From Desulfobacterales bacterium (GTDB taxonomy: Bacteria > Desulfobacterota > Desulfobacteria > Desulfobacterales > Desulfosalsimonadaceae): a DNA stretch of 64,000 nucleotides. The stretch is from contig JAXHNP010000006.1 of NCBI GenBank assembly GCA_034520365.1, positions 241,001 through 305,000 on the forward strand, given 5' to 3'. The notes beneath the pieces are model-generated. The model had not been told where the DNA came from, made no database searches, and saw only the letters and a program-made list of their open reading frames with translations. The translations under genes and the position numbers were made by a program. Positions 1-64,000 of the stretch are shown piece after piece (position 1 is the first letter of the stretch; every line of letters starts with the position of its first letter).

Positions 1-270
1 AATCATAGACTTGGAGCACATTGGGGTGGCGTATACTGGCCATGACCTGGACCTCGCGCCGGAAGCGCTGTAGCTCGGATTCGTACTCCTCTTCTCTGCC
101 CTCCAAGCTGCATAGAAACTCCTTGGACATGACCTTTAGGGCCACCTGCCTATTGAGAGCTACCTGCCGGACAAGGTAGACTTCCCCTTTCCCCCTCTGG
201 CGAGAAGTTTAATAACTTCCCATTTCCCATGGATCAATTGCCCTTCTTCCAGGATTTGAAGTTTTGGCAT
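1..270 (-). pseudogene. Hanks-type Ser/Thr protein kinase, N-terminal part, frameshifted and cut by window edge
   Basis: Read on the minus strand from ATG at 270, the first frame gives MPKLQILEEGQLIHGKWEVI followed by a glycine-rich-loop start (KLLARGGKG) and then stops. Shifting by one base inside the G tract (C-run at about 184-187 on the plus strand) restores EVYLVRQVALNRQVALKVM and then RREVQVMASIRHPNVLQVYD, which carry the VALK lysine and the alpha-C glutamate of the Hanks kinase fold. The homology is clear by eye, but one base appears to be missing between the phosphate-binding loop and the VALK lysine. This is either a real inactivating frameshift or a homopolymer sequencing error. The catalytic loop lies beyond the window. 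Confidence 0.7.
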
Positions 271-358
271 GTTCACACAGATAACCGATTTGCGAGTAAT
301 AGAAAAGGCTGAAAAAATGGTAGGTTGGCCATCGTTGTCCGCGATCTCCGTAAGGCCC

Positions 359-646
359 CTAACGGTCCTTCTGGCTGATTACCTGGACATCCCCGGTGTG
401 TTTGTTAATGAGAAGCTCATAAACTGTGCGTCCATCCTTGCTGGTGACTTTGGCGGCAAAATAATGGCCGCGGTTTTCAATCGACTGCACGTCGTAGTCA
501 TGTTGCAGCTTCTTGCGCAAATTTTTATCCATAGCCAGGCGGGCCGTACTGTCGCTCATGCCGTCCCGGGAAGGTTCGAATTCGTTGCCATCTTCATTGC
601 CTTCCGGAGAGGGGCTGTCGGAATGGTTTTTTCTGTCCTGATTCAT
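359..646 (-). CDS. Small acidic hypothetical protein with a PepSY-like C-terminus
   Basis: This 95-residue soluble protein has a polar, disordered-looking first 40 residues rich in Asp, Glu, Ser and Pro. Its C-terminal half (about residues 50-95) has the pattern YxVxSIENRGHYFAAKVTSKDGxxVYELLINKHTGDVQ. That resembles a single PepSY unit, which usually ends in a strand, an Asp/Lys-x-x-Thr-Gly turn and a strand. There is no signal peptide, unlike most PepSY proteins, so the assignment is tentative. It lies between the kinase fragment and the ZraP-like gene, all on the minus strand. Confidence 0.55.
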   Translation of the reverse strand: MNQDRKNHSDSPSPEGNEDGNEFEPSRDGMSDSTARLAMDKNLRKKLQHDYDVQSIENRGHYFAAKVTSKDGRTVYELLINKHTGDVQVISQKDR

Positions 647-809
647 GCGAACTCCTTTATTCCCGTTTTTCGAAGAAATTACAAATTAACATAATTCCTG
701 ATTGTAAACCTGGCAATTCCCTTGAAACAAAAAAATAAAACTCACTTTTTGAAAGAGCGAGATCAAAAATAAATATAACTATATAGAGTTCACCGTCCCC
801 AGAGAAACC

Positions 810-833
810 GGCGGGGCGGTCATCCGCCCCGCC
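810..833 (-). terminator. Hairpin downstream of the ZraP-like gene
   Basis: A perfect 10-bp GC-only stem (GGCGGGGCGG at 810-819, its complement at 824-833) with a 4-base loop lies 11 bp past the stop of the ZraP-like gene on the minus strand. The following minus-strand sequence is only weakly T-rich (GGTTTCTCT), so intrinsic termination is likely but not certain. Confidence 0.55.
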
Positions 834-844
834 TTAATCGTTTC

Positions 845-1246
845 TTACCAACACCATCGGCCGTTATGGTTCCAGTTTCTTCCATGGGAGGCCCCTTGAT
901 TAGACGGCCCGCCTGCATGCGGCATGTTATAGGCTTGCGCCTTGGATTGAATCTGGTTATGCAGCCGAGTGATCTCCTTCTGGAGCCGGGCGGCGCGTTT
1001 CGGGTCCGGATTGTCCCGGGCCATCAGGGCATTGTATTCACCGCGTTTGGCGGCCAGCTCTTCCCGAAGCGATGCTGTTTCATTGTTAAACTGCTGGGAG
1101 TTCGGGGCGGTATTATTGTTATAACCGGGATTTCCGTTCCATCCTCTGCCGCCGTGATAGCCGCATTGTGGGCATGCCCATGCCACACCGGCGATCAGGC
1201 CCAAAGCGATCAGTGTTGTTATTGCGATCATCATTTTCTTTTTCAT
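845..1246 (-). CDS. zraP: ZraP-like periplasmic zinc-responsive protein
   Basis: The 133-residue protein starts with a signal peptide (MKKKMMIAITTLIALGLIAG, cleavage near AWA). A mature N-terminus with a CPQC motif follows, then a helical region at about residues 55-105 with Arg/Glu-rich heptads, and a His/Trp/Cys tail (NWNHNGRWCW). This is the layout of ZraP/CpxP/Spy-type periplasmic metal-binding chaperones. ZraP binds zinc and modulates the ZraS/ZraR two-component system; the divergent genes here encode that system. A strong GGAGG lies 6 bases before the ATG, and a sigma-54 promoter lies about 60 bp upstream, consistent with control by ZraR. Family assignment is from layout and context. 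Confidence 0.8.
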   Translation of the reverse strand: MKKKMMIAITTLIALGLIAGVAWACPQCGYHGGRGWNGNPGYNNNTAPNSQQFNNETASLREELAAKRGEYNALMARDNPDPKRAARLQKEITRLHNQIQSKAQAYNMPHAGGPSNQGASHGRNWNHNGRWCW

Positions 1247-1302
1247 TGTTTGCCTCCTGTAAGGGTTTTAGGTTTTTATTGCTGCTTGTTGCCATCATAC
1301 TT

Positions 1303-1318
1303 TGCAACCGATGTGCCA
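1303..1318 (-). promoter_or_regulatory. Sigma-54 (-24/-12) promoter for the ZraP-like gene
   Basis: The minus strand reads TGGCACATCGGTTGCA, which matches the RpoN consensus TGGCAC-N5-TTGCW with GG at -24 and GC at -12. Transcription would begin near 1292, leaving a leader of about 45 bases before the ZraP-like ATG. The divergent operon encodes a GAFTGA-containing RpoN activator, so the site, activator and target are all present in one place. Confidence 0.85.
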
Positions 1319-1490
1319 ATTTCCGAATATATTTTTAAATGCTTGATTTAAATTGATAAATTTTATAATTTAATAAGAGATAAAATAGCTTCGAGGGGCC
1401 TGGGAATTTTTTATGTATATATTTTATACAGAAAATGTGAAATAAATGACCAGATCAATGGTATGTTGAGAATAAAATGGAATGTCATAG

Positions 1491-3275
1491 ATGCCACAAA
1501 TAAAACGCAAGCATATCGGATTATCCCTTCCGCCCTGGATGATTATCGGCACCACGGTCATTCTTCTGGTGATCGTGGTGGTGATGGCTGTCAGTAACTA
1601 CAACCGCGAAAAGGGTTACATGGCTGATATTCTTCTGGAAAAGGGAGCGGCCCTGATCAAGGCGTTTGAAGCCGGCACCCGGACCGGGATGATGTCCATG
1701 AGTTGGGGTGGGGGCCAGGTGCAGCAGCTCTTGGAAGAAATCGCCCGTCAGCCCGATATTCTCTATCTGGCGGTCACCGATGCAAAGGGGCGGATACTGG
1801 CCCATAATGATGCCGCAAGAATCGAAAAATCATTTTCAATGGCATTCGAAAAGGCGGCGTCCAGGCCGGCGCGATCGGCTCAATGGCGATTGACGACCGC
1901 GCCGGACGGTACGCCGGCCTTTGAAGTCTATCGATATTTCAAGCCGTTTTCCGCCGATGAATGCCGCATGATGCAAAACAGTGCGTGTTGCGGCCCGGAA
2001 AACCACCGGGGCGCATGGTGCGCGCCCGGCAGGTATGCCACAAATGATCAAATTATATTTATCGGCTTTGATCGGACCCATTTTATTGAGGCCCGCCAGG
2101 AGGATTTGCGCAATACCGCCATTATCTCATCCATACTGGTGATGCTCGGTTTTGCCGGATTTATTACGATGTTTGTGACCCAGAATTACCGGGCCACCCG
2201 TCGGCGGCTCCAGGACACCAGCGCCGTTGCCGAAGAGGTGATCGCCAACCTGCCGGTTGGATTACTGGTTATGGATTATACCGGAAGGGTCATTCTGGAA
2301 AACACCGCGGCGGCATCCATTACCGGCCGCCCGACCATGGATATCCGCGGAAAACCCGCAGCCCGGATATTGCCGGATACGCTCATTCGACTCATTGACA
2401 CATTGCAAACCGAAGCACCCGTGATCGAACGTGAGGTAAAATGCCGTTTCGGCGATCAGGAACCCGTTTCGTTGAGTGTGAGCGCTGCCCGCATCGTCAA
2501 TGCAGACGGTGTGTTTATCGGCAGCCTGATGATTCTTCGGGATCTGACCGAGATCAAGGATCTCCAACAGGCGGTCCAGCGCCAGGAAAAGCTAGCGGCC
2601 ATCGGCGGGCTTGCCGCCGGCATCGCCCATGAAATCCGTAATCCTTTAAGTTCGGTCAAAGGCATGGCCACCTATTTCAAAAACCGATTCAGCGATGATC
2701 CGGAAGCCGGTGAGGCGGCGTCGGTCATGGTCAGTGAAACAGACAGACTCAACCGCGTCATCAGTGAGCTTCTGGAATTTGCCCGGCCGTCTGAAATCAA
2801 TGCCCGGCCTACGGATATCAACACGGTCCTAGCGCACGCCATCCGGCTGATCAAGGCGGATGCGGATGAGCATCATATTCGTTTGCGATTGATTACAGAT
2901 GATGATTTGCCGCCGGCCGATATCGACGGCGACCGTTTTATCCAATGCCTGCTGAACCTTTACTTAAACGGTATTCAGGCCATGGAAACCGGCGGTGAAC
3001 TTACCGTGAAATCCCAGCCGGCAAAGGAAGGGGGCGTTGACATCCAGGTGGCGGATACCGGCCCCGGCATATCGGAAAAACATCTGAACCAGATTTTTGA
3101 CCCCTATTTCACCACGAAATCCACAGGCACCGGATTGGGACTGGCCATTGTGCATAAGATCGTGGAAAACCATGGCGGCCGTATATCGGTTAAGAACGAT
3201 CCCGGCGAAGGAACCGTCTTTACCATCCGGCTTCCTGAATCCCGGGCAAAAAATTCAAATGAGGACCAACAATGA
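1491..3275 (+). CDS. zraS: ZraS-like membrane sensor histidine kinase
   Basis: This 594-residue inner-membrane kinase has a first membrane helix at about residues 14-36. A periplasmic sensor domain (about 37-205) contains an unusual cysteine cluster, ECRMMQNSACC plus GAWC, that could bind metal. A second helix lies at about 206-230, followed by a PAS domain (about 240-355). The HisKA box GIAHEIRNPLSS has the phospho-accepting His at residue 380, and the HATPase carries DTGPGIS and GTGLGLA. The stop overlaps the regulator start by 4 bases (ATGA), so the two are translationally coupled. The role is sensing periplasmic zinc or another metal and phosphorylating ZraR; the metal identity is inferred from context. 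No strong ribosome-binding site precedes the chosen ATG. Confidence 0.85.
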   Translation: MPQIKRKHIGLSLPPWMIIGTTVILLVIVVVMAVSNYNREKGYMADILLEKGAALIKAFEAGTRTGMMSMSWGGGQVQQLLEEIARQPDILYLAVTDAKGRILAHNDAARIEKSFSMAFEKAASRPARSAQWRLTTAPDGTPAFEVYRYFKPFSADECRMMQNSACCGPENHRGAWCAPGRYATNDQIIFIGFDRTHFIEARQEDLRNTAIISSILVMLGFAGFITMFVTQNYRATRRRLQDTSAVAEEVIANLPVGLLVMDYTGRVILENTAAASITGRPTMDIRGKPAARILPDTLIRLIDTLQTEAPVIEREVKCRFGDQEPVSLSVSAARIVNADGVFIGSLMILRDLTEIKDLQQAVQRQEKLAAIGGLAAGIAHEIRNPLSSVKGMATYFKNRFSDDPEAGEAASVMVSETDRLNRVISELLEFARPSEINARPTDINTVLAHAIRLIKADADEHHIRLRLITDDDLPPADIDGDRFIQCLLNLYLNGIQAMETGGELTVKSQPAKEGGVDIQVADTGPGISEKHLNQIFDPYFTTKSTGTGLGLAIVHKIVENHGGRISVKNDPGEGTVFTIRLPESRAKNSNEDQQ

Positions 3276-4648
3276 ATCCGGAAAAACAGCCGAACATTCT
3301 GGTCGTCGATGATGACCCCGGCCACCGGACGACGCTTAAAACAGTGCTCAAAAGCTGGAACTATCGCATCAGCGAAGCCGGCGACGGGCAGGCGGCGGTC
3401 AGCACCGTAAAAGATTCTCCGTGTGACCTTATCCTGATGGATGTCCGCATGGCGGTGATGAACGGCATTGATGCCCTAAAACAGATCAAAGTCTACAATC
3501 CGTCCATTCCGGTGGTCATCATGACGGCTTATTCCTCGGTTGAATCCGCAGTAGAGGCCATGAAAGCCGGCGCGTATGATTATCTGACCAAGCCGCTGGA
3601 TTTCGATGAGCTGAAACTGACCATTGAGCGGGCCATGGAACATACGCAGCTTAAGGATGAAAACAGGGACCTTAAAGCCCAACTGAAAAACATGGCCCAA
3701 GCCAGGCAGATCATCGGCACGAGCAGCTCAATGCAGCAGCTTCTGGAAATGGTGGCCACGGTTGCCCCTTCAGAGGCGACAGTATTGATTACCGGTGAAA
3801 GCGGCACCGGCAAGGAGTTAATCGCCCGGGCCATCCATGCCAACAGCAATCGCAGCCGTGCGCCGATGGTCACGGTGAACTGCGCCGCCCTGACGAAATC
3901 CCTTCTGGAGTCGGAATTGTTCGGACATGAAAAAGGGGCGTTCACAGGGGCCGAAAAGCGGCGGGAAGGGCGATTTGTCCGGGCGGATAAGGGCACCCTG
4001 TTCCTGGACGAAGTCGGCGAAATGTCAATGGCCATGCAGGTCAAGCTGTTGCGTGTGCTCCAGGAAGGCGAGATCCAGCGCGTGGGCGGTGAGACGCCGA
4101 TCTATGTCGATGTCCGGATTATTGCCGCCACAAACATGGATCTGCGAGCTATGGCGGAAAACGGCAAATTCCGTGAAGACCTGTTTTATCGGCTGAATGT
4201 AGTGCACTTGCACGCTCCCTCCTTAAGAGAGCGGGTGGATGACATCCCCTTGCTCGCCCAACATTTCTTAAACCACTATGCCGAGCGGAACCGAAAAAAG
4301 ATCAAGGGGTTTAATCCTCAAGCAATGGATCGATTGCTCAAGTATCCATGGCCCGGCAATGCCCGGGAACTTGAAAACGCGGTGGAAAGGGCCGTGATTC
4401 TGTCGCCCGGTGATTATATCAGCGAAAAGGACCTGCCGTTGAGCATTATGCGGCCGGACAGCAGGGAGACCGACACACAAAAACCTGAAAGATCTGAAGA
4501 AATCGACGGGTCCCTGGATGATATTGAAAGGGCGGCCATTGAAAAGGCACTGTCTAAAACCAATGGCAACAAGAGTGAAGCAGCCCGGCTTCTTGGTATA
4601 AACAGGAGAACCCTTTATAACAAACTAAGCAAATACGGACTTGAATAG
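3272..4648 (+). CDS. zraR: ZraR-like sigma-54-dependent response regulator
   Basis: This NtrC-family activator of 458 residues has the usual three domains. The receiver (about 1-125) has phospho-acceptor Asp57 in LILMDVRM. The AAA+ domain (about 145-385) has Walker A GESGTGKE at 175-182 and the sigma-54 contact loop GAFTGA at 222-227. A Fis-type helix-turn-helix lies at about 430-455 (EAARLLGINRRTLYNKLSKYG). All residues needed for ATP hydrolysis and RpoN contact are visible, so it should be active. It is encoded with the ZraS-like kinase and is expected to act on the RpoN promoter at 1303-1318 and possibly on other promoters in the metal-resistance block. Confidence 0.9.
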   Translation: MNPEKQPNILVVDDDPGHRTTLKTVLKSWNYRISEAGDGQAAVSTVKDSPCDLILMDVRMAVMNGIDALKQIKVYNPSIPVVIMTAYSSVESAVEAMKAGAYDYLTKPLDFDELKLTIERAMEHTQLKDENRDLKAQLKNMAQARQIIGTSSSMQQLLEMVATVAPSEATVLITGESGTGKELIARAIHANSNRSRAPMVTVNCAALTKSLLESELFGHEKGAFTGAEKRREGRFVRADKGTLFLDEVGEMSMAMQVKLLRVLQEGEIQRVGGETPIYVDVRIIAATNMDLRAMAENGKFREDLFYRLNVVHLHAPSLRERVDDIPLLAQHFLNHYAERNRKKIKGFNPQAMDRLLKYPWPGNARELENAVERAVILSPGDYISEKDLPLSIMRPDSRETDTQKPERSEEIDGSLDDIERAAIEKALSKTNGNKSEAARLLGINRRTLYNKLSKYGLE

Positions 4649-4914
4649 AAAACGGATAGAAAATCGCCAACATAGTCAAATTAAGCTTGTGTCGTTTTTG
4701 TTTTGATTAAAAAAAATAGTCAGCCCTCATCCATTTTGGGCGTGGAATGTAGGTCTCACCAAATGGGGGCTATTTCTTCACGCGGATAGTCTCTCCACGC
4801 ACCGTGCCTTGAGGGGCCCACTAATATGAAGACCCCCGCACCGCCACGACCGGGCTTGTGCAGCTGCCGAATCAGGGCGCGGTTCGCTTCGCTCGCACGA
4901 TCTATCCTTTTTCG
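4649..4914. other. Intergenic stretch without a recognised gene
   Basis: No open frame with recognisable homology was found between the end of zraR and the broken CDF gene. On the minus strand a short frame gives PPFGETYIPRPKWMRADYFF at about 4708-4770, which looks like the tail of a coding sequence but has no family signature I recognise. It may be debris from an earlier insertion that brought the CDF gene. Confidence 0.3.
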
Positions 4915-5526
4915 TCAGGCACCAACTCCTCCTTCTCGCGCCTCCTTGGCCTCATGCAAGATCTGAACGCCGCCACGGACCACAACAACAGAGATCAATG
5001 CCCCGATGATCAAGTCCGGAAGAAGGCTGTCAAGGTACATGACCAGACCCCCGGAGATGATTACACCGAGATTAGCGATAACATCGTTGGTGGAGAAAAT
5101 CCAGGACGCACGCATGTGAACACCACCCTTCCGGTGCTTTGCGATGAGCATAAGGCAAGAGACGTTTGCGATGAGCGCTATTGCGCCCATCGACATCATC
5201 AGCATGCTCACGGGATCTCTGCCGTAGAGTGAGCGGCGCGCTACCTCCACGAGGACTCAGATCCCGAGGGCGATCATAAGCACTCCGCTTGCCGTTGCGG
5301 CGTTGGCTTGGAGCCGACGGGACCGGCCAATGACATAAAGGGCTATTCCATAGACGGATGCATCGGCGAGCATGTCCAAGGAGTCAGCGAGAAGGCCGGT
5401 TGATTCGCCCCACCACCCCGCAATCGCCTCGCCGATAAACATCACGCCATTGATCGCTAAAAGCGCGCAAAGGGTTCTGCCTTCCAGTTCAGCGGCTTCT
5501 TCCATCTCGCAACCGCAATCAGTCAT
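4915..5526 (-). pseudogene. Cation diffusion facilitator (CDF) transporter interrupted by an in-frame TGA
   Basis: From ATG at 5526 (preceded by GGAGAT) the frame encodes MTDCGCEMEEAAELEGRTLC, then CDF helices including the metal-site stretch STGLLADSLDMLADASVYG. It meets TGA at 5257-5259 and continues in the same frame through VLVEVARRSLYG, a histidine-containing loop (AKHRKGGVHMRASW) and a second metal-site helix (STNDVIANLGVIISGG). The two halves together, about 203 residues, make one short CDF exporter for zinc-like cations, lacking the usual C-terminal cytoplasmic domain. The TGA falls in a transmembrane helix, where selenocysteine would be unexpected. It is most simply a nonsense mutation or a sequencing error. 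The lower half has a GTG that could restart translation at 5250. Confidence 0.8.
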
Positions 5527-5567
5527 GCGATATCTCCGCTCTTGTTGCCATCGATGTGCCGAACCCT

Positions 5568-6152
5568 TTACCGCCTCATCATGCCATGCCCCATCATTCC
5601 TCCCATGTTCAGTGCGTGCTGAAACATGGTGTAATGCATGCGGGTCTGAAGCAGTATGGTTTCGATGATTTGTCGGGTCTGTCCATCGGAGGCGTTCCGG
5701 ATCAGCCATTCATAATCGGGAACCAGTTCCTGCTCCAATTCCATTGCGACCCGGTACGCTTCTTCGGGGCTGGCCGTATTTTTTACCGGCGGCGCATCGT
5801 TGGCGTATGTTTCGCCGAAGGCCTGAAACAGGCCGCCAATCCAGGCTATGTGATTCTCTTCGTCAGGAATCACCCGCATATAGGGCAAGCGAAGATTGTA
5901 TTGGCGGCTGTCTTTGACATACTGCTTTTCGGACAGTTTCTCCTTGCCCATCACATCGGATAACCGTTGCAGCCATGCCTCTCCGGGTTTGGACAGATCT
6001 TCCGGGATATTCATTTCTCCGTCATATCGCCCGTCCCACTGTTGACCGCACATCGGACAATGCCCCATTCCCATTTGAGCCCACGTCGGATTGCCTACAA
6101 ATCCGAGTGAAAGGGCCAGAAGAATAAAAAGGACTGCGCGCTTGATGTTCAT
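5568..6152 (-). CDS. Secreted ferritin-like (DUF2202-like) protein with Met/His-rich tail
   Basis: The 194-residue protein has a signal peptide cleaved near TWA-QM and a CPMCG motif at about residue 33. Two helical pairs follow, with acidic and histidine residues placed as in ferritin-like bundles: DEENH at about 100, ELEQELVPDYEW at about 140, and RMHYTMFQHAL near the end. The tail GGMMGHGMMRR is rich in Met and His and could bind copper or other soft metals. DUF2202 is my closest family match, made by eye. It sits inside the metal-resistance block with the same orientation as its neighbours, suggesting a periplasmic metal-binding or redox role. Confidence 0.6.
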   Translation of the reverse strand: MNIKRAVLFILLALSLGFVGNPTWAQMGMGHCPMCGQQWDGRYDGEMNIPEDLSKPGEAWLQRLSDVMGKEKLSEKQYVKDSRQYNLRLPYMRVIPDEENHIAWIGGLFQAFGETYANDAPPVKNTASPEEAYRVAMELEQELVPDYEWLIRNASDGQTRQIIETILLQTRMHYTMFQHALNMGGMMGHGMMRR

Positions 6153-6227
6153 GCTGAATTTCCTCCTTTAAATGGTACAGGCCTTATATTGGCCATATGG
6201 TCAATTTAGTTTTTGGGGGAGACGTTA

Positions 6228-6581
6228 TCAGGATTGAAGATCCTTCTTCCTGGCTTCAAATTCCTGTTTATCGATTTCGCCCCGGGCATAGCGCTCCTCT
6301 ATTATGTCGAGGGCTCGGCTTCTTTGCCCTCCTGTGTGCGGACCACCCCGCGTGTTCTGGACCAGATATTTTATCAGGAAAATCCCCCCTGCAATGATCA
6401 AGGTCCAAAAGAGTATCATAAATATCATACCCAACCATCCTGTTCCCCACCCCATCATGTTCCCCATGGGGCAGCCATAGTATCGGGACCCTTGCTGGGC
6501 AAAGGCATTGGCCTGAAATGCCGGCAGCAGCAATCCGGAAGCGGATGGAATGAGTGTTGTAAAAATACGTTCCCCGTTCAT
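6228..6581 (-). CDS. Small membrane protein with C-terminal SHOCT domain
   Basis: I chose ATG 6581 because GGAGGG lies 8 bases upstream; an in-frame earlier ATG exists at 6611 but lacks this support. The 117-residue protein has an N-terminal hydrophobic signal or anchor, a [10 protein letters not shown] segment, and a strong membrane helix ([20 protein letters not shown]). It ends in a SHOCT domain ([20 protein letters not shown]). SHOCT modules are short oligomerisation or adaptor segments found at the ends of many membrane proteins. Its position between DUF302 and ferritin-like genes is common in heavy-metal clusters. The exact function is unknown. Confidence 0.75.
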
Positions 6582-6610
6582 TTTTTCGGCCCTCCATAGT
6601 TTGATTTTCA

Positions 6611-6997
6611 TTATGCCGCCTCAACGATCTGTTTCAGCTTTTGCGCGATTGTCCCGGCAACATCCTGCAGCTGCGGGTTGTCTACCGCTTGCATCGATGC
6701 AATCGGATCGATGGCGGCAATCTCGATGGTTCCATCTGCCTTTTCCTGGACAATGACGTTGCAGGGCAGCATCGTACCGATTTTATCCTCCGCCTGGAGC
6801 GCCTTGTAGGCATAGGGCGGATTGCAGGCGCCGAGGATTTTATAGTTTTGAAAGTCGACATCCAATTTTTTCTTCAGGGTGCTTTTAACATCGATTTCCG
6901 TTAGAATACCGAACCCTTCCGCTTTTAAGGAATTCGTTATCCTTGAAACCGCTTCTTCGAAATCTGCGCGAATTGTTTTACTGTAATAGTATGCCAT
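6611..6997 (-). CDS. DUF302 family protein
   Basis: The 128-residue cytoplasmic protein matches the DUF302 pattern: [18 protein letters not shown] at the start, [14 protein letters not shown] at about 27-40, and then [17 protein letters not shown] with the conserved cysteine at about residue 58. [13 protein letters not shown] has the second conserved cysteine, and [14 protein letters not shown] lies near the C-terminus. The two Cys are a hallmark of the family. DUF302 proteins often accompany metal or sulfur stress genes but have no established reaction. It probably forms an operon with the SHOCT protein 30 bp downstream. Confidence 0.88.
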
Positions 6998-7212
6998 TTC
7001 TATCTTCCTCCCTGTTTATCAACGCGGGTATAGGTTGGACGATCTTTGTATTTTATCTGAAAGGATAACCGGGATCGTTGCAGTGTCAAATTTTTCCCCC
7101 GCCCAGGGGACCTTCGGCCAGTCCGTATTTTTGCAACAGCCTCAGGCGCCGGGCATAACCCCCCACTGCAGCCTGGTCCAAAAACAGGGCAATGCCCCGG
7201 GCGGCCATAACA

Positions 7213-7244
7213 TTGATTGGGGGTTGATTGGGGGTGATTGGGGG
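7213..7244. repeat. Tandem TTGATTGGGGG repeat at the left end of a RAYT element
   Basis: Three head-to-tail units (TTGATTGGGGG at 7213-7223 and 7224-7234, TGATTGGGGG at 7235-7244) run directly into GGGTCGGGCC. That 10-mer is found inverted at 7811-7820, on the far side of the transposase relic. The repeats look like the recognition end of the element. The preceding stretch 6998-7212 shows no gene I can support. Confidence 0.65.
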
Positions 7245-7820
7245 TCGGGCCAAATTAATCTATTATAATCATATGAAATAAATCCAAAACAAGGCCTTTT
7301 GGGGCCCAATAATCCACTTTTTGGCCTCAAAAACGGAATTTTATTCATGGCCAACGCAAAGCGGCACTGCACTCCGGGACAAATATGGCACATCACCCAC
7401 CGATCCCATAAGAGAGCGTTTTTGCTCAAATCGGTAAAAGCCCCCCGAAGGTGGCTGCAGTGGTTTTATGAAGCCAAAAAGCGACAGGGAGTTTCTCGGA
7501 TTGAAAATTTGCAGGCGGCGTGTCGAAAATGGGTAGTCAGTGGTCTGGAAAGCGAGGTTAATGACCGCAGCGAAAAGTGGATGGCCAGTTTGGCCGTTGG
7601 AAGTAAAGCTTTTGTTGAGAGCATGCATGCCTTGATGGGAGTCTCGGCAATGGGGCGAAAGCCTTGTGAAACCGGGCAATCACTTCAACAAACAGCGAGA
7701 AGTGCAGGCTTCCTATCTATATTGACGATTTTGGCAGCAAAAAAAGCGAAATAGGCCCTGAAATTGCCTTTCCGTGGGATTGAATGCAATAAAATCCGAT
7801 AGGTTGGCGTGGCCCGACCC
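7242..7820 (+). mobile_element. RAYT-type transposon relic bounded by 10-bp inverted repeats
   Basis: GGGTCGGGCC at 7242-7251 and its exact reverse complement at 7811-7820 bracket the decayed transposase gene at 7347-7754. Beyond the right repeat, CCGCCAACGG-like units recur (7819-7850), as is common at RAYT/REP ends. The size of 579 bp is much smaller than an intact RAYT unit because the catalytic middle of the gene is missing. The element separates the DUF302 group from the next CDF gene. Confidence 0.6.
7347..7754 (+). pseudogene. RAYT (REP-associated tyrosine transposase, Y1 family) with catalytic core deleted
   Basis: From ATG 7347 the protein begins MANAKRHCTPGQIWHITHRS followed by HKRAFLLKS and RRWLQWFYEAKKRQGVS, the N-terminal strand and helix of RAYT transposases. 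It then jumps directly to LQAACRKWVVSGLES and KWMASLAVGSKAFVESM, which belong to the C-terminal part of the same family. The HUH-containing strand (normally SNHIHLL) and the catalytic tyrosine region are absent although the reading frame stays open across the junction. The 135-residue product cannot be an active transposase. It could be a decayed relic or, less likely, a retained DNA-binding derivative. Confidence 0.75.
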
Positions 7821-7858
7821 GCCAACGGCACGCCCGCCAACGGCCGCCAACATGTTCC

Positions 7859-8773
7859 TCAAATGCATCCGTCCTTGTTTAGCATACAGGATGCATCATC
7901 CTGCTTTTCAATCTGTATGGTAGAATGTTCTATTCCGAAGCGATCATGAAGTTCTTGCTGGAGTTCCGGCAGAAAGTCATTTTGCAAAGCATCATCTTGG
8001 ACAATCACATGAACAGACAGCGCCACTTCCGTTGTGCTCATCGCCCAGACATGCAGATCATGTATCTGAATCACGCTTTCAAGACTGGTTAAGTATTTTT
8101 TTATTCCAGCGATATCAATACCCTTAGGAACCGAATCGATGGCAAGGTTCATCGAGTCACGAAGCAATGACCATGTGCCGACGAGGATAACAGCTACGAT
8201 AAGAAGACTGATCAGTGGATCAATCAACAACCAACCCGTAAACATAATAATTATGCCCGCCACCACGACACCGAGGGAAACACCGGCATCGGCAGCCATA
8301 TGAAGGAATGCTCCCTTGATGTTCAGGTCATGTTTCCGGCCGGATACAAAAAGCAAAGCCGTGAGAGCATTAATAACGACACCGATGGCGGCAACCACGA
8401 TAACAATCATCGCTTCGACCGGCTTTGGATCGAAGAACCGGCCAATCGCTTCCCATGTGATTGCGCCCAGCGCAACCAGAAGCACAATGGCATTGGCCAA
8501 AGACGCCATGATGGTTAATTTTCGGAAACCATATGTCCGTTTCTCAGACGCCGGTTTCGCAGCGAGCAAAGCCGCACCCCAGGCGAGCAACAGGCTTAGC
8601 ACATCGCTCAAATTATGCCCTGCGTCAGCTATCAGAGCCAATGACCCGGCCGCAATGCCATAGCCCGCTTCAATGCCAACGAAAAGGACATTAAGTATAA
8701 TGCCGATCACAAACGCGCGGTTGTAATTGCCGGTTTGATGCTGGTGGCTGTTGTTATCAATCATATCCATCAT
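7859..8773 (-). CDS. Cation diffusion facilitator (ZitB/CzcD-like zinc exporter)
   Basis: The 304-residue protein has six membrane helices with the two CDF metal-site motifs, SLALIADAGHNLSD in helix 2 and HMAADAGVSLGVV in helix 5 (HxxxD in each). A cytoplasmic ferredoxin-like C-terminal domain follows (IHDLHVWAMSTTEVALSVHV). The HxxxD pairs are typical of zinc- and cadmium-exporting CDF antiporters. The N-terminal HQHQTG is a short version of the His-rich tail of this subgroup. I placed the start at ATG 8773, overlapping the stop of the YnfA-like gene (TAATG); ATG codons at 8770 and 8764, or an upstream start at 8788, are possible. It is probably expressed with the YnfA-like gene. Confidence 0.9.
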   Translation of the reverse strand: MMDMIDNNSHQHQTGNYNRAFVIGIILNVLFVGIEAGYGIAAGSLALIADAGHNLSDVLSLLLAWGAALLAAKPASEKRTYGFRKLTIMASLANAIVLLVALGAITWEAIGRFFDPKPVEAMIVIVVAAIGVVINALTALLFVSGRKHDLNIKGAFLHMAADAGVSLGVVVAGIIIMFTGWLLIDPLISLLIVAVILVGTWSLLRDSMNLAIDSVPKGIDIAGIKKYLTSLESVIQIHDLHVWAMSTTEVALSVHVIVQDDALQNDFLPELQQELHDRFGIEHSTIQIEKQDDASCMLNKDGCI

Positions 8774-9102
8774 TACCCCCTTGGCCAATACATGATCACC
8801 GCCACGCCTGCCAATGCGATGATCCCTCCGATGATATCAAACCGATCGGGCGGTATGCCGTCGACCTTCCAGCCCCATAGAATTGAAAGTGCAATGAAAA
8901 CACCCCCATAGGCGGCATATACGCGGCCGAAATTTGCCGGTTGAAGCGTGGGGATGACGCCGTACAATACAAGGATCACAGCACCAATCAAACCATAAGT
9001 GATCGGCTTGCCTTCGCGCAACCACAGCCACATCAGATAACCGCCGCCGATTTCACAAAGTCCGGCCGTAATAAAGTAGCTTATGGATTTAAACAGCATC
9101 AA
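8773..9102 (-). CDS. YnfA/UPF0060 family small membrane protein
   Basis: At 109 residues, the protein has the four-helix layout of the UPF0060 family: [20 protein letters not shown], then [18 protein letters not shown], then [20 protein letters not shown], and a last helix ending in a basic tail. The family is related to small multidrug resistance transporters, but its substrate is not settled. Overlap with the downstream CDF start indicates translational coupling, which suggests a role in the metal-resistance block. Confidence 0.9.
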
Positions 9103-9201
9103 TCAGAGCCGCCTATCCCCCGGTTGTTTCGTTTTCCGGATAAACCCATTATGACAATCTCAGGCTAATTGCCGTTTTCCTCTTCACTTTTAAAATAAGT
9201 A

Positions 9202-9525
9202 TCAAGCCGCCGGTTCGCCACGCCGGCCGCTGCTGATTCTTACCGCGGTTTCGACGGGCAAAACATAGATTTTGCCATCACCTCGAAGGCCGGTATGGGC
9301 GGCCTTTTCAATGGTTTCCACCACTTTTTCAGCCAGTTCGTCCCGGCAGGCCAGTTCCAGCCTTATATGGGGCTTATAGTCCAGCGATATCTCCGATGCC
9401 GTTCGGTCCCGGCCGAACCCGCGCACATCGGAATTGCTGCAGCCCGTCAGTCCCTCGACTTTGTGGAGCGCCAGCATCACGTCATCGATTTTGTTGAGTT
9501 TGACGTAGGCAATGATCATTTTCAT
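9202..9525 (-). CDS. P-II-like regulatory protein linked to the RND efflux operon
   Basis: The 107-residue protein has the beta-alpha-beta ferredoxin-like fold of P-II proteins: MKMIIAYVKLNKIDDVMLAL, then GLTGCSNSDVRGFGRD, then HIRLELACRDELAEKVVETI and TGLRGDGKIYVLPVETAVRI. The T-loop region is altered and lacks the uridylylated tyrosine of GlnB. The C-terminal part keeps the GDGKI turn used for nucleotide binding. P-II-like proteins of this type are often encoded next to heavy-metal RND pumps rather than AmtB. It starts 11 bp after the pump gene stop, so it belongs to the same operon and may regulate the pump. Confidence 0.85.
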   Translation of the reverse strand: MKMIIAYVKLNKIDDVMLALHKVEGLTGCSNSDVRGFGRDRTASEISLDYKPHIRLELACRDELAEKVVETIEKAAHTGLRGDGKIYVLPVETAVRISSGRRGEPAA

Positions 9526-9536
9526 ATTTCTGCTCC

Positions 9537-12500
9537 TTAGTTCCCGTTGGTTTCGGTTTCAATGCGCGGTGCAAACCATTTATAAAGACTCGGCAGCACC
9601 AGCAGCGTCAAAAAAGTTGAAGAGACCAGGCCGCCGATGACCACCACGGCCAGGGGTTTTTGCACCTCGCTGCCCGTGCCCGACGAAAGCAGCAGCGGGA
9701 TTAAGCCGAGGGCCGTGGTCGCGGCCGTCATGAGCACCGGCCGCAGCCGCATGCAGGCCCCCTGGATCGATGCGGCACTGACCGGCACACCTTCCCGGAC
9801 GAGCTGGTTGATATAGGTGACCAGCACCATCCCGTTTTCCAGGGCAATGCCGAATAATGCGATAAATCCCACAGATGCGGGCACCGAGAGGTTCTGGCCG
9901 CCGATCCAGAGGGCCACAATCCCGCCCACAAGGGCCAATGGGATGTTGAGCAGGATGAGCAGGGTGCTGGAAAAGGTCTTAAAGCTCATGTAGAGCATTA
10001 TCGCAATGAGCGCCAGCGTGACCGGAATCACGATGGCCAGGCGCTGGTTGGCCTGCTGCTGCAGTTCGAACTGCCCGCCCCAGTTGATAAAATAGCCGGC
10101 CGGCAGCTCGATATCGGCGGCAATCCGTTTCTGCGCTTCTTCCACGAAGCTGCCGATATCCCGGCCCACCACGTTGCATTGAACGGCAATATAGCGCTGG
10201 TTGTTTTCCCGCAGGATCTGGCGCGGGCCCACCACGGTTTTCACGGTTGCCAGCTCGGAAAGCGGCAGGCGAACCCCGTCCGGGGTCTGTACGATAATAT
10301 TTTTTATGGCCTCGGGGGTGCTTCGGGCGGAGGCTTCATATCGGACGTAGATGTCAAACCGGCGGATGCCTTCAAATACTTGTCCGGCTTCAACTCCGCC
10401 CACTGCGGCTCGGATCACGTCCTGGATATCGGCGATGTTTATGCCGTACCGGGCTGCGGCCTTTCGGTCCGGCCGGATGATGAGCTGCGGCGCACCGGTC
10501 ATCTGCTGCACCTGAACGTCTGCTGCGCCGGCAACATCGCGCAGCACGGCGCCGATGGCATCGCCTTTCTCCTTGAGGGTGTCGATGCGGTTGCCAAACA
10601 GTTTCACGGCCAGCTCCGCTTTCACGCCGCCGATGAGTTCATCGACACTTAATTGGATCGGCTGGGTGATATTGGTCTGAACGCCGGGAAAACCCTTTAA
10701 TTTACTACGGATTTTGGCCTCGATATCCGGCTGGGTTTTCGCATCCGTCCATTCGGATTCGGGTTTTAACAAAACATTCATGTGGCTGACATTGACCGGC
10801 GCCGAATGCGCCCCGACTTCGCCGCGCCCGATGCGGCTGACCACTTCGGACACTTCCGGTATCGTAAGAAAGCGCTTTTCCAGAAGCATCACGTTGCGCT
10901 TGGTCTCCGAAATGGATGCCGAGGGCGCAAACGTGAGGTTTACCATGATATCGCCTTCCAGGAGCCGCGGGGTAAATTCCTGGCCGAGACGCGGATAGAC
11001 GAGCGCCCCGATGACAAGCAGCAGCACGGAAAGGCTGACGGCGAGCCACCGGAACCGGACGAAAAATCCGACCAGCGGCTTATAGGGTTTGAGCAGCACC
11101 CGGACCACCAGGGGTTCTTTCGGCGTCGGCGACGCTTGCCCCGAGGATTTGCCGCCGGGACGCTTGAGCAGCAGCGCACAGAGTGCCGGGGTCTGAAAAA
11201 TGCTGTAAATCATCGCCCCCAGCATGGCAATGGATACCGTGTAGGCCAGCGGCCGGAAGGTCTTGCCCTCCACCCCTTCCAGGGTAAACAGCGGCAGAAA
11301 CACGATGATGATAATGCTGATGGCAAACAGGATCGGCCGCGCCACTTCCCGGCAGGCCCGGGCGACCACATGGGATACGGATTCGTCCGGGTCGGAGCGG
11401 CGCAGCATGCGATCGGCGTTTTCCACCATCACGATGGTGCCGTCGACCATCATCCCGATGGCAATGGCCACCCCGCCCAGGGTCATCAGGTTGGCTGACA
11501 TGCCGGTGACGCGCATGACGATGAAAGTAAACAATACGGAAAAGGGTATGGCCAGGGACACGATCAGGCTGGGCCGGATGCCGCCCATGAACACGAACAC
11601 CACCACCAGCACCAGCCCGATGCCCTGGACCAGGGCGCTGGTAACCGTGTTGACCGAAGCGTCCACAATGGTTTTCTGCTCGTAAAACGGCACGATTTCG
11701 ACGCCTTCCGGCAGACTGTTCTGGATTTCCGCCAGTTTTTCCTGGACCTGCGCAATAACGGTCGATGAATTGGTGCCGAGAAGCTTGATGACCATGCCCG
11801 CCACCACTTCCTCCTGGCCGTTTCGGGTCTGAAGCCCCCGGCGGATGGCCCCGCCGATCTTTATGTCCGCCACGTCGGCAAGATAAACCGGCCGGCCGTC
11901 TGCGCTTTTGACCACGATTTTTTCCAGATCGGAGATGCCTTCGGCCAGGCCCTCGGAGCGGACAATGAGCTGCTCACCGTTTTGTTCCAGAAACTGGGCC
12001 CCGACATTTCGGTTGTTGTTTTCGATTCTTTCAATGATTTCCTGCAACGACAGGTCGTAGCGCAGCAGGGCATCCGGGTCCACGACCACCTGAAACTGCT
12101 TTTCGTGCCCGCCGATGCCGAGGACTTCGGTCACACCGGGAACGGTCTGCAGGTTGAACTTCACGATCCAGTCCTGGAAGGTTCTCAGTTCGGTCAGGGA
12201 GTACTGTCCGGTGGTATCCTTGAGATAATAATAAAGAATCTGGCCCTGGCCGGTGGCAATGGGCCCCATCTGGGGATCACCAAAGCCTTCGGGGATTTGT
12301 TCCCGGGCCTCGCCGAGCTTTTCGCCCACCACCTGCCGGGCGAAATAAATGTCGGTGCCGTCCTCGAAATAGATATTGACCACCGACAGGCCGAAATTCG
12401 AAACGGACCGGATTTCGCGCACCTTGGGCAAACCGGTCATCTTGGCCTCGATGGGGTAGGTGACGTATTTTTCGACCTCTTCGGGGGCCAGGCCTTCAGT

Positions 12501-12656
12501 AACCGTAAAGACCTGGACGAGGGCAGGCGATACATCCGGAAAGGCATCCACCGGCAGGCTCCGGTAGGCGTAAACGCCGAAGCCGAAAACCAGCACGATG
12601 GAGATGACCACCAGCAGCTTGTTGGCCAGTGCGGTATGGATAATATTTCTGATCAT
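9537..12656 (-). CDS. HME-family RND metal efflux pump, inner-membrane subunit (CzcA/CusA-like)
   Basis: This 1,039-residue pump has twelve expected membrane helices and two large periplasmic loops. The helix 4 motif GVAIAIGMMVDGTIVMVEN keeps the Asp and Glu needed for proton relay (VDG, VEN). However, it has Ala where divalent-metal CzcA pumps carry the first Asp of the DFG-x-x-VDG pattern. In that respect it resembles CusA or other monovalent-type HME pumps, so the metal could be Cu/Ag rather than Co/Zn/Cd. It would form a tripartite complex with the fusion protein and outer-membrane channel encoded immediately upstream. The order on the minus strand is C-B-A followed by the P-II-like gene. 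Confidence 0.92.
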   Translation of the reverse strand: MIRNIIHTALANKLLVVISIVLVFGFGVYAYRSLPVDAFPDVSPALVQVFTVTEGLAPEEVEKYVTYPIEAKMTGLPKVREIRSVSNFGLSVVNIYFEDGTDIYFARQVVGEKLGEAREQIPEGFGDPQMGPIATGQGQILYYYLKDTTGQYSLTELRTFQDWIVKFNLQTVPGVTEVLGIGGHEKQFQVVVDPDALLRYDLSLQEIIERIENNNRNVGAQFLEQNGEQLIVRSEGLAEGISDLEKIVVKSADGRPVYLADVADIKIGGAIRRGLQTRNGQEEVVAGMVIKLLGTNSSTVIAQVQEKLAEIQNSLPEGVEIVPFYEQKTIVDASVNTVTSALVQGIGLVLVVVFVFMGGIRPSLIVSLAIPFSVLFTFIVMRVTGMSANLMTLGGVAIAIGMMVDGTIVMVENADRMLRRSDPDESVSHVVARACREVARPILFAISIIIIVFLPLFTLEGVEGKTFRPLAYTVSIAMLGAMIYSIFQTPALCALLLKRPGGKSSGQASPTPKEPLVVRVLLKPYKPLVGFFVRFRWLAVSLSVLLLVIGALVYPRLGQEFTPRLLEGDIMVNLTFAPSASISETKRNVMLLEKRFLTIPEVSEVVSRIGRGEVGAHSAPVNVSHMNVLLKPESEWTDAKTQPDIEAKIRSKLKGFPGVQTNITQPIQLSVDELIGGVKAELAVKLFGNRIDTLKEKGDAIGAVLRDVAGAADVQVQQMTGAPQLIIRPDRKAAARYGINIADIQDVIRAAVGGVEAGQVFEGIRRFDIYVRYEASARSTPEAIKNIIVQTPDGVRLPLSELATVKTVVGPRQILRENNQRYIAVQCNVVGRDIGSFVEEAQKRIAADIELPAGYFINWGGQFELQQQANQRLAIVIPVTLALIAIMLYMSFKTFSSTLLILLNIPLALVGGIVALWIGGQNLSVPASVGFIALFGIALENGMVLVTYINQLVREGVPVSAASIQGACMRLRPVLMTAATTALGLIPLLLSSGTGSEVQKPLAVVVIGGLVSSTFLTLLVLPSLYKWFAPRIETETNGN

Positions 12657-12667
12657 AATTTTTCCTC

Positions 12668-13969
12668 TTAGTGATTGTGTCCGCCAATGGATCCCTTCTT
12701 CAGCTCTGATTTGAGCATGAACGTGTTGGTCACGGCAATTTCGGTATTCGGTGCGATCCCGGCAGCAATTTCTGCGTGCGTGGCATTTTGCTTTCCGATC
12801 TTGACATGCGCGGGCGCAAAACCATGATCTGTTCTGACGAACACCACCGGTTTTTCATCGATGGTCTGGATGGCCGACTTGGGCACCACGATATCGGCCG
12901 GAATCGATGCCGTATCGACTTTGCCGGTGACAAAAAGCCCGGGCCGCCAGCGGCCGTCGGAATTGTCCAGTATCACCCGGGCCGTGGCCGTGCGGGTGGC
13001 CTCATCCACCACCGGGCTGACATAATCGATTTCACCTTTGACCCGGGCATCGATCTTATCCGCAAAGACAGTGACCGGCTGGCCTTCGGCAACGACGCCC
13101 AGATCCTTCTGGTAAACGGTCAGGTTCACCCATACCGTGTTCAGATCGGCCACTACGAAGATGTCGGATTGCGGGTCAACGACTTCGCCCACGGCAAGGC
13201 TTCTGTCCGTGACAATACCGCCGGTGGGCGCAGTGATCTTGTATCGGGTCAGGCTTTCCTGCTGCTGATCCGACAGACCGGCCACATATTGCGCGTCAAA
13301 TCCCAGGGCCAAAAGCTTCTGCTTTGCGCTGTAGAGTTGGATATCGGCTTCGGCCATGGCGGTCTTTGCATCCAGAAATTCCTGCTCGGAGGTGATTTTC
13401 TGGTTCCAGAGCCGTGTTTCCCGTTCAAATTCGGCCCGGGCCAAATCCAGCCGTTTGCGCGCCGTCAGGTATTCGGATTTCACATCCGCCAGCTCCCGGC
13501 TGTCGATCACGGCCAGCACCTCTCCGGCGGAGACCGTATCGCCCGCTTTTTTCAGCACTTCCCGGGTAAAGCCCGACACCCGGGGCACGACATGGGCCAC
13601 CCGGTCCGGGTCGGCGACGATTTCGCCGGGCAGCTCGGCCTGGGCATGGATCTCTCCCGGTCCGGCATCTGCGGTTTGAATACCGAATTCTTTGATTTGC
13701 GCGGCGGTCATGTGAACCGCTTCGGCATCTTCTTCTTTGCCGCTGAGGGCTTGTTCGGAAGCCTCTCCGCTGCCAGGGGCAACATGTTCTTTCGATTCAG
13801 GAGTGTTATCTTCGGCATGAACTCCCCGGGCATGTTCATGAGGCGCCTGTGTCTGTGCCGCGACGGGGCCCGCCGGCAGGCAAAGGAGCATGGCCGCAGC
13901 CGATACAATGAAAAAAGCCGCAGCCCTGACAATCAATGCAGTTGTAAAACCGTGTTTCCAGTTTTTCAT
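12668..13969 (-). CDS. RND periplasmic adaptor (membrane fusion) protein, CzcB-like
   Basis: The 433-residue adaptor begins with a signal or anchor segment (residues about 10-38) and a His/Glu-rich stretch (PHEHARGVHAED). The usual barrel-lipoyl-hairpin architecture follows: VVPRVSGFTREVLKKAGDTV and SAGEVLAVIDSRELAD, an alpha-hairpin at about 165-230, and TAPTGGIVTDRSLAVGEVV. A beta-barrel and a membrane-proximal domain come next, with a GGHNH C-terminus. It bridges the CzcA-like pump and the TolC-like channel. Its start overlaps the channel gene stop (TAATG). Histidines at both ends may handle metal. Confidence 0.92.
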   Translation of the reverse strand: MKNWKHGFTTALIVRAAAFFIVSAAAMLLCLPAGPVAAQTQAPHEHARGVHAEDNTPESKEHVAPGSGEASEQALSGKEEDAEAVHMTAAQIKEFGIQTADAGPGEIHAQAELPGEIVADPDRVAHVVPRVSGFTREVLKKAGDTVSAGEVLAVIDSRELADVKSEYLTARKRLDLARAEFERETRLWNQKITSEQEFLDAKTAMAEADIQLYSAKQKLLALGFDAQYVAGLSDQQQESLTRYKITAPTGGIVTDRSLAVGEVVDPQSDIFVVADLNTVWVNLTVYQKDLGVVAEGQPVTVFADKIDARVKGEIDYVSPVVDEATRTATARVILDNSDGRWRPGLFVTGKVDTASIPADIVVPKSAIQTIDEKPVVFVRTDHGFAPAHVKIGKQNATHAEIAAGIAPNTEIAVTNTFMLKSELKKGSIGGHNH

Positions 13970-15288
13970 TATCCTCGATCTCCTTGTTTCTTTTCGATAT
14001 GGATTGCGCCTTGTGTTTTCGCAGAAGCTTCTGCAAGGGGTTGCCCCGTCAGTCGCTCGATTTCAGCGATCGCCAGATGATAGCGAATCCGGGCGTCATT
14101 GTAGCGCTGCTGGCTTTCAAACAGGACCCGCTGGGCATCGAGCAATTCCAGAAAAGAAAACTTGCCGCTTTCGTAGCCCTGTCTTTTGGCGGAAAACACC
14201 TCCCGGGTGGCCGGAATGATGTCGCGCTTTAAGGCCAGGACCTCGTCGCGCGCGGCCAGTGCGTCCTGGAATGCGGCGTTGAGCTGTTGCCGCCGGCGGT
14301 TTAGGGCCTCGTATCGACGGTCGGCAACCTGGTCCACTGCCGTGCGTGCGGCTTCGATTTCGCCCTGGTTTCGGTCGAAGATTTTCAAAGGAATTGATAT
14401 TTCAGCGATAAAGGCGGTATCATCGGACTCCGGTATCTGGCGGTAGCCGCCGGACAATGAAAGGTCGGGGATGCGCCGGGCCCGTTCCAGATCGTATTGT
14501 GCTTTCTGAAAGGTTTTTTCCGCGTCGAAACGTTCAATATCCGGATTTTTGTCAAGGCCGGCTTCAAGGGCGGCAAACGGCGGCAGCTCGGGCATTTGGT
14601 CAAGACGGCTGGCAACTGTTTTGAAACCCGGTTCGGCGGTCTTCCAGAAGGACGCCAGGGTTTTTCTGGCACTTTGCAGCCGGCGATGTAAGGTTTGCAG
14701 CGACTGGCGATTGTTTTTCATCTCGATTTCGGCTTTTACCGCCTCTATGGGCGATACCTTGCCGGCATCCGCTTTTTGTCGGACCGTGTCATATACCCGG
14801 GTTGACAGATTCACCAGATCCCGTTGCAGACGGACGGCGCTCTGGGCGCCGGCCACTTCCACAAAGGCTTTTTTCACGCCTTTCCGGATATCTTGTTCCA
14901 GGATTTTCATCTGCCAACGGTTTTTTTGAATTGCTTCGGCGGCCACCCGGGTGCGTTTTCCAATTTTTCCGCCAAGCAGGATATCCTGTTTCAAATAAAA
15001 GCTTCGTTCGGCATTTTCCGTGCCGGAAAAGGGGCCGCTGCCGCCGAATCCCTCCAACTCGAAAGCCAGTTCAGGATTCGGGTACAGGCCGGCTTGACGC
15101 CGACGGGCTTTTGCTTTTTCGATTTCAGCCTGGAAGGCGGCCAGTTCCGGGTTTGCGGCCAGGGCCTTTTTTATCGCCCGGTGGAGCGATAGCGCATCAG
15201 GTGGCGCTTCGGCATTGGCCAGCACCATCCGGCCGGGTATGCCGGCGATAATAACGGCTACCAGACAGGCAAGCAGGCAGTAACGCAT
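13969..15288 (-). CDS. TolC-family outer-membrane efflux protein, CzcC-like
   Basis: The protein contains two outer-membrane efflux (OEP) repeats of long helices. The family landmarks are LSLHRAIKKALAANPELAAF near the N-terminus, GLYPNPELAFELEGFG, and the second-half SGGYRQIPESDDTAFIAEISIP. I chose ATG 15288 because AAGAGGAA lies 7 bases upstream; in-frame starts at 15306 and 15390 are alternatives, the last adding an unlikely basic extension. The first residues form a signal peptide (YCLLACLVAVIIAGIPG). It is the outer-membrane channel of the metal pump and the first gene of the tripartite set. Confidence 0.88.
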   Translation of the reverse strand: MRYCLLACLVAVIIAGIPGRMVLANAEAPPDALSLHRAIKKALAANPELAAFQAEIEKAKARRRQAGLYPNPELAFELEGFGGSGPFSGTENAERSFYLKQDILLGGKIGKRTRVAAEAIQKNRWQMKILEQDIRKGVKKAFVEVAGAQSAVRLQRDLVNLSTRVYDTVRQKADAGKVSPIEAVKAEIEMKNNRQSLQTLHRRLQSARKTLASFWKTAEPGFKTVASRLDQMPELPPFAALEAGLDKNPDIERFDAEKTFQKAQYDLERARRIPDLSLSGGYRQIPESDDTAFIAEISIPLKIFDRNQGEIEAARTAVDQVADRRYEALNRRRQQLNAAFQDALAARDEVLALKRDIIPATREVFSAKRQGYESGKFSFLELLDAQRVLFESQQRYNDARIRYHLAIAEIERLTGQPLAEASAKTQGAIHIEKKQGDRG

Positions 15289-15503
15289 AGGGGTATTCCT
15301 CTTCATTTTTTCTTTTTTATGAACGGCACAACGGCACCGGGCGTCATCAAGACATCCGTACGGCTGCCGGCCTGCCCGTGGCTTGCTCAAAAACCGACTT
15401 CACGGGTCAAACGGCAACTTTTTCCGCTAAACGCATTCGTCCGTTGAATGATGATTTGATCGTTTTGGGTTTTCCGGATGGAAAAGAAATTCGAGGCGGC
15501 GGT

Positions 15504-15926
15504 TTAATTCAGAAAGGTCTGGGTCTGGAGGAAAATCGGTGGAGCGGGTGCGGGAAAAGATGATTCGACAGAAGGGTGGCGGTTAAAGAACATGGCCATG
15601 TCATCTGAATCGAGCAAAACGCCCGATGCGATGATGGCCAGGGATTGAAATGACGTGGGGGTGGGAATGTTTTGCGCGGCTTTTGCCAGAGAGATATCCA
15701 CACAGCGTTTTTTCCCGCTGTATTGATCCGCATCGCAAGTGCGGCCAAAATTCTGTTGCCCGGCGGACAAATCCCCATGTATCGCATAGTGGATTGCGGA
15801 ACCGCCGGGGTGGGATTGGCTGAAACAAAGGGCCAGTGCATCCGAACTGCCTGTGGCGATTACCAGGCAGAAAAACAAAGACACTACAACTGCCCTTTTA
15901 AATTGTATTCGATACATCTTCATCAT
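15504..15926 (-). CDS. Small secreted Cys-containing protein preceding the efflux operon
   Basis: The 140-residue protein has a basic start and a hydrophobic signal (AVVVSLFFCLVIATGSSDALA), four spread cysteines and no membrane helix after the signal. It contains HPGGSAIHYAIHGD, a CVDISL motif and a proline-rich tail. I do not recognise a named family. Small exported proteins with an isolated Cys-x-D-[IV] motif do occur directly upstream of metal-efflux CBA operons, and this gene holds that position, so a periplasmic metal-binding or leader-like role is possible. Confidence 0.55.
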   Translation of the reverse strand: MMKMYRIQFKRAVVVSLFFCLVIATGSSDALALCFSQSHPGGSAIHYAIHGDLSAGQQNFGRTCDADQYSGKKRCVDISLAKAAQNIPTPTSFQSLAIIASGVLLDSDDMAMFFNRHPSVESSFPAPAPPIFLQTQTFLN

Positions 15927-15998
15927 AGGGGATTATTAATATGAGTATTAAAAACGAAGAAAACATAAACTTGAAAAACGCACAGGTCAATATTTTTT

Positions 15999-16715
15999 TT
16001 ATTCCTTCTCCACCGGAAAGGTCAATGCCGCCCCATACCAGCCGATAACCGTGACCAGCGGGAAAACGGAAATCACCAGAATAAGGTAAATGACGCTGAT
16101 TCCCCGAAAATTGAGCAGGATGTCCGGAACTGCGGCGCGCATGACAAAAGCCGCGGCCGCAACCACAAACATCAGGATTGACATCCGCTTCTTGATCTTG
16201 ACCGGCCGCAGCGGTTTTGCCAGGTAGTTGAGCCACCAGGTGTACCACCCGGTCCCAATGGCCACGAGCGAGAAGAGAACCCCGGCGCCTAAGCAATGAA
16301 ATACAGTGGTATCAAAGGCGGCAATTCCGGTTAACAGATAAAGAACCGTGAACACTGTGGTTGCAAGCATGAAGGCAATGGGGAAATGGACGGTCATGGG
16401 GTGAGGGTGCCGGCGGAGCATGGGTATCCGCTCAAGCAGAGCCGATAAAAATTCCGGTACATTTATTTCATCGGTGCCGGTCTCTTTTTTCAAGGTGCCG
16501 ACCTGGGGGTACCTCTCCAGGACATCAGGTTCATGGGGAGCCGCCTGGATATCCGTGGTCAGGTCGTTGCCGGCACTATGGCGCTTCATATGAATGCCGC
16601 CCGTCCACATTTTGCTCCCGCTGACATCATAGACCTTGCCTTTGTGCGCCACATAGATTTTTTCGCTGTCTTTCCCGTTGAAGGCAGCCAGCTCTTCGCG
16701 TGTGAATTCTTTCAT
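15999..16715 (-). CDS. Cytochrome b5-like heme domain fused to DUF2231 membrane domain
   Basis: The first 75 residues match the bacterial cytochrome b5-like heme/steroid-binding fold (FTREELAAFNGKDSEKIYVA, HKGKVYDVSGSKMWTGG, HMKRHSAGNDLT), where the HMKRHSAG histidine would contact heme. A linker (about 75-100) leads to a DUF2231-type membrane domain with four helices, starting with RRHPHPMTVHFPIAFMLAT, whose paired histidines could bind a second heme. It is likely an inner-membrane electron carrier. It sits at the end of the metal-resistance block in the same orientation, 72 bp upstream of the small secreted protein. Confidence 0.85.
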   Translation of the reverse strand: MKEFTREELAAFNGKDSEKIYVAHKGKVYDVSGSKMWTGGIHMKRHSAGNDLTTDIQAAPHEPDVLERYPQVGTLKKETGTDEINVPEFLSALLERIPMLRRHPHPMTVHFPIAFMLATTVFTVLYLLTGIAAFDTTVFHCLGAGVLFSLVAIGTGWYTWWLNYLAKPLRPVKIKKRMSILMFVVAAAAFVMRAAVPDILLNFRGISVIYLILVISVFPLVTVIGWYGAALTFPVEKE

Positions 16716-16844
16716 TTTGGGCTCCGTTGGCAGAATGAGATTATTTACTTTGAATAATCGATAAATTAAGCCCTGATTTTATAATATGCCAAAAGTATCT
16801 GCGGCAAAGTTGAAAATCGCTCAATTTAGATCATAGTCGATGCG

Positions 16845-18293
16845 TTATTGGCTGCCCAGGCGTTTGGCCAGAATTTCTTTGAGAAGCTTGGGATTGGCTT
16901 TTCCCTGGGAGGCTTTCATGGCCAGGCCCATGAAAAAGCCGAGCACCTTGGCGTTGCCGTTTTTGTAATCCGCCACGTCATCGGGGTGTTCGGCCAGAAT
17001 GGCATCAACGATATCCTCCAGTTTGTCTGCATCCGAGACCTGTTCAAACCCGCCCTCGGAGATGATCTGCTCGGGCGGGGCGTCTTTGTCTATCATCCGG
17101 GCCAAAACTTCCCGGGCGGCGCCTGTATTGATCTTTTCCTGATCAAGCAGCCCAAGCAGGCCGGCAAACCGTTCGGCGTTCAGGCAGGTGTCTATAAGGC
17201 TCTGGCCGCGATCCTTAAGCGCAGGCAGCAAATGACCGGCAATCCAGTTGGCGGCTTTTCGCGGGGCTCTCTCCTGCTGCACCGCGGCTTCAAAAAATTC
17301 GGCGATCTCCCGCTCCTGGCTCATGGCAAATGCCTCGGCAGCGGGCAGATCGTAATCGGCCATGAACCGGTCGGCTTTTTGGGCCGGCATTTCCGGAAGC
17401 CTCTCTTGAATAGTCTCCAGCCATGCCTGATCCATTCGGATGGCCGGTACGGAAGGGTCCGGCACGCAGGGGCCGGCAAATTTTTCCCGCATGGGTGTCG
17501 TGGCCCGCTTGTCCGGGTCCCACAGCCGGGTGTGCAGGGTGACGGGTTCGCCCCGTTCCAGGCCCTCGGCCTGGCGTTGGATCTCATGGCTGATAGCATC
17601 GCCCACGTGGTGGATGGAATTCATGTTTTTGACCTCCACCTTGGTGTTAAATTTGTCGCTGCCTGCCGCTCGCAGGGAAATATTGGCATCCGCCCGCATG
17701 GTACCCTGTTCCATGCTGCACTCCGTGGCGCCCGTGTAGCGAAGCTTTGTGCGAAGGGATTTTAAAAACTCCATGGCCTCATAAGGGTTTCGCATGTCCG
17801 GTTCAGTGACGATTTCGATAAGCGGCGCCCCGGCCCGGTTGAAATCCACCAGGCTGACGGGTGTTCTCCCCTCGGTTTCATGGACCAGCCGGGCCACATC
17901 CTCTTCCATATGGATGTGATGGATGCCAAGCCGCCGCGTATTGCCGTTTTCCCCGATAATGTCGATCCAGCCGTTTACCGCCAGGGGTTTGTGGTGCTGG
18001 GAGAGCTGGAACCCCTTGGGCAGATCCGGGTAATAGTAGACTTTCTGGTCAAAGGCGCTTTCCTCGGAAATGGTGCAGTTGGCGGCCAGACATCCCAGCA
18101 CGGCCTTTTCAACAGCCTGCCGGCTGAGCCGTGGCTGGGCGCCGGGTAGCCAGAGGCAGACCGGGCAGGTGTTTCGGTTGGGCGCTTCCCCGGGCTGGTT
18201 GGGGCAGTCGCAGAAGAGCTTTGTGGCGGCATTTAACTGCACATGGATTTCAAGACCGATGACCGCTTCGTATTTGGACGTATCAGGCGTCAT
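16845..18293 (-). CDS. gatB: Asp-tRNA(Asn)/Glu-tRNA(Gln) amidotransferase subunit B
   Basis: Full length at 482 residues. The cradle domain opens with YEAVIGLEIHVQLNAATKLF. The zinc-site cysteines are present (CDCPNQPGEAPNRNTCPVC), as are KGFQLSQHHKPLA, HIHMEEDVARLVHE, VDFNRAGAPLIEIVTEPD and the ECSMEQGTMRADANISLR stretch. The C-terminal helical and YqeY-like tail ends in NPKLLKEILAKRL. GatB activates the misacylated Asp or Glu on tRNA by phosphorylation and then amidates it with ammonia channelled from GatA. Its start overlaps the upstream GatA-like gene by 4 bases. All recognisable GatB features are intact, in contrast to its GatA neighbour. Confidence 0.95.
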   Translation of the reverse strand: MTPDTSKYEAVIGLEIHVQLNAATKLFCDCPNQPGEAPNRNTCPVCLWLPGAQPRLSRQAVEKAVLGCLAANCTISEESAFDQKVYYYPDLPKGFQLSQHHKPLAVNGWIDIIGENGNTRRLGIHHIHMEEDVARLVHETEGRTPVSLVDFNRAGAPLIEIVTEPDMRNPYEAMEFLKSLRTKLRYTGATECSMEQGTMRADANISLRAAGSDKFNTKVEVKNMNSIHHVGDAISHEIQRQAEGLERGEPVTLHTRLWDPDKRATTPMREKFAGPCVPDPSVPAIRMDQAWLETIQERLPEMPAQKADRFMADYDLPAAEAFAMSQEREIAEFFEAAVQQERAPRKAANWIAGHLLPALKDRGQSLIDTCLNAERFAGLLGLLDQEKINTGAAREVLARMIDKDAPPEQIISEGGFEQVSDADKLEDIVDAILAEHPDDVADYKNGNAKVLGFFMGLAMKASQGKANPKLLKEILAKRLGSQ

Positions 18294-19513
18294 TTGCTGC
18301 CGTCTCCTTTGATGCGCGCATTTATTTTAAGCCCGGCGGCCAGTACCTGGGCATCCGTCATGCGCGGGCCCACGAGCTGCAGGCCGAGATCGGTTTCACC
18401 GTCACGGACAAGGCCCGGCAGGCAAAGCGCGGGCAGTCCGGCCAGGCTGGCCGGCAGGGTCATTCCGAAGGCCGCGTAGGTTTCTTCGATGGATTCGGCT
18501 CCGCAGGGGTCGGCATTGGACAGACGCGCGGGCAGGGCCAGCAGATGGACGGATTCGAATGCCGCATCCAGACGGCTGACCAGTTTTTGCCGCAGGGCAC
18601 AGGCATTTTCAAATGCCGGATAATTTTCAAACTGAAAATAGGCCCCCTGAAGCAGAAAGGCTTTGAGCCGGGCGCCGAACGCCTCCCCCCGGGTTTGAAG
18701 ATACATTTCATTCCAGTTTTGGGCATCCGCCGCCTGAAATCCATAGCGCACCCCGTCATATTTGCCGCAGGAAGACGAGGCTTCAACCGAAGCAATCACC
18801 TGGTGGGCGGCGGCAAATTCGTCAAAGCCCGGCAGGTCTATCTCTGTGATGTCAAATCCGGCCTGTTCTGCCTGTGAAAGTCCGGCGGAAAACGCATCCC
18901 GGGCGGAGGGGGATAGATCCTGTTCGATCTGCCCGGGAACGCCGATCCGGTTTGGCGCATGCGCAGAAAGCGCCGAGGGGGTCAGGTCCGGCGGCGGATC
19001 CGGGGCCATTGAAAAATCGTTTTCATCCGGACCGGCCGCTTCCGCCAGGGCCGCCGCGATGTCGGCCGGCGTTCGGGCCAGAAAGCCGGTGCATTCCATG
19101 GATGGCACCAGTCCCACCAGGCCGAATCGGGAAAGCAGGCCGTAAGACGGCTTGAATCCATACCAGCCGGCAAGACAGGCGGTCATGCGGGCTTCGCCCA
19201 GAAAATCGGTCACCAGCCCCAGGCTGCCATGTTCCGCGCCAAGGGCGGCTGGCATGGTGCTGCCGTTTATGCCGAACCCCAGCTCCGCCATGCGGGTGCT
19301 GCCTGAAAAGCAGGCGCCGGCGGATTTTAACCGGGCCACAGTGGTGGCCTCCATGACTGCATGAAAACCGGTCAATGCCTGGCTGCCGGCATCTGTCAGC
19401 CAGTCCCGGACGGATAGATCCGGCTGGATCAGCACCTTTTTGCCGGCCATTGCTCCGTCCCGGCATTCCTGCAGCTCGGATTCGGGTTGATAGGTAAAAA
19501 TCTCAGCGTTCAT
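18290..19513 (-). CDS. GatA-like protein lacking amidase catalytic residues
   Basis: The 407-residue protein aligns by eye with GatA over most of its length: ATTVARLKSAGACFSGSTRM, GWYGFKPSYGLLSRFGLVG, GKYDGVRYGFQA, MYLQTRGEAFGA, and PASLAGLPALCLPG with LGLQLVGP. It starts about 50 residues late. The catalytic lysine motif (GVPIAVKDN in active enzymes) reads GKKVLIQPD, putting Gln30 at the Lys position. The GGSSGGS loop with the cis-Ser is gone, with only NGS at 83-85 nearby. The nucleophile segment TGGSIR reads FLGEAR, placing Glu107 at the Ser. It should not hydrolyse glutamine. Tight coupling with AspRS-GatC (15 bp) and GatB (4-bp overlap) argues for a retained structural role. Whether a second, active GatA exists elsewhere is unknown. 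Confidence 0.85.
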   Translation of the reverse strand: MNAEIFTYQPESELQECRDGAMAGKKVLIQPDLSVRDWLTDAGSQALTGFHAVMEATTVARLKSAGACFSGSTRMAELGFGINGSTMPAALGAEHGSLGLVTDFLGEARMTACLAGWYGFKPSYGLLSRFGLVGLVPSMECTGFLARTPADIAAALAEAAGPDENDFSMAPDPPPDLTPSALSAHAPNRIGVPGQIEQDLSPSARDAFSAGLSQAEQAGFDITEIDLPGFDEFAAAHQVIASVEASSSCGKYDGVRYGFQAADAQNWNEMYLQTRGEAFGARLKAFLLQGAYFQFENYPAFENACALRQKLVSRLDAAFESVHLLALPARLSNADPCGAESIEETYAAFGMTLPASLAGLPALCLPGLVRDGETDLGLQLVGPRMTDAQVLAAGLKINARIKGDGSK

Positions 19514-19528
19514 AACTGTCCTTTTCTG

Positions 19529-21664
19529 CTATTCCAAAACCGATGCAACTTTGAAATATCCGCCTTTCACCGCGGCGGCATTTTTAGATAAATCCCCGGA
19601 TTCCGACAGCTCGCTGACCCTGGCCGCGGTGCCGTCACGAAACCGGTTGGCCGCCGGTATCACGGAAAACAAAGGAGGCTCGGGGCTCTCGGTATTTTCC
19701 GCCGCCGCTGCCCGGCTGACTTTTTCGGCCAGGGCTTTGGCCTGTTCAAGGACTGCCCGCATGGGTTCGCGTTCCGCGTCCGAAATGGCGATACGCGAGA
19801 CCCAGGATAAGGAATCCAAAAGGTCCTTTTGATCCCGGGCCCTCGAAAATGTTGGGCCGCCCTTGATATCGAGCAGTTCAAGCTCGGCCAGCTGCTCCTG
19901 TGAAACCTGTGACGGAGCCTGGGTCAGGGGGCAGTAAGCGCTGCGATTTTTGGGAAAGGCGATGACCTCACGGATGGAGGGGGCAGAGAGGATCATGGCC
20001 GCCACCCGGTCAAGGCCCAGCGCCATGCCGCCATGGGGCGGGGCCCCGTATTCCAGGGCCTGAAGGAAAAAACCGAATTTTTCCGCCACGTCCGCTTCCC
20101 CCAGGCCCAGGGCCTGAAAAATTTTATCCTGCAGGCCCCGGTCATTGATACGAATGCTGCCGCCGCCGAGTTCCTCTCCGTTTACCACCAGGTCATAGGC
20201 CCGGGATTTAAGATCCAGGAGCGCATCTTCATCCTCAGGATCAAAGTCGGTGCGATCCGGCATGGTAAAGGGGTGGTGGCTGGATGTAACACCTGTATCC
20301 GCGGGTTCAAACAAAGGAAAATCCGTCACCCACAAAGGCTTGTACGCCTCTGCTGGAATCAGGTCCAGCCGGTTGGCCAGGTGAAGGCGAAGCTGGCCCA
20401 GGGCGCTACAGACCAGGTGCCAGGACGGATCCGCGATCATCAGGATCACATCGCCGGTTTCAGCCCCGAACCGCTTTAAAACCGCCTCCTGTTCCTTTTT
20501 GCTGAAAAACTGGACAATGTTGCTGTCCAGACCGGCCTCCGTCACGCGCATCCAGGTCATGCCCCGGGCGCCGAAACCGGGCACGATGTCCTTGGCATAT
20601 TCGTTCTGCAGAATGTTTTTGCTCAAGGCCCCGGACTGGCCCTTGACATTGATCCCCTTGATGCAGCCGCCCCGGTCCAGAATCTGCCTGAAAATGGCAT
20701 AGTTCGTATCCGTAAAGATATCCGTGGCATCTACAAAGGTCATGCCGAAGCGAAGGTCGGGCCGGTCTGAACCCGCGGTGTTCATGGCGTCGGTCCAGGT
20801 CATGCGGGGAAACGGCCGGGGCAGGTCAATGCCGCCCACGGAAAACATCCGCGACACCAGCTCTTCGAAAACCCGGTAAATAAATTCTTCGTCAATAAAT
20901 GCGGCTTCCAGGTCGAGCTGGGTGAATTCGGGCTGGCGATTCGGGCGCAGGTCCTCGTCCCGGAAACACCGGACGATCTGGTAATAGCGCTCCACTCCGC
21001 CCACCATGAGCAGCTGCTTGAACAGCTGGGGCGACTGGGGCAGGGCATAAAAGCTGCGGGGGTGATGGCGGCTGGGCACGATATAGTCCCGGGCCCCTTC
21101 AGGCGTGCTGCGGGTCAGCATGGGGGTTTCCACCTCGATAAACCCCTCTTCATCCAGAAAATTGCGGATGGTCCGGGAAATGGCATGCCGCTTGATGAGA
21201 TGATCCTGCATGGACGGCCGCCTCAGGTCCAGGTAGCGGTATTGGAGTCTTAAATCCTCGGTAACCGATTGATCCTGGCGAACCGGCACCCCGGCCAGCA
21301 TGGATTTTTCCGATATGGGAAAGGGCGGGGTTTTTGACCGGCTCAAAATCTTCAAGTCCGATGCGCTCACCTCCACATCGCCCGTCGCAATATGGGGGTT
21401 TTCCGTGCCCACGGCCCGGCGCACCACCTGCCCGGTAATGCGAACGCAGAACTCGTTTCTCAGGTGCTCGGCCTGCTGGCAGACGGCTTTGTCCGTGGAT
21501 TCAGGGCTGAACACCACCTGTACGATGCCGCTCTGGTCGCGCAGGTGGATGAAAAGCACCTCGCCATGATCCCGCAGGGCGTCCACCCAGCCGGCGAGCA
21601 TCACCTGCCGGCCGATATGGGCGGTACCCATGCGCCCGCACATGGATCGATCAGGGGACGTCAT
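19529..21664 (-). CDS. aspS-gatC: Aspartyl-tRNA synthetase fused to GatC
   Basis: Residues 1 to about 600 are a complete bacterial AspRS. They comprise the OB anticodon domain (HIGRQVMLAGWVDALRDHGE), motif 1/2 region FIEVETPMLTRSTPEGARDY, YYQIVRCFRDEDLR, a GAD insert domain, and motif 3 GGMALGLDRVAAMI. Normal AspRS stops near residue 590. Here about 100 more residues follow that match GatC: LDSLSWVSRIAISDAEREPM (about 616-635) and, at the end, NRFRDGTAARVSELS and KNAAAVKGGYFKVASVLE. A tethered GatC would hold the amidotransferase on the synthetase that makes Asp-tRNA(Asn). This suggests a non-discriminating AspRS and a built-in transamidosome. The start at 21664 has an AGGAAA upstream. Confidence 0.9.
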   Translation of the reverse strand: MTSPDRSMCGRMGTAHIGRQVMLAGWVDALRDHGEVLFIHLRDQSGIVQVVFSPESTDKAVCQQAEHLRNEFCVRITGQVVRRAVGTENPHIATGDVEVSASDLKILSRSKTPPFPISEKSMLAGVPVRQDQSVTEDLRLQYRYLDLRRPSMQDHLIKRHAISRTIRNFLDEEGFIEVETPMLTRSTPEGARDYIVPSRHHPRSFYALPQSPQLFKQLLMVGGVERYYQIVRCFRDEDLRPNRQPEFTQLDLEAAFIDEEFIYRVFEELVSRMFSVGGIDLPRPFPRMTWTDAMNTAGSDRPDLRFGMTFVDATDIFTDTNYAIFRQILDRGGCIKGINVKGQSGALSKNILQNEYAKDIVPGFGARGMTWMRVTEAGLDSNIVQFFSKKEQEAVLKRFGAETGDVILMIADPSWHLVCSALGQLRLHLANRLDLIPAEAYKPLWVTDFPLFEPADTGVTSSHHPFTMPDRTDFDPEDEDALLDLKSRAYDLVVNGEELGGGSIRINDRGLQDKIFQALGLGEADVAEKFGFFLQALEYGAPPHGGMALGLDRVAAMILSAPSIREVIAFPKNRSAYCPLTQAPSQVSQEQLAELELLDIKGGPTFSRARDQKDLLDSLSWVSRIAISDAEREPMRAVLEQAKALAEKVSRAAAAENTESPEPPLFSVIPAANRFRDGTAARVSELSESGDLSKNAAAVKGGYFKVASVLE

Positions 21665-21779
21665 ATTTGTGTGTTTCCTTTTAATTAAAAATGTTAATAA
21701 TATAGGATTTATGTTTCATAAGCCCTTACCGGATTTTAGGGCGGGTTTAAAGAGATTTTTTATTTCCAAGTTTTTCTGG

Positions 21780-22697
21780 ATGCATATGCCACATACCGAC
21801 AGCCCCAACAAAAAGGCCACCCGGCTTCCGCCGCGTCTGAAAGGGCTTATGATGACGCTTGGCGGGGCATTCTGCTTTTCGCTGATACCGATATGGGTCC
21901 GCTCCATTGATGCCTACTCCTCCATGAGCATCGCCTTCTACCGCGCCTTGTTCGGCATACTGTTTTTGTTTTTCTGGATCCTTCGCCGGCACGGCGGGGT
22001 AGAATCCCTTGATTTGCGAAAGCTGGAGCGCAGGCATCTGTTCGTGCTGTTTTGTGTGGGAGTTTCCATGTGCATCACCCCGGTCACCTACTATCTGGCC
22101 ATTATGAAGATCTCCGTTGCCAAAGCGGTGCTGCTTCATTACACGGCGCCGATCCATGTGGCGATTTTAAGCCCCTTTATCCTCAAGGAAAAAAATACGC
22201 CCCTGACCTGGTTTGCAGTAGCTGCGGGGTTATTGGGCACGGCGCTTATCACGGAACCGGCGGGTTTGCTGCAAGGAGATCCGGGTGAGCTGTTGGGCAT
22301 TGCAAGTGCGCTGGTATCGGGCATCGGCCTTGCCGGGGTGTTTATGTTCGGAAGGTTTCTGGCCGGCCATCTTCCCGCCCAGACCCGGGCTCTCTGGGGA
22401 TGCGTCATCGTGACGATTCTTCTGCTGCCGTTCGGGATTTTGATTCCTCCCGGATATTTCTGGCAAAACCTGCCGTTTCTGTTTCTGCTCGGCACGGTTT
22501 CCCTGGCAATCCCCTACACCCTTTTTTTTAAGGGCGCCAATTACATCACCGCCCAGGCCGGCTCTATCGTGGCGCTGTTTGAACCGGTCTGCGGCATTTT
22601 AATCGGCCTCCTGCTTTTTGGCGAGCGCCTGAGCCCGACGGGATGTTTAGGCGCCGGCATAGTGCTGCTGAGCATCTATATCGCCAGCCGGAAATAA
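21780..22697 (+). CDS. EamA/DMT-family inner-membrane transporter
   Basis: From ATG 21780 the protein has 305 residues and ten predicted membrane helices in two EamA repeats. The first begins GLMMTLGGAFCFSLIPIWVR, and the second begins LGIASALVSGIGLAGVFMFG and ends with FEPVCGILIGLLLFGERLS. The longer open frame from 21630 would overlap aspS and add a poorly supported leader, so I rejected it. Members export amino acids, nucleotides or other metabolites; the substrate here cannot be predicted. It is transcribed convergently with the cysteine desulfurase downstream, with the palindrome at 22702-22776 between them. Confidence 0.85.
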   Translation: MHMPHTDSPNKKATRLPPRLKGLMMTLGGAFCFSLIPIWVRSIDAYSSMSIAFYRALFGILFLFFWILRRHGGVESLDLRKLERRHLFVLFCVGVSMCITPVTYYLAIMKISVAKAVLLHYTAPIHVAILSPFILKEKNTPLTWFAVAAGLLGTALITEPAGLLQGDPGELLGIASALVSGIGLAGVFMFGRFLAGHLPAQTRALWGCVIVTILLLPFGILIPPGYFWQNLPFLFLLGTVSLAIPYTLFFKGANYITAQAGSIVALFEPVCGILIGLLLFGERLSPTGCLGAGIVLLSIYIASRK

Positions 22698-22701
22698 GAA
22701 A

Positions 22702-22776
22702 TAGGGGTCAAATCTTTAATCTTGACAATTTGAGGATATGGCCGACAAATTGTCAAGATTAAAGATTTGACCCCTA
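22702..22776. repeat. Perfect 31-bp palindrome (REP/MITE-like) derived from a RAYT 3' end
   Basis: Arms at 22702-22732 and 22746-22776 are exact reverse complements with a 13-base loop. Read on the minus strand from the right arm, the first 50 bases (starting GGGGTCAAATC) match 63630-63679 with three mismatches; that stretch is the 3' end of the RAYT gene at the right edge. The palindrome begins 5 bp after the EamA stop and contains the stop codon of the desulfurase gene, so it fills the whole convergent intergenic space and could act as a bidirectional terminator. Confidence 0.9.
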
Positions 22777-23901
22777 AGACCCGGCCGCCGTGATTATTTC
22801 GGCTGCCCGGGCGACTTCGGCTTCGGTGCTCATGCGGCCGGTGCTCAGGCGAAGCGTGCCCTTGGCCCATTTTGCATCCAGACCCATTGCCGAAAGCACA
22901 TGGGAGACAGAAACCGTGTCCGCATGGCAGGCCGCGCCCGCGGAGGCCGCTACTTGATCCTTTATTTCATCGAGTATCCTGTTGGCCGCCAGCTCGTAAA
23001 ATGAGATGCTTAGCGTGTTGGGCAGTCTGTGCTCAGGGTGGCCGTTTATTTTTGCATCAGAGATTTCGGTGGAAATTTCTGCTTCCAGCCGGTCGCGCAG
23101 GTTCTGCATATGGGTGAAGTTCTTGTCAAAATCTCTTTCTGCGATCTCGCAGGCCTTGCCCAGGCCGGCGATCATTGAAACATTTTCCGTGCCCGCCCGG
23201 CGGCCGCCTTCCTGACCCGCGCCGTGACAGAAAGGCTCAAGATGCAGGCCGCTTTTAATGTAGAGGGCGCCGATGCCTTTGGGGGCATAGAGCTTGTGGC
23301 CGGCAATGCTTAAAAGCGACAGGCCGGAAATATCGGTTGTCGTCCGGATCTTTCCAGCGGACTGGGCGGCGTCTGTGTGCATGAGAATGCCGTGTGTTTC
23401 CGCAATGCCGGCGATTTCCGTTATGGGCTGGACGGTGCCGACTTCGTTGTTTGAGTGCATGATGGAGATAAGGATCGTGTCCGGCCGGATTTCGGATTCA
23501 AGCATGCCGGCAGAGACCCGGCCGGTTTCGTCCACCGGCAGGTAAGTGGCCTCAAATCCCTGCCTTTCAAGAAAGCGGAAAACCTCGAGCACAGCGGGAT
23601 GTTCAATCTGCGAGGTAATTATATGTTTGCCCCGGTCTGCGCGCAGCATGGCCGCGCTTTTTATGGCGTGGTTGTTTGCCTCTGTGCCGCCTGAGGTAAA
23701 GATAATTTCTTCCGGCTTGCAGCCCAGAAGTTCCGCAACCCGGCGGCGGGCCGAATCAACCGCCCGCCGCGGGACATCCCCGAATGCGTGTGAGCTGGAC
23801 GGGTTGCCGAACTCTGTTTCAAGAAACGGCCGCATTGCCCCAAGGACTTCAGGGGCAAGGGGCGTGGTGGCGTTGTAATCGAGATAAATTGTCTGCGGCA
23901 T
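22774..23901 (-). CDS. Cysteine desulfurase (NifS/IscS family, PLP enzyme)
   Basis: The 375-residue aminotransferase-fold protein has YLDYNATTPLAPEVLGAM, GNPSSSHAFGD, FTSGGTEANNHAI, EHPAVLE, and HTDAAQSAGK. The PLP lysine lies in SIAGHKLYAPKGIGAL, and the catalytic cysteine in AASAGAACHADTVSVSHVL. It mobilises sulfur from cysteine for Fe-S, tRNA or other thiolation uses. It differs from the NifS at 33411-34586 (SSGSACTSG active loop) and may serve another acceptor. Its TAG stop lies inside the palindrome arm, so the element seems to have supplied the present C-terminus. Confidence 0.92.
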   Translation of the reverse strand: MPQTIYLDYNATTPLAPEVLGAMRPFLETEFGNPSSSHAFGDVPRRAVDSARRRVAELLGCKPEEIIFTSGGTEANNHAIKSAAMLRADRGKHIITSQIEHPAVLEVFRFLERQGFEATYLPVDETGRVSAGMLESEIRPDTILISIMHSNNEVGTVQPITEIAGIAETHGILMHTDAAQSAGKIRTTTDISGLSLLSIAGHKLYAPKGIGALYIKSGLHLEPFCHGAGQEGGRRAGTENVSMIAGLGKACEIAERDFDKNFTHMQNLRDRLEAEISTEISDAKINGHPEHRLPNTLSISFYELAANRILDEIKDQVAASAGAACHADTVSVSHVLSAMGLDAKWAKGTLRLSTGRMSTEAEVARAAEIITAAGS

Positions 23902-24240
23902 CCGTTTTTATCCTTTGGCTTAAATAAGTTGTATTTCCGCGGGGGACTCTCCCCCAGACGGAGGTTAAAAACAGGGCTTAAAGGATAAATCAACCCTGAA
24001 TCCGGATAATATAAAATTTTATTGGCGCAATTGATCCCGGTCAATTTTTTGTTCACCGTTTTCGGCCATATTTATTTCGCATCACTGCTGCCGACGGGCG
24101 AAACATTTATGATCTGCGGGGCAAAAATAGTTATTGAAAAATCGTAAGCTGTCTTGATATTTAAGTAATCAGCCGGATATAGAAACATGTAGAGACGCTG
24201 AGGGCTATTCTGTCAACCTTTCTTGTGGGCAAGGGACGCT
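23902..24240. other. Intergenic region with a small GC hairpin
   Basis: No gene was found. A perfect GGGGGA-CTC-TCCCCC-type hairpin occurs at 23941-23955, about 40 bp upstream of the desulfurase start. The rest is AT-rich and presumably holds the promoters of the divergent desulfurase and cytochrome genes. A weak FNR-like half site near 24154 is not convincing. Confidence 0.4.
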
Positions 24241-24786
24241 ATGTTTTCAAAGAAATGGGTTAAAGCGTTGGTTTTGGTGGCACTTGGCATTATCATCGGC
24301 TTTCCGGTTTTCAGCATGACCTACTACACCATGGTCCGGACATCCACCCCCCAGTTCTGCGCCTCCTGTCATGAAATCGAATACGCCTATAACACCTGGA
24401 AGACATCGACCCACCACAACAACGCCCAGGGCTTTGTGGCAGACTGCATGGACTGCCACCTGCCGGCGCCCCACGACACCGTGGATTTTTTCTACACCAA
24501 GACGTTGCACGGTTTAAAGGACGTGATCGCCCATTTCACCATGGACGAATACGATCACCACGAAAACCGGATGAAGGCCTACAAGTCCTTTGACAACGCC
24601 CAGTGCCGGAAATGCCACCGAAACATTTTGTATATCCCGGAAAAGCGGGGTGCCATGCTGGCGCACCGGTCGTTGGTATATGCCCGGCCCGGCAACGAAA
24701 AACGATGCGTAGACTGCCACCGAGACCTGGTGCACAACCCCACGACAACGTATCAATATAAACAATATCAACCCGGTTTGCGTTAA
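24241..24786 (+). CDS. NrfH/NapC-type tetraheme quinol-oxidising cytochrome c
   Basis: ATG 24241 follows AAGGGA; an in-frame GTG at 24223 is less likely. The 181-residue protein has an N-terminal membrane anchor (ALVLVALGIIIGFPVFSMTY). Four CxxCH heme sites follow: CASCH, CMDCH, CRKCH and CVDCH. It also has the NrfH-type pattern TWKTSTHHNNAQGFVADCMD and ends with CHRDLVHN. Such proteins take electrons from the quinol pool and pass them to a periplasmic multiheme reductase. The octaheme protein encoded 31 bp downstream is the obvious partner, as in HaoC/HaoA pairs. Confidence 0.92.
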   Translation: MFSKKWVKALVLVALGIIIGFPVFSMTYYTMVRTSTPQFCASCHEIEYAYNTWKTSTHHNNAQGFVADCMDCHLPAPHDTVDFFYTKTLHGLKDVIAHFTMDEYDHHENRMKAYKSFDNAQCRKCHRNILYIPEKRGAMLAHRSLVYARPGNEKRCVDCHRDLVHNPTTTYQYKQYQPGLR

Positions 24787-24817
24787 TCCGGCTTACATTA
24801 ACCAATGGGAGGAGGGT

Positions 24818-26230
24818 ATGAAACTTTTTTCAGGTGTCGCGGCCGCTATGGCGGTTTGCTTTTTGTTATTGGCCGCCCCCGTTATGTCCCAGCAAAATGA
24901 CCAGAAAGCAAAACCGGACATGGCCAAAGTGAAGGAGTTCCGGATCGAAAGGGCCATCTCGGATGCCGGCATCGCCTGCATCCAGTGCCACAAGCGGGAG
25001 CATCCGGGGATTTTCGGCGATTGGGCGGCCAGCGGGCATGCCGAGTCGAATATTACCTGCATCGACTGCCACCGGGCGGAGGAGCATGACGACGACGTCA
25101 GCAAGCAACACTACAAGCAGTACGAAAAATCGGATTCCAAGTGGGGCCGGTCGCAATACAAGGTGCCGGTGGCCGGCGTGGTGACCCCCAAGGACTGCTC
25201 CCGGTGCCACCCGGATGAGGCCAAGCAGTACAGCAAAAGCAAGCATGCCAATACGCTGGAGATCATCTGGAAGATCGACCCCTGGTTAAACGACGGCATG
25301 AACAGCGATTTCGAGCGGGCGTCCGGCTGTTACTACTGCCACGGCACGGTGCTCGAAACCGACGAGGAAGGTAAGCTGACCCCCGAGACCTGGCCCAATG
25401 TCGGCGTCGGCCGCATGAATCTCGACGGCAGCAAGGGTAGTTGCAGCAGTTGCCATACCCGGCACCGTTTTTCCGTCATGGAGGCCAGAAAGCCGCAGGC
25501 CTGCGGGCAGTGCCACCTGGGGCCGGATCACCCCCAGATCGAAATTTATACCGAATCCAAGCACGGCGCCATTTATGATGCATTCGGCGATGAGTACAAC
25601 TGGGGTGCGGCGCCGGGGACCTGGTCGCCGGGCGTGGATTACCGCGCCCCGACCTGCGCCTCCTGCCACATGTCCGGTGCCGGCTCGGTCCGGACCACCC
25701 ACGATGTGACCGAGCGCCTCTCCTGGGAGATTCAGGCGCCGCTGACCGTTCGGCCCTCTGAATTTAAAGCCTTCCCTGCTGAGACCAACTGGGAGGTGGA
25801 ACGGGAAAAAATGCAGGAAATCTGCATGCAGTGCCACGGGGAAAACTGGGTCAAGGCCCACTACGAGACCCTGGACCAGGTGGTTGAAGAATATAATAAT
25901 GTGTATTTTAAGCCGGCCAAAGAGATGCTGGACAAGCTTTATGAAAAAGGGCTCCTGGATCAGGACCGGTTTTTTGACGAGGCGTTGGAAAACGAATTCT
26001 ATGAGCTCTGGCACCATGAGGGCCGCCGTGCGCGCATGGGCGCGGCCATGATGGCGCCGGATTATAGCTGGTGGCATGGGTTCTATGAGTGCAAGCATCG
26101 GTATAACGAATTCATGAAGGAGGCCAGGGAACTGATAAAAGAAGACCGCAAGGCCCATCAATATGAGGACTATCCCAACGCCACGGGCATCACCACGCGG
26201 CCCCCGGAAATTTTTGGGGAAAATAAATGA
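24818..26230 (+). CDS. Octaheme cytochrome c of the hydroxylamine oxidoreductase (HAO) family
   Basis: The protein has 470 residues with a cleavable signal (VAAAMAVCFLLLAAPVMS). It has eight CxxCH sites: CIQCH, CIDCH, CSRCH, CYYCH, CSSCH, CGQCH, CASCH and CMQCH. The C-terminal helical region (YFKPAKEMLDKLYEKG, APDYSWWHGFYECKHRYNEF) is typical of HAO-like proteins. Paired with an NrfH-like electron donor, it is more likely a reductase of nitrite or hydroxylamine than an oxidase, as proposed for epsilon-Hao in Campylobacterota. Whether the HAO cross-linking tyrosine is present needs an alignment. GGAGG precedes the ATG. The stop TGA is the first base triplet of a dispersed 153-bp repeat. Confidence 0.88.
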   Translation: MKLFSGVAAAMAVCFLLLAAPVMSQQNDQKAKPDMAKVKEFRIERAISDAGIACIQCHKREHPGIFGDWAASGHAESNITCIDCHRAEEHDDDVSKQHYKQYEKSDSKWGRSQYKVPVAGVVTPKDCSRCHPDEAKQYSKSKHANTLEIIWKIDPWLNDGMNSDFERASGCYYCHGTVLETDEEGKLTPETWPNVGVGRMNLDGSKGSCSSCHTRHRFSVMEARKPQACGQCHLGPDHPQIEIYTESKHGAIYDAFGDEYNWGAAPGTWSPGVDYRAPTCASCHMSGAGSVRTTHDVTERLSWEIQAPLTVRPSEFKAFPAETNWEVEREKMQEICMQCHGENWVKAHYETLDQVVEEYNNVYFKPAKEMLDKLYEKGLLDQDRFFDEALENEFYELWHHEGRRARMGAAMMAPDYSWWHGFYECKHRYNEFMKEARELIKEDRKAHQYEDYPNATGITTRPPEIFGENK

Positions 26231-26380
26231 CGGCTTCGCAAAAAGTCCAATATCTTTGTTGCGCTGCATCCCTCGGAATTTCACGTACGAGTAAGTACGC
26301 TGCATTCCTCGGGATTTGCGCGCCGCGATCTTGAACTTTTTTCTTTGCCGTCCCAGAATCGACATTTTACGAGTCCATCA
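26228..26380 (+). mobile_element. 153-bp MITE-like repeat, copy 1
   Basis: This stretch recurs at 47203-47355 with only a few base changes. It starts TGACGGCTTCGCAAAAAGTC and ends with an imperfect inverted copy of that 20-mer (15 of 20 matches). Inside are two direct repeats of the form GCTGCATYCCTCGG. The opening TGA serves as stop codon of the octaheme cytochrome gene. No coding capacity. Confidence 0.85.
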
Positions 26381-26451
26381 ATAAATAGCTTAGGCCATTG
26401 TGATTGGCTCAGTTGATTTGATTCCGTTAATTTGATTCCGTTGATTGATCA

Positions 26452-26484
26452 GGGCGGGTTTTGCAACCCGCCTTGTTTTTTTTT
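26452..26484 (+). terminator. Rho-independent terminator downstream of the cytochrome operon
   Basis: The stem GGCGGGTT (26453-26460) pairs with AACCCGCC (26465-26472) across a TTGC loop and is followed by TTG and a run of nine T (26476-26484). This is a textbook intrinsic terminator. It lies 40 bp before the ZIP gene start, so it ends the nrfH/hao transcript or attenuates the ZIP gene. Confidence 0.9.
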
Positions 26485-26524
26485 AAGATCGGGCTGTGAA
26501 CCTGGAAGACATGGGAAACATGAT

Positions 26525-27424
26525 ATGACACAAGTCTGGATTGCCTTCGGCCTTACCCTGTTTGCCGGAATGGCCACCGGCATCGGCAGCATTATCGCGT
26601 TTACCGCCAAGCGGACGAACTATCGTTTTCTATCCGTGGCAACCGGGTTTTCCGCCGGGGTCATGCTCTATGTTTCATTTGTGGAGATTTTTTTAAAAGG
26701 CATTGAGTCGCTGACCCTTCAGTACGGGGATTACTGGGGGCACTGGGTCAATGCCGCCTCGTTTTTTGGCGGCATATTGCTGATCGGCGTAATCGACAAT
26801 CTGATTCCATCGGCTGAGAATCCACATGAACCGCATTCCGAAGAGCTGACCGCCCCGCTTCGCGATCCATCGGCGCCAATTCCGGACTACCATGCAGTTT
26901 GTCAGGGCGGCAGTCAAAGCTTGTCCGCATCGGCTGATGAGGGCTCAAACAGAAAGCTCATGCGCATGGGCCTGTTTACGGCCCTGGCGATCGGCATCCA
27001 CAATTTTCCCGAAGGGCTGGCCACATTTCTGGCCGCACTCCAGGACCCGAAGGTCGGCCTGGCCATTGCCATTGCCATTGCCCTCCATAATATCCCCGAG
27101 GGGATCAGCGTCTCCGTGCCCATATTCTATGCCACCGGCGACCGGAAAAAAGCATTCGTATATTCCCTTCTCAGCGGCCTGGCCGAGCCCGTCGGCGCCG
27201 GCGTCGCCTATGTGGTGCTTCGCGTTTTGGTAGGCGGCCCCCAAGGCGTGATCCCGCCCCAGTTAATGGGTATTCTTTTCGGCGGTGTTGCCGGAGTTAT
27301 GGTCTATATCAGCCTTGATGAGCTTCTGCCCACCAGTCAGGCTTATGGAAAGGGCCATGACAGTATTTTTGGGCTGATAGGGGGGATGCTGGTCATGGCC
27401 GTCAGCCTGTTGATAATGAAATAG
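26525..27424 (+). CDS. zupT: ZIP-family divalent metal importer (ZupT-like)
   Basis: I chose ATG 26525 because the longer open frame from 26432 runs through the terminator. The 299-residue protein has eight helices. The metal-binding motifs are in helices 4 and 5: [16 protein letters not shown] and [16 protein letters not shown], each with the HNxPE signature of ZupT. Between helices 3 and 4 is a longer hydrophilic loop (about 95-145) with several His and Asp/Glu. The protein takes up zinc, iron or manganese. Its presence downstream of cytochrome genes may be incidental. Confidence 0.93.
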
Positions 27425-27503
27425 GGGATAATTGATGGATAAATACGGGTTTTAATGTATTCACGCCGGCGCGGGGTTCCTTTATTATACAGACGGACTG
27501 CCG

Positions 27504-27692
27504 GTGCCCTGGCGGAGTAAGCCCGTGGAGGAAGCCATCCGCGGCCGGCGCCTGGATGCGCAAACCATTGAAAAAGCCGCAAAAGCGGTGGTTGAAGGCG
27601 CTGACCCGCTGCCCGGCACCGCATATAAGCTGGATCTTTTTAAAGGCGTGATTGAGGAAGAGCTCAACGCTATTCAAGAGGTAACCTATTGA
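27504..27692 (+). pseudogene. C-terminal remnant of a molybdenum-hydroxylase FAD subunit
   Basis: The 62 residues, MPWRSKPVEEAIRGRRLDAQ then TIEKAAKAVVEGADPLPGTA and YKLDLFKGVIEEEL, match the last third of the CO-dehydrogenase/xanthine-dehydrogenase flavoprotein C-terminal domain. In-frame similarity starts near 27490. The roughly 230 residues that bind FAD are absent; upstream is only the ZIP gene. The frame ends in TGA overlapping the TTG start of the XdhC gene, the arrangement expected for an intact operon. This is therefore a truncated relic left by a deletion. Confidence 0.7.
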
Positions 27693-28540
27693 ACGAGACA
27701 ACCGTATTTGAAGCACTGGAAGCGCGGAGGCAGCAGGGCATCCCCTGCGCGCTGATTATCCTGGTGGACAGCCAGGGGTCGGTGCCCGCTAAAAAGGGCG
27801 CCAAAATGCTGGTGGCAGAAGACGGCCAAACCATAGGGACGGTTGGCGGCGGAGCCATGGAAAATGAGGCCGCTGAAATGGGCCGCCGGATGATGGCCGA
27901 AGGCGAGCCCCGGCTTCTGCATCTGGAGTTGACCGAGGCGGCCGGGTATGCCTGCGGCGGCCGGGTGAGCCTCTATATCGAGCCCATTCTGCCGGCCCCG
28001 CGGGTGATTGTCTGCGGTGCGGGGCATGTGGGGCAGGCGGTGTGCCATCTGGCTGCTTATACCGGGTTTTCCGTAACCGCCATTGACGACCGGGAGGATT
28101 TCTTAAGCCCGGAGATGCTGCCGGATGCGGATCAGATGCGGGCCTGCGCTTTTGATCAGGCGTTTTCGGATATTTCCGTGGATGCGGATACATTGATCGT
28201 GGTCTGCACCCGGGGGCATGCCCATGATTTAACGGTTGTTAAAGCCGCGCTTGAAACCGATGCCGCCTACATCGGCCTTCTGGGCAGCAAGAGCAAGCGG
28301 GCCTCGTTTTTTGAAAAACTTCGCGCTACGGGATTTTCGGATAAGGACTTTGAGCGGGTGTATACCCCGGTGGGACTGGATATCGGGGCGGTGACGCCCC
28401 GCGAGATTGCCGTTAGCATTGTGGGCGAACTGATCGCGCAAAGGAGGGTTCATGGCCGCAGAATTGGGGGCCATATTGCTGGCCGCAGACGCATCGCAGC
28501 GGATGGGGCAAACCAAGCAGCTTCTCCCTGTGCAGGGTGA
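27689..28540 (+). CDS. xdhC: XdhC/CoxF-family molybdenum hydroxylase maturation factor
   Basis: The 283-residue protein has the N-terminal XdhC domain (ALEARRQQGIPCALIILVDS, QGSVPAKKGAKMLV and GTVGGGAMENEA). The C-terminal Rossmann domain has RVIVCGAGHVGQAVCHLA, VCTRGHAHDLTVV and YIGLLGSKSKR. XdhC binds sulfurated molybdenum cofactor and inserts it into xanthine-dehydrogenase-type enzymes. The start is TTG, coupled to the relic before it. The last 27 residues after GELIAQRR run out of frame over the next gene and look unconserved, perhaps from loss of the normal stop. No client enzyme remains in the window. Confidence 0.85.
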   Translation: MNETTVFEALEARRQQGIPCALIILVDSQGSVPAKKGAKMLVAEDGQTIGTVGGGAMENEAAEMGRRMMAEGEPRLLHLELTEAAGYACGGRVSLYIEPILPAPRVIVCGAGHVGQAVCHLAAYTGFSVTAIDDREDFLSPEMLPDADQMRACAFDQAFSDISVDADTLIVVCTRGHAHDLTVVKAALETDAAYIGLLGSKSKRASFFEKLRATGFSDKDFERVYTPVGLDIGAVTPREIAVSIVGELIAQRRVHGRRIGGHIAGRRRIAADGANQAASPCAG

Positions 28541-28727
28541 ACCGGCGGTGCGATTTTGGCAGATGCTGGATGCCGGGGTCGAGACCATTGTTGTGGTCCT
28601 TGGGGCCGAGCGGGATAAAATTCGGCCGGTCATAGGCGAAATGACAACCGAGTTAATTTTCATTCTTAAGTTAATGGCATTTTTGGGCGCCACCATTTTA
28701 GCAAAAAAAATTCGGTTCTTGACCTAA
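28452..28727 (+). pseudogene. Truncated MobA/MocA-like nucleotidyltransferase
   Basis: A strong AAAGGAGG precedes ATG 28452. The first 65 residues follow the NTP-transferase pattern: GAILLAADASQRMGQTKQLL (normally LAAGxSxRMG; the Gly is Asp here), GEPAVRFWQMLDAG and ETIVVVLGAERDKI. After about residue 65 the similarity stops and a hydrophobic, unrelated tail runs to the stop. The full family is about 200 residues. With the truncated flavoprotein and XdhC, this marks a decayed molybdenum-hydroxylase maturation locus. Confidence 0.65.
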
Positions 28728-28760
28728 GTCAAACAAACCCCTGCCACACGCCTGTATAAA
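28719..28760 (+). promoter_or_regulatory. FNR/HcpR-type operator and class II promoter of hcp
   Basis: A perfect dyad TTGACCTAAGTCAA (TTGAC-N4-GTCAA) at 28719-28732 is followed by a -10 box TATAAA at 28755-28760. If transcription starts 7 bases past the -10, near 28767, the dyad is centred at -41.5, the exact class II position for CRP/FNR activators. HcpR, a CRP/FNR-family regulator of hcp genes in sulfate reducers, is a natural candidate. The start of transcription is inferred. Confidence 0.75.
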
Positions 28761-28840
28761 TGAAGTCAAATCGGGGCGATTCCCGAAAAGCTATGAATCT
28801 GAAATTGATGGAAACCAATGATACAAAAAGGAGGCAAACG

Positions 28841-30469
28841 ATGTTTTGTTATCAATGTGAACAGACTTCAAAAGGCGAAGGCTGCGACAAAATCGGCGTA
28901 TGCGGAAAACAGCCGGATGTGGCGGAATTGCAGGATCTTTTGATGTATGCGGTCAAGGGGCTTTCCCAGATCGCGGCTGAGGGCAGAAAGGTCGGCGTGC
29001 GGGATCAGGCCATCGATCATTTCACCTGCGAGGCCATTTTTTCCACGCTGACCAATGTGGATTTTGATTCGGACCGGTTTGTGGACCTTATCAATCAGTG
29101 CGTCAAACACCGGGAGGCGTTAAAGCAGAAAGTGGATGCCGCCGGCGGGTGGACCGATTTCACCGAAGGCCCGGCCACATTCGTGCCGCCCAAGACCAAG
29201 GATGAAATGGTGGCCCAGGGTGAGAAAGTCGGTGTGGAGGCGGAGACCGACCTTGATCCGGACATTCTTTCCTTAAAGGAGACCCTGACCTACGGCCTCA
29301 AGGGAGTTGCCGCGTATGCGGATCATGCGGCGATTCTCGGCCAGACGGATGAAAAGGTGTTTGACTTTATCCATGAAGGCATGGCCGCCACCCTGGATAC
29401 CAGCAAGAGCGTTGATGACATGCTGGGGCTGGTTTTAAAGTGCGGGGAAATCAACCTGCGGGCCATGGAACTTCTTGATGCCGGCAATACCGGTGCATAC
29501 GGCCATCCTGAGCCAACACCCGTGCCCCTGGGCGCCAAACAGGGCAAGGCGATTCTGGTTTCCGGCCATGATCTAAAGGACCTCGAAGAGATCCTTAAGC
29601 AGACCGAGGGCAAAGGCATCAATGTCTATACCCACGGGGAGATGCTGCCCTGCCACGGCTACCCGGAACTAAAGAAATATCCCCATTTTTACGGGCATTA
29701 CGGCACGGCCTGGCAGAACCAGAAAAAAGAGTTTTCAGAATTTCCGGGGGCTATCGTCATGACCACCAACTGCATCCAGAAACCGCAGGAAGTCTATCAG
29801 GACAATATTTTTACCACCGGTCTGGTGGGCTGGCCCGGGGTGACCCATATTGCCAACAAGGACTTTACCCCGGCCATTGAAAAAGCCCTGGAACTGCCCG
29901 GCTTTCCGGCAGACACGGACAAGGGGAAGGTGACCGTCGGTTTCGCCAGAAACGCGGTCCTTGGTGTGGCCGACAAGGTCGTTGAAGCCGTCAAGAATAA
30001 GGATCTCAGGCACTTTTTCCTCGTTGCCGGCTGCGACGGGGCCAAGCCGGGCCGGAACTATTACACGGAATTTGTTGAAAAAGTGCCCGAGGACTGTGTG
30101 GTGCTGACCCTGGCATGCGGCAAATTCCGGTTTTTTGACAAGGATCTGGGCGATATCGGCGGGATTCCGAGGCTCCTGGATGTGGGCCAGTGCAATGACG
30201 CCTATTCCGCCATTCAGATCGCCTCCGCCCTGGCGGACGCATTCGGCGTGGAGGTCAATGATCTGCCGCTTTCCATGGTACTTTCCTGGTATGAACAGAA
30301 AGCGGTGGCCATCCTGTTGACCCTGCTTTACCTGGGGATTCGCGACATCCGGCTGGGGCCGAGTCTGCCGGCGTTTGTGTCGGAAAACGTGCTTAACGTG
30401 CTGGTGGACAAATTCAATATCATGCCCATCAATACGCCGGATGAGGATTTGCAGGCCATTTTGGGCTAG
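28841..30469 (+). CDS. hcp: Hybrid-cluster protein (hydroxylamine reductase), class I
   Basis: The 542-residue protein starts at ATG 28841 after AAAAGGAGG; the longer frame from 28760 has no such site. The N-terminal cysteines are at 3, 6, 15 and 21 (MFCYQCEQTSKGEGCDKIGVC), the class I [4Fe-4S] spacing. Later motifs for the hybrid Fe-S-O cluster include HGEMLPCHGYPEL, TTNCIQKP, VAGCDGAKPGR, TLACGKFRF and DVGQCNDAYSA. Hcp reduces hydroxylamine or nitric oxide and is part of nitrosative stress defence in anaerobes. The upstream FNR-type site and the nearby HAO-like pair point to the same theme. It appears monocistronic or leads a short operon. Confidence 0.96.
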   Translation: MFCYQCEQTSKGEGCDKIGVCGKQPDVAELQDLLMYAVKGLSQIAAEGRKVGVRDQAIDHFTCEAIFSTLTNVDFDSDRFVDLINQCVKHREALKQKVDAAGGWTDFTEGPATFVPPKTKDEMVAQGEKVGVEAETDLDPDILSLKETLTYGLKGVAAYADHAAILGQTDEKVFDFIHEGMAATLDTSKSVDDMLGLVLKCGEINLRAMELLDAGNTGAYGHPEPTPVPLGAKQGKAILVSGHDLKDLEEILKQTEGKGINVYTHGEMLPCHGYPELKKYPHFYGHYGTAWQNQKKEFSEFPGAIVMTTNCIQKPQEVYQDNIFTTGLVGWPGVTHIANKDFTPAIEKALELPGFPADTDKGKVTVGFARNAVLGVADKVVEAVKNKDLRHFFLVAGCDGAKPGRNYYTEFVEKVPEDCVVLTLACGKFRFFDKDLGDIGGIPRLLDVGQCNDAYSAIQIASALADAFGVEVNDLPLSMVLSWYEQKAVAILLTLLYLGIRDIRLGPSLPAFVSENVLNVLVDKFNIMPINTPDEDLQAILG

Positions 30470-30486
30470 ACGGGAATTTACCGACT

Positions 30487-30572
30487 TGTCATTATCGAGG
30501 AGCGGCAGCGACGAGAAATCTTTGTGCGATATAAGCAACTGAAAGATCTCTCGCTGTCGCTCGAGATGACAA
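30487..30572. repeat. Short palindromic dispersed repeat (TGTCATT...AATGACA type), copy 1
   Basis: The ends TGTCATTATCGAGGAGCGG and the inverted CTCGAGATGACA enclose AGCGACGAGAAATCTT and its partial inverse AAGATCTCTCGC. A related copy is at 36591-36662. It lies between hcp and the cupin gene and has no coding capacity. Confidence 0.7.
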
Positions 30573-30653
30573 TTTAAGTAAAATTGAACAATTTAAAACC
30601 AGATTTGCAGAAAATAATTGTTACAATCCGATTTAATATAAGGAAATCCTAAT

Positions 30654-30974
30654 ATGATGGAGCGACATGAGCTGTTCAAAGATGTGGGATTCAAGGAGAA
30701 TGCGCCGTACAATTACCTGGTCCATGACTCCCCGTATTTCAAGGTAATCAATTTTAACTTTAAGGCCGGGCAAACGCTGCCGGTCCACTCCCATGATATT
30801 GAAGGTCAGCTGACCATTGCGGTTCTGGAGGGCCGGGGCAAGTTTCTGGGAAAAGACGGGGCGGAGATACCCGCAGAGACCGGGGATGTCCTGGTCTCTG
30901 ATATCGCCGAGCCCCACGGCGTCGAAGCAGAAACCGACATGCGGGTGCTGGTCACCATTGCCCCGCCGATATAG
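30654..30974 (+). CDS. Single-domain cupin protein
   Basis: The 106-residue beta-barrel protein has both cupin motifs: HSHDIEGQLTIAVLEGRGKF (motif 1, with HxH and a later Gln in place of the usual Glu) and GDVLVSDIAEPHGV (motif 2, with the final metal-binding His). It probably binds one transition metal; the reaction is unknown. AAGGAAA lies before the paired ATG codons at 30654 and 30657. It is followed within 12 bp by the HdrC-like gene, so it may be part of that operon. Confidence 0.85.
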   Translation: MMERHELFKDVGFKENAPYNYLVHDSPYFKVINFNFKAGQTLPVHSHDIEGQLTIAVLEGRGKFLGKDGAEIPAETGDVLVSDIAEPHGVEAETDMRVLVTIAPPI

Positions 30975-30986
30975 GGTGTGACTTTT

Positions 30987-31574
30987 ATGGAACGCGTTGA
31001 AAAATATATCCCTCCGCCGAACAACCGAACCCATGATAGGGATTCAACCTTTTTAAGCGAGGTGGTTCGGCGCTCCGGGGTCAATGTCAGCCTCTGCTGG
31101 CACTGCCGGTGCTGCGGAAGCGGCTGCCCCTTTGCCGCGGATATGGATTATCTGCCCAATACCATCCTTCGGCTGGTCCAGTTCGGCTTGAAAAGGGAAG
31201 CCCTTGAAAGTTCGGCCATTTGGATATGCGTCGGATGTCATACCTGTTCCATGGAATGCCCCCAGGCGATCGATATGGCGGCGGTCATGGACACGCTTCG
31301 GGAGATGGCGATGGAGTCCGGAATTCAGGTGGGGGAGCCGGATATTTTAAAGTTCCACAACGAGGTGCTGAAATCCATCCACCGATACGGCCGGACCCAT
31401 AAACTGGAAATCATGATGCGCTACAAGCTGTGGAAGCAGGATTGGTTCAAGGATCTGGATGTAGGGCTGAAGATGCTTTCAAAGCGCAAGCTTGACCTGA
31501 TGCCGTCAAAAGTCAGAAATCTTGGAAAAATCCGGCAGTTGTTTGTTGCGGAGCGGGAGGAGAAAAAGAAATGA
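30987..31574 (+). CDS. HdrC-like 4Fe-4S protein
   Basis: From ATG 30987 the protein has 195 residues with two 4Fe-4S motifs: CWHCRCCGSGCP at about 37-48 and CVGCHTCSMECP at about 80-91. These are flanked by helices, as in heterodisulfide reductase subunit C and related GlpC/GlcF-type proteins. HdrC passes electrons between an HdrA- or membrane-type donor and the HdrB active-site subunit. The downstream gene encodes an HdrB-like protein and overlaps by 4 bases. No HdrA, MvhD or membrane partner lies in the window, so the electron donor is unknown. Confidence 0.88.
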   Translation: MERVEKYIPPPNNRTHDRDSTFLSEVVRRSGVNVSLCWHCRCCGSGCPFAADMDYLPNTILRLVQFGLKREALESSAIWICVGCHTCSMECPQAIDMAAVMDTLREMAMESGIQVGEPDILKFHNEVLKSIHRYGRTHKLEIMMRYKLWKQDWFKDLDVGLKMLSKRKLDLMPSKVRNLGKIRQLFVAEREEKKK

Positions 31575-32428
31575 ATCCGGGCCGGTTAAAGGAGATTTCA
31601 TATTTTCCCGGGTGTTCTCTTGCCACCTCGGCACGGGAAAATAATCAGTCAATGTTAACGTTTTGCCGGCAATCCGGCATCGATCTGGTTGAGCTGGATG
31701 ACTGGAACTGCTGCGGGTCATCATCCGCCCATAGTGTCGACCCGGAAGTCGGATCTCAGCTGCCCGCCCGGAACCTTTCACTGGCCCCGGCCGGCCGCCC
31801 CCTGCTTGCCGCATGCCCCAGCTGTTATCTCCGTCTGAAAATAACCCATCAAAAGCTTTTAAAGGACAAAGACGCCCGGAGAGCGTATCATTCGCGCTGG
31901 GGCCGGCCCTTTAATCCGGAACTTGAAATCATCCATTTTTTTGATTTGCTGGCCGGCATGGCCGATGCCGGCAACTTTGGGGATCGCTTAAACCGGCTTA
32001 AGGGATTGCGGTTTGTGCCGTATTATGGCTGTATGCTGGCAAGGCCGCCGCAATTGCGAAACGAAAGAAACTTCCATGGCACCATGGAAAACTTTCTTTC
32101 ATCCCTGGGGGCGGAACCGCTGCCCTGGTCCCATAAGTCCCGATGCTGCGGCACGTTTTTATCGGTTTCCCGACCGGATATTGCCGCCCGGAGTGTACGC
32201 AAAATTATGGACGGCGCCGCCCAGGCAGGGGCTGAATGTGTGGTCACCGCCTGCGCCATGTGCCATTTAAATCTTGAAATCCGGAGTGCGCTGCCGGGAA
32301 AGATACCGGTGCTGCATTTTTCGGAACTGCTCTCCCTTGCCATGGGCATTGGCGGCGGTATGGGCTGGTTCCGCCGGCACCTGATCGATCCGCGCCCGCT
32401 GCTCAAGTCCCGCCGACTGATCGCCTGA
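31571..32428 (+). CDS. HdrB-like CCG-domain protein
   Basis: The 285-residue protein has two cysteine-rich CCG repeats. The first is YFPGCSLATSAR, NCCGSSSA and ACPSCYLRL. The second is PYYGCMLARPP, SRCCGTFL and ACAMCHLNL. This is the HdrB layout that binds paired noncubane [4Fe-4S] clusters where disulfide or another substrate is reduced. The GxxxGGMGW tail and a length near 290 residues fit stand-alone HdrB. It forms a unit with the HdrC-like protein; substrates in sulfate reducers include the DsrC trisulfide and unknown thiols. Confidence 0.9.
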   Translation: MNPGRLKEISYFPGCSLATSARENNQSMLTFCRQSGIDLVELDDWNCCGSSSAHSVDPEVGSQLPARNLSLAPAGRPLLAACPSCYLRLKITHQKLLKDKDARRAYHSRWGRPFNPELEIIHFFDLLAGMADAGNFGDRLNRLKGLRFVPYYGCMLARPPQLRNERNFHGTMENFLSSLGAEPLPWSHKSRCCGTFLSVSRPDIAARSVRKIMDGAAQAGAECVVTACAMCHLNLEIRSALPGKIPVLHFSELLSLAMGIGGGMGWFRRHLIDPRPLLKSRRLIA

Positions 32429-32489
32429 TTATCCGCTCGGGATTGAACTTTAAAGATTACGAATTATCTTTAGTTAAGCCACAATGTGG

Positions 32490-32505
32490 TATCTAAATTT
32501 AGGTA
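32490..32505. promoter_or_regulatory. Near-palindrome upstream of nifU (possible Rrf2-type operator)
   Basis: TATCTAAATTTAGGTA is a 16-base dyad with one mismatched pair, next to another dyad CCACAATGTGG at 32479-32489. It sits about 75 bp upstream of nifU-nifS, where Fe-S or cysteine regulators of the Rrf2 family often bind AT-rich dyads. No regulator gene is nearby, so this is a guess from sequence symmetry. Confidence 0.35.
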
Positions 32506-32580
32506 GCAGTGTGTGGGCGGATTTTACTCAACTTGAAAAACAGTTTAGGATAAAGGGTGTTTGAAAAGGGGGTGTTAGCC

Positions 32581-33414
32581 ATGTGGGAATATACGGACGA
32601 AGTCAAAGATCATTTTTTGAACCCCCGCAATGTCGGGGAAATTGAAGATGCCGACGGCGTGGGGGAAGTCGGATCAATGGCATGCGGCGATGCGCTGCGC
32701 CTGATGCTCAAGGTCGATGAAAACCAGCGGATTGCGGATGTGAAGTTTCAGACATTCGGGTGCGCCAGTGCCATTGCTTCATCCTCGGCCCTTACCGAAC
32801 TGGTCAAGGGGATGACCCTTGAAGAAGCGGAAAAAATCACCAACGACAATATCGCCGAATATCTGGGCGGGCTTCCCAAAGAAAAAATACATTGTTCCGT
32901 GATGGGCCAGGATGCCCTTAAACAGGCGATTTTAAACTATCGCGGGGTTCGTGAGGCCCCGGCGGCCGAAGGCAATGTGGTGTGTGAATGCTTCGGGGTC
33001 ACGGACAAGCAGATTGAAGACGTGGTAAAGGCCCATGATCTGAAAACCATTGAGGATGTCACGGATTATATAAAAGCCGGCGGGGGGTGTGGCAATTGCC
33101 ATGAAAATATTCAGGCCATAATTGACACGGTGCACAAAAGAGAAGCGCAGCCGGCGGCTGCCGGAAAAAAGCTTACCAATGTTGAGAAAATCAAGAGGAT
33201 TGAGGAGACATTAGAGCGGGAGGTCAAGCCGGCACTTAAAAAAGACGGCGGCAGTATTGAGCTGATCGATGTGGAGGGCGACACCGTTTACGTGAAGCTC
33301 ATCGGCACCTGCATGAATTGCGCTACTTCCGATGTTACGCTCAAGCATTTTGTGGAGGCCAAGCTGCAGGAATTCGTCACACCGGAGCTGGTGGTTAAGG
33401 AGGTCAAACAATGA
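32581..33414 (+). CDS. nifU: NifU Fe-S cluster scaffold (three-domain)
   Basis: I chose ATG 32581 with GGGGGTG upstream; the longer frame from 32557 adds eight residues. The 277-residue protein has all three NifU domains. The N-terminal IscU-type scaffold has MACGDALRLM, FGCASAIASSSALTEL and HCSVMGQDAL (three cysteines). A central BFD-like [2Fe-2S] domain has CECFGVTDKQIED and GGGCGNCHENI. The C-terminal Nfu domain has LKKDGGSIELIDVEGD and the cluster-binding CMNC. It builds clusters with sulfur from NifS, encoded with a 4-base overlap. No nitrogenase genes are nearby, so this is probably the general Fe-S assembly system. Confidence 0.96.
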   Translation: MWEYTDEVKDHFLNPRNVGEIEDADGVGEVGSMACGDALRLMLKVDENQRIADVKFQTFGCASAIASSSALTELVKGMTLEEAEKITNDNIAEYLGGLPKEKIHCSVMGQDALKQAILNYRGVREAPAAEGNVVCECFGVTDKQIEDVVKAHDLKTIEDVTDYIKAGGGCGNCHENIQAIIDTVHKREAQPAAAGKKLTNVEKIKRIEETLEREVKPALKKDGGSIELIDVEGDTVYVKLIGTCMNCATSDVTLKHFVEAKLQEFVTPELVVKEVKQ

Positions 33415-34586
33415 CTGTGATCTATATGGATAATAATGCCACCACCCGGGTGGCAGACGCGGTCCTGGACGAGATGATGCCTTATTTTACCGAGTTCTAC
33501 GGCAATCCGTCGAGTATGCATTCGTTCGGCGGGCAGGTGGGCCAGAAAATCAGTGCGGCAAGGGGAAAAATAGCTGAGCTGATCGGGGCATCGCCGGAGG
33601 AGATTATCTTTACCGGAAGCGGCACGGAAAGCGACAACACCGCCATAATGGCGGCGCTTAAAGCCCATCCGAACAAGAAACATATTATCACCTCCCGGGT
33701 TGAGCATCCGGCGATTAAAAATCTGTTCGAACATTTGGCCAAAACCGGCTACCGGGTGACCTGGGTACCGGTGGATCGCCACGGCATGCTGGATCTGGAT
33801 TATCTGTATGCGCATTTAAGCGATGATACCGCGGTTGTCAGCCTGATGTGGGCGAACAACGAAACCGGCGTTATTTTTCCGATCGAAGAGATTGCGGACC
33901 GGTTAAGATCGCGGGGCATCGTCTTTCATACAGATGCGGTCCAGGCCGTGGGGAAAATACCGGTGGATGTGGGCCGCACCGGGGTGGACATGCTCTCGCT
34001 GTCCGGGCACAAACTTTATGCGCCAAAGGGGGTCGCAACGCTTTATGTGAAAAAGGGAACTCGGTTTGCGCCGTTTCTAATCGGCGGCCACCAGGAGCGC
34101 GGCAGGCGGGGCGGAACGGAAAACACCCCGGGGATTATCGGACTGGGAAAGGCGGCGGAGCTTGCCGGAGAGCATTTGCAAGATGATATGGCCCGGGTTA
34201 AGTCGTTGCGGGACAAACTGGAATCCGCTATACTGGAGAATATTCCGAATGTTTTGCTAAACGGCGATAAAGATCGCCGGCTGCCGAATACGCTGAGCGT
34301 CAGTTTTGAATATGTGGAGGGTGAAGCCATCCTGTTGATGCTGGATCAGCTGGGTATCTGTGCATCGTCCGGCTCCGCCTGTACATCCGGCTCGCTTGAG
34401 CCCTCGCATGTTCTCCGCGCCATGGGGGTGCCTTTTACCGCCGCGCACGGTTCTATCCGGCTCAGCCTGAGCGTCTACAATACGGATGAGGAGGTTGATT
34501 TTGTGATTGATAACCTCCCGGCGGTCATTGACCGTCTCCGGCATATGTCGCCTTTCTGGAAGCGGGCCGCCTGCCAGACGCAGTAG
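33411..34586 (+). CDS. nifS: NifS cysteine desulfurase
   Basis: This PLP enzyme of 391 residues has IYMDNNATTRVADAVLDEM, YGNPSSMHSFGG, GSGTESDNTAI, EHPAI, HTDAVQAVGK and the PLP-binding lysine in LSLSGHKLYAPKGVATLYV. The active-site loop is CASSGSACTSGSLEPSHVL with the persulfide cysteine. It takes sulfur from cysteine and hands it to NifU; its ATG overlaps the NifU stop. The downstream cysteine-synthesis genes (cysE, cysK) supply its substrate. Confidence 0.96.
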   Translation: MTVIYMDNNATTRVADAVLDEMMPYFTEFYGNPSSMHSFGGQVGQKISAARGKIAELIGASPEEIIFTGSGTESDNTAIMAALKAHPNKKHIITSRVEHPAIKNLFEHLAKTGYRVTWVPVDRHGMLDLDYLYAHLSDDTAVVSLMWANNETGVIFPIEEIADRLRSRGIVFHTDAVQAVGKIPVDVGRTGVDMLSLSGHKLYAPKGVATLYVKKGTRFAPFLIGGHQERGRRGGTENTPGIIGLGKAAELAGEHLQDDMARVKSLRDKLESAILENIPNVLLNGDKDRRLPNTLSVSFEYVEGEAILLMLDQLGICASSGSACTSGSLEPSHVLRAMGVPFTAAHGSIRLSLSVYNTDEEVDFVIDNLPAVIDRLRHMSPFWKRAACQTQ

Positions 34587-34653
34587 ATAAGGCGCTGAGG
34601 CACTAAGGCACTGAGGCACTGAGTCTCTTAAACCCTGAACTGTGAACTCGAAA

Positions 34654-34824
34654 CATTTGGCGGATGCGCTATCGCTTATCCACCCTGCTGATTCGTACTG
34701 AGGCAATGAGGTAATGAGGCAATGAGGCACGGTAAATTTGTTCTATCTATTTTTCAGGCGGGCACGGTGGTCCCGCCCTACGCGATAATGCCGACATTTT
34801 GTAGGGTCGGCCACCGTGCCGACC
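34654..34824. repeat. Composite dispersed repeat, copy A
   Basis: This segment starts CATTTGGCGGATGCGCTATC and ends GGTCGGCCACCGTGCCGACC. It recurs in inverted orientation at 52855-53004 with scattered differences. Copy A carries an extra block of ATGAGGYA units (34706-34730) that copy B lacks. It contains two GC-rich palindromes around CACGGTG. The preceding part of the gap (34590-34650) is a run of GAGGCACTAAGGCACT-type units. There is no gene in 34587-34862. Confidence 0.8.
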
Positions 34825-34862
34825 TTACATGCTTAAAAGAAGGCTGAAACAGGCTATTAACT

Positions 34863-35816
34863 ATGAAACCAGATGATGAAGCCCGCAGGGCGTCCGCCTG
34901 CCGCGATGAAATTTATAGTTATTCCAGATACCGCAGCCGGCTCAATGAGCTGGTGGATCGAATAGCCAGCGGCTGCGATGACACGCGCTGCTATTCCCAT
35001 GTCGACTATGAGCAGCTGCCCTCGCGGACCGCGGTAATAGAGATGATCCATAAATTCCGGGAAATTCTGTTTCCCGGCTACTTCAGCCGGGCGAAGCTCG
35101 ATCCGGCCAATTTAAGCTATCATATCGGCCAGACCGTGTCCGAACTTTTTGATATCCTGGCCGAGCAGATTTCGCGAAGCATCCGCCACGAGTGTTATAA
35201 ATATGATCTTGAGTGCTCGGACTGCACGGAACAGGGCTATCAGCATGCGCTTGGCCTGATTGAAGCCATTCCGGAGATCCAGGATATTCTCGCCCAGGAT
35301 GTGATCGCCTGCTTTGAGGGCGATCCGGCGGCAAAAAGCTATGATGAGATTATTTTCAGCTATCCGGGGATACTGGCCATTACCGTGCACCGGATTGCCA
35401 GGCGGCTTCACGAGATGGGGATTCCGCTTTTGCCCCGGATGATGACCGAATACGTCCATTGCGAGACCGGCATTGATATTCATCCGGGTGCGGCTATCGG
35501 TGAGCGGTTTGTCATTGACCACGGGACGGGCATCGTCATCGGCGAGACCACGGAAATCGGGCCCAATGTCCGCATCTATCAGGGGGTTACTCTGGGGGCC
35601 TTATCCGTGCCCACGGACAAGAGCGATGAGATGCGGGATAAAAAGCGGCACCCCACCATTGAAGAGGGCGTGATCATCTATTCCGGGGCCACCATTTTGG
35701 GCGGGGACACGGTTATCGGCGCGCGGTCGGTTATCGGCGGCAATGTCTGGATCACCCAATCCGTGCCGCCGGGGACAACGGTATTGCTGGACTCCCCGCG
35801 GCTGATCTATCGCTGA
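34863..35816 (+). CDS. cysE: Serine O-acetyltransferase
   Basis: At 317 residues it resembles the EpsC-type long serine acetyltransferases. An N-terminal helical domain of about 170 residues precedes the left-handed beta-helix: HCETGIDIHPGAAIGERFVI, DHGTGIVIGETTEIGPNVRI, YQGVTLGALS, KRHPTIEEGVIIYSGATILG and VIGGNVWITQSVPPGT. The histidines in DIHPGA and DHGTG are catalytic in the family. It makes O-acetylserine for CysK, encoded 1.6 kb downstream. The N-terminal domain contains HxCYKYDLECSDCTE-like cysteines, which may be structural. Confidence 0.93.
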   Translation: MKPDDEARRASACRDEIYSYSRYRSRLNELVDRIASGCDDTRCYSHVDYEQLPSRTAVIEMIHKFREILFPGYFSRAKLDPANLSYHIGQTVSELFDILAEQISRSIRHECYKYDLECSDCTEQGYQHALGLIEAIPEIQDILAQDVIACFEGDPAAKSYDEIIFSYPGILAITVHRIARRLHEMGIPLLPRMMTEYVHCETGIDIHPGAAIGERFVIDHGTGIVIGETTEIGPNVRIYQGVTLGALSVPTDKSDEMRDKKRHPTIEEGVIIYSGATILGGDTVIGARSVIGGNVWITQSVPPGTTVLLDSPRLIYR

Positions 35817-35852
35817 GAAGGCAGGAAAATGACGGAGCGGCACAAATCGTTT

Positions 35853-36530
35853 TTAAGCGGCGAAGTAGGCCTGGGCCTGCCGGTGCATCTGATTTAACTG
35901 ATCGGTCAGGTTCTGGCGAATTTTTTCGATCTGTTCTTTATCGGCATCCGCCGGGACGAAAATGGGCGGGGCATAAAAAAAGATAATATGGCTAAACGGC
36001 AGGGGCAGAAGGGTTTTATCCCAGCTGTTAAAGAGTTTTTTGCGGTTGGCCCAGCACATCACCGGAATAAGCGGAAGACCGGTTTTTTGGGCGATTTTAA
36101 TAATGCCGGTCTTGGCGACGCCAAAGGGGCCTCTGGGCGCATCTGCCACCAGACCGGCACTGCACCCGGTTTGATTGACCTGTTCAATCATTTCATACAT
36201 GGCTTCTTTTCCGCCCCTGGAGCTTGAGCCCCGGACGGATTGAAAACCGAACAGGCGGAGAACTCGGTTAATTAAATCCCCGTCTTTGCTTTGGCTTACC
36301 ATTATCAGGCCATTTCTGTTACGGAAGTGATAGACATAGTAAAGCAGGCCCTGATGCCAGGAAACAAAAAGGAGGGGTTTATTCTTGCGAAGGTATTGAT
36401 CCTCATGTTCCTTGCCGAATACGGTCACCCGGCAGGTCCGGTAGATCATCTGGGCGAGGGCATAAAAAATAAATGATGCGGCGGAAAACAGTAGCCTTGT
36501 TTTCCAGTCAATTTGTTTCTTGCTTGCCAT
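35853..36530 (-). CDS. DUF374/lysophospholipid acyltransferase-family protein
   Basis: The 225-residue protein has an N-terminal hydrophobic segment (LLFSAASFIFYALAQMIY) and DUF374 landmarks: LLFVSWHQGLLYYVYHF (replacing the HxxxxD box), SQSKDGDLINRVLRLFGF, RGSSSRGGKEAMYEM, ADAPRGPFGVAKTGII and IPVMCWANRK. The pattern resembles lipid-A-type or membrane lipid acyltransferases, but the donor and acceptor are not known. It is encoded opposite to the surrounding cysteine-synthesis genes. Confidence 0.85.
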   Translation of the reverse strand: MASKKQIDWKTRLLFSAASFIFYALAQMIYRTCRVTVFGKEHEDQYLRKNKPLLFVSWHQGLLYYVYHFRNRNGLIMVSQSKDGDLINRVLRLFGFQSVRGSSSRGGKEAMYEMIEQVNQTGCSAGLVADAPRGPFGVAKTGIIKIAQKTGLPLIPVMCWANRKKLFNSWDKTLLPLPFSHIIFFYAPPIFVPADADKEQIEKIRQNLTDQLNQMHRQAQAYFAA

Positions 36531-36590
36531 GGTAGTTTTTTCTTACGAGGGGGCAACCATATTTATATTTATTTTAGAACCTTGCGCCAC

Positions 36591-36662
36591 TGTCATTCCG
36601 AGGCGCGCAAGCGACGAGGAATCTTGTAGGAAAAGATTTCTCGCCGCCGCTCGAAATGACAG
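36591..36662. repeat. Short palindromic dispersed repeat (TGTCATT type), copy 2
   Basis: The segment begins TGTCATTCCGAGGCGCGCAA and ends CTCGAAATGACA. It matches the plan of the copy at 30487-30572, including AGCGACGAGGAATCTT and its inverted partner near AAGATTTCTCGCCG. It lies between the DUF374 and DUF2780 genes. Confidence 0.7.
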
Positions 36663-36696
36663 TATGGACGGATTTTGAGCACCTCTTTGAGTTGCT

Positions 36697-37197
36697 TTAT
36701 TGCCATACGCCTTTTAAAAGATTTATCACCGTTTCACCCCCCTGGGTGTTGGCATATTTTAAAACAATCGGGATAAATTGGGATACCATCCCCTCATCCA
36801 GTCCCAGTTTGGAAAACTGATTCTTCACCGTATTGAGCCGATTGACATTTTCAGCGGTCTTTTTGAGCGATCCCAGTCCTTCCGCGGCATCGCCCATTTT
36901 ACCGGACAACCCGGAGGATGATTCTGAAACATCCGGAGCAGCGGAAATCAATTGGCTGATCCCCGGAAGCGATTCTGAAACCTTGCCAAACTCGTCTTCC
37001 GAAAGACCCTTCTGAGCCATCTGGAACAGGGAGCCGGCCCCGCCGGTGGCCTGTTTTTCAGTTACCCCCAGCTGATCGGTAAGCATTTTGACAAGGCCCA
37101 TTGCGTTTGATGTATCCGCGGAAAAAGCCGGGCCGGTCCAAAGGAAACCGAGCAGGCCGCATATGATCCCGATACGAATAAAAACTCCTGTTTTCAT
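36697..37197 (-). CDS. Secreted DUF2780-family protein
   Basis: The 166-residue protein has a signal peptide (IRIGIICGLLGFLWTGPAFS). The DUF2780 pattern follows: LVKMLTDQLGVTEKQATGGA then GSLFQMAQKGLSEDEFGKV, and a C-terminal FSKLGLDEGMVSQFIPIVLKY. Between these is a low-complexity Ser/Gly linker. The function of this family is unknown; it is probably periplasmic or outer-membrane associated. The start is followed upstream by paired GGTTAACC sites at 37240-37260. Confidence 0.8.
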   Translation of the reverse strand: MKTGVFIRIGIICGLLGFLWTGPAFSADTSNAMGLVKMLTDQLGVTEKQATGGAGSLFQMAQKGLSEDEFGKVSESLPGISQLISAAPDVSESSSGLSGKMGDAAEGLGSLKKTAENVNRLNTVKNQFSKLGLDEGMVSQFIPIVLKYANTQGGETVINLLKGVWQ

Positions 37198-37239
37198 AAT
37201 AATTTCTCCAATGGCTATAAGATTCTGATGGATTAATGG

Positions 37240-37260
37240 GGTTAACCCGAGAGGTTAACC
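37240..37260. promoter_or_regulatory. Paired GGTTAACC palindromes upstream of the DUF2780 gene
   Basis: Two identical self-complementary GGTTAACC octamers lie at 37240-37247 and 37253-37260, 13 bp centre to centre. They could be a dimer-of-dimers operator or a small hairpin. The surrounding gap (37198-37451) holds the promoters of the divergent DUF2780 and cysK genes and shows no gene. Confidence 0.4.
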
Positions 37261-37451
37261 TAAAAATAATGGTTCAATTTTCGCGCTAAACTAATCCAAC
37301 TTTATTATCCCAGTGGGGCAAACGCAAGGCGATATTAAAATTTTTGGACTTTATGGTTTGAATTTATTGCATGCCAGGGATATTCTTACAAGTATTGACG
37401 GCTTAGCCGGGCATCGGTTTTTAATCTTCAGCTGACGAAGGATCAATAATT

Positions 37452-38378
37452 ATGAAAGTCTTTTCTACCGTCCGGTATACGATCGGGGCGACCCCTTTGG
37501 TTCGGCTTAAAAGGATGAGCGCGGACCTGAACGCGGAAATTTTGGTAAAACTCGAGTTCTTTAATCCCCTGGGAAGCGTCAAGGACCGGATTGCCGCGGC
37601 CATGATCGAAGCTGCCGAAAAAGAGGGGAAAATCGGACCGGATACCCTGATTGTGGAGCCTACCAGCGGCAACACCGGCATTGCGCTGGCCTTTATCTGT
37701 GCCGCCAAGGGCTACCGGCTCTGTCTGACCATGCCGGAGACCATGAGCATGGAGCGCAGAAAGCTCCTTTCCCATCTCGGGGCGGAGCTCGTTTTGACCG
37801 AGGGCAAATACGGGATTAAGGGGGCGGTTCAGACCGCACAGGAGATTTTAGCCGCCAATAAGAACGCCTTTATGCCGGATCAGTTCTCCAATCCCGCCAA
37901 TGCCAAAATTCACCGGGAGACCACAGCCGAAGAGATCTGGAATGATACCGAAGGCGGGGTGGATATTTTTGTGGCGGGTGTGGGCACGGGCGGCACGATT
38001 ACGGGGGTGGCCCAAATGATCAAGGAGCGAAAGTCCGGATTTAAGTCAGTGGCCGTGGAGCCCGCGGATTCGGCTGTACTCTCCGGCGGGGAGCCGGGCC
38101 CCCATAAACTCCAGGGCCTTGGCGCCGGTTTTGTACCGGAGGTGCTGGACCGCTCGGTTATCGATGAGGTGCTTACTGTGGGGGCCGGGGAATCCTTTGA
38201 AACCGCCCGTCGGCTGGCCCGGGAAGAAGGGCTTTTGTGCGGGATTTCGTCAGGTTCCAATGTGGCGGCCGCCCTGCGCATCGCCGCACGGGAAGAGGCC
38301 GCAGGGAAAACCATCGTCACGGTGCTGCCCAGCACCGGTGAGCGCTATATCAGCACGGACCTTTTTTTATCCGAGTAA
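37452..38378 (+). CDS. cysK: Cysteine synthase (O-acetylserine sulfhydrylase)
   Basis: At 308 residues this PLP enzyme has the PLP lysine in [19 protein letters not shown]. The phosphate-binding [10 protein letters not shown] follows, with [20 protein letters not shown] and [28 protein letters not shown] lies near the C-terminus. It condenses O-acetylserine (from CysE) with sulfide, which is plentiful in a sulfate reducer. It is followed after 22 bp by a sulfhydrylase gene, likely cotranscribed. Confidence 0.95.
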
Positions 38379-38400
38379 GTTCTTAGAAAGGAAAACCTCT

Positions 38401-39684
38401 ATGCCAGATTCCTATCAGTTCAATACCCTTTGCCTGCATGCCGGGCATACGCCGGATGCTGAGACCCGTTCCCGGGCGGTGCCGGTTTACCGGACCACCT
38501 CCTATGTATTTGATGATTCTGATTACGCGGCGGATCTTTTTTCCATGCGGCGGCCGGGCAACATCTATACCCGGATGATGAATCCCACGCAGGCGGTGCT
38601 GGAGAACCGAATGGCCGCTTTGGAGGGCGGGGCCGACGCCCTGGCCCTGGCATCCGGCACTGCGGCCATCTATTATTCGATCATCAATATCTGTGCTGCC
38701 GGCGATGAGGTGGTTTCCGCCAACAATCTCTACGGCGGCACCGTCACCATGTTCAACAACATTCTGCCGCAGTTCGATATTCGGGTGAGCTTCGTGGATC
38801 CGCGGGAACCTAAAAATTTTGAGGCGGCCATTACGGAGAAAACCCGGGCGCTTTTCATGGAAACAATCGGCAATCCGGCCCTTGAGGTCACAGATATCCG
38901 GGCGGTGGCTGAAATCGGGAAAAAATATCAGCTGCCGGTTATTGTGGACGCAACCTTTACCACGCCGTATCTTTTGCGGCCCATTGATTACGGGGCGGAC
39001 ATCGTGGTCCATTCCCTGTCCAAATGGATCGGCGGCCATGGCACGGGCATCGGCGGGATCGTGGTAGACGGCGGCAAGTTCGACTGGACCGATGCCAAGT
39101 TTGGACTTTACAATACCCCGGATCCCAGCAATTTCAATTTGCGATTCGCCCACGACCTGGGCGTGGATAATCACAAGGCGTTTATTATCCGGATGCGGCA
39201 GGTCCCGCTTCGCAACCTGGGCGCCTGTATCTCCCCGGACAACGCCTGGCTGTTTCTGCAGGGCCTGGAGACCCTGCCGCTTCGGATGGAGCGGCATTGC
39301 GAAAACGCCATGAAAGTGGCGAATTTTTTGAAATCCCATTCGGGCGTGGAATGGGTCCGGTATCCCGGGCTGGCGGATGATCCGGCGCATCCAGTCGCCA
39401 GCCGATATTTGACCAAAGGCTTCGGCGCCATGGTGCTCTTTGGCATCAAAGGCGGCCGGGAGGCCGGCCGGCGGTTTATCGACCGGCTGAAACTCTTTTC
39501 CCACCTCGCCAATGTGGGGGATGCCAAGAGCCTGGCCCTGCATCCGGCAAGCACCACACATTCCCAGCTTACAGAAGAACAGCAGCTGGCCGGCGGCCTC
39601 TCGCCGGACATGATCCGGCTTTCCGTGGGCATTGAAAGTATCGATGACATCCGGGCCGATTTGGAGCAGGCATTGGCGGGATGA
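38401..39684 (+). CDS. O-acetylhomoserine sulfhydrylase-type PLP enzyme
   Basis: The 427-residue protein starts at ATG 38401 after AGAAAGGA; the longer open frame from 38119 overlaps cysK and is rejected. It belongs to the Cys/Met metabolism PLP family: VPVYRTTSYVF, YTRMMNPTQAVLENRMAALE, ALASGTAAIYYSI, NNLYGGTVTMFN and ETIGNPALEVTDI. The PLP lysine lies in VHSLSKWIGGHGTGIGG, and the C-terminal end has HPASTTHSQLTEEQQ. Length and motifs fit O-acetylhomoserine (thiol)-lyase, giving homocysteine for methionine synthesis directly from sulfide. A cystathionine synthase role is less likely. Confidence 0.9.
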   Translation: MPDSYQFNTLCLHAGHTPDAETRSRAVPVYRTTSYVFDDSDYAADLFSMRRPGNIYTRMMNPTQAVLENRMAALEGGADALALASGTAAIYYSIINICAAGDEVVSANNLYGGTVTMFNNILPQFDIRVSFVDPREPKNFEAAITEKTRALFMETIGNPALEVTDIRAVAEIGKKYQLPVIVDATFTTPYLLRPIDYGADIVVHSLSKWIGGHGTGIGGIVVDGGKFDWTDAKFGLYNTPDPSNFNLRFAHDLGVDNHKAFIIRMRQVPLRNLGACISPDNAWLFLQGLETLPLRMERHCENAMKVANFLKSHSGVEWVRYPGLADDPAHPVASRYLTKGFGAMVLFGIKGGREAGRRFIDRLKLFSHLANVGDAKSLALHPASTTHSQLTEEQQLAGGLSPDMIRLSVGIESIDDIRADLEQALAG

Positions 39685-39714
39685 GCGCTGGCGTGTAAAA
39701 TTTTTGCGCTCGGG

Positions 39715-39860
39715 TAAAGTCATTGAGGCACTAAGGCACTGAATCCTTTAAACTGTGAACACTGAACTGTGAACACTGAACATTGAAACCTGAACATTGA
39801 AACCTGAACCCTTTAATTTTACACCTGATACCTAATACCCAAAACCTAAAAACCGTAAAG
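39715..39860. repeat. Low-complexity repeat region (TGAACACTGAA and CCTAATACC units)
   Basis: Short units of GAGGCACTAAGGCACTGA, then GTGAACACTGAACTGTGAAC and ATTGAAACCTGAAC repeats, and finally CCTGATACCTAATACCCAAA run together in the gap after the sulfhydrylase. Similar units occur at 34590-34650, 52800-52840 (inverted) and 57340-57560. No coding frame and no CRISPR-like regular spacing. Confidence 0.7.
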
Positions 39861-39882
39861 CTCAGAGGCAGGGATAGGGGTG

Positions 39883-40839
39883 ATGATGCTGAAAAAATTG
39901 CTGGATATATTTGGTCGCCGCCCAAAAAGTCGCAGGCAGCTAAAACCCGCTATGGAGGGGGTGGAGCGCATCATCCGGACCCGATGCCCGAACCTGATAT
40001 TAACCCGCAAAAACCGGGCCTCGTTGATGGATGCGGTCCATAGCGCCATGGACCATGTCTCCGGTTTGATAGATCAGGTTCCGGGGCCGGTTGAATGCAT
40101 ACCGGATCATTGGAATTCGGATCCGGCATTAAATGCCTTGTTTGTCAACTCTGATGCCATTAGAAAGGCCCTGCAAGCCAGTGAGCCGTTGAATAAATTT
40201 TTCAAACAAACGGCTGCACCCCAATGCGTTGCGCTTTTGACGGCCGCCTGGCATGAGAAAACCATTTTCGGGACGGCAAAGGAAGGCGAAATTTTCCGCC
40301 GGGATGTGCCGCAGCGGGCCATATCTTTTGCGGATCATAAATTTGTCGCCCCGGCCGCGGATTTGGCCGCCGCCCAAACAGGGCTCCAGAAAGAAGCTTT
40401 GACCTCCATTTGCCGGCAGGCGTTTGGCCAGACCCGGGATTTAAAGGCGTGGGAGGCCGAGCTCAGGCAGCAGCGGGATCTTCTGGCGTTTAAGGTAAAT
40501 CCCCGCAGCGGCCGGGCAGGGGATAAAGAATATGCGGCGGAAAAGCAGGTCCTCAATGATATTGATAAGAAAATTGCGTCTATTCAAAATGAGCTGGGAG
40601 ACAGTGAAAGCAACTTTCAGTATATACTTGGCATCCTTTACAGGCCGCAGGATCTGATCGCGTTTAAACCGGTTTCTCTTCGGCTCAGCCGCCTGGGGAT
40701 CGTAGATGATGATGCGTCTGATGACAGGGCCAATGAATTGAGCCTGGCAAGATATAAAATCGCTCATATGCCTGAACAGGGCGGGATATGGGTAATCGTG
40801 GGGCGCGAGCACGTGGCGGGGGCGGAATTAGACGCTTAA
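39883..40839 (+). CDS. Hypothetical protein with coiled-coil region
   Basis: GGGATAGGGG precedes GTG/ATG codons at 39880-39886; I use ATG 39883. The 318-residue protein has no signal or membrane helix and no family I recognise. A polar N-terminus (LKKLLDIFGRRPKSRRQLKP) is followed by helical segments. The region at about 185-245 (AWEAELRQQRDLLAFKV, then EYAAEKQVLNDIDKKIASIQ) has coiled-coil character. The C-terminal part has RLSRLGIVDDDASDDRANE and ends with GIWVIVGREHVAG. It probably has a cytoplasmic structural or regulatory role. It is flanked upstream by repeats and downstream by a convergent antiporter gene. Confidence 0.75.
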   Translation: MMLKKLLDIFGRRPKSRRQLKPAMEGVERIIRTRCPNLILTRKNRASLMDAVHSAMDHVSGLIDQVPGPVECIPDHWNSDPALNALFVNSDAIRKALQASEPLNKFFKQTAAPQCVALLTAAWHEKTIFGTAKEGEIFRRDVPQRAISFADHKFVAPAADLAAAQTGLQKEALTSICRQAFGQTRDLKAWEAELRQQRDLLAFKVNPRSGRAGDKEYAAEKQVLNDIDKKIASIQNELGDSESNFQYILGILYRPQDLIAFKPVSLRLSRLGIVDDDASDDRANELSLARYKIAHMPEQGGIWVIVGREHVAGAELDA

Positions 40840-40852
40840 GCCAAGCCGCGCA

Positions 40853-41827
40853 TTATTGTATCGCAGATAATATGCGAAAGGTCATATAGGCGGCGAAAAT
40901 GCCCAGCAGCAGCGCCCCTTCCCACCGATCCAGAGACTGCTTTTTCCCGGTGAACATGGCGGCAAAGAGGATAAAGCTGGCCAGCACGACCATGCCGATG
41001 TCCGGGTTGCTTGCGGGCTGAAAAGGCAGCGGCTTAATCACTGAACTGATCCCCAGGACAAGAAAAACGTTGAAAATGTTTGAGCCCACCACATTGCCCA
41101 CCGCCATTTCCACATTGCCTTTGTAGGCCGCCATTGCCGATGTGGCGAGCTCAGGCAGAGAGGTGCCGATGGCCACAATGGTAAGCCCCACCAGCGCCTC
41201 GCTCAAGCCGAAGACGGATGCCATATGCACGGCCCCGTCGGCAATCCATTTGCCGCCGATTGTCAGTCCGATCAGCCCGGCGATTACTAAGAGCACGCTT
41301 TTGCCCGCGCCCTGATTCAGCCGCAGCGGCTCCGCCTGATGGCTGCTGCCGACATGGGCGATGCTTGCCGAATAATACAGAAAGATGGCGAAAAACATGA
41401 GAAAAATCAGGCCATCGGATCTGGAAATATCCGAATACGCCCATCCGTCGATCAGGTTGTCATTGGCTACGGCCCACAAGGCCAGGGCCGCCAGCAGGCT
41501 GAACGGGATCTCGCGCCAAACCGTGCCGCGGGTCACCCGAAGGGGACGAATCAGCGCCGCCAGCCCGAGAACCAGAAGGATGTTGGCAATGTTGCTGCCC
41601 AGCACATTGCCGATGGCAATGCCGGTGCTGCCCTTGAAACTGGCCGCGATATTGACGAACAATTCGGGCGTAGACGTGCCGAATGCCACAACGGTCAGGC
41701 CGATGACCAGGTCCGAGATGCCGAATCTCCGGGAAATGGCGGATGCGCCATCCACCAGCAGATCCGCCCCCTTGATCAGCAGGGCGAATCCGGCGAGCAG
41801 CAAAATGTAAGGGAGTAAATGGGTCAT
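40853..41827 (-). CDS. Calcium/sodium antiporter (CaxA/YrbG family)
   Basis: The 324-residue protein has ten to eleven membrane helices in two inverted CaCA repeats. The alpha motifs are LTVVAFGTSTPELFVNIAAS with GNVLGSNIANILLVLG, and LTIVAIGTSLPELATSAMAA with GNVVGSNIFNVFLVLG. The paired TSxPE and GSNI stretches carry the ion-binding Glu and Asn. It exchanges Na+ or H+ for Ca2+ across the inner membrane. It is convergent with the hypothetical gene before it. Confidence 0.95.
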   Translation of the reverse strand: MTHLLPYILLLAGFALLIKGADLLVDGASAISRRFGISDLVIGLTVVAFGTSTPELFVNIAASFKGSTGIAIGNVLGSNIANILLVLGLAALIRPLRVTRGTVWREIPFSLLAALALWAVANDNLIDGWAYSDISRSDGLIFLMFFAIFLYYSASIAHVGSSHQAEPLRLNQGAGKSVLLVIAGLIGLTIGGKWIADGAVHMASVFGLSEALVGLTIVAIGTSLPELATSAMAAYKGNVEMAVGNVVGSNIFNVFLVLGISSVIKPLPFQPASNPDIGMVVLASFILFAAMFTGKKQSLDRWEGALLLGIFAAYMTFRILSAIQ

Positions 41828-42001
41828 TGGCGGTTTAATTTAACTTTTATCGGTTTTTGGTAATGCCATATGGCAGGCTATATTTTGAAAATAGGCTCCA
41901 AATAAAGTGATTGTCATGTTGCCATAACCTTTGCTGCTTGTTAATAAAAAAATTGGATGGCGTCGCAAAAAGAAGTAAGACCGTATAGGATTGATGAGAT
42001 T

Positions 42002-44569
42002 ATGAGCAGCCAAGCCAAAACCGCTTCCAAAACCCAAACAGACGGCACCCTGGGCACCTTTGCCGGGGTGTTCACCCCCAGCGTTTTAACCATCCTGGGC
42101 ATTATCCTGTTTCTGCGCCTGGGTTACGTGGTGGGCAACGCCGGCCTGGGGCTGGCCCTGGTCATTATTGCCCTGGCCAATGCCATCTCCGTGTTAACCT
42201 CGGTGTCGCTGGCTGCCATTGCCACCAATATGAAGGTCAAGGGCGGGGGAGACTATTACCTGATATCGCGGACCCTGGGCCTGGAATTCGGCGGGGCCAT
42301 CGGCATTGTGCTGTTTTTGGCCCAGTCGGTCTCCATCGCGTTCTACAGTATCGGATTTGGCGAAGTCCTGGCGGCCTTGGTGCCCTTTTCCATGCCGGGG
42401 CTTTCCCAGATGATTGCCGCAGCCGCGGTACTTTTGCTTTTTATATTCGCCTGGCTGGGCGCGGACTGGGCCGCCCGGTTTCAGTTTATCGTCATGGCCA
42501 TATTGGCAGCAGCCATTTTGTCCTTTTTTGTGGGCGGCGCTCTGCGCTGGGATACCGCCATGCTGGTGAAAAATTTTTCAGCCCCGGCCGATACCCAGCC
42601 GTTTTGGATCATATTCGCCATCTTTTTTCCGGCAGTAACCGGGTTTACCCAAGGGGTGAGCATGTCCGGCGATTTAAAGGACCCGGGCAAAAGCCTGCCC
42701 AACGGAACCTTTGCGGCCGTGGGGGTCTCCATTGTCATCTATTTCGTGGCGGCCGTGGTATTTGCGGCTTCGCTTCCGGGCGATATTCTGGCAACAGATT
42801 ACCATGCCATGAAGCGCGTGGCAGCCATTGATGCGCTGGTTTTGGCCGGCGTGATTTCAGCCACCCTTTCCTCGGGCATGGCCTCGTTTATGGGCGCCCC
42901 GCGGATTCTGCAATCGCTTTCCGCAGACCGCATATTTCCGTTTTTGCTCCCCTTTGCCAAGGGCGTAGGATCAACGAACAACCCCCGGCGCGGGGTGCTC
43001 CTGGCCGGCGGTATCGCGCTTTTCACCATCGCCTTGGGCAACCTGAACCTCATTGCCCCGATTGTATCCATGTTTTTTCTGATCTCCTATGGGCTCTTAA
43101 ATTATGCGACGTATTTTGAGGCCCGCGCGGCCAGTCCCTCGTTTCGGCCCAAATTCCGCTTCTATGATAAGCGCTTAAGCCTTGCCGGCGGGCTTGCCTG
43201 TCTGGGGGCCATGCTGGCCATTGATATTACTGCCGGCATTGTGGCCCTGGCGCTTTTATTCGCCGTGTTTCAGTATATCAGGCGAACCGCCGGTCCGGCC
43301 CGGTGGGCGGATAGCCGCAGGTCTTACCGGTTCCAGCAGATCCGGCAGCATCTGCTGGAAGCGGCCGAGGCGCCCGAGCACCCGCGGGACTGGCGGCCCA
43401 ATCTGCTGGTGTTCTCGGATGACTCTGATCGGCGCAAACCCTTGCTCCGGTTTGCGGACTGGCTGCAGGGGGAGAGCGGGTTTGCAACGGTGGTTCGCAT
43501 CCTCCAGGGCGAGGGCGGCAAGATGCGCAAGCCGAAGGCCGATGCGAGTGAGGAGTTGGTCAAAGATATTCATGCGGTAGAGGCGGATATGTTCCCCCTG
43601 GTGGTAAACGGCCCCAACATCCGGCTGGCGCTTCAATCCCTGGTCCAGTCCTATGGCATCGGTCCGTTGAAGGCAAACACCATGATGACCAACTGGATCG
43701 GGCGAAGCGACAATGCGCCGTCCGAATATCGGAGCAAGCGGTTCGGCATCTATTTGAGTACCGCCTTTCGGCAGGGGTTTAATATTCTTTTATTTTCCGC
43801 CGGAAAAGATGCATGGCAGAGGCTCCAGGAGATGCCGGCGGAAAAACGGCGGATCGATGTATGGTGGCGGGGCGATGCCACCAGCCGCCTGATGATTCTT
43901 TTCGCCTACATGGTTTGTCAGAATAAATCGTGGAGCGGGACCAAGATTCGGGTGCTGGACGTGAGCGCGGATGTGTTTGTCTCCGGTCGGACGGTGGCGG
44001 ATCTTGAAAAGACCCTTTCCGAGATTCGGATAACCGGGGAACCGGAGATCGTGGCAAGTGCGAATGCCGATGCGGTGGCAGCCTATTCCGAGGACGCCGC
44101 CCTGGTCTTTCTGCCGTTCCGGCTGATCCAGGAAGAGCCCAAGGATCCCTTCGGCAATGACCTCTCCGGGCTGCTCTCCCGGCTGCCGGTGACCGTGGCG
44201 GTGCTGGCGGCAAAGGATGTGGATCTCTCCGCAGAGCCCGAGGCGGGGCAGGCCGGCGAGATTGCCGAAGCCATGGATAAGCTCGATGATGCCCACAAAA
44301 AAGAGAAAGCCGCGGAAAAAGAGGCGGAAAAAGCCTCCCGCGATGCAGAGGCGGCCATCACCGCCTGGCAGCAGGCCATCGAAGAAAGGGAGTCAGAAGA
44401 GACCATCCGGCAGTTGAACCAGGAGGTGATGAATGCCAAAAACCGGGCCGTTCAGGCTGGCCGGGAAGCCGCAAAACTGGCCGCCCGGGTGGAGGATTTA
44501 ACCCGCATGGCCCGTCAGATAGGGGCGGATATTCCGGAAGAGAAAGAAAAAGAGGAATCGGTGGATTAG
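42002..44569 (+). CDS. SLC12-type cation-chloride cotransporter-like/amino acid permease
   Basis: I favour ATG 42002 because the longer frame from 41957 begins with a sequence resembling a dispersed repeat end (GGCGTCGCAAAAAG). The 855-residue protein has twelve APC-fold helices beginning TLGTFAGVFTPSVLTILGII, with FLRLGYVVGNAGLG and GGGDYYLISRTLGLEFGGAI, as in SLC12 transporters. A cytoplasmic C-terminal domain of about 400 residues (NLLVFSDDSDRRKPLLRFAD) follows. It ends in a long charged coiled coil (KLDDAHKKEKAAEKEAEKAS). Bacterial homologues are thought to move K+ and Cl- or amino acids. The substrate here is unknown. Confidence 0.85.
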   Translation: MSSQAKTASKTQTDGTLGTFAGVFTPSVLTILGIILFLRLGYVVGNAGLGLALVIIALANAISVLTSVSLAAIATNMKVKGGGDYYLISRTLGLEFGGAIGIVLFLAQSVSIAFYSIGFGEVLAALVPFSMPGLSQMIAAAAVLLLFIFAWLGADWAARFQFIVMAILAAAILSFFVGGALRWDTAMLVKNFSAPADTQPFWIIFAIFFPAVTGFTQGVSMSGDLKDPGKSLPNGTFAAVGVSIVIYFVAAVVFAASLPGDILATDYHAMKRVAAIDALVLAGVISATLSSGMASFMGAPRILQSLSADRIFPFLLPFAKGVGSTNNPRRGVLLAGGIALFTIALGNLNLIAPIVSMFFLISYGLLNYATYFEARAASPSFRPKFRFYDKRLSLAGGLACLGAMLAIDITAGIVALALLFAVFQYIRRTAGPARWADSRRSYRFQQIRQHLLEAAEAPEHPRDWRPNLLVFSDDSDRRKPLLRFADWLQGESGFATVVRILQGEGGKMRKPKADASEELVKDIHAVEADMFPLVVNGPNIRLALQSLVQSYGIGPLKANTMMTNWIGRSDNAPSEYRSKRFGIYLSTAFRQGFNILLFSAGKDAWQRLQEMPAEKRRIDVWWRGDATSRLMILFAYMVCQNKSWSGTKIRVLDVSADVFVSGRTVADLEKTLSEIRITGEPEIVASANADAVAAYSEDAALVFLPFRLIQEEPKDPFGNDLSGLLSRLPVTVAVLAAKDVDLSAEPEAGQAGEIAEAMDKLDDAHKKEKAAEKEAEKASRDAEAAITAWQQAIEERESEETIRQLNQEVMNAKNRAVQAGREAAKLAARVEDLTRMARQIGADIPEEKEKEESVD

Positions 44570-44581
44570 ACCCGTATACGC

Positions 44582-44616
44582 GTAGGTTGGGTTTCGCTGC
44601 GCTTAACCCAACCTAC
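44582..44616. repeat. Palindromic GGTTGGGTT repeat
   Basis: GTAGGTTGGGTT (44582-44593) pairs perfectly with AACCCAACCTAC (44605-44616) across an 11-base loop, TCGCTGCGCTT. This widespread hairpin motif follows the transporter stop by 12 bp. It may act as a terminator or mRNA stabiliser, although there is no T-run. Confidence 0.7.
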
Positions 44617-44646
44617 TATACTTAGTGGGGGCGCGTACGAATTGCC

Positions 44647-44687
44647 TTGACCGCGTCAAAGTTTGTTATTACAATTGTATTAACAAA
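44647..44687 (+). promoter_or_regulatory. Promoter overlapped by the operator of the AbrB/Doc operon
   Basis: A sigma-70 type -35 TTGACC (44647-44652), 17-bp spacer and -10 TACAAT (44670-44675) are covered by a 26-base dyad at 44662-44687 (TTTGTTA-x-TACAATTGTA-x-TAACAAA, 24 of 26 symmetric). Binding of the AbrB-like antitoxin dimer here would block the -10 region, the usual autoregulation of toxin-antitoxin operons. Confidence 0.8.
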
Positions 44688-44705
44688 TTTGTGCAGGAGG
44701 ATGCG

Positions 44706-44933
44706 ATGTATGCCATAAAGCTAAGAAAAATCGGAAATTCCATTGGGATTGTCCTTCCCAGGGAGACATTGGCCAAGCTCAAGGTCCGTGAAGGGGAAAC
44801 CATTTATCTGACGGACGCCAGGGACGGTTTCCGGATCACGCCGTATAACGAGGAGTTTGAAGTTCAGATGAATGCGGCAGAGCAGATTATGAATGAAGAC
44901 CGGGATATTCTTCGGGAATTGTCCAAAAAATGA
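44706..44933 (+). CDS. AbrB/MazE-type antitoxin
   Basis: ATG 44706 follows AGGAGG; longer frames upstream run through the promoter and are rejected. The 75-residue protein has the swapped-hairpin AbrB fold: YAIKLRKIGNSIGIVLPRET, LAKLKVREGETIYLTDAR and DGFRITPY. An acidic C-terminal tail follows (EEFEVQMNAAEQIMNEDRDI) that would wrap and block the toxin. It likely represses its own promoter through the dyad at 44662-44687. The stop overlaps the toxin start by 4 bases. Confidence 0.92.
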   Translation: MYAIKLRKIGNSIGIVLPRETLAKLKVREGETIYLTDARDGFRITPYNEEFEVQMNAAEQIMNEDRDILRELSKK

Positions 44934-45331
44934 CTTATCGGTGGATTCTGCTCGCAACGGTTTTAGCCATCCACGACCGTCAGATTGACGATCACGGCGG
45001 CTTGCCCGGCATCCGGGATTATGGCCTGATTGAGAGCGCTGTCAATCGGCCGCAAACAGTCGCCCTTTATGCTGAAAATCGGTTCGATGTTTTTGATCTG
45101 GCTGCCGCTTATGGATATGCGCTTATCCAGAACCATGGGTTTTATGACGGCAACAAACGAACGGCTTATACCGTCACCCGCCTTTTTTTAGAGTTAAACG
45201 GATATCGGATGACCGCCCCGCCGGCTGAAAGGGTGATTACATTTTTGAAATGCGCCCAAGGGGAAATTAAAGAGCCGGATCTGGCTGAATGGCTGCGTCA
45301 AAACACTCTTAAGAATAAAGCGGATGTCTGA
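44930..45331 (+). CDS. doc: Doc-type (Fic fold) toxin
   Basis: The 133-residue protein has the Fic/Doc active-site motif NHGFYDGNKRTAYTVTRLFL (HxFx[D]GNKR), preceded by GLPGIRDYGLIESAVNRP, matching death-on-curing toxins. Doc phosphorylates EF-Tu and arrests translation. In phage P1 the partner is a Phd antitoxin. Here it is an AbrB/MazE-like protein, a less typical but known pairing. The classical first His-Pro is NHG, so the proline is absent, as in some Doc proteins. Confidence 0.9.
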   Translation: MTYRWILLATVLAIHDRQIDDHGGLPGIRDYGLIESAVNRPQTVALYAENRFDVFDLAAAYGYALIQNHGFYDGNKRTAYTVTRLFLELNGYRMTAPPAERVITFLKCAQGEIKEPDLAEWLRQNTLKNKADV

Positions 45332-45369
45332 TTTGATGAGGCCTTCAAGTATCGCGCTCAGGTCTTTGT

Positions 45370-45564
45370 TTACAGGGAATAGCGCCAGGGCTTCGGCGGA
45401 CCGTCAAGCTTGCGCTTGCGCTTGTTGACGCAGGCAATGCAGCTGCAGCCGGGGGTCAGCGGATGCGGCCCTTTTTCCATCGCGAGCCGCATGGACGCCT
45501 CGATCATCTCGGTAATCAGGCGGCGCTGGTGAAGGATGCGCTTTTTTTGAAATTGATCAGGCAT
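45370..45564 (-). CDS. Small Cys-containing hypothetical protein
   Basis: The 64-residue protein has a helical N-terminal half (RRLITEMIEASMRLAMEKGP) and a CSCIAC motif followed by a basic stretch VNKRKRKLDG. This could be a zinc or Fe-S knuckle. There is no strong ribosome-binding site and no family I recognise. It lies alone between the toxin gene and the UbiB-like gene, on the opposite strand. Confidence 0.4.
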   Translation of the reverse strand: MPDQFQKKRILHQRRLITEMIEASMRLAMEKGPHPLTPGCSCIACVNKRKRKLDGPPKPWRYSL

Positions 45565-45658
45565 CAGGCAAACCCGGCTTATTCTTCAAATCAAGCAATT
45601 GCAATAATGTTTTCAAGCGTTCGATTAAATTTACCAGAAGCGCTGGAGACAGGCAAGC

Positions 45659-45742
45659 TCAAAGCCATCGGATATGCCTGAACAGCCAGATGAGGCCGGC
45701 GGCAATGGTCAGCAGGATGATTGTGACGATGCTAAACGCCAT
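45659..45742 (-). CDS. Possible 27-residue membrane microprotein
   Basis: The minus strand from ATG 45742 encodes MAFSIVTIILLTIAAGLIWL plus FRHIRWL, one hydrophobic helix with a basic end. It follows 95 bp upstream of the small Cys protein in the same orientation. The ribosome-binding site is weak (GCGGATAAT), so it may be chance, but the clean single-helix pattern is worth recording. Confidence 0.3.
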   Translation of the reverse strand: MAFSIVTIILLTIAAGLIWLFRHIRWL

Positions 45743-45867
45743 TGGATTATCCGCGCCGGGAATACCCCCTAAATTAATGTCCAGAATGTATTTATTGATG
45801 TTTATTTGGAGACCAGGTTATTTGATGTTATATTGAAAAATAAATGAAAAATTAGGGGCTTGATAAT

Positions 45868-47205
45868 ATGGCAAAAAAATTGATCCGTTCCGCCACCCAG
45901 CGCATGTTTCGGCTGGGCGGGCTGGCGGGGCGTGTGGGGGTGTCCATGGCCGGAAACACCATGGCCAATTTTTTCCGGGATTCGGATCAAAAAGACGAAT
46001 ACCGGATGGATACCCTTTTAAAAAATGCCCAGCGGGTCACCGAGCAGCTTGGCCAGCTAAAAGGGGTGCCCATGAAGATTGGGCAGATGCTGAGCCTCCA
46101 TGACAATTTGTTTCCCAAAGAAGTGATCCGGGTTTTTAAGAGCCTGCAGCAGCAGGCGCCGTCTGTGCCGTTTGAAGAAATGCTGGCGATGATCCGCGCT
46201 GAGCTGGGTCCCGCTTATAAGCATATTGCCCATATTGATAAAACCCCGCTGGCCTCCGCCTCCATCGGCCAGGTGCATCGCGTGGTGTTAACAGACGGCC
46301 GCGAAATCGTGCTCAAAGTCCAGTATCCGGGCATTGATGAGGTGATCCGCTCGGATCTGAAAACGCTTAAGGGGATTTTAAAGCGGGTCTTTTCCATGTT
46401 TACCCGGATGGATATGGAGGAGATCTGGCAGGAGCTAAATGCCCGGCTGCTTGAGGAGCTCGATTACGAGAACGAAGCCGCCAACATGCGGCGAATTGCG
46501 GAATATTACCAGGACGATGACCGGGTCATCATCCCGGAGGTTCTTGATGAAATGACGAGCCGTCATGTGCTGGGCATGGAGCTGGTCCAGGGGATTTCCT
46601 CGACCGCGGCCACCAGCGAGGCATACCGCGAAGAGTTAAGAAGCGACTGGGGCGTATCGCTTATCACTTTTGCGATGCGCGGGCTTTTTGAGTTCAAGTT
46701 TCTGCATGCCGACCCCAATCTTGCCAATTTTGCATTTCTGGAGAACGGCGGCATTATCGTATATGATTTCGGGTGTATGAAAGAAGTCCCGGAGCGCCTG
46801 TGCGCCGGGTACGTGCAGCTGGTTGAAGCGGTGATGAATCATGAGTACCCGCGAATACCGGAAATTCTCAAGTCCATGGGGGTCCATAAAGCTTCGGGCG
46901 AGAAGGTTTCCTGGGAGATGGCAAAGGATTTTGCCGACGTGTTCCAGGAAATCATTGATACGCGAAACCATTTTACCTTTGGCGAGGATGCGGACATATA
47001 TTCCCGGCTTATTTCGCTGGGTCACAAATACGTGAATGAATCCATGTCTTTTATCTTCCCCAAAGATGTCATTTTCATCGACCGGACTTTCTCCGGCCAT
47101 TTCGGCAATCTCTGCCATTTAAAAGCCCGCGCCAACTGGCGGGCCCTTCTCATCGAACAGCTGGAATCCGCCGGCTATTCCATCCGGCAGCCGCCCGAAC
47201 AGTGA
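45868..47205 (+). CDS. ABC1/UbiB-family atypical kinase
   Basis: The 445-residue protein shows UbiB/ADCK family features. The N-terminal KxGQ extension reads LKGVPMKIGQMLSLHDNLFP. The Ala-rich loop ASASIGQVHRVVLTDGREIV carries VLKVQYPGIDEVIRSD with the ATP-binding Lys. The catalytic region has LHADPNLANFAF, and the metal Asp lies in IVYDFGCMKEVPER. UbiB proteins support isoprenoid quinone synthesis or lipid transport in the membrane; here menaquinone is likely. The TGA stop is the first triplet of the second 153-bp repeat. Confidence 0.92.
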   Translation: MAKKLIRSATQRMFRLGGLAGRVGVSMAGNTMANFFRDSDQKDEYRMDTLLKNAQRVTEQLGQLKGVPMKIGQMLSLHDNLFPKEVIRVFKSLQQQAPSVPFEEMLAMIRAELGPAYKHIAHIDKTPLASASIGQVHRVVLTDGREIVLKVQYPGIDEVIRSDLKTLKGILKRVFSMFTRMDMEEIWQELNARLLEELDYENEAANMRRIAEYYQDDDRVIIPEVLDEMTSRHVLGMELVQGISSTAATSEAYREELRSDWGVSLITFAMRGLFEFKFLHADPNLANFAFLENGGIIVYDFGCMKEVPERLCAGYVQLVEAVMNHEYPRIPEILKSMGVHKASGEKVSWEMAKDFADVFQEIIDTRNHFTFGEDADIYSRLISLGHKYVNESMSFIFPKDVIFIDRTFSGHFGNLCHLKARANWRALLIEQLESAGYSIRQPPEQ

Positions 47206-47355
47206 CGGCTTCGCAAAAAGTCCAATATCTTTGTTGCGCTGCATCCCTCGGAATTTCACGTACGATTAAGTACGCTGCATTCCTCGGGATTTGCGCGCCG
47301 CGATCTTGAACTTTTTTCTTTGCCGTCCCAGAATCGACTTTTTACGAGTCCATCA
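47203..47355 (+). mobile_element. 153-bp MITE-like repeat, copy 2
   Basis: This copy is nearly identical to 26228-26380 and has the same orientation relative to the gene before it. It again begins on the TGA stop, here of the UbiB-like gene. The terminal 20-mer TGACGGCTTCGCAAAAAGTC faces an imperfect inverted copy at the right end, with 16 of 20 matches. It is non-coding. Confidence 0.85.
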
Positions 47356-47509
47356 ACAGTAACTGAAAAATTTCTGAAAAAATTCTGTTGTTAGCATGAA
47401 AAAAATTGGACAAAATTCAAACAGCGTTTACATTTAAATACGGTGTTAAAATTTACTCTCAACCCCTTCATAGAGCTTAATAACCAGCCATTTTCAAAGG
47501 AGGATCTGT

Positions 47510-48094
47510 ATGCAGGACAATTTGGCCAATCCCGCACCGCTCGGCCTGATGGGCTTTGGTATGACTACTGTGCTTTTGAACATTCACAATGCCGGTTTTT
47601 TCCCATTGGGCGCGATGGTGCTGTCCATGGGCATTTTTTACGGCGGCATCGCCCAGATTATTGCCGGGATTTTTGAGTTCAGAAAGGGCAACACATTCGG
47701 GCTGGTGGCCTTTCTTTCCTACGGCCATTTCTGGCTGACCCTGGTCGGGCTCGTACTGCTGCCGAAAATGGGGCTCATCGATGCGGCGCCGGCCGGATTT
47801 ATGGGATGGTATCTCTTTATGTGGGGGTTATTCACCTTTTTCATGTATATCGGCACGTTAAAGAAAAACCGGGCGCTTCAGACCATATTTCTGACCCTGG
47901 TGATTCTTTTCTGGCTGCTGGCCATCCGGGATTGGACCGGAAACGCGACCATTGGCATTATTGCCGGGTATGAAGGGATTTTTTGCGGGGCCAGCGCGAT
48001 TTATCTGGCTATGGCCGAGATCATCAATGAGGCCCACGGCAAAGTGCTGCTGCCCATCGGGGAAGCCAAAGCGGTTCAGGAGAGCGAAATATAG
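47510..48094 (+). CDS. satP: Acetate/succinate transporter (GPR1/FUN34/SatP family)
   Basis: The 194-residue protein has six membrane helices and the family signature [20 protein letters not shown] at its N-terminus. [22 protein letters not shown] lies between helices 2 and 3, and [19 protein letters not shown] near the end. AAAGGAGG precedes the ATG. It probably carries acetate, a main carbon source or product of sulfate reducers. The propionyl-CoA synthetase at 53026-54933 suggests a wider use of short-chain acids. Confidence 0.95.
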
Positions 48095-48100
48095 AGCTGT

Positions 48101-48811
48101 TTAGGTTTTGAATGTCCCGCACCCGGTAATTTGAGCATGCTTCCGGGTCGCGGGATATTCCCGGCAGACTTCGGGTTTTACGTCATGGATGCTGCATTCC
48201 CAGCGGTCCGTGCCCGGAATTTTTTTAAGCCAGGGACAGATTGGCGCATATCTGCGCGTGCCAAGCTCAATCCATATGGCATAGGTAACAATTCGGCCGT
48301 TTCTGCGGAATGCACCCACCCATTCCAGAATATCGGTCCGGCCTTGATCCACCCATAGCTGGTAGTCGGCATCGGTGAGTTCAAACCGGTAGTCCAGTCT
48401 CCGGCAGCAGCGGCCGCATTGCCGGCATTCAAAATTCTTCATGCCGGTCTCAAGCCAGATGCCCGCCCGCCCGTCAGTCTGGTCTTTTCCGGCCGTTGCC
48501 GGCGTCTCGAAGACATATTCACACAACCGCACGAGCCGCGAAGTCTCAGGGGGCACCATTTCCAAGGTGTGGCAAAGATAGGCACCCAGCTCCCGGAAGC
48601 TGATTTTTCGCATCCGCCGTTTGCGACGGGTTGGAACAGCGATCCATACGCTGTCTTGATGCGGATCCGCAATGACCGGGACTTCCGGTCCCAGGATCAT
48701 GGGGCTTAATTCGAGAAAGAGGCGGGTTTGCGGCGGGTACTGGGTGAAATCGGCTCGGATGGCCCTTATCGCCTCTTCCGGGGTTAAAAATGTTTGGTCT
48801 CGGGCGGACAC
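48101..48811 (-). CDS. YkgJ-family cysteine cluster protein
   Basis: The C-terminal half (about 130-236) has the YkgJ metal-cluster motif CRQCGRCCRRLDYRFELTDA with further cysteines in APICPWLKK, RWECSIHDVKPEVCREYP and ITGCGTF. These probably bind an Fe-S or zinc cluster. The N-terminal 120 residues (FLTPEEAIRAIRADFTQYPP, LGAYLCHTLEMVPPE) do not match anything I know. No signal peptide. It is convergent with the acetate transporter, 6 bp away. Confidence 0.8.
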   Translation of the reverse strand: MSARDQTFLTPEEAIRAIRADFTQYPPQTRLFLELSPMILGPEVPVIADPHQDSVWIAVPTRRKRRMRKISFRELGAYLCHTLEMVPPETSRLVRLCEYVFETPATAGKDQTDGRAGIWLETGMKNFECRQCGRCCRRLDYRFELTDADYQLWVDQGRTDILEWVGAFRRNGRIVTYAIWIELGTRRYAPICPWLKKIPGTDRWECSIHDVKPEVCREYPATRKHAQITGCGTFKT

Positions 48812-49075
48812 ACAAACGCCTCCCCCAGTTCCGGTTTTCGAAAGGCTTGTTTATTTTGGGCTTTATTGTTTTGGATAAATATAGTAGTGTAAAACGCATG
48901 TATTGCAAATGCTTTTTTAGCAGGGGCTGGGGTAGTAATATACTCAAAAACCAGCACTTCAGTTTTTTGACCGGCAAATCGCAGGGCAGATAAATTTGTT
49001 TTTTCCACCGTACATCACTGGCAGGCCTTGCAGGCCGGGGGTTTTATTCACCCGGGCGGACACAGGAGGCTTCTA

Positions 49076-49903
49076 ATGCAGCCGGCTGCCGCTTATCCAT
49101 ATATACTGAAAGATTTACTTAAGCACAATCAATATGAAAATATTGTTGATTCCAATATATTGACCCCCTATATCCCTGAGGGTTCCCCTGTCCCGAAAAT
49201 TAAGGACCCACGCCGAACACAGAACCTATACAGCAGCGGCTGTCCCCGGTATCCGGCCTATGTCAAATCCCCCCAAATCAATCAGATTTTCAATTATATC
49301 GGCTTTATTAAACGAATGAACAAGCGGTCGTATGCGGTTTATCTGCCCATGCTGTTTAATGAGCTCAAACGCTTTATCCGGGTGGTTGAGGAAATCGTAT
49401 ACACCCCCTGTATATCGATCTCAGTCGAGATCCATGCGGAATTAAATTACGGGCTGCAGAATTTTTTTCACGCCTATTACAACCGCAGCCGGGATAATGA
49501 GGATTGGATTGAAAAGATCTGGCGGTATCAGAAGATCTATCTGGATCATATTGACATGTTTTTAAAAACCCTGGAGTTTACCGGCCGGGTTTTTGATTAT
49601 AAAGAAACCTCGCTGCACGGCGAGATTGTCTCTTTCTTTGAAAGCCATTTTGACGACGCACACCGGGACCCCCCGTGTGCCACGGACATCAACTTTGTCT
49701 CCAACTGCTGCACCAAGGCGGCGATGGATAATGAGTCCAAGACCATCTGGTCGGGCGACCGCCACATTACCCGCTTGTTAAAGGCCTTGTACAACCGCTC
49801 GGACCTGTACCGGCAGTTTCCGCAGCTCTATCTGCGGGCCAGCTATCAGCCGCTTCGCTTCAATCAGTTATTCCCGCCCGCTTCATCCTTTCCGCTGCAC
49901 TAA
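49076..49903 (+). CDS. Hypothetical protein with a possible PIN-like fold
   Basis: I use ATG 49076 with GGAGG upstream. The 275-residue protein has IVDSNILTPYIPEG near the N-terminus and CATDINFVSNCCTKAAMDNE then TIWSGDRHITRLLKALY near the C-terminus. This resembles the first and last acidic motifs of PIN nucleases (an early Asp, then DxxFVxxC and SGDRHI). The central part is helical and has NRSRDNEDWIEKIWRYQKI. The match is by eye and distant, and the middle acidic residue is not certain. It is a candidate RNase; no antitoxin-like gene is beside it. Confidence 0.45.
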   Translation: MQPAAAYPYILKDLLKHNQYENIVDSNILTPYIPEGSPVPKIKDPRRTQNLYSSGCPRYPAYVKSPQINQIFNYIGFIKRMNKRSYAVYLPMLFNELKRFIRVVEEIVYTPCISISVEIHAELNYGLQNFFHAYYNRSRDNEDWIEKIWRYQKIYLDHIDMFLKTLEFTGRVFDYKETSLHGEIVSFFESHFDDAHRDPPCATDINFVSNCCTKAAMDNESKTIWSGDRHITRLLKALYNRSDLYRQFPQLYLRASYQPLRFNQLFPPASSFPLH

Positions 49904-49927
49904 GGCAAAAACCGTTTGTACAGATTT

Positions 49928-52684
49928 TTATGAGTCAAGATCCGCTTGTTCATCTAACACAGCTCTCACCTTGCGGGCGATATCTGCTGCCTGATAGGGT
50001 TTTCCGATGAAACCGCGGGCGCCGGATGCCAGTGCCTCTTTGGCCAGGCCGTTGGCCGCATACCCGCTGGAGATAATCACTTTGGCGTTTGGGTTTAAGG
50101 TCAGTAGTTCCCGTAAGCATTGATTGCCGCCCATGCCCGGCATGCTGAGATCCAAGATCACCAGAGATACCTGATTTAGATTTTCCCGGTACATGTCAAT
50201 GGCCTGTTCCGCGTTTTCGGCGCAAAGGATCTGATATCCGAAATAATGAAGGATTTCGGTTGCCGCCTCCCGCACCGGCAGTTCATCATCCACGATCAGG
50301 AGGGTTTCGGCGCCGCCTTCGGGCATGGCCGATTTCTGTTCGGTTTCTGGCTCAGGGACCGGTTCTGATGCAGCGGGCAGATAGATTTTAAAAGTTGTGC
50401 CCTGATTGACCCGGCTGTCGCATAATATGTGCCCCCCGTGGCTTTTGACGATGCCGTAAACCGAGGCAAGGCCAAGGCCGGTGCCTTTACCCACCTCCTT
50501 GGTAGTGAAAAACGGATCAAAAATCTGTTGCACCGTTCCGGCATCCATACCGCAGCCTGTATCGGATACCGTGAGCCGGACATAGGGGCCGGGCGCTGCG
50601 CCCGGCACTTCATCCGGGTTTTCTTCTAATATGATATTACGGGTCTCAAAGCTCAGGGTGCCGCCCTCGGGCATGGCATCCGCCGCATTGCTGCCCAGGT
50701 TTAAGAGGATTTGTTCAATATGCACCGGATCGGCATAAACCGGCCAGAGGGACTCATCTAAGTCGGTCCGGCGCTCGATCATTTTGGGCGTGGTCTGTTT
50801 TAACAGTTTTTCCACCACCTGAATTTCCTGGTTTAATGATACATGCCGGCGCTGGCCTTCCATTTTGCGGCTGAAGGTCAAGAGCTGCTCCACCAGATTG
50901 GCCGCCCGCTCGCCGGAATTTTTAAGCTGGGTCAATTTGCTGTAATCCGGGTCATCCGGCGTTTTCTGCATCAGCAGGAGCTGGGTATAGCCATTGATAG
51001 CCTGTAGAATATTGTTGAAATCATGGGCTATCCCCCCGGCCAGGGTGCCGATGGCCTCCATTTTCTGGGCCTGCTGGAGCTGGGCCTCAAGCCTTGCCTG
51101 GTGAGCCTCTGTTTCCTTACGTTCGGTTATATCCCGTATGATGCCCCGGAAACCAACGGGCTCATCCGCCTCGTTTTTGATTAAAGAAGCCGAAATCTCT
51201 ACGTTTCGTTTATTCCCTGCCTTGGGGATGATTTCCAGATCAAATGCTTTGGAGGGTATGCCGCTTTTATAAACCTGGTGAAAGGTATGGAATAATCTTT
51301 TGGCGTTTTGGGCATCCGTATATTCCCGGTAATTCATGCCCATTATTTCATCCGGCCGGCGGCCGGAGATGCGGCAGACAAAATCATTGAAAAAATTGAA
51401 ATTGCCGGCCAGATCGACCTCGTAGTAACCATCCTCGATATTTTCAAGCACCGCGCGGTATTTCTCTTCGCTTTTTCGAAGCGCCTCTTCGGCCAGTTTA
51501 CGCTCGGTAATATCGATCACTGTGATGAGCCCCGCCGGCTGGCCCTGATACATCAGGCTGCTGCCGGAAAGGGAAACCCAGACTTCCCTACCGGATTTGT
51601 GAATGATTTTGAAATCATAGGCTGGCGGGGCGTTCTGCCCGGACTGCCGTTTGCTGCCGCGGTTTCTGACGAGGGATTGGTAGTCCGGATGGACAATTTC
51701 CCAGAAGCGCATCTGGTAGAGCTCATCGGCCGGGTATCCGGAAATCGCTTCAGCCGCGGGGTTAACATACACCCAGAAGTCATTCTGGTAGATCATGATG
51801 GCAAAGGGGCAGGCCTCAGCCAGGGTTCGGAATTTTTCCTCGCTCTCCATCAGGCGGGAAACGATCTGTTTGCGCTCGGTAATATCGCGGTTTACGCCGA
51901 TAACCCCGATGGGTTGATTGTTTTCATCCCGGATAAAGGAAAATTTTGCTTCCGCCCAGATCGTCGAGCCGTCCTTGCGATAAACTTCAGCTTCGATTGA
52001 ATGAATGCGGTGGGGGTCGGCGGCCCCGGATTTTGTCAGGGCCATTTCCTCTGCCACCACAGCTTCGGCCCTTTTTACCGAATCGGGTGTAGCCATCTCC
52101 CGGAATGAGCGGCCGATCACCTCTTCAGGTGCATAGCCGCGCATTCTTTTGATTGAGGGGCTGACATAGGTGTAATTGAGATCCATATCCAGCTTGAATA
52201 TCACGTCCTCTAAGTTGTCGGCCAGCAGACGGTAGTGCGATGCCGCTTCTTGGCGGGCATTTTCCGCGATTCGGCAATTTTTTTTCAGCCGGGCCGCATA
52301 AAGGGTCATGTCAAGCATTTGCCGGGCTTGTTTTTCGGAAAGCGGGATTTCCAGATACCCCTGGGGGATGGACATTTTTTCTGACGGGATTTCAGCGGCC
52401 TGCCCGGCATCGCAGAAAAAGATTACCGGGCAATCGATTTGTTCGCGGATACGGGCTGATCGGTCTAAGTCTTGGGCAAATGCTTCGGCCTTCAGCTCAA
52501 ACAGCAGCAGGTCAGGGGGGTCTTTTTCAAATCCGCTGAGATCGATCTGCCCGGATGCATCCGCATGGTGAACGGCATAGCCTATATTTTTTAAAACGGG
52601 AATGATATCGGATTCGCAGCGTTCGGTATCACCGAAAACAAGAATTCTGGATGAATCAGTTGTCAGTTTATTTCTAAAAGTCAT
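49928..52684 (-). CDS. Hybrid sensor histidine kinase with three PAS domains and terminal receiver
   Basis: The 918-residue soluble kinase has, in order, a degenerate N-terminal receiver-like domain (about 15-130) with Glu in LLLFELKAE where the phospho-Asp would be. Three PAS/PAC modules follow (about 145-275, 285-405, 410-530; each ending ...DITERK). The HisKA box is [19 protein letters not shown], and the HATPase has [20 protein letters not shown] and [16 protein letters not shown]-terminal receiver has phospho-Asp in [13 protein letters not shown]. There is no membrane helix. The signal is unknown; no cognate regulator is beside it, so phosphotransfer may be to a remote partner. Confidence 0.93.
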
Positions 52685-52854
52685 GTTATTGCGGAGTTGT
52701 CAATCGGCCTGAAATGTTAGTAATTTACTCAATTGATTGCATTAATTATGCCGAATGTCAATTGAAAACCCCGCATGCCCGCCCTCTTCTAAGTAACTTC
52801 ATGGGTATTCGGTTTTGGGTATTAGGTATTAGGTTAATGAAATCAAGAATTTAT

Positions 52855-53004
52855 GGTCGGCACGGTGGCCGACCCTACGATGAATCGGGTTTTTCCCATT
52901 CGTAGGGCGGGGCACCGTGCCCGCCTGAAAGATAGATAGAACAAATTTACCGTGCCTCAGTACGAATCAGTAGGGCGGATAAGCGATAGTGCATCCGCCA
53001 AATG
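52855..53004. repeat. Composite dispersed repeat, copy B (inverted relative to copy A)
   Basis: Read on the minus strand this segment reproduces 34654-34824: CATTTGGCGGATGCACTATC, then GATTCGTACTGAGGCACGGT, then TTCAGGCGGGCACGGT and GGTCGGCCACCGTGCCGACC. It lacks the ATGAGGYA insert of copy A. The adjoining 52800-52850 holds inverted CCTAATACC units. The whole gap 52685-53025 contains no gene. Confidence 0.8.
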
Positions 53005-53025
53005 CCTTAAAGTCGGTACGACTGC

Positions 53026-54933
53026 TCATTCCCGGCCCTGGGCCAGACCGATACGTTCCAGGGCGTTTTCAATCTCCTCCAGTATAACCGGGTCATCAAT
53101 GGTGGCAGGTATTTTAAATTCCTGGTTGTCCGCGATTTTCTGAATTGTGCCCCGCAGGATTTTCCCGGATCGGGTTTTGGGCAGGCGCTTGACCACCGTG
53201 GCCATTTTAAAGGCGGCTACCGGCCCGATCTGCTCTCTCACGCTTTTAACAATTTCCGCGATGATTTCCTCCGGATCCCGCTCGACTCCGGCGTTTAAGA
53301 CCAACAGGCCCACCGGCATCTGGCCCTTAAGCGAGTCTTCGACCCCTAAAACCGCGCATTCGGCCACATCCGGATGCGCCGCCAGAACCTCCTCCATGGC
53401 GCCGGTGGAGAGCCTGTGGCCGGCCACGTTAATGATATCATCTGTGCGGGACATCACGTAGATATACCCGTCTTCATCGATCATTCCGGCATCCGCGGTT
53501 TTGTAATATCCCGGGTAGTCATTCAAATAGGTCTCGATAAACCGTTCGTCATTCTGCCACAGGGTGGGCAGCGCCCCGGGCGGCAGGGGAAGTTTAACAG
53601 AGAGGGCCCCGATCTGGCCGGCGGGCATTTCCTCATTGTTCGGATCCAGCACGCGGACATCCCAGCCGGGCACGGCCTTAGTGGGGGATCCGTATTTAAC
53701 CGGAAACGGATGCAGGCCCATACAGTTGGCGGCAATGGCCCAGCCGGTTTCCGTCTGCCACCAGTGGTCAATGACCGGCACACCGAGATGCTTTTCAGAC
53801 CACTGGATAGTGGCCGGATCCGAGCGCTCGCCGGCGAGAAAAAGGATTTTAAAATGGGAAAGATCATAATGCTTCAACAGTTCGGCGTTCGGGTCTTCCC
53901 GCTTGATGGCCCTGTAGGCTGTCGGGGCTGTGAACATGCACTTGACGTTGTGCTCTGAAATGATCCGCCAGAAAGCCCCGGCATCCGGTGTGCCGACCGG
54001 TTTTCCCTCAAACAGTATGGTGGTGCAGCCTTTAAAGAGCGGGGCATAGACGATGTAGGAGTGTCCCACGACCCAGCCCACGTCAGAGGCCGCCCACCAG
54101 ACATCATCCTCATCAATATCGTAGATGGCCTTCATGGTCCACTTAAGGGCCACCATGTGCCCGCCGTTATCTCTTACCACGCCCTTGGGCTGGCCGGTGG
54201 TGCCTGAGGTATAGAGGATGTATAGGGGATCGGTGGCTGCCACATGGACGCAGTCGGCCGGGCTGGCTGACGCCATGGCGGTCTCCCAGTCCTTGTCCCG
54301 CCCGGGTTTTAAATCCGCTGTTATTTGGGGCCGCTGGTAGATGATGCAGGTTTCAGGTTTGACGGCCGCCCGGTCGATGGCCTCGTCCAAAAGGGGTTTA
54401 TACGGAATGGTGCGCGCCCCTTCAATCCCGCAGGAGGCAGATACGATGGCTTTTGGCATGGCATCATCAATGCGGGTGGCCAGTTCCCGGGCGGCAAACC
54501 CGCCGAACACCACCGAATGAATGGCCCCGATGCGGGCGCAGGCCAGCATGGCGATCAAGGCTTCGGGAATCATGGGCATATAGATAATCACCCGGTCGCC
54601 CCTGGTGACGCCCTGATCAGCCAGTACACCGGCAAATCGGGCAACCTCATCCCGAAGTGCGGCATATGTATATTTTTTGACGGTTTCTGTCACCGGACTG
54701 TCGTAGATGAGCGCGATCCGGTCGCCCCGGCCCCGGTCGTCCACATGGAAATCCAAAGCGTTATAGCAGGTATTTAACTCGCCCCCGGTAAACCATTGAT
54801 ACAGGGGTTTTCGGGAGTCATCCAGCACCCGCTCCCATTTCTTAAACCAGTGGCAGTCTTGGGCCACCTCCGCCCAGAATTCCTCGGGATTTTTGAGGGA
54901 TCTTTGATAGACCGCATCATAGGGGGTGCTCAT
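53026..54933 (-). CDS. prpE: Propionyl-CoA synthetase (PrpE type)
   Basis: At 635 residues this is an AMP-forming acyl-CoA synthetase. Motifs in order are WFTGGELNTCYNALDFHVDD, YMPMIPEALIAMLACARIGA, the P-loop YILYTSGTTGQPKGVVRDNG, DHWWQTETGWAIAANCMG and GYYKTADAGMIDEDGYIYV. The acetylation-sensitive KTRSGKILRGT lysine is near the C-terminus. The residues around WWQTETG and YDSPVTETV fit PrpE better than Acs. The enzyme activates propionate (and possibly acetate), as used by sulfate reducers that oxidise propionate through methylmalonyl-CoA. The alpha/beta hydrolase gene follows on the same strand upstream, about 90 bp away. Confidence 0.9.
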   Translation of the reverse strand: MSTPYDAVYQRSLKNPEEFWAEVAQDCHWFKKWERVLDDSRKPLYQWFTGGELNTCYNALDFHVDDRGRGDRIALIYDSPVTETVKKYTYAALRDEVARFAGVLADQGVTRGDRVIIYMPMIPEALIAMLACARIGAIHSVVFGGFAARELATRIDDAMPKAIVSASCGIEGARTIPYKPLLDEAIDRAAVKPETCIIYQRPQITADLKPGRDKDWETAMASASPADCVHVAATDPLYILYTSGTTGQPKGVVRDNGGHMVALKWTMKAIYDIDEDDVWWAASDVGWVVGHSYIVYAPLFKGCTTILFEGKPVGTPDAGAFWRIISEHNVKCMFTAPTAYRAIKREDPNAELLKHYDLSHFKILFLAGERSDPATIQWSEKHLGVPVIDHWWQTETGWAIAANCMGLHPFPVKYGSPTKAVPGWDVRVLDPNNEEMPAGQIGALSVKLPLPPGALPTLWQNDERFIETYLNDYPGYYKTADAGMIDEDGYIYVMSRTDDIINVAGHRLSTGAMEEVLAAHPDVAECAVLGVEDSLKGQMPVGLLVLNAGVERDPEEIIAEIVKSVREQIGPVAAFKMATVVKRLPKTRSGKILRGTIQKIADNQEFKIPATIDDPVILEEIENALERIGLAQGRE

Positions 54934-55024
54934 GTTTTACTCCTTTAATCGGGTTGTTTGATTAATGTATAAAGGCAGGCAACCGAGAAAAACCCGGACC
55001 GGGTTGATCAAAAGGCAAACGGCA

Positions 55025-55813
55025 TTATAGTTTTGCCAGAAAGCTGGTGAGTCGTTTGTTAAAATCATCAGCCGCCTCGATGTTTGACAGGTGATAGGCA
55101 TGGGGAAGAACCGCCAGTTCAGCCCCGTTAATATTTTCCCGGATTTGGCGGGCGATGTCAACAGGCGTTCCCGGATCATTTTCCCCCACCATGATCAGCG
55201 TGGGAATGGAAATTTTGGGCAGGCGAGGGGTCACATCAAAGTTTTTGATGGCATGGGCGCATCCGATAAACCCGGCAACCGGGGTTCTTAAAATCATTTC
55301 CCGGATTTTTTCGGTGGTCGCCGGGCAATGGGCCTGAAAATCCGGGCTCAGCCAGCGGTCCAGGGTGGCATCCGCCACGGCAGACATGCCCTGCTGTCTG
55401 ACAGTTTCGATGCGCTCGTCCCATACCGGGTGCATGGCTTCCGGGATGCCGCAGGCCGTATCACAGAGGATCAGGCTGGAAATGCATTCCGGATGCTTGA
55501 GGGCCAGAGTCTGGGCAATCATGCCGCCCATGGAAATACCCAAAAAATGGGCCGTCCGGATACCGATTTCATCAAAGAGATCAACCACATCATTGGCGAG
55601 CATTTCCATGGAATAGGGACCTTCCGGTGCTGAGGACTTGCCGTGGCCGCGCGTATCAAACCGGACAATTCGATATTTTTCGCGCAGTGCGATGACCTGC
55701 GCATCCCATATGTCGGAATTTCCTGCCAGACAATGGCTGCAAGCAATGACCGGGGCATTCTCAGGGCCGTCAATTTCATAATTGACCGTGATATCGTGAA
55801 GTTTGGCCTGCAT
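55025..55813 (-). CDS. Alpha/beta hydrolase
   Basis: At 262 residues it has the alpha/beta-hydrolase core. The oxyanion strand reads VIACSHCLAGNSDIWD, the nucleophile elbow GISMGG follows HFL (Ser at about 97), the acid region is PTLIMVGENDPGTP and the catalytic His lies in HAYHLSNIEAADDFN. It resembles 3-oxoadipate enol-lactonase-like proteins (RFDTRGHGKSSAPEGPYSM), but the true substrate is unknown. GGAGG precedes the ATG. It lies just upstream of prpE on the same strand. Confidence 0.88.
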   Translation of the reverse strand: MQAKLHDITVNYEIDGPENAPVIACSHCLAGNSDIWDAQVIALREKYRIVRFDTRGHGKSSAPEGPYSMEMLANDVVDLFDEIGIRTAHFLGISMGGMIAQTLALKHPECISSLILCDTACGIPEAMHPVWDERIETVRQQGMSAVADATLDRWLSPDFQAHCPATTEKIREMILRTPVAGFIGCAHAIKNFDVTPRLPKISIPTLIMVGENDPGTPVDIARQIRENINGAELAVLPHAYHLSNIEAADDFNKRLTSFLAKL

Positions 55814-56019
55814 CGCGCCTCCTTAAGCGGGTATATTAGATATTATTTAAAATATAACCCTGGCTAAAGGCAGCGCAAAAATCAATTTTTGGACTGTAAA
55901 CAACGTTTTGTTATGATTATAAAAAAATTTTACGATGGGGGAGGAAAGGGCGGGGGCATCCCATAGGGAAAAATATCGGAGCCGGCCCTGAACAAGGTAA
56001 ATATCGGGATGTGTTTAAA

Positions 56020-56059
56020 GGTTCCCCGGCCTTTTATTCATATCTCCGGCCAGGGAACC
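56020..56059. terminator. Hairpin between slyD and the hydrolase gene
   Basis: GGTTCCCCGGCC (56020-56031) and GGCCAGGGAACC (56048-56059) pair with one mismatch across 16 bases. It lies about 65 bp past the slyD stop on the minus strand and is followed there by TTTAAACAC, so it may terminate slyD. The rest of 55814-56125 shows no gene. Confidence 0.45.
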
Positions 56060-56125
56060 CTTGTTTGAGTGGCGGTTAGCAGATGGTTTTTGGCCCCATC
56101 CGGCGTGCCAGGGAAGTTTGGATGA

Positions 56126-56629
56126 TCAGCAGCATCCCGACGAAGAGCAGTCGCCGCCGCATCCGCTGGTATCGCAGCCCTGGGGCATTTGGGTCGGGGT
56201 CTCATTGATGTCCACGACCTCAACTTCAAAGCTGAGGGTCTGATCCGCCAGAGGATGGTTTAAATCCACAACCAGTTCATTTTCATCAAATTTGGCCACC
56301 TGCGCGGGGATCTGCTGGCCGTCCGGCGTCTGCAGCCCGATAATTTCGCCAACCTGGGGATTCATTTCTGCCGGCACTTCCTCACGGGAAAAGGTGTGGA
56401 TATTGTTTTCATCACGGGTGCCATAGCCTTCCGTTGGCGGCACGGTGAACTCTTTTTTCTCGTTAAGTTCCATACCGATCAGGGCTTCCTCGAAGCCTTT
56501 GATGATTTGGCCGGCCCCGACCTGAAGCTCCATAGGATCCCGGTTCTCAGTGGAATCAAAGACTTCGCCGTTTTCCATCATGCCTTTGTATTCGACGGTG
56601 ACAAACTTTCCGTTTTCGACTTTCTGCAT
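56126..56629 (-). CDS. slyD: SlyD-type FKBP peptidyl-prolyl isomerase with Cys-rich metal tail
   Basis: The 167-residue protein has the SlyD FKBP domain (KFVTVEYKGMMENGEVFDST, MELQVGAGQIIKGFEEALIG, PEEGYGTRD-like) with the IF insert between about 70 and 125. It then has NHPLADQTLSFEVEVVDINE. The tail GCDTSGCGGDCSSSGCC contains six cysteines in place of SlyD's His-rich tail. It should fold proteins and store nickel, zinc or copper. GGAGAG lies before the ATG. Confidence 0.92.
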   Translation of the reverse strand: MQKVENGKFVTVEYKGMMENGEVFDSTENRDPMELQVGAGQIIKGFEEALIGMELNEKKEFTVPPTEGYGTRDENNIHTFSREEVPAEMNPQVGEIIGLQTPDGQQIPAQVAKFDENELVVDLNHPLADQTLSFEVEVVDINETPTQMPQGCDTSGCGGDCSSSGCC

Positions 56630-56813
56630 GGTTCTCTCCTTTTTATGAAATTCAAAAATTGTCCCATAAATTTATGTATAATTTTTAAAATGTCAAACAA
56701 TCGATTGCCCAAGCCTCGGTGACACATCAAGGCACAGCCCGCATTCCTTGACTTGGCGGTTTTTTGGCCTATACTATGCATATATCGGCTACATCGAAAT
56801 CTAAGGAGGGTCT

Positions 56814-57323
56814 ATGAAATATCCTTTTTTTATCATCCTGACAGCGCTTGCGCTTATGTTTCCCTTTTCCGCCTGGGGCGATGAGGTGCATATGAACGTG
56901 CATGTGGATCAATCGGGTATGGCGGATGAAATCATCAAGCTCGATGAGCATGCGGTCAAAATGCGGGAGGAGGCGCGCCAGCGGCTGGAAGCCGAACTGG
57001 CTGAGCTCTCCACCGAAGCTTACAAGGTGGGGGCGCTGTATTACAAGGCCGGTGAGATCGAAACCGCGGTGGCCTATCTGCAGAAGGCCGTATTTTTGGA
57101 TGAAGGCAACCAGCCGGCGCATGAGCTTTTAATCAAGGCTTCAAACAAACGGGATGTAGAAGAGCAGCAAGTTGGCGCACACTATCACCAGGCCATGGAA
57201 TATTACCGGCAGGGCATGGTGCAAAAAGCGGTGGATGAACTGGTCGTTGAAATCCGGAAAAATCCGGAAAACGATGCAGCCCGTATTAAGTTGAATGAAA
57301 TCGAGGCCCGGCAGGGCGACTAG
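56814..57323 (+). CDS. Secreted TPR-repeat protein
   Basis: The 169-residue protein has a signal peptide (YPFFIILTALALMFPFSAWG). A helical region (DEIIKLDEHAVKMREEARQR) follows, then two TPR-like repeats: YKVGALYYKAGEIETAVAYL then QKAVFLDEGN, and AHYHQAMEYYRQGMVQKAVD then ELVVEIRKNPEN. It probably mediates protein contacts in the periplasm. AAGGAGG is upstream. It is followed by a repeat-filled gap and the giant-protein gene. Confidence 0.82.
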   Translation: MKYPFFIILTALALMFPFSAWGDEVHMNVHVDQSGMADEIIKLDEHAVKMREEARQRLEAELAELSTEAYKVGALYYKAGEIETAVAYLQKAVFLDEGNQPAHELLIKASNKRDVEEQQVGAHYHQAMEYYRQGMVQKAVDELVVEIRKNPENDAARIKLNEIEARQGD

Positions 57324-57339
57324 AGGCATTTGCCAAAGG

Positions 57340-57560
57340 CGCTGAGTCTTTTAAACCTTGAACTGTGAACTCGAAACATTCGGCGGATCCGCTGTCGCTT
57401 ATCCGCCCTGATTCGTACTCGTACGCGTACTCGTGCTCGTAATCGGCTTTTAATTTTTTCGAGTACGATTACGAGTACGAGAACCGTCCCGCTTGCGCGG
57501 AACTGAGTACGATGAAGTTCCTCAGAAACCTGAGCACTGAACACTGAAACCTGATATTCG
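57340..57560. repeat. Mixed repeat region including TACGAG-tract inverted repeat
   Basis: The first part (57345-57410) echoes the composite repeat (GTGAACTCGAAACATT, GGCGGATCCGCTGTCGCTTA). The middle has a run of TCGTACTCGTACGCGTACTC and its inverted counterpart CGAGTACGATTACGAGTACG, which can fold back on itself. The last part has GAGCACTGAACACTGAAACC. No open frame is supported in 57324-57700. Confidence 0.7.
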
Positions 57561-57707
57561 TCTTTTCCCCCCTTTTCTTTACCCGATAGCCGAGGTTAAT
57601 TGCAGGCCAGGATTCCAATCTTGACTCGATTCCGGTAAAAAGCATGGACAACTCTCTGGTATACCTGATAATAGAGAGTGAGAATACAAGGTTTCAGGAG
57701 ACCAGCT

Positions 57708-60700
57708 TTGACCGAAGACCAGAAGCAATCGAGATTCAGCCTCTTTTTTGACCAGCGGGACCATGGCCTGCTTGAGATCGTCAATGAAATGCTTGCCGGA
57801 GACATCTCCCATCTGCATGCACAGCGGCGGTTTTTCCACTATCTTCATCCCCGGGGGATCAAAGAGATGGCCGAATCCAGAGGGCTTCGGATCGCCTATG
57901 CCGTGATCCATCTGCTGGAATCCCTGGAAGGCGGGGAGGTGGAAAATCGGCTCTGCGCCCTTCGCGCGCTGCGCGATGAGGTGATGTGCAGTGATAACCG
58001 GGAATTGCAGATTAACACCGCGCGGGTGCTGATCGAAATTATGAAAGAGCTGGTGCGGGCGCACGGCAATTACGCCCGCCAGCTTCAGCTGGCCCATGAT
58101 TTCCGGGTCGCGGCCTCGGGAAAATCCCGGATTGTCCGGGGGTATTTGAATAAATACCATTTGCTGGAAATGCCCGAGGAATGGAATCAGCTCGCTTTTG
58201 ACGATCATGTCCACGATGCCAGCACCAAAGGCAGAAAATCCGCCACCCATTTGATCATGGATGCCTGGATCAAAGGAATCCGCCGGCTTCGGGTCATCTA
58301 TTACAATTTTATCCGGCCGGAAACCGCCGAGGAATTAATTGAGGCGGCCGATATCATGGGGATTCTGGTGCGCATCGGCATCGAGTTTTCCGTCTCGTTT
58401 CACGGCCGTTATGTCCAGTTAATCTGGGTCCCCCGCGGGTTTGCGGATGCGGATGATTTTATCCGCTTTCTTTCCCGCAACGCGGTTGATAACCTGATGA
58501 ATGACGGCGGCGAGGTTTCCGACTACCAGCGCAATTACGTGCTGGCCATACTGGACCAGTTCAACCGAAAGCACCGGCATAGCATTAATGACAAGTTTGA
58601 CCTCCATCTGCCGGCCCTGGATGTGGGCGAGTTTCTGTCCTTTGTGGGCATCGGGCAGGCAAGTCTTCTGCATCTGGCCAAATTTATCCATGCCAAGCTG
58701 CTGCCCCTGATGTCGGCAAAAGCAGAGGCCCTGCGCCGCCGGTATCCGAATGCAGACGCCGCCGAACAGCAGCGCATGGCCGCATTGGTCGATGAAATGG
58801 ATCAGCTGGATCTTCAGGCCATCCATGACAAATATCTTAAGGCGGATCAAAATCCGGAGGTGCCGGATATCAAGCGGGCGGATATCGGTGAGCCCCCCGC
58901 TTTAATGCAGCACTCTCCCGCGGAATTGATCAGGCATCTTGCCCAGTTCCATCTGGGCTACCGGATAACTCTCAACTTAACGAATGTTGAGCCCGAGGAT
59001 GTACTGGAGCTTCTCTATGATTGCCAGGGCATGATCACGCGGCTTGAGATTTTTAACCTGAAAGACTATGCGGACGGTAAAGTCAGACACATACCGGCCA
59101 TCCATGATTTGCAGCGCTGCATTAACAGCGGCAATGTCATCAAATTAAAGCGCATCATCCTGGAGATGATTGATCGCCTGGAGGAGCAGGATGATGCGGT
59201 GAGCCGCGAGCGGGTCCGGAAGTTCAGAAAGATTCTGGCCAATACGGAATCCTTTAAAACCATGTACAAAATAAAAGAACTAAAACCCCGCATGGGAAGT
59301 GACTCCACCGGGTATTCGCCCCGGCATTACGGCATGGGACTGGCGGTGATGGATTCCTTGCCGCGCCGCGCCAGAAGGGAGGTGTTTGGCAGAAAAGAGC
59401 TGCCCCGGTTGATCCTTCCCTTTCATGTGGATACCGCCCTGCAGGTTTCATACATAAACCATCAGGAAACAAGGGGCGCTTTGAATTCCCTGTTAAAGGG
59501 TCTTCGGTGGATACCCGGCCTGCGCTATCTGGGCCGCGAGAAGCGGAAGAACTGGATGGCCATGGTGAACGCCTCTCAGATGGTGCCGGCGGGCAAGGGC
59601 AACATCGTCACCCTGGGCGGCGTCCAGACGCGCCCGACCAACCGTCTGTCTCTGTCGCCGCCGAAAAAAGAAGAACACGAACTTCCCCGCTCCTGGCGCT
59701 ATATCCAGTCCACGCTGAAAAATTTCCTCAAGGTGGGCATCGGGTTTATACCCGCATTCCTGACCTTTTTATGGACCCACGAGTGGTGGATATTGATGTA
59801 TTTCGGGGCGGTGATCTGGTTTGCCATTACCGGGCTGCGAAATATCGTGCAGTCTGTCATGGGCGGCGGCGGGATCCGTCGATCCTCGCTGCTTCGCTGG
59901 AATGATTTCATAAGCTGGGATCGGCTGGCGGATTCGCTCCTGTTTACCGGGTTCTCCGTCCCCCTGCTCGACTATCTGGTAAAAACCATTGTGCTGGACC
60001 AGGGGTTTGCGATTACCACGTCCACCTCTCCGGCAACGCTCTATGCTATCATGGCCATAGCCAACGGCATTTACCTCTCCAGCCACAATATGTTCCGGGG
60101 ACTTCCGAAAGAAGCGGCCATTTGGAATTTTTTCAGGAGCATCCTGTCAATTCCTGTGGCCTTCGGATTTAATGCCGCGCTGGGCGGTATTCTCGGTTTG
60201 GCCGGCGTAGCGGGCGTCAATGCCATTCTGCAGACCTGGGCGGCGGTGATATCCAAGTTTGCCTCTGACTGCGTGGCCGGGGTTATTGAAGGCACGGTGG
60301 ACCGGAGTAAAAACATTCAGAACCGCATCAGCGATTACCGGCAGAAGCTCAATCAGTTCCTGGATGTCTATGCCCGGCTGGAGATGATTTTTCCCGAAGA
60401 TGATGTCTATAATTTGCTCGACCGGCCCATGGAATGGTATCAGTCAGCGGATGAAAACGCCCGGGATCTGATCAAAATTTTAATCATTAATGCCCTGGAT
60501 CTCTTGTATTTCTGGATGTATCAGCCCCGGGCCCGGACCGCGTTCCGGGATATGCTTTGGGATATGGCCCCGGATGAACGCTGCGTGTTGATCAAGGCCC
60601 AGTCGATTCTTCGGATGGAGCGGGAGATCAGCCAGATGTTTATCGACGGCATCGTCGGAAGGCATTTTTCAAAGCCACTGGCCTTTTATCTCTCCAGCTC

Positions 60701-60767
60701 CGGGGAATACTTGAAAGCCATTGATAAATTAAATGCCGCCTTTGAAGACTACCGCGTTTGTGCATAA
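57708..60767 (+). CDS. Large uncharacterised protein with PHP-like segment and C-terminal membrane domain
   Basis: I place the start at TTG 57708, 7 bases after CAGGAG; the GTG at 57678 lacks this support. The 1,019-residue product is not one I recognise. Near residues 175-265 it has FDDHVHDASTKGRKSATHLI, RRLRVIYYNFIRPETAEELI and ILVRIGIEFSVSFHGRY, which recall a degenerate PHP-type TIM barrel. Residues about 680-870 hold four to five likely membrane helices (GIGFIPAFLTFLWTHEWWIL, MYFGAVIWFAITGLRNIV, FNAALGGILGLAGVAGVNAI). The rest is mostly helical. The CNNM/CBS gene begins 10 bp downstream, so the two are probably one operon and may form a membrane complex. Confidence 0.85.
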   Translation: MTEDQKQSRFSLFFDQRDHGLLEIVNEMLAGDISHLHAQRRFFHYLHPRGIKEMAESRGLRIAYAVIHLLESLEGGEVENRLCALRALRDEVMCSDNRELQINTARVLIEIMKELVRAHGNYARQLQLAHDFRVAASGKSRIVRGYLNKYHLLEMPEEWNQLAFDDHVHDASTKGRKSATHLIMDAWIKGIRRLRVIYYNFIRPETAEELIEAADIMGILVRIGIEFSVSFHGRYVQLIWVPRGFADADDFIRFLSRNAVDNLMNDGGEVSDYQRNYVLAILDQFNRKHRHSINDKFDLHLPALDVGEFLSFVGIGQASLLHLAKFIHAKLLPLMSAKAEALRRRYPNADAAEQQRMAALVDEMDQLDLQAIHDKYLKADQNPEVPDIKRADIGEPPALMQHSPAELIRHLAQFHLGYRITLNLTNVEPEDVLELLYDCQGMITRLEIFNLKDYADGKVRHIPAIHDLQRCINSGNVIKLKRIILEMIDRLEEQDDAVSRERVRKFRKILANTESFKTMYKIKELKPRMGSDSTGYSPRHYGMGLAVMDSLPRRARREVFGRKELPRLILPFHVDTALQVSYINHQETRGALNSLLKGLRWIPGLRYLGREKRKNWMAMVNASQMVPAGKGNIVTLGGVQTRPTNRLSLSPPKKEEHELPRSWRYIQSTLKNFLKVGIGFIPAFLTFLWTHEWWILMYFGAVIWFAITGLRNIVQSVMGGGGIRRSSLLRWNDFISWDRLADSLLFTGFSVPLLDYLVKTIVLDQGFAITTSTSPATLYAIMAIANGIYLSSHNMFRGLPKEAAIWNFFRSILSIPVAFGFNAALGGILGLAGVAGVNAILQTWAAVISKFASDCVAGVIEGTVDRSKNIQNRISDYRQKLNQFLDVYARLEMIFPEDDVYNLLDRPMEWYQSADENARDLIKILIINALDLLYFWMYQPRARTAFRDMLWDMAPDERCVLIKAQSILRMEREISQMFIDGIVGRHFSKPLAFYLSSSGEYLKAIDKLNAAFEDYRVCA

Positions 60768-60777
60768 GTTGTAGCCT

Positions 60778-61881
60778 ATGTATTTACTGATTTTTTATCT
60801 GTTTCTGGCATTGGGTGTCTCTTTTCTCTGTTCCATCATGGAGTCCGTGTTGCTGTCGGTAACGCCCAGTTTTGCGGCGGCTTACGCGGAAAAATCGCCC
60901 CGGATGGGCGGCCGGCTGCGCAAGCTTAAAACCGATATCGACCGGCCGCTGGCCGCAATCCTGAGCTTAAACACCATCGCCCATACCGTGGGCGCGGCCG
61001 GCGTGGGCGCCCAGGCCATGGTGGTATTCGGCGGCTATGTGGGCCTTACCTCAGCGGTGCTAACGCTTTTAATCCTGGTCCTCTCGGAGATCATTCCCAA
61101 AACATTGGGGGCGCACTACTGGCAGCAATTGACACCGTTTACGGTCATGATGGCCCGGTTTTTGATTTTTCTGCTCTATCCCCTGGTACTCATGTCGCAG
61201 CTGATTACCCGGGGGTTGTCCTCGGAGCAGAAAATAAATGCCATCAGCCGGGAGGAAATCAGTGCCCTGGCCGATATGGGGCTTGCGGAGGGGCTTTTTG
61301 TTAAAAAAGAGTCTTTGATCTTAAAAAATCTCATGCGCTTCGGCTCACTGCAGGCCAAGGATGTCATGACCCCCCGGCGGGTGATGTTTGTCCTGCCCGA
61401 GGACATGAAAATGGGCGAGGTATTTGACGAGCATCCGGATATCCGGGTGTCCCGGATACCGCTGCAGAGCCGGGAGAACCAGGTGATCCGCCATTATGTT
61501 CTTAAAAATGATCTGCTGCTCGCCCTGGCCCGGGATGAAAACGAGAGACAGTTGCACGAGTTCGGCCGTGAAATCCTGGTGGTACCGGAAATGGTGAGCC
61601 TGTTTCGCTTGTTTGAGAAGCTCCTTGACCGGCGGGAGCATATCGCTCTGGTGGTTGACGAGTACGGCAGGGCCGCTGGTCTGGTGACCCTGGAGGATAT
61701 TCTGGAAACTTTGATCGGCTCCGAGATTCTTGATGAAACCGACAAGATTGCCAATATGCGAAAATGGGCGCGTAATCAGTGGTACCAGCGGGCCCGGTCT
61801 TTGGGCCTGATTTCAGAGGCTGAATCCGAAGCAGGGGATGAACCCCAAAAAACTTCCGGCTCCGGTCCCTCAGATCAGTGA
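60778..61881 (+). CDS. CNNM/CorC-like membrane protein with CBS pair
   Basis: The 367-residue protein has a DUF21 (CNNM) domain with three to four helices (LLIFYLFLALGVSFLCSIME, LTSAVLTLLILVLSEIIPKT). A CBS pair follows (SLQAKDVMTPRRVMFVLPED, then EHIALVVDEYGRAAGLVTLE). The usual C-terminal CorC_HlyC domain is missing; instead there is a short charged tail. CNNM proteins export Mg2+ or regulate cation transport. It directly follows the giant uncharacterised gene, 10 bp apart, which suggests they work together. Confidence 0.9.
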   Translation: MYLLIFYLFLALGVSFLCSIMESVLLSVTPSFAAAYAEKSPRMGGRLRKLKTDIDRPLAAILSLNTIAHTVGAAGVGAQAMVVFGGYVGLTSAVLTLLILVLSEIIPKTLGAHYWQQLTPFTVMMARFLIFLLYPLVLMSQLITRGLSSEQKINAISREEISALADMGLAEGLFVKKESLILKNLMRFGSLQAKDVMTPRRVMFVLPEDMKMGEVFDEHPDIRVSRIPLQSRENQVIRHYVLKNDLLLALARDENERQLHEFGREILVVPEMVSLFRLFEKLLDRREHIALVVDEYGRAAGLVTLEDILETLIGSEILDETDKIANMRKWARNQWYQRARSLGLISEAESEAGDEPQKTSGSGPSDQ

Positions 61882-61901
61882 CTGATATACCTTTTTTAAT
61901 C

Positions 61902-62114
61902 CTATCTGGGCTCTTTGCTGCCGCCTGAACCTTCGATGGCGCACTGGGTAAAATCCATGGGTTTGTCGCAGGATTGACACTTATGCGGTTTATCGAATTC
62001 ATCGGAAAAAATTTCATTTTCCGCGCCGCATTCCGGGCATTTGCAGGTAAATGCGCTTAAATTTTTAAACTGCTGGAATCCCGGGCAATGCTGGGGAGTG
62101 GTTTTGTCTGCCAT
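61902..62114 (-). CDS. Small zinc-ribbon protein
   Basis: I use ATG 62114 with AGGAGG upstream. The 70-residue protein has a zinc ribbon made of CPECGAENEIFSDEFDKPHK then CQSC (two CxxC knuckles), preceded by FKNLSAFTCKC. The N-terminal DKTTPQHCPGFQQF adds one cysteine. Its role is unknown; it may bind zinc or iron in the cytoplasm. Confidence 0.8.
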   Translation of the reverse strand: MADKTTPQHCPGFQQFKNLSAFTCKCPECGAENEIFSDEFDKPHKCQSCDKPMDFTQCAIEGSGGSKEPR

Positions 62115-62275
62115 AATCATGCCTCCTTTCATGCATTCATGTTTGAAACGGTTTGTACTCTGCCTTATTCACAAGTCGCTGATCAACGTTATTTGATATT
62201 TGATTCCAATATAATGGCAAATGTTGCCCCTGTCCAGCGCTTGTTCCGATAAGGGGAATTGGCCGGTTGGGAAGT

Positions 62276-63616
<1,341 letters not shown>

Positions 63617-63629
63617 TTTGCCTCCGAAT

Positions 63630-63679
63630 GGGGTCAAATCTTTAATCTTGATAATTTGTCGGCTATTTCCTCAAATTGT
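63630..63679 (-). repeat. RAYT 3'-end repeat matching the palindrome at 22702-22776
   Basis: These 50 bases match one arm plus loop plus start of the second arm of the palindrome (47 of 50 identical; differences at 63652, 63664 and 63667). The stretch includes the last 15 codons and stop of the RAYT gene. Confidence 0.85.
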
Positions 63680-64000
63680 TGCTTTAAAGCGGCATCCGAT
63701 TCCATGCTGAGGCGTAACCGCTTCCGGGCGACGCTCACAGCGCTGTAGTCAATTCCACCGACAAGCCTTCCCACCTCAGCCTGGGTGATATCGCAAAACC
63801 GGTATAAAAGCTCCATTAACATGGCGCGATCCTTTGCGTTTTTACCCCGCCGGCAGATTTCATCTTCCTCTTTTCCGAGAATTTGAGAAACATTTTTGAT
63901 CAGATCTTCCGGCATCCAATAAGTTCTGGCAACTTTTAACTGGGGTTGTTCCCTGTGAGATTGCCCGGCATCCTTTTCCAGATAGGTTTGCCGGATATGT
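63634..64000 (-). CDS. RAYT transposase, C-terminal part (cut by window edge)
   Basis: The frame is open to the window edge. The visible part reads ...REQPQLKVARTYWMPEDLIK, EICRRGKNAKDRAMLMELLY, RFCDITQAEVGRLVGGIDYS, AVSVARKRLRLSMESDAALK and ends with FEEIADKLSRLKI. This is the C-terminal helix-turn-helix (AEVGRLVGGIDYSAVSVARK) found after the Y1 transposase domain in many RAYT proteins. It belongs to another subgroup than the relic at 7347-7754. The catalytic half lies outside the window, so activity cannot be judged. Its stop is 17 bp from the oxidoreductase start, so the two may be cotranscribed. Confidence 0.75.
   Translation of the reverse strand, partial: HIRQTYLEKDAGQSHREQPQLKVARTYWMPEDLIKNVSQILGKEEDEICRRGKNAKDRAMLMELLYRFCDITQAEVGRLVGGIDYSAVSVARKRLRLSMESDAALKQQFEEIADKLSRLKI

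Follow-up and report, generated by a model that had tools for sequence, protein, structure and literature searches.

A three-gene operon of anaerobic bacteria with a fused AspRS-GatC and a GatA homologue lacking the known glutaminase residues

The operon and its genes

The window (the whole stretch of DNA analyzed, 64,000 nucleotides from a Desulfobacterales contig) carries on its reverse strand a three-gene operon, encoding an aspartyl-tRNA synthetase (AspRS) fused to GatC, a GatA homologue, and a GatB. The last two are called GatA* and GatB* here.

19529..21664, (-): AspRS-GatC fusion gene, 711 aa; bacterial-type AspRS at about residues 1-600, plus a GatC-like tail
19547..19786, (-): GatC-like tail of the fusion, residues 627-706; covered by PRK12820, with the Pfam GatC match below cut-off
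18290..19513, (-): GatA* (pseudo-GatA), 407 aa, ATG start; glutaminase catalytic and glutamine-binding positions lost
19424..19426, (-): Gln30 codon CAG, at the catalytic Lys position; the column has no Lys in 81 sequences
19247..19252, (-): approximate site, at about residues 88/89, of the cis-Ser loop (GGSSGGS) deletion; gap in 81/81, and on the list of fixed differences
19193..19195, (-): Glu107 codon GAA, at the nucleophilic Ser position; Glu in 81/81
16845..18293, (-): GatB*, 482 aa; NCBIfam gatB 492 bits, cut-off 314.8

GatA* sits between the fusion gene and GatB*, with 4 bp shared by the GatA* stop and the GatB* start. The original prediction had placed a GatA homologue at 18290-19513, and both the coordinates and the match to Pfam Amidase (186.8 bits, cut-off 27) agree. 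Against TIGR00132, the gatA model, the score is 224.9 bits, far under the model's cut-off of 481.1. The AspRS-GatC identity of the upstream gene had been missed. Its best NCBIfam model, PRK12820, gives 1184 bits over residues 1-711, below the cut-off of 1379, while the tail by itself reaches 17.5 bits with Pfam GatC, under the cut-off of 23. It is as this tail that the operon has its GatC subunit, judging by the full-length match to PRK12820, the Pfam match being weak.

Conservation was judged from the best 80 of 373 related loci, and the 81 sequences are the window plus these 80. Desulfosarcina alkanivorans and Desulfatitalea alkaliphila are named strains among the relatives. The fusion gene lies upstream of GatA* in 77 of the 80, and in the remaining three the locus begins at a contig end. 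A first set of relatives had comprised 30 loci, 29 with the GatA* stretch (the window's own included, L041 being cut), of which 27 form the rows of alignment A1 after omission of the incomplete L024 and L028. The module, recognized by a GatC tail on AspRS, is found in 40 of the 389 genomes of the host's class, again counting the window's own. Since this class set overlaps the 80 loci (L016 and L045, for example, lie on contigs that both measure 62756), the two are not independent. What emerges is an extra three-gene copy of the tRNA-dependent route from Asp to Asn, carried by many anaerobic bacteria.

Genomic context was set aside as a clue to function, because no neighbor of the operon is conserved: the largest cluster of neighbors covers 10 of the 80 loci (best 80 of 373). 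Within the 64-kb window, no Rfam family at gathering score points to RNA regulation and there is no tRNA gene. A viral fold search gave nothing at an E value of 0.001 or lower.

A GatA without its glutaminase site

Aligned with the host's intact GatA, GatA* has Gln30 in place of Lys80 and Glu107 in place of the nucleophile Ser179, and the GGSSGGS stretch (residues about 142-160 of the intact protein) is deleted. The original prediction held that all amidase catalytic positions had been replaced, and the same three losses recur in each of the 81 sequences (the window and the best 80 of 373 loci). The nucleophile column is Glu in 81/81 and the cis-Ser columns are gaps in 81/81; the catalytic Lys column reads Q in 70, R in 5, H in 4, W in 1, and P in 1. 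Lys, cis-Ser, and nucleophilic Ser thus each stand at 0/81. A triad hidden elsewhere in GatA* was considered and rejected. No intact Ser-cisSer-Lys set was seen in the profile and PDB alignments, which are collinear throughout, or in the AlphaFold2 model, whose agreement with GatA extends over the greater part of the protein.

The positions that would hold glutamine are affected as well. In yeast, R334 and D418 bind the carboxylate and amide of glutamine, according to PMC4027206, and by my own matching they correspond to the columns of canonical Arg360 and Asp427. Among the same 81 sequences, the first column is Y, F, or L in every case and the second is F in 72 and Asp in none. At the neighboring Arg359 position, at least 70 have S, T, or A. 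As far as its residues tell, the known glutaminase machinery is absent from GatA*. The change at the glutamine-binding positions had escaped the original prediction.

GatA* has a conserved set of its own. Glu107, Glu77, and Gly106 are invariant, Asp103 is nearly so, and Arg109 is kept in at least 90%; among residues particular to GatA*, Glu107, Trp267, Asn268, and Gln294 are invariant and Gln289 nearly so. The two invariant glutamates and Asp103 might be taken as signs of a new active site, built for example on Glu107, with GatA* still working as a glutaminase or amidase. This is very unlikely, given the replaced glutamine-binding positions (F in 72/81 at the Asp427 column; Y, F, or L in 81/81 at the Arg360 column), and I know of no amidase-signature enzyme with such a Glu-based site.

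Nor does the gene look like a relic. The AlphaFold2 model of GatA* (pLDDT 93.3) finds its best PDB match in 3kfu_E, the GatA of transamidosome 3KFU (TM 0.91), and the GatA chain of 4WJ3 is matched at TM 0.86, so the GatA fold is predicted to be kept. GatA* is under purifying selection, with dN/dS of 0.17-0.29 in nine pairs. The original prediction had argued from retention in the operon against simple decay, and had looked to relatives for the same substitutions under purifying selection. Both points are borne out: changes identical in 81/81 sequences (best 80 of 373 plus the window), together with these dN/dS values, argue against simple decay. There are blemishes that a decaying duplicate or a sequencing artefact would explain, namely in-frame stops in the neighboring AspRS-GatC and GatB of genome G064, an AspRS spread over two frames in L058 and L078, and a GatB likewise in L110. 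Such an explanation is scarcely credible for GatA* itself, with its uniform key changes, its dN/dS, and its open frames across many assemblies.

The partner proteins

The fused AspRS has Q210, S211, Q213, K216, R235, E237, D251, H463, H464, R505, D552, and R553 invariant in 65/65 (the window and 64 of the 80 loci after a length filter; best 80 of 373). I take these 12 positions to be the class II motifs and the Asp-binding residues. In GatB*, E15, H17, E131, K84, K93, and Cys28/30/43/46 are kept in 78/78 (the window and 77 of the same 80 loci, again after a length filter); K84 and K93 presumably belong to the kinase/transamidase function and the four cysteines to a zinc-type site. As aligned, then, the key active-site positions of the fused AspRS and the kinase/transamidase and zinc-type residues of GatB* are kept. 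The Mg/ATP residues of GatB are named in PMC4027206, and their match to GatB* residues was made in this analysis.

The specificity of the fused AspRS could not be read from the position of P. aeruginosa His31. His there is, I assume, a mark of non-discriminating AspRS, but it is found in 65/65 fused and 28/28 standalone AspRS alike, so the position fails to separate the two types.

Elsewhere the partners have diverged. In the same length-filtered sets, the fused AspRS shows 33 near-fixed differences from standalone AspRS and GatB* 28 from canonical GatB, some of the latter adjoining catalytic residues in sequence (R to Q at 83, N to V at 85, AG to VA at 133-134), which leaves room for a change in substrate or chemistry. 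One could therefore imagine that the activated Asp-tRNA is attacked by an agent other than ammonia, or is released, and that the product is some other tRNA-linked or tRNA-derived compound. The invariant residues particular to GatA* and the fixed changes in GatB* lend this idea some appeal, as does the presence of a conventional set of Asn and Gln genes in the same genome. Set against it are the counted GatB* residues, unchanged in 78/78, and the lack of any companion biosynthetic gene conserved beside the operon, and I regard it as improbable, if worth keeping in mind. A more specific version, in which GatB* receives from a remodeled GatA* pocket, invariant Glu included, a nucleophile other than ammonia from glutamine, and a new aminoacyl-tRNA or tRNA-derived metabolite results, is more doubtful. 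Were it true, tRNA-dependent modification of amino acids would have a second chemistry, with an amine or other small molecule as nucleophile.

An addition to a full set

Besides the operon, the host genome encodes an intact GatCAB, AsnRS, GlnRS, a further AspRS, and two AsnB-like genes. The operon is therefore an addition, and the thought that it is the cell's sole amidotransferase can be dropped. A second intact GatA, AsnRS, and GlnRS were what the original prediction had proposed to seek in the genome, and all are there; the intact GatCAB itself had been missed. Of that earlier interpretation, the lost glutaminase machinery and the case against decay stand, while the operon proves to be a paralogous extra. 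According to PMC6523644, the combination of ND-AspRS and AdT is characteristic of organisms without AsnRS and/or Asn synthetase, a pattern from which the window's genome departs by having AsnRS and AsnB-like genes.

With so much at hand, the complex might be regulatory or non-catalytic, binding or sequestering tRNA or competing with the normal amidotransferase. Redundancy with the AsnRS, GlnRS, AspRS, and GatCAB of the same genome would fit, as would the patchy presence of the module (40/389 genomes of the class). Pure binding, however, would not need the key AspRS and GatB residues that are kept without exception, and this leaves the idea with a fairly low probability.

A different use of the conventional set is that GatB* amidates Asp-tRNA with ammonia that comes not from solution but from a partner docked on GatA*, be it canonical GatA, another glutaminase, or a deaminase. 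A glutaminase is usually available, since 35 of the 40 module genomes have a canonical gatA over cut-off. Moreover, in 8 of the 40 assemblies (GatB sorted by score) GatB of the operon type alone is found, and 7 of these 8 have canonical gatA over cut-off. But the missing canonical gatB may well reflect loss in draft assemblies, and no partner gene conserved among the loci adjoins the operon (10/80 at most; best 80 of 373). I think a docked partner rather unlikely.

Is asparagine made otherwise in these genomes? Among those at least 90% complete, AsnB over cut-off is absent from 10 of 25 with the module vs 1 of 11 without it, a contrast with a Fisher two-sided p of 0.12 and with all 11 controls of one family; within the window's family alone, 2/7 vs 1/11 lack it (p = 0.53). 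G064, with stops in fusion and GatB, has no AsnB over cut-off either, so Asn must be made some other way there.

The tRNA is compatible but says little. The U1-A72 pair of tRNA(Asn), which suits AdT, was present in 20/20 genomes read (30 loci surveyed; 24 passed to ARAGORN after omission of six whose match was not tRNA-like; of the 24, two proved to be tRNA-Ser, one had no gene, and one was a duplicate). As the pair occurs in 524/547 genera of Table 2 of PMC4206432 (summed here), and so is nearly universal, it proves little about an AdT role of the operon.

A proposed tethered amidotransferase supplied with free ammonia

I propose, at about even chances, that the operon encodes an Asp-tRNA(Asn) amidotransferase with a covalent tether, its GatA* being a scaffold and ammonia port and no glutaminase. 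AspRS would be tied covalently to the amidotransferase through GatC. The fused AspRS would put Asp on tRNA(Asn), the tethered GatB* would phosphorylate the Asp side chain, and ammonia would attack it to give Asn-tRNA. GatA*, presumably unable to get ammonia from glutamine, would remain as structural partner of GatB* and entry port for ammonia. Invariant Glu107, at the nucleophile site, could bind ammonium, or it could hold the tunnel in the state normally induced by glutamine. In anaerobes living with free ammonium, such an operon beside the full conventional set would offer a glutamine-sparing route to Asn or Asn-tRNA.

That the active site of GatA* is lost alike in every copy examined suggests that the complex probably runs on free ammonia or some other supply. 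The tethered amidotransferase is favored by the uniform loss of catalytic and glutamine-binding positions (81/81; best 80 of 373 plus the window), by the kept fold with its dN/dS of 0.17-0.29, by the best fold match being the GatA of a transamidosome, and by the constancy of gene order and fusion (77/80; best 80 of 373) and of the AspRS (65/65) and GatB (78/78) residues. The more frequent lack of AsnB counts on the same side, though the contrast is weak (p = 0.12). Also in its favor, PMC4027206 reports that in a homologous complex ammonium chloride can take the place of glutamine, and that ammonium use rose after a truncation close to the GatA site. The same source describes GatCAB as a glutaminase connected to a kinase by a tunnel for ammonia. 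Against the proposal count the intact GatCAB and AspRS alongside, which make an Asn role redundant, the two AsnB-like genes of the window's own genome, the near-fixed differences in GatB* and the fused AspRS, and the stops in G064.

A widespread form with the glutaminase erased, and body and partner kept, would show what GatA contributes beyond making ammonia. To my knowledge no natural tRNA amidotransferase that uses only ammonia, or another donor, was known earlier, and the operon would be the first. It would be relevant, too, to the question why some anaerobes that have AsnRS and AsnB maintain yet another possible route to Asn, and the single AspRS-GatC polypeptide would be a ready system for structural work.

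Relation to known systems

The operon shares with GatCAB (TIGR00132/TIGR00133) three homologous subunits, the GatA fold, and the GatB core. It differs in a GatA* without triad, cis-Ser loop, or glutamine-binding positions, in a GatC fused to AspRS, and in the 28 near-fixed differences of GatB*. The asparagine transamidosomes (T. thermophilus 3KFU, P. aeruginosa 4WJ3) likewise join AspRS and GatCAB in one body, and the GatA* model closely resembles their GatA chains in structure. Those assemblies, however, are non-covalent with an active GatA, whereas in the present operon a single polypeptide combines AspRS with GatC, and GatA* is, judged by its sequence, inactive. Human carbamoyl-phosphate synthetase 1 also retains a glutaminase domain that has lost its nucleophile, and uses free ammonia; its fold and pathway are unrelated to those of GatA*.

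Clostridium acetobutylicum has an extra AspRS and an extra GatCAB beside AsnRS, and its Asn synthesis is tRNA-dependent (PMC4206432). By that description it resembles the host, but the sections of the paper used here mention no loss of GatA catalysis, and the extra AspRS genes they treat include no delta-proteobacterial fusion.

No paper on a GatA without catalytic residues, or on this operon, was recognized in searches of the open-licence PMC literature. The fusion already has a name in NCBIfam, PRK12820 / NF009460 ('bifunctional aspartyl-tRNA synthetase/aspartyl/glutamyl-tRNA amidotransferase subunit C'), which it matches end to end, though at 1184 bits against 1379. That name is limited to the fusion and silent on an inactive GatA. 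Because Pfam and NCBIfam score GatA* as a relative of amidases and GatA, metabolic reconstructions could be led astray by annotations that rely solely on homology.

A GatA homologue without its active site

The operon, here also called the module, lies in a genome of 4.33 Mb (8 contigs, 99.4% complete; the window is G000:C6:241001-305000).

Genes of the operon (positions in the window)
19529-21664, minus strand: AspRS-GatC fusion, 711 aa
18290-19513, minus strand: GatA*, the GatA paralogue, 407 aa, 15 bp past the fusion gene
16845-18293, minus strand: GatB*, the operon-type GatB, 482 aa, overlapping GatA* by 4 bp

The fusion is already known as an NCBIfam name: over its full length the protein matches PRK12820 (bifunctional AspRS/GatC) at 1184 bits, below the strict cut-off of 1379. 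Among the best 80 of 373 matches, the named records closest to the operon come from Desulfobacterales metagenome assemblies. Upstream lies a look-alike of NifS/IscS-type cysteine desulfurases (22774-23901, minus strand), and between it and the operon a DMT-type transporter on the opposite strand (21630-22697), both named by eye.

GatA* is an amidase-signature homologue (Pfam, 186.8 bits) that scores 224.9 bits against the gatA model, whose cut-off is 481.1, and it shares 28% identity with the intact GatA of the same genome (114/407 aligned). The original prediction held that its catalytic positions are all replaced, and this is borne out when the window protein is aligned with its relatives (the best 80 of 373). 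The nucleophile column is Glu in 81/81, the cis-Ser loop is missing in 81/81, and the Lys column holds Q in 70, R in 5, H in 4, W and P in one each, and Lys in none. According to PMC4027206, yeast GatA catalyzes through S154, cis-S130 and K52 and holds glutamine by R334 and D418. By my own matching of columns, the first of these last two is Y, F or L in 81/81, and the second is F in 72/81 and never Asp; an adjacent Arg column, an alternative match to R334, has S, T or A in 70 or more of the 81. Against 30 canonical GatA from genomes with the module, GatA* shows 44 fixed differences, of which 27 are deletions, mostly in the N-terminal and cis-Ser regions. Conserved in both are 37 columns, including Asp103, Gly106 and Arg109, which surround the position of the lost nucleophile.

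The operon resembles GatCAB in the GatA fold and in the features of GatB but differs from it in a GatA* that lacks those of a glutaminase, and on these grounds I class it with GatCAB and the transamidosome, as a new form. I recognized no description of a GatA without catalytic residues in the open-licence PMC papers searched. The section of PMC4206432 on extra AspRS genes names Deinococcus-Thermus, Actinobacteria and Clostridiaceae, and the operon's set is absent from that section.

It might be supposed that GatA* is simply decaying. This is contradicted by dN/dS values of 0.17-0.29 (Nei-Gojobori; the window GatA* against three relatives, and six other pairs) and by a well-modelled GatA fold; the original prediction likewise argued against simple decay. 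The AlphaFold2 model, built on 81 aligned sequences, has a mean pLDDT of 93.3; among PDB structures it matches GatA chains best, above all 3kfu_E of a transamidosome (TM-score on the query 0.91).

One lineage is apparently losing the operon. In the single-contig genome G064 (G064:C1:1483436-1487537), the fused AspRS is split by an in-frame TAA and GatB carries a TGA; the GatA* frame (L038) is open. Two-frame AspRS genes at loci L058 and L078 and a two-frame GatB at L110 reflect either mutation or sequencing error.

An addition to the conventional set

A genome-wide search for a second, intact GatA found one in a canonical GatC-GatA pair (L001), together with GatB (L006), AspRS (L008), AsnRS (L011), GlnRS (L013) and GluRS (L014). 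All exceed curated cut-offs except the short GatC, which gave no match at the strict E-value chosen. The operon is therefore an extra beside the conventional set. Of the 40 fusion-bearing genomes, 38 have an AsnRS over cut-off and 35 a canonical gatA (with fragments in 3 more). Canonical-type GatB is full in 30 and fragmentary in 2, by my sorting on score; standalone AspRS is intact or nearly so in 29 and fragmentary in 6, by my sorting on score per column.

Five genomes (G034, G057, G106, G286 and G327) lack standalone AspRS. A tRNA(Asn) pattern search of 25 genomes left three without any match, exactly the three AspRS-less genomes included; in G128, which has standalone AspRS, the pattern matched tRNA-Ser only. 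The joint absence is likely an assembly gap, because tRNA(Asn) directly adjoins standalone aspS in the window's genome (L219, C7:366427-368337), as in several relatives. G034 (C55, C72), rated 100% complete, has canonical gatC-gatA, and no canonical GatB, standalone AspRS or tRNA(Asn) match was found there. This too is probably an assembly gap; if not, its canonical GatA would have to be served by GatB*.

A proposed ammonia-dependent amidotransferase

I propose that the AspRS tied to GatC would charge tRNA(Asn) with Asp and pass Asp-tRNA(Asn) to GatB, where the side chain would be activated. Glutamine cannot be the nitrogen source by the known mechanism. The simplest donor would be free ammonia, since yeast GatFAB transamidates with NH4Cl, and more so after a region near the GatA site is cut (PMC4027206). 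GatA* would then act as scaffold and entry port, with Glu107 perhaps binding ammonium or keeping the tunnel in its glutamine-bound state.

Judged by sequence, the other components seem to be intact. The positions taken as key in the class II motifs and the Asp site are unchanged in 65/65 fused AspRS (the window and 64 loci); against a set of 28 standalone AspRS, these proteins show 33 near-fixed differences. E15, H17, E131, K84, K93 and four Cys are kept in 78/78 GatB* (the window and 77 loci). These 78 form one group separate from 21 canonical GatB (FastTree support 100), with 28 near-fixed differences, including R to Q at 83, N to V at 85 and AG to VA at 133-134; the canonical YRYFPDPD-type loop is PCVPDPS, with a 3-residue deletion.

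The U1-A72 pair of tRNA(Asn), required for GatCAB according to PMC4206432, is present in 20/20 genomes read, a consistency check only, since by my sum the pair occurs in 524/547 genera of the table in that paper.

Does the operon supply Asn? Among genomes at least 90% complete, 10/25 with the module lack an AsnB over cut-off, compared with 1/11 without it (p = 0.12), weak support for such a role, all 11 controls coming from one family; within that family the figures are 2/7 and 1/11 (p = 0.53). Against this role, the window's own genome has two AsnB-like genes. In the same genome, at L125 (C7:818367-820064), an AsnB-like gene is followed by one that by eye resembles NAD synthetase.

Distribution and neighborhood

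The GatC-like tail of the fusion occurs in 40/389 genomes of the class, the window's own included, and in 25/201 of the more complete ones. GatA* lies downstream in 29 of the 30 loci returned for the tail, with Glu at the nucleophile in 29/29; the thirtieth meets a contig end. A collection of species genomes, described by the tool as comprising 84,980 species, was scanned for the pattern of the GatA* alignment; this gave 373 related stretches, and the examination covered the best 80. Fused AspRS-GatC lies upstream in 77 of these 80, twice in two frames and sometimes cut 5' by contig ends. The other three start at contig ends, L066 and L090 inside the GatC tail and L113 immediately ahead of GatA*. 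L096 stops before GatB. Between fusion and GatA*, L066 has two extra ORFs and L085 about 1 kb.

By record title, the best 80 comprise Thermodesulfobacteriota (43), Myxococcota (16, probably from entries named 'Deltaproteobacteria bacterium'), Chloroflexota and Acidobacteriota (3 each), Nitrospirota and Actinomycetota (2 each), five other phyla (1 each) and 6 unranked, labels that are uncertain because most of the loci come from metagenome bins. Named strains are Desulforhabdus sp. TSK, Desulfatitalea alkaliphila M08but and Desulfosarcina alkanivorans PL12 (complete chromosome).

No neighboring family is conserved beyond 10 of the best 80 loci. A cluster of hisF-like ORFs, named by eye, lies near the operon in 8/80 (e.g. 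L071:12740-13622; median 56 bp, four per strand) and may be in part antisense frames, or lineage background; HisF is likewise an ammonia user. Finally, genome G175 carries, beside the fused operon, a further AspRS that belongs to the fused clade but lacks the GatC tail (L248:3252-5105, on G175:C44), matching PRK12820 over the AspRS part only (1091 bits); its neighbors look by eye like an outer-membrane assembly protein and a superoxide dismutase.
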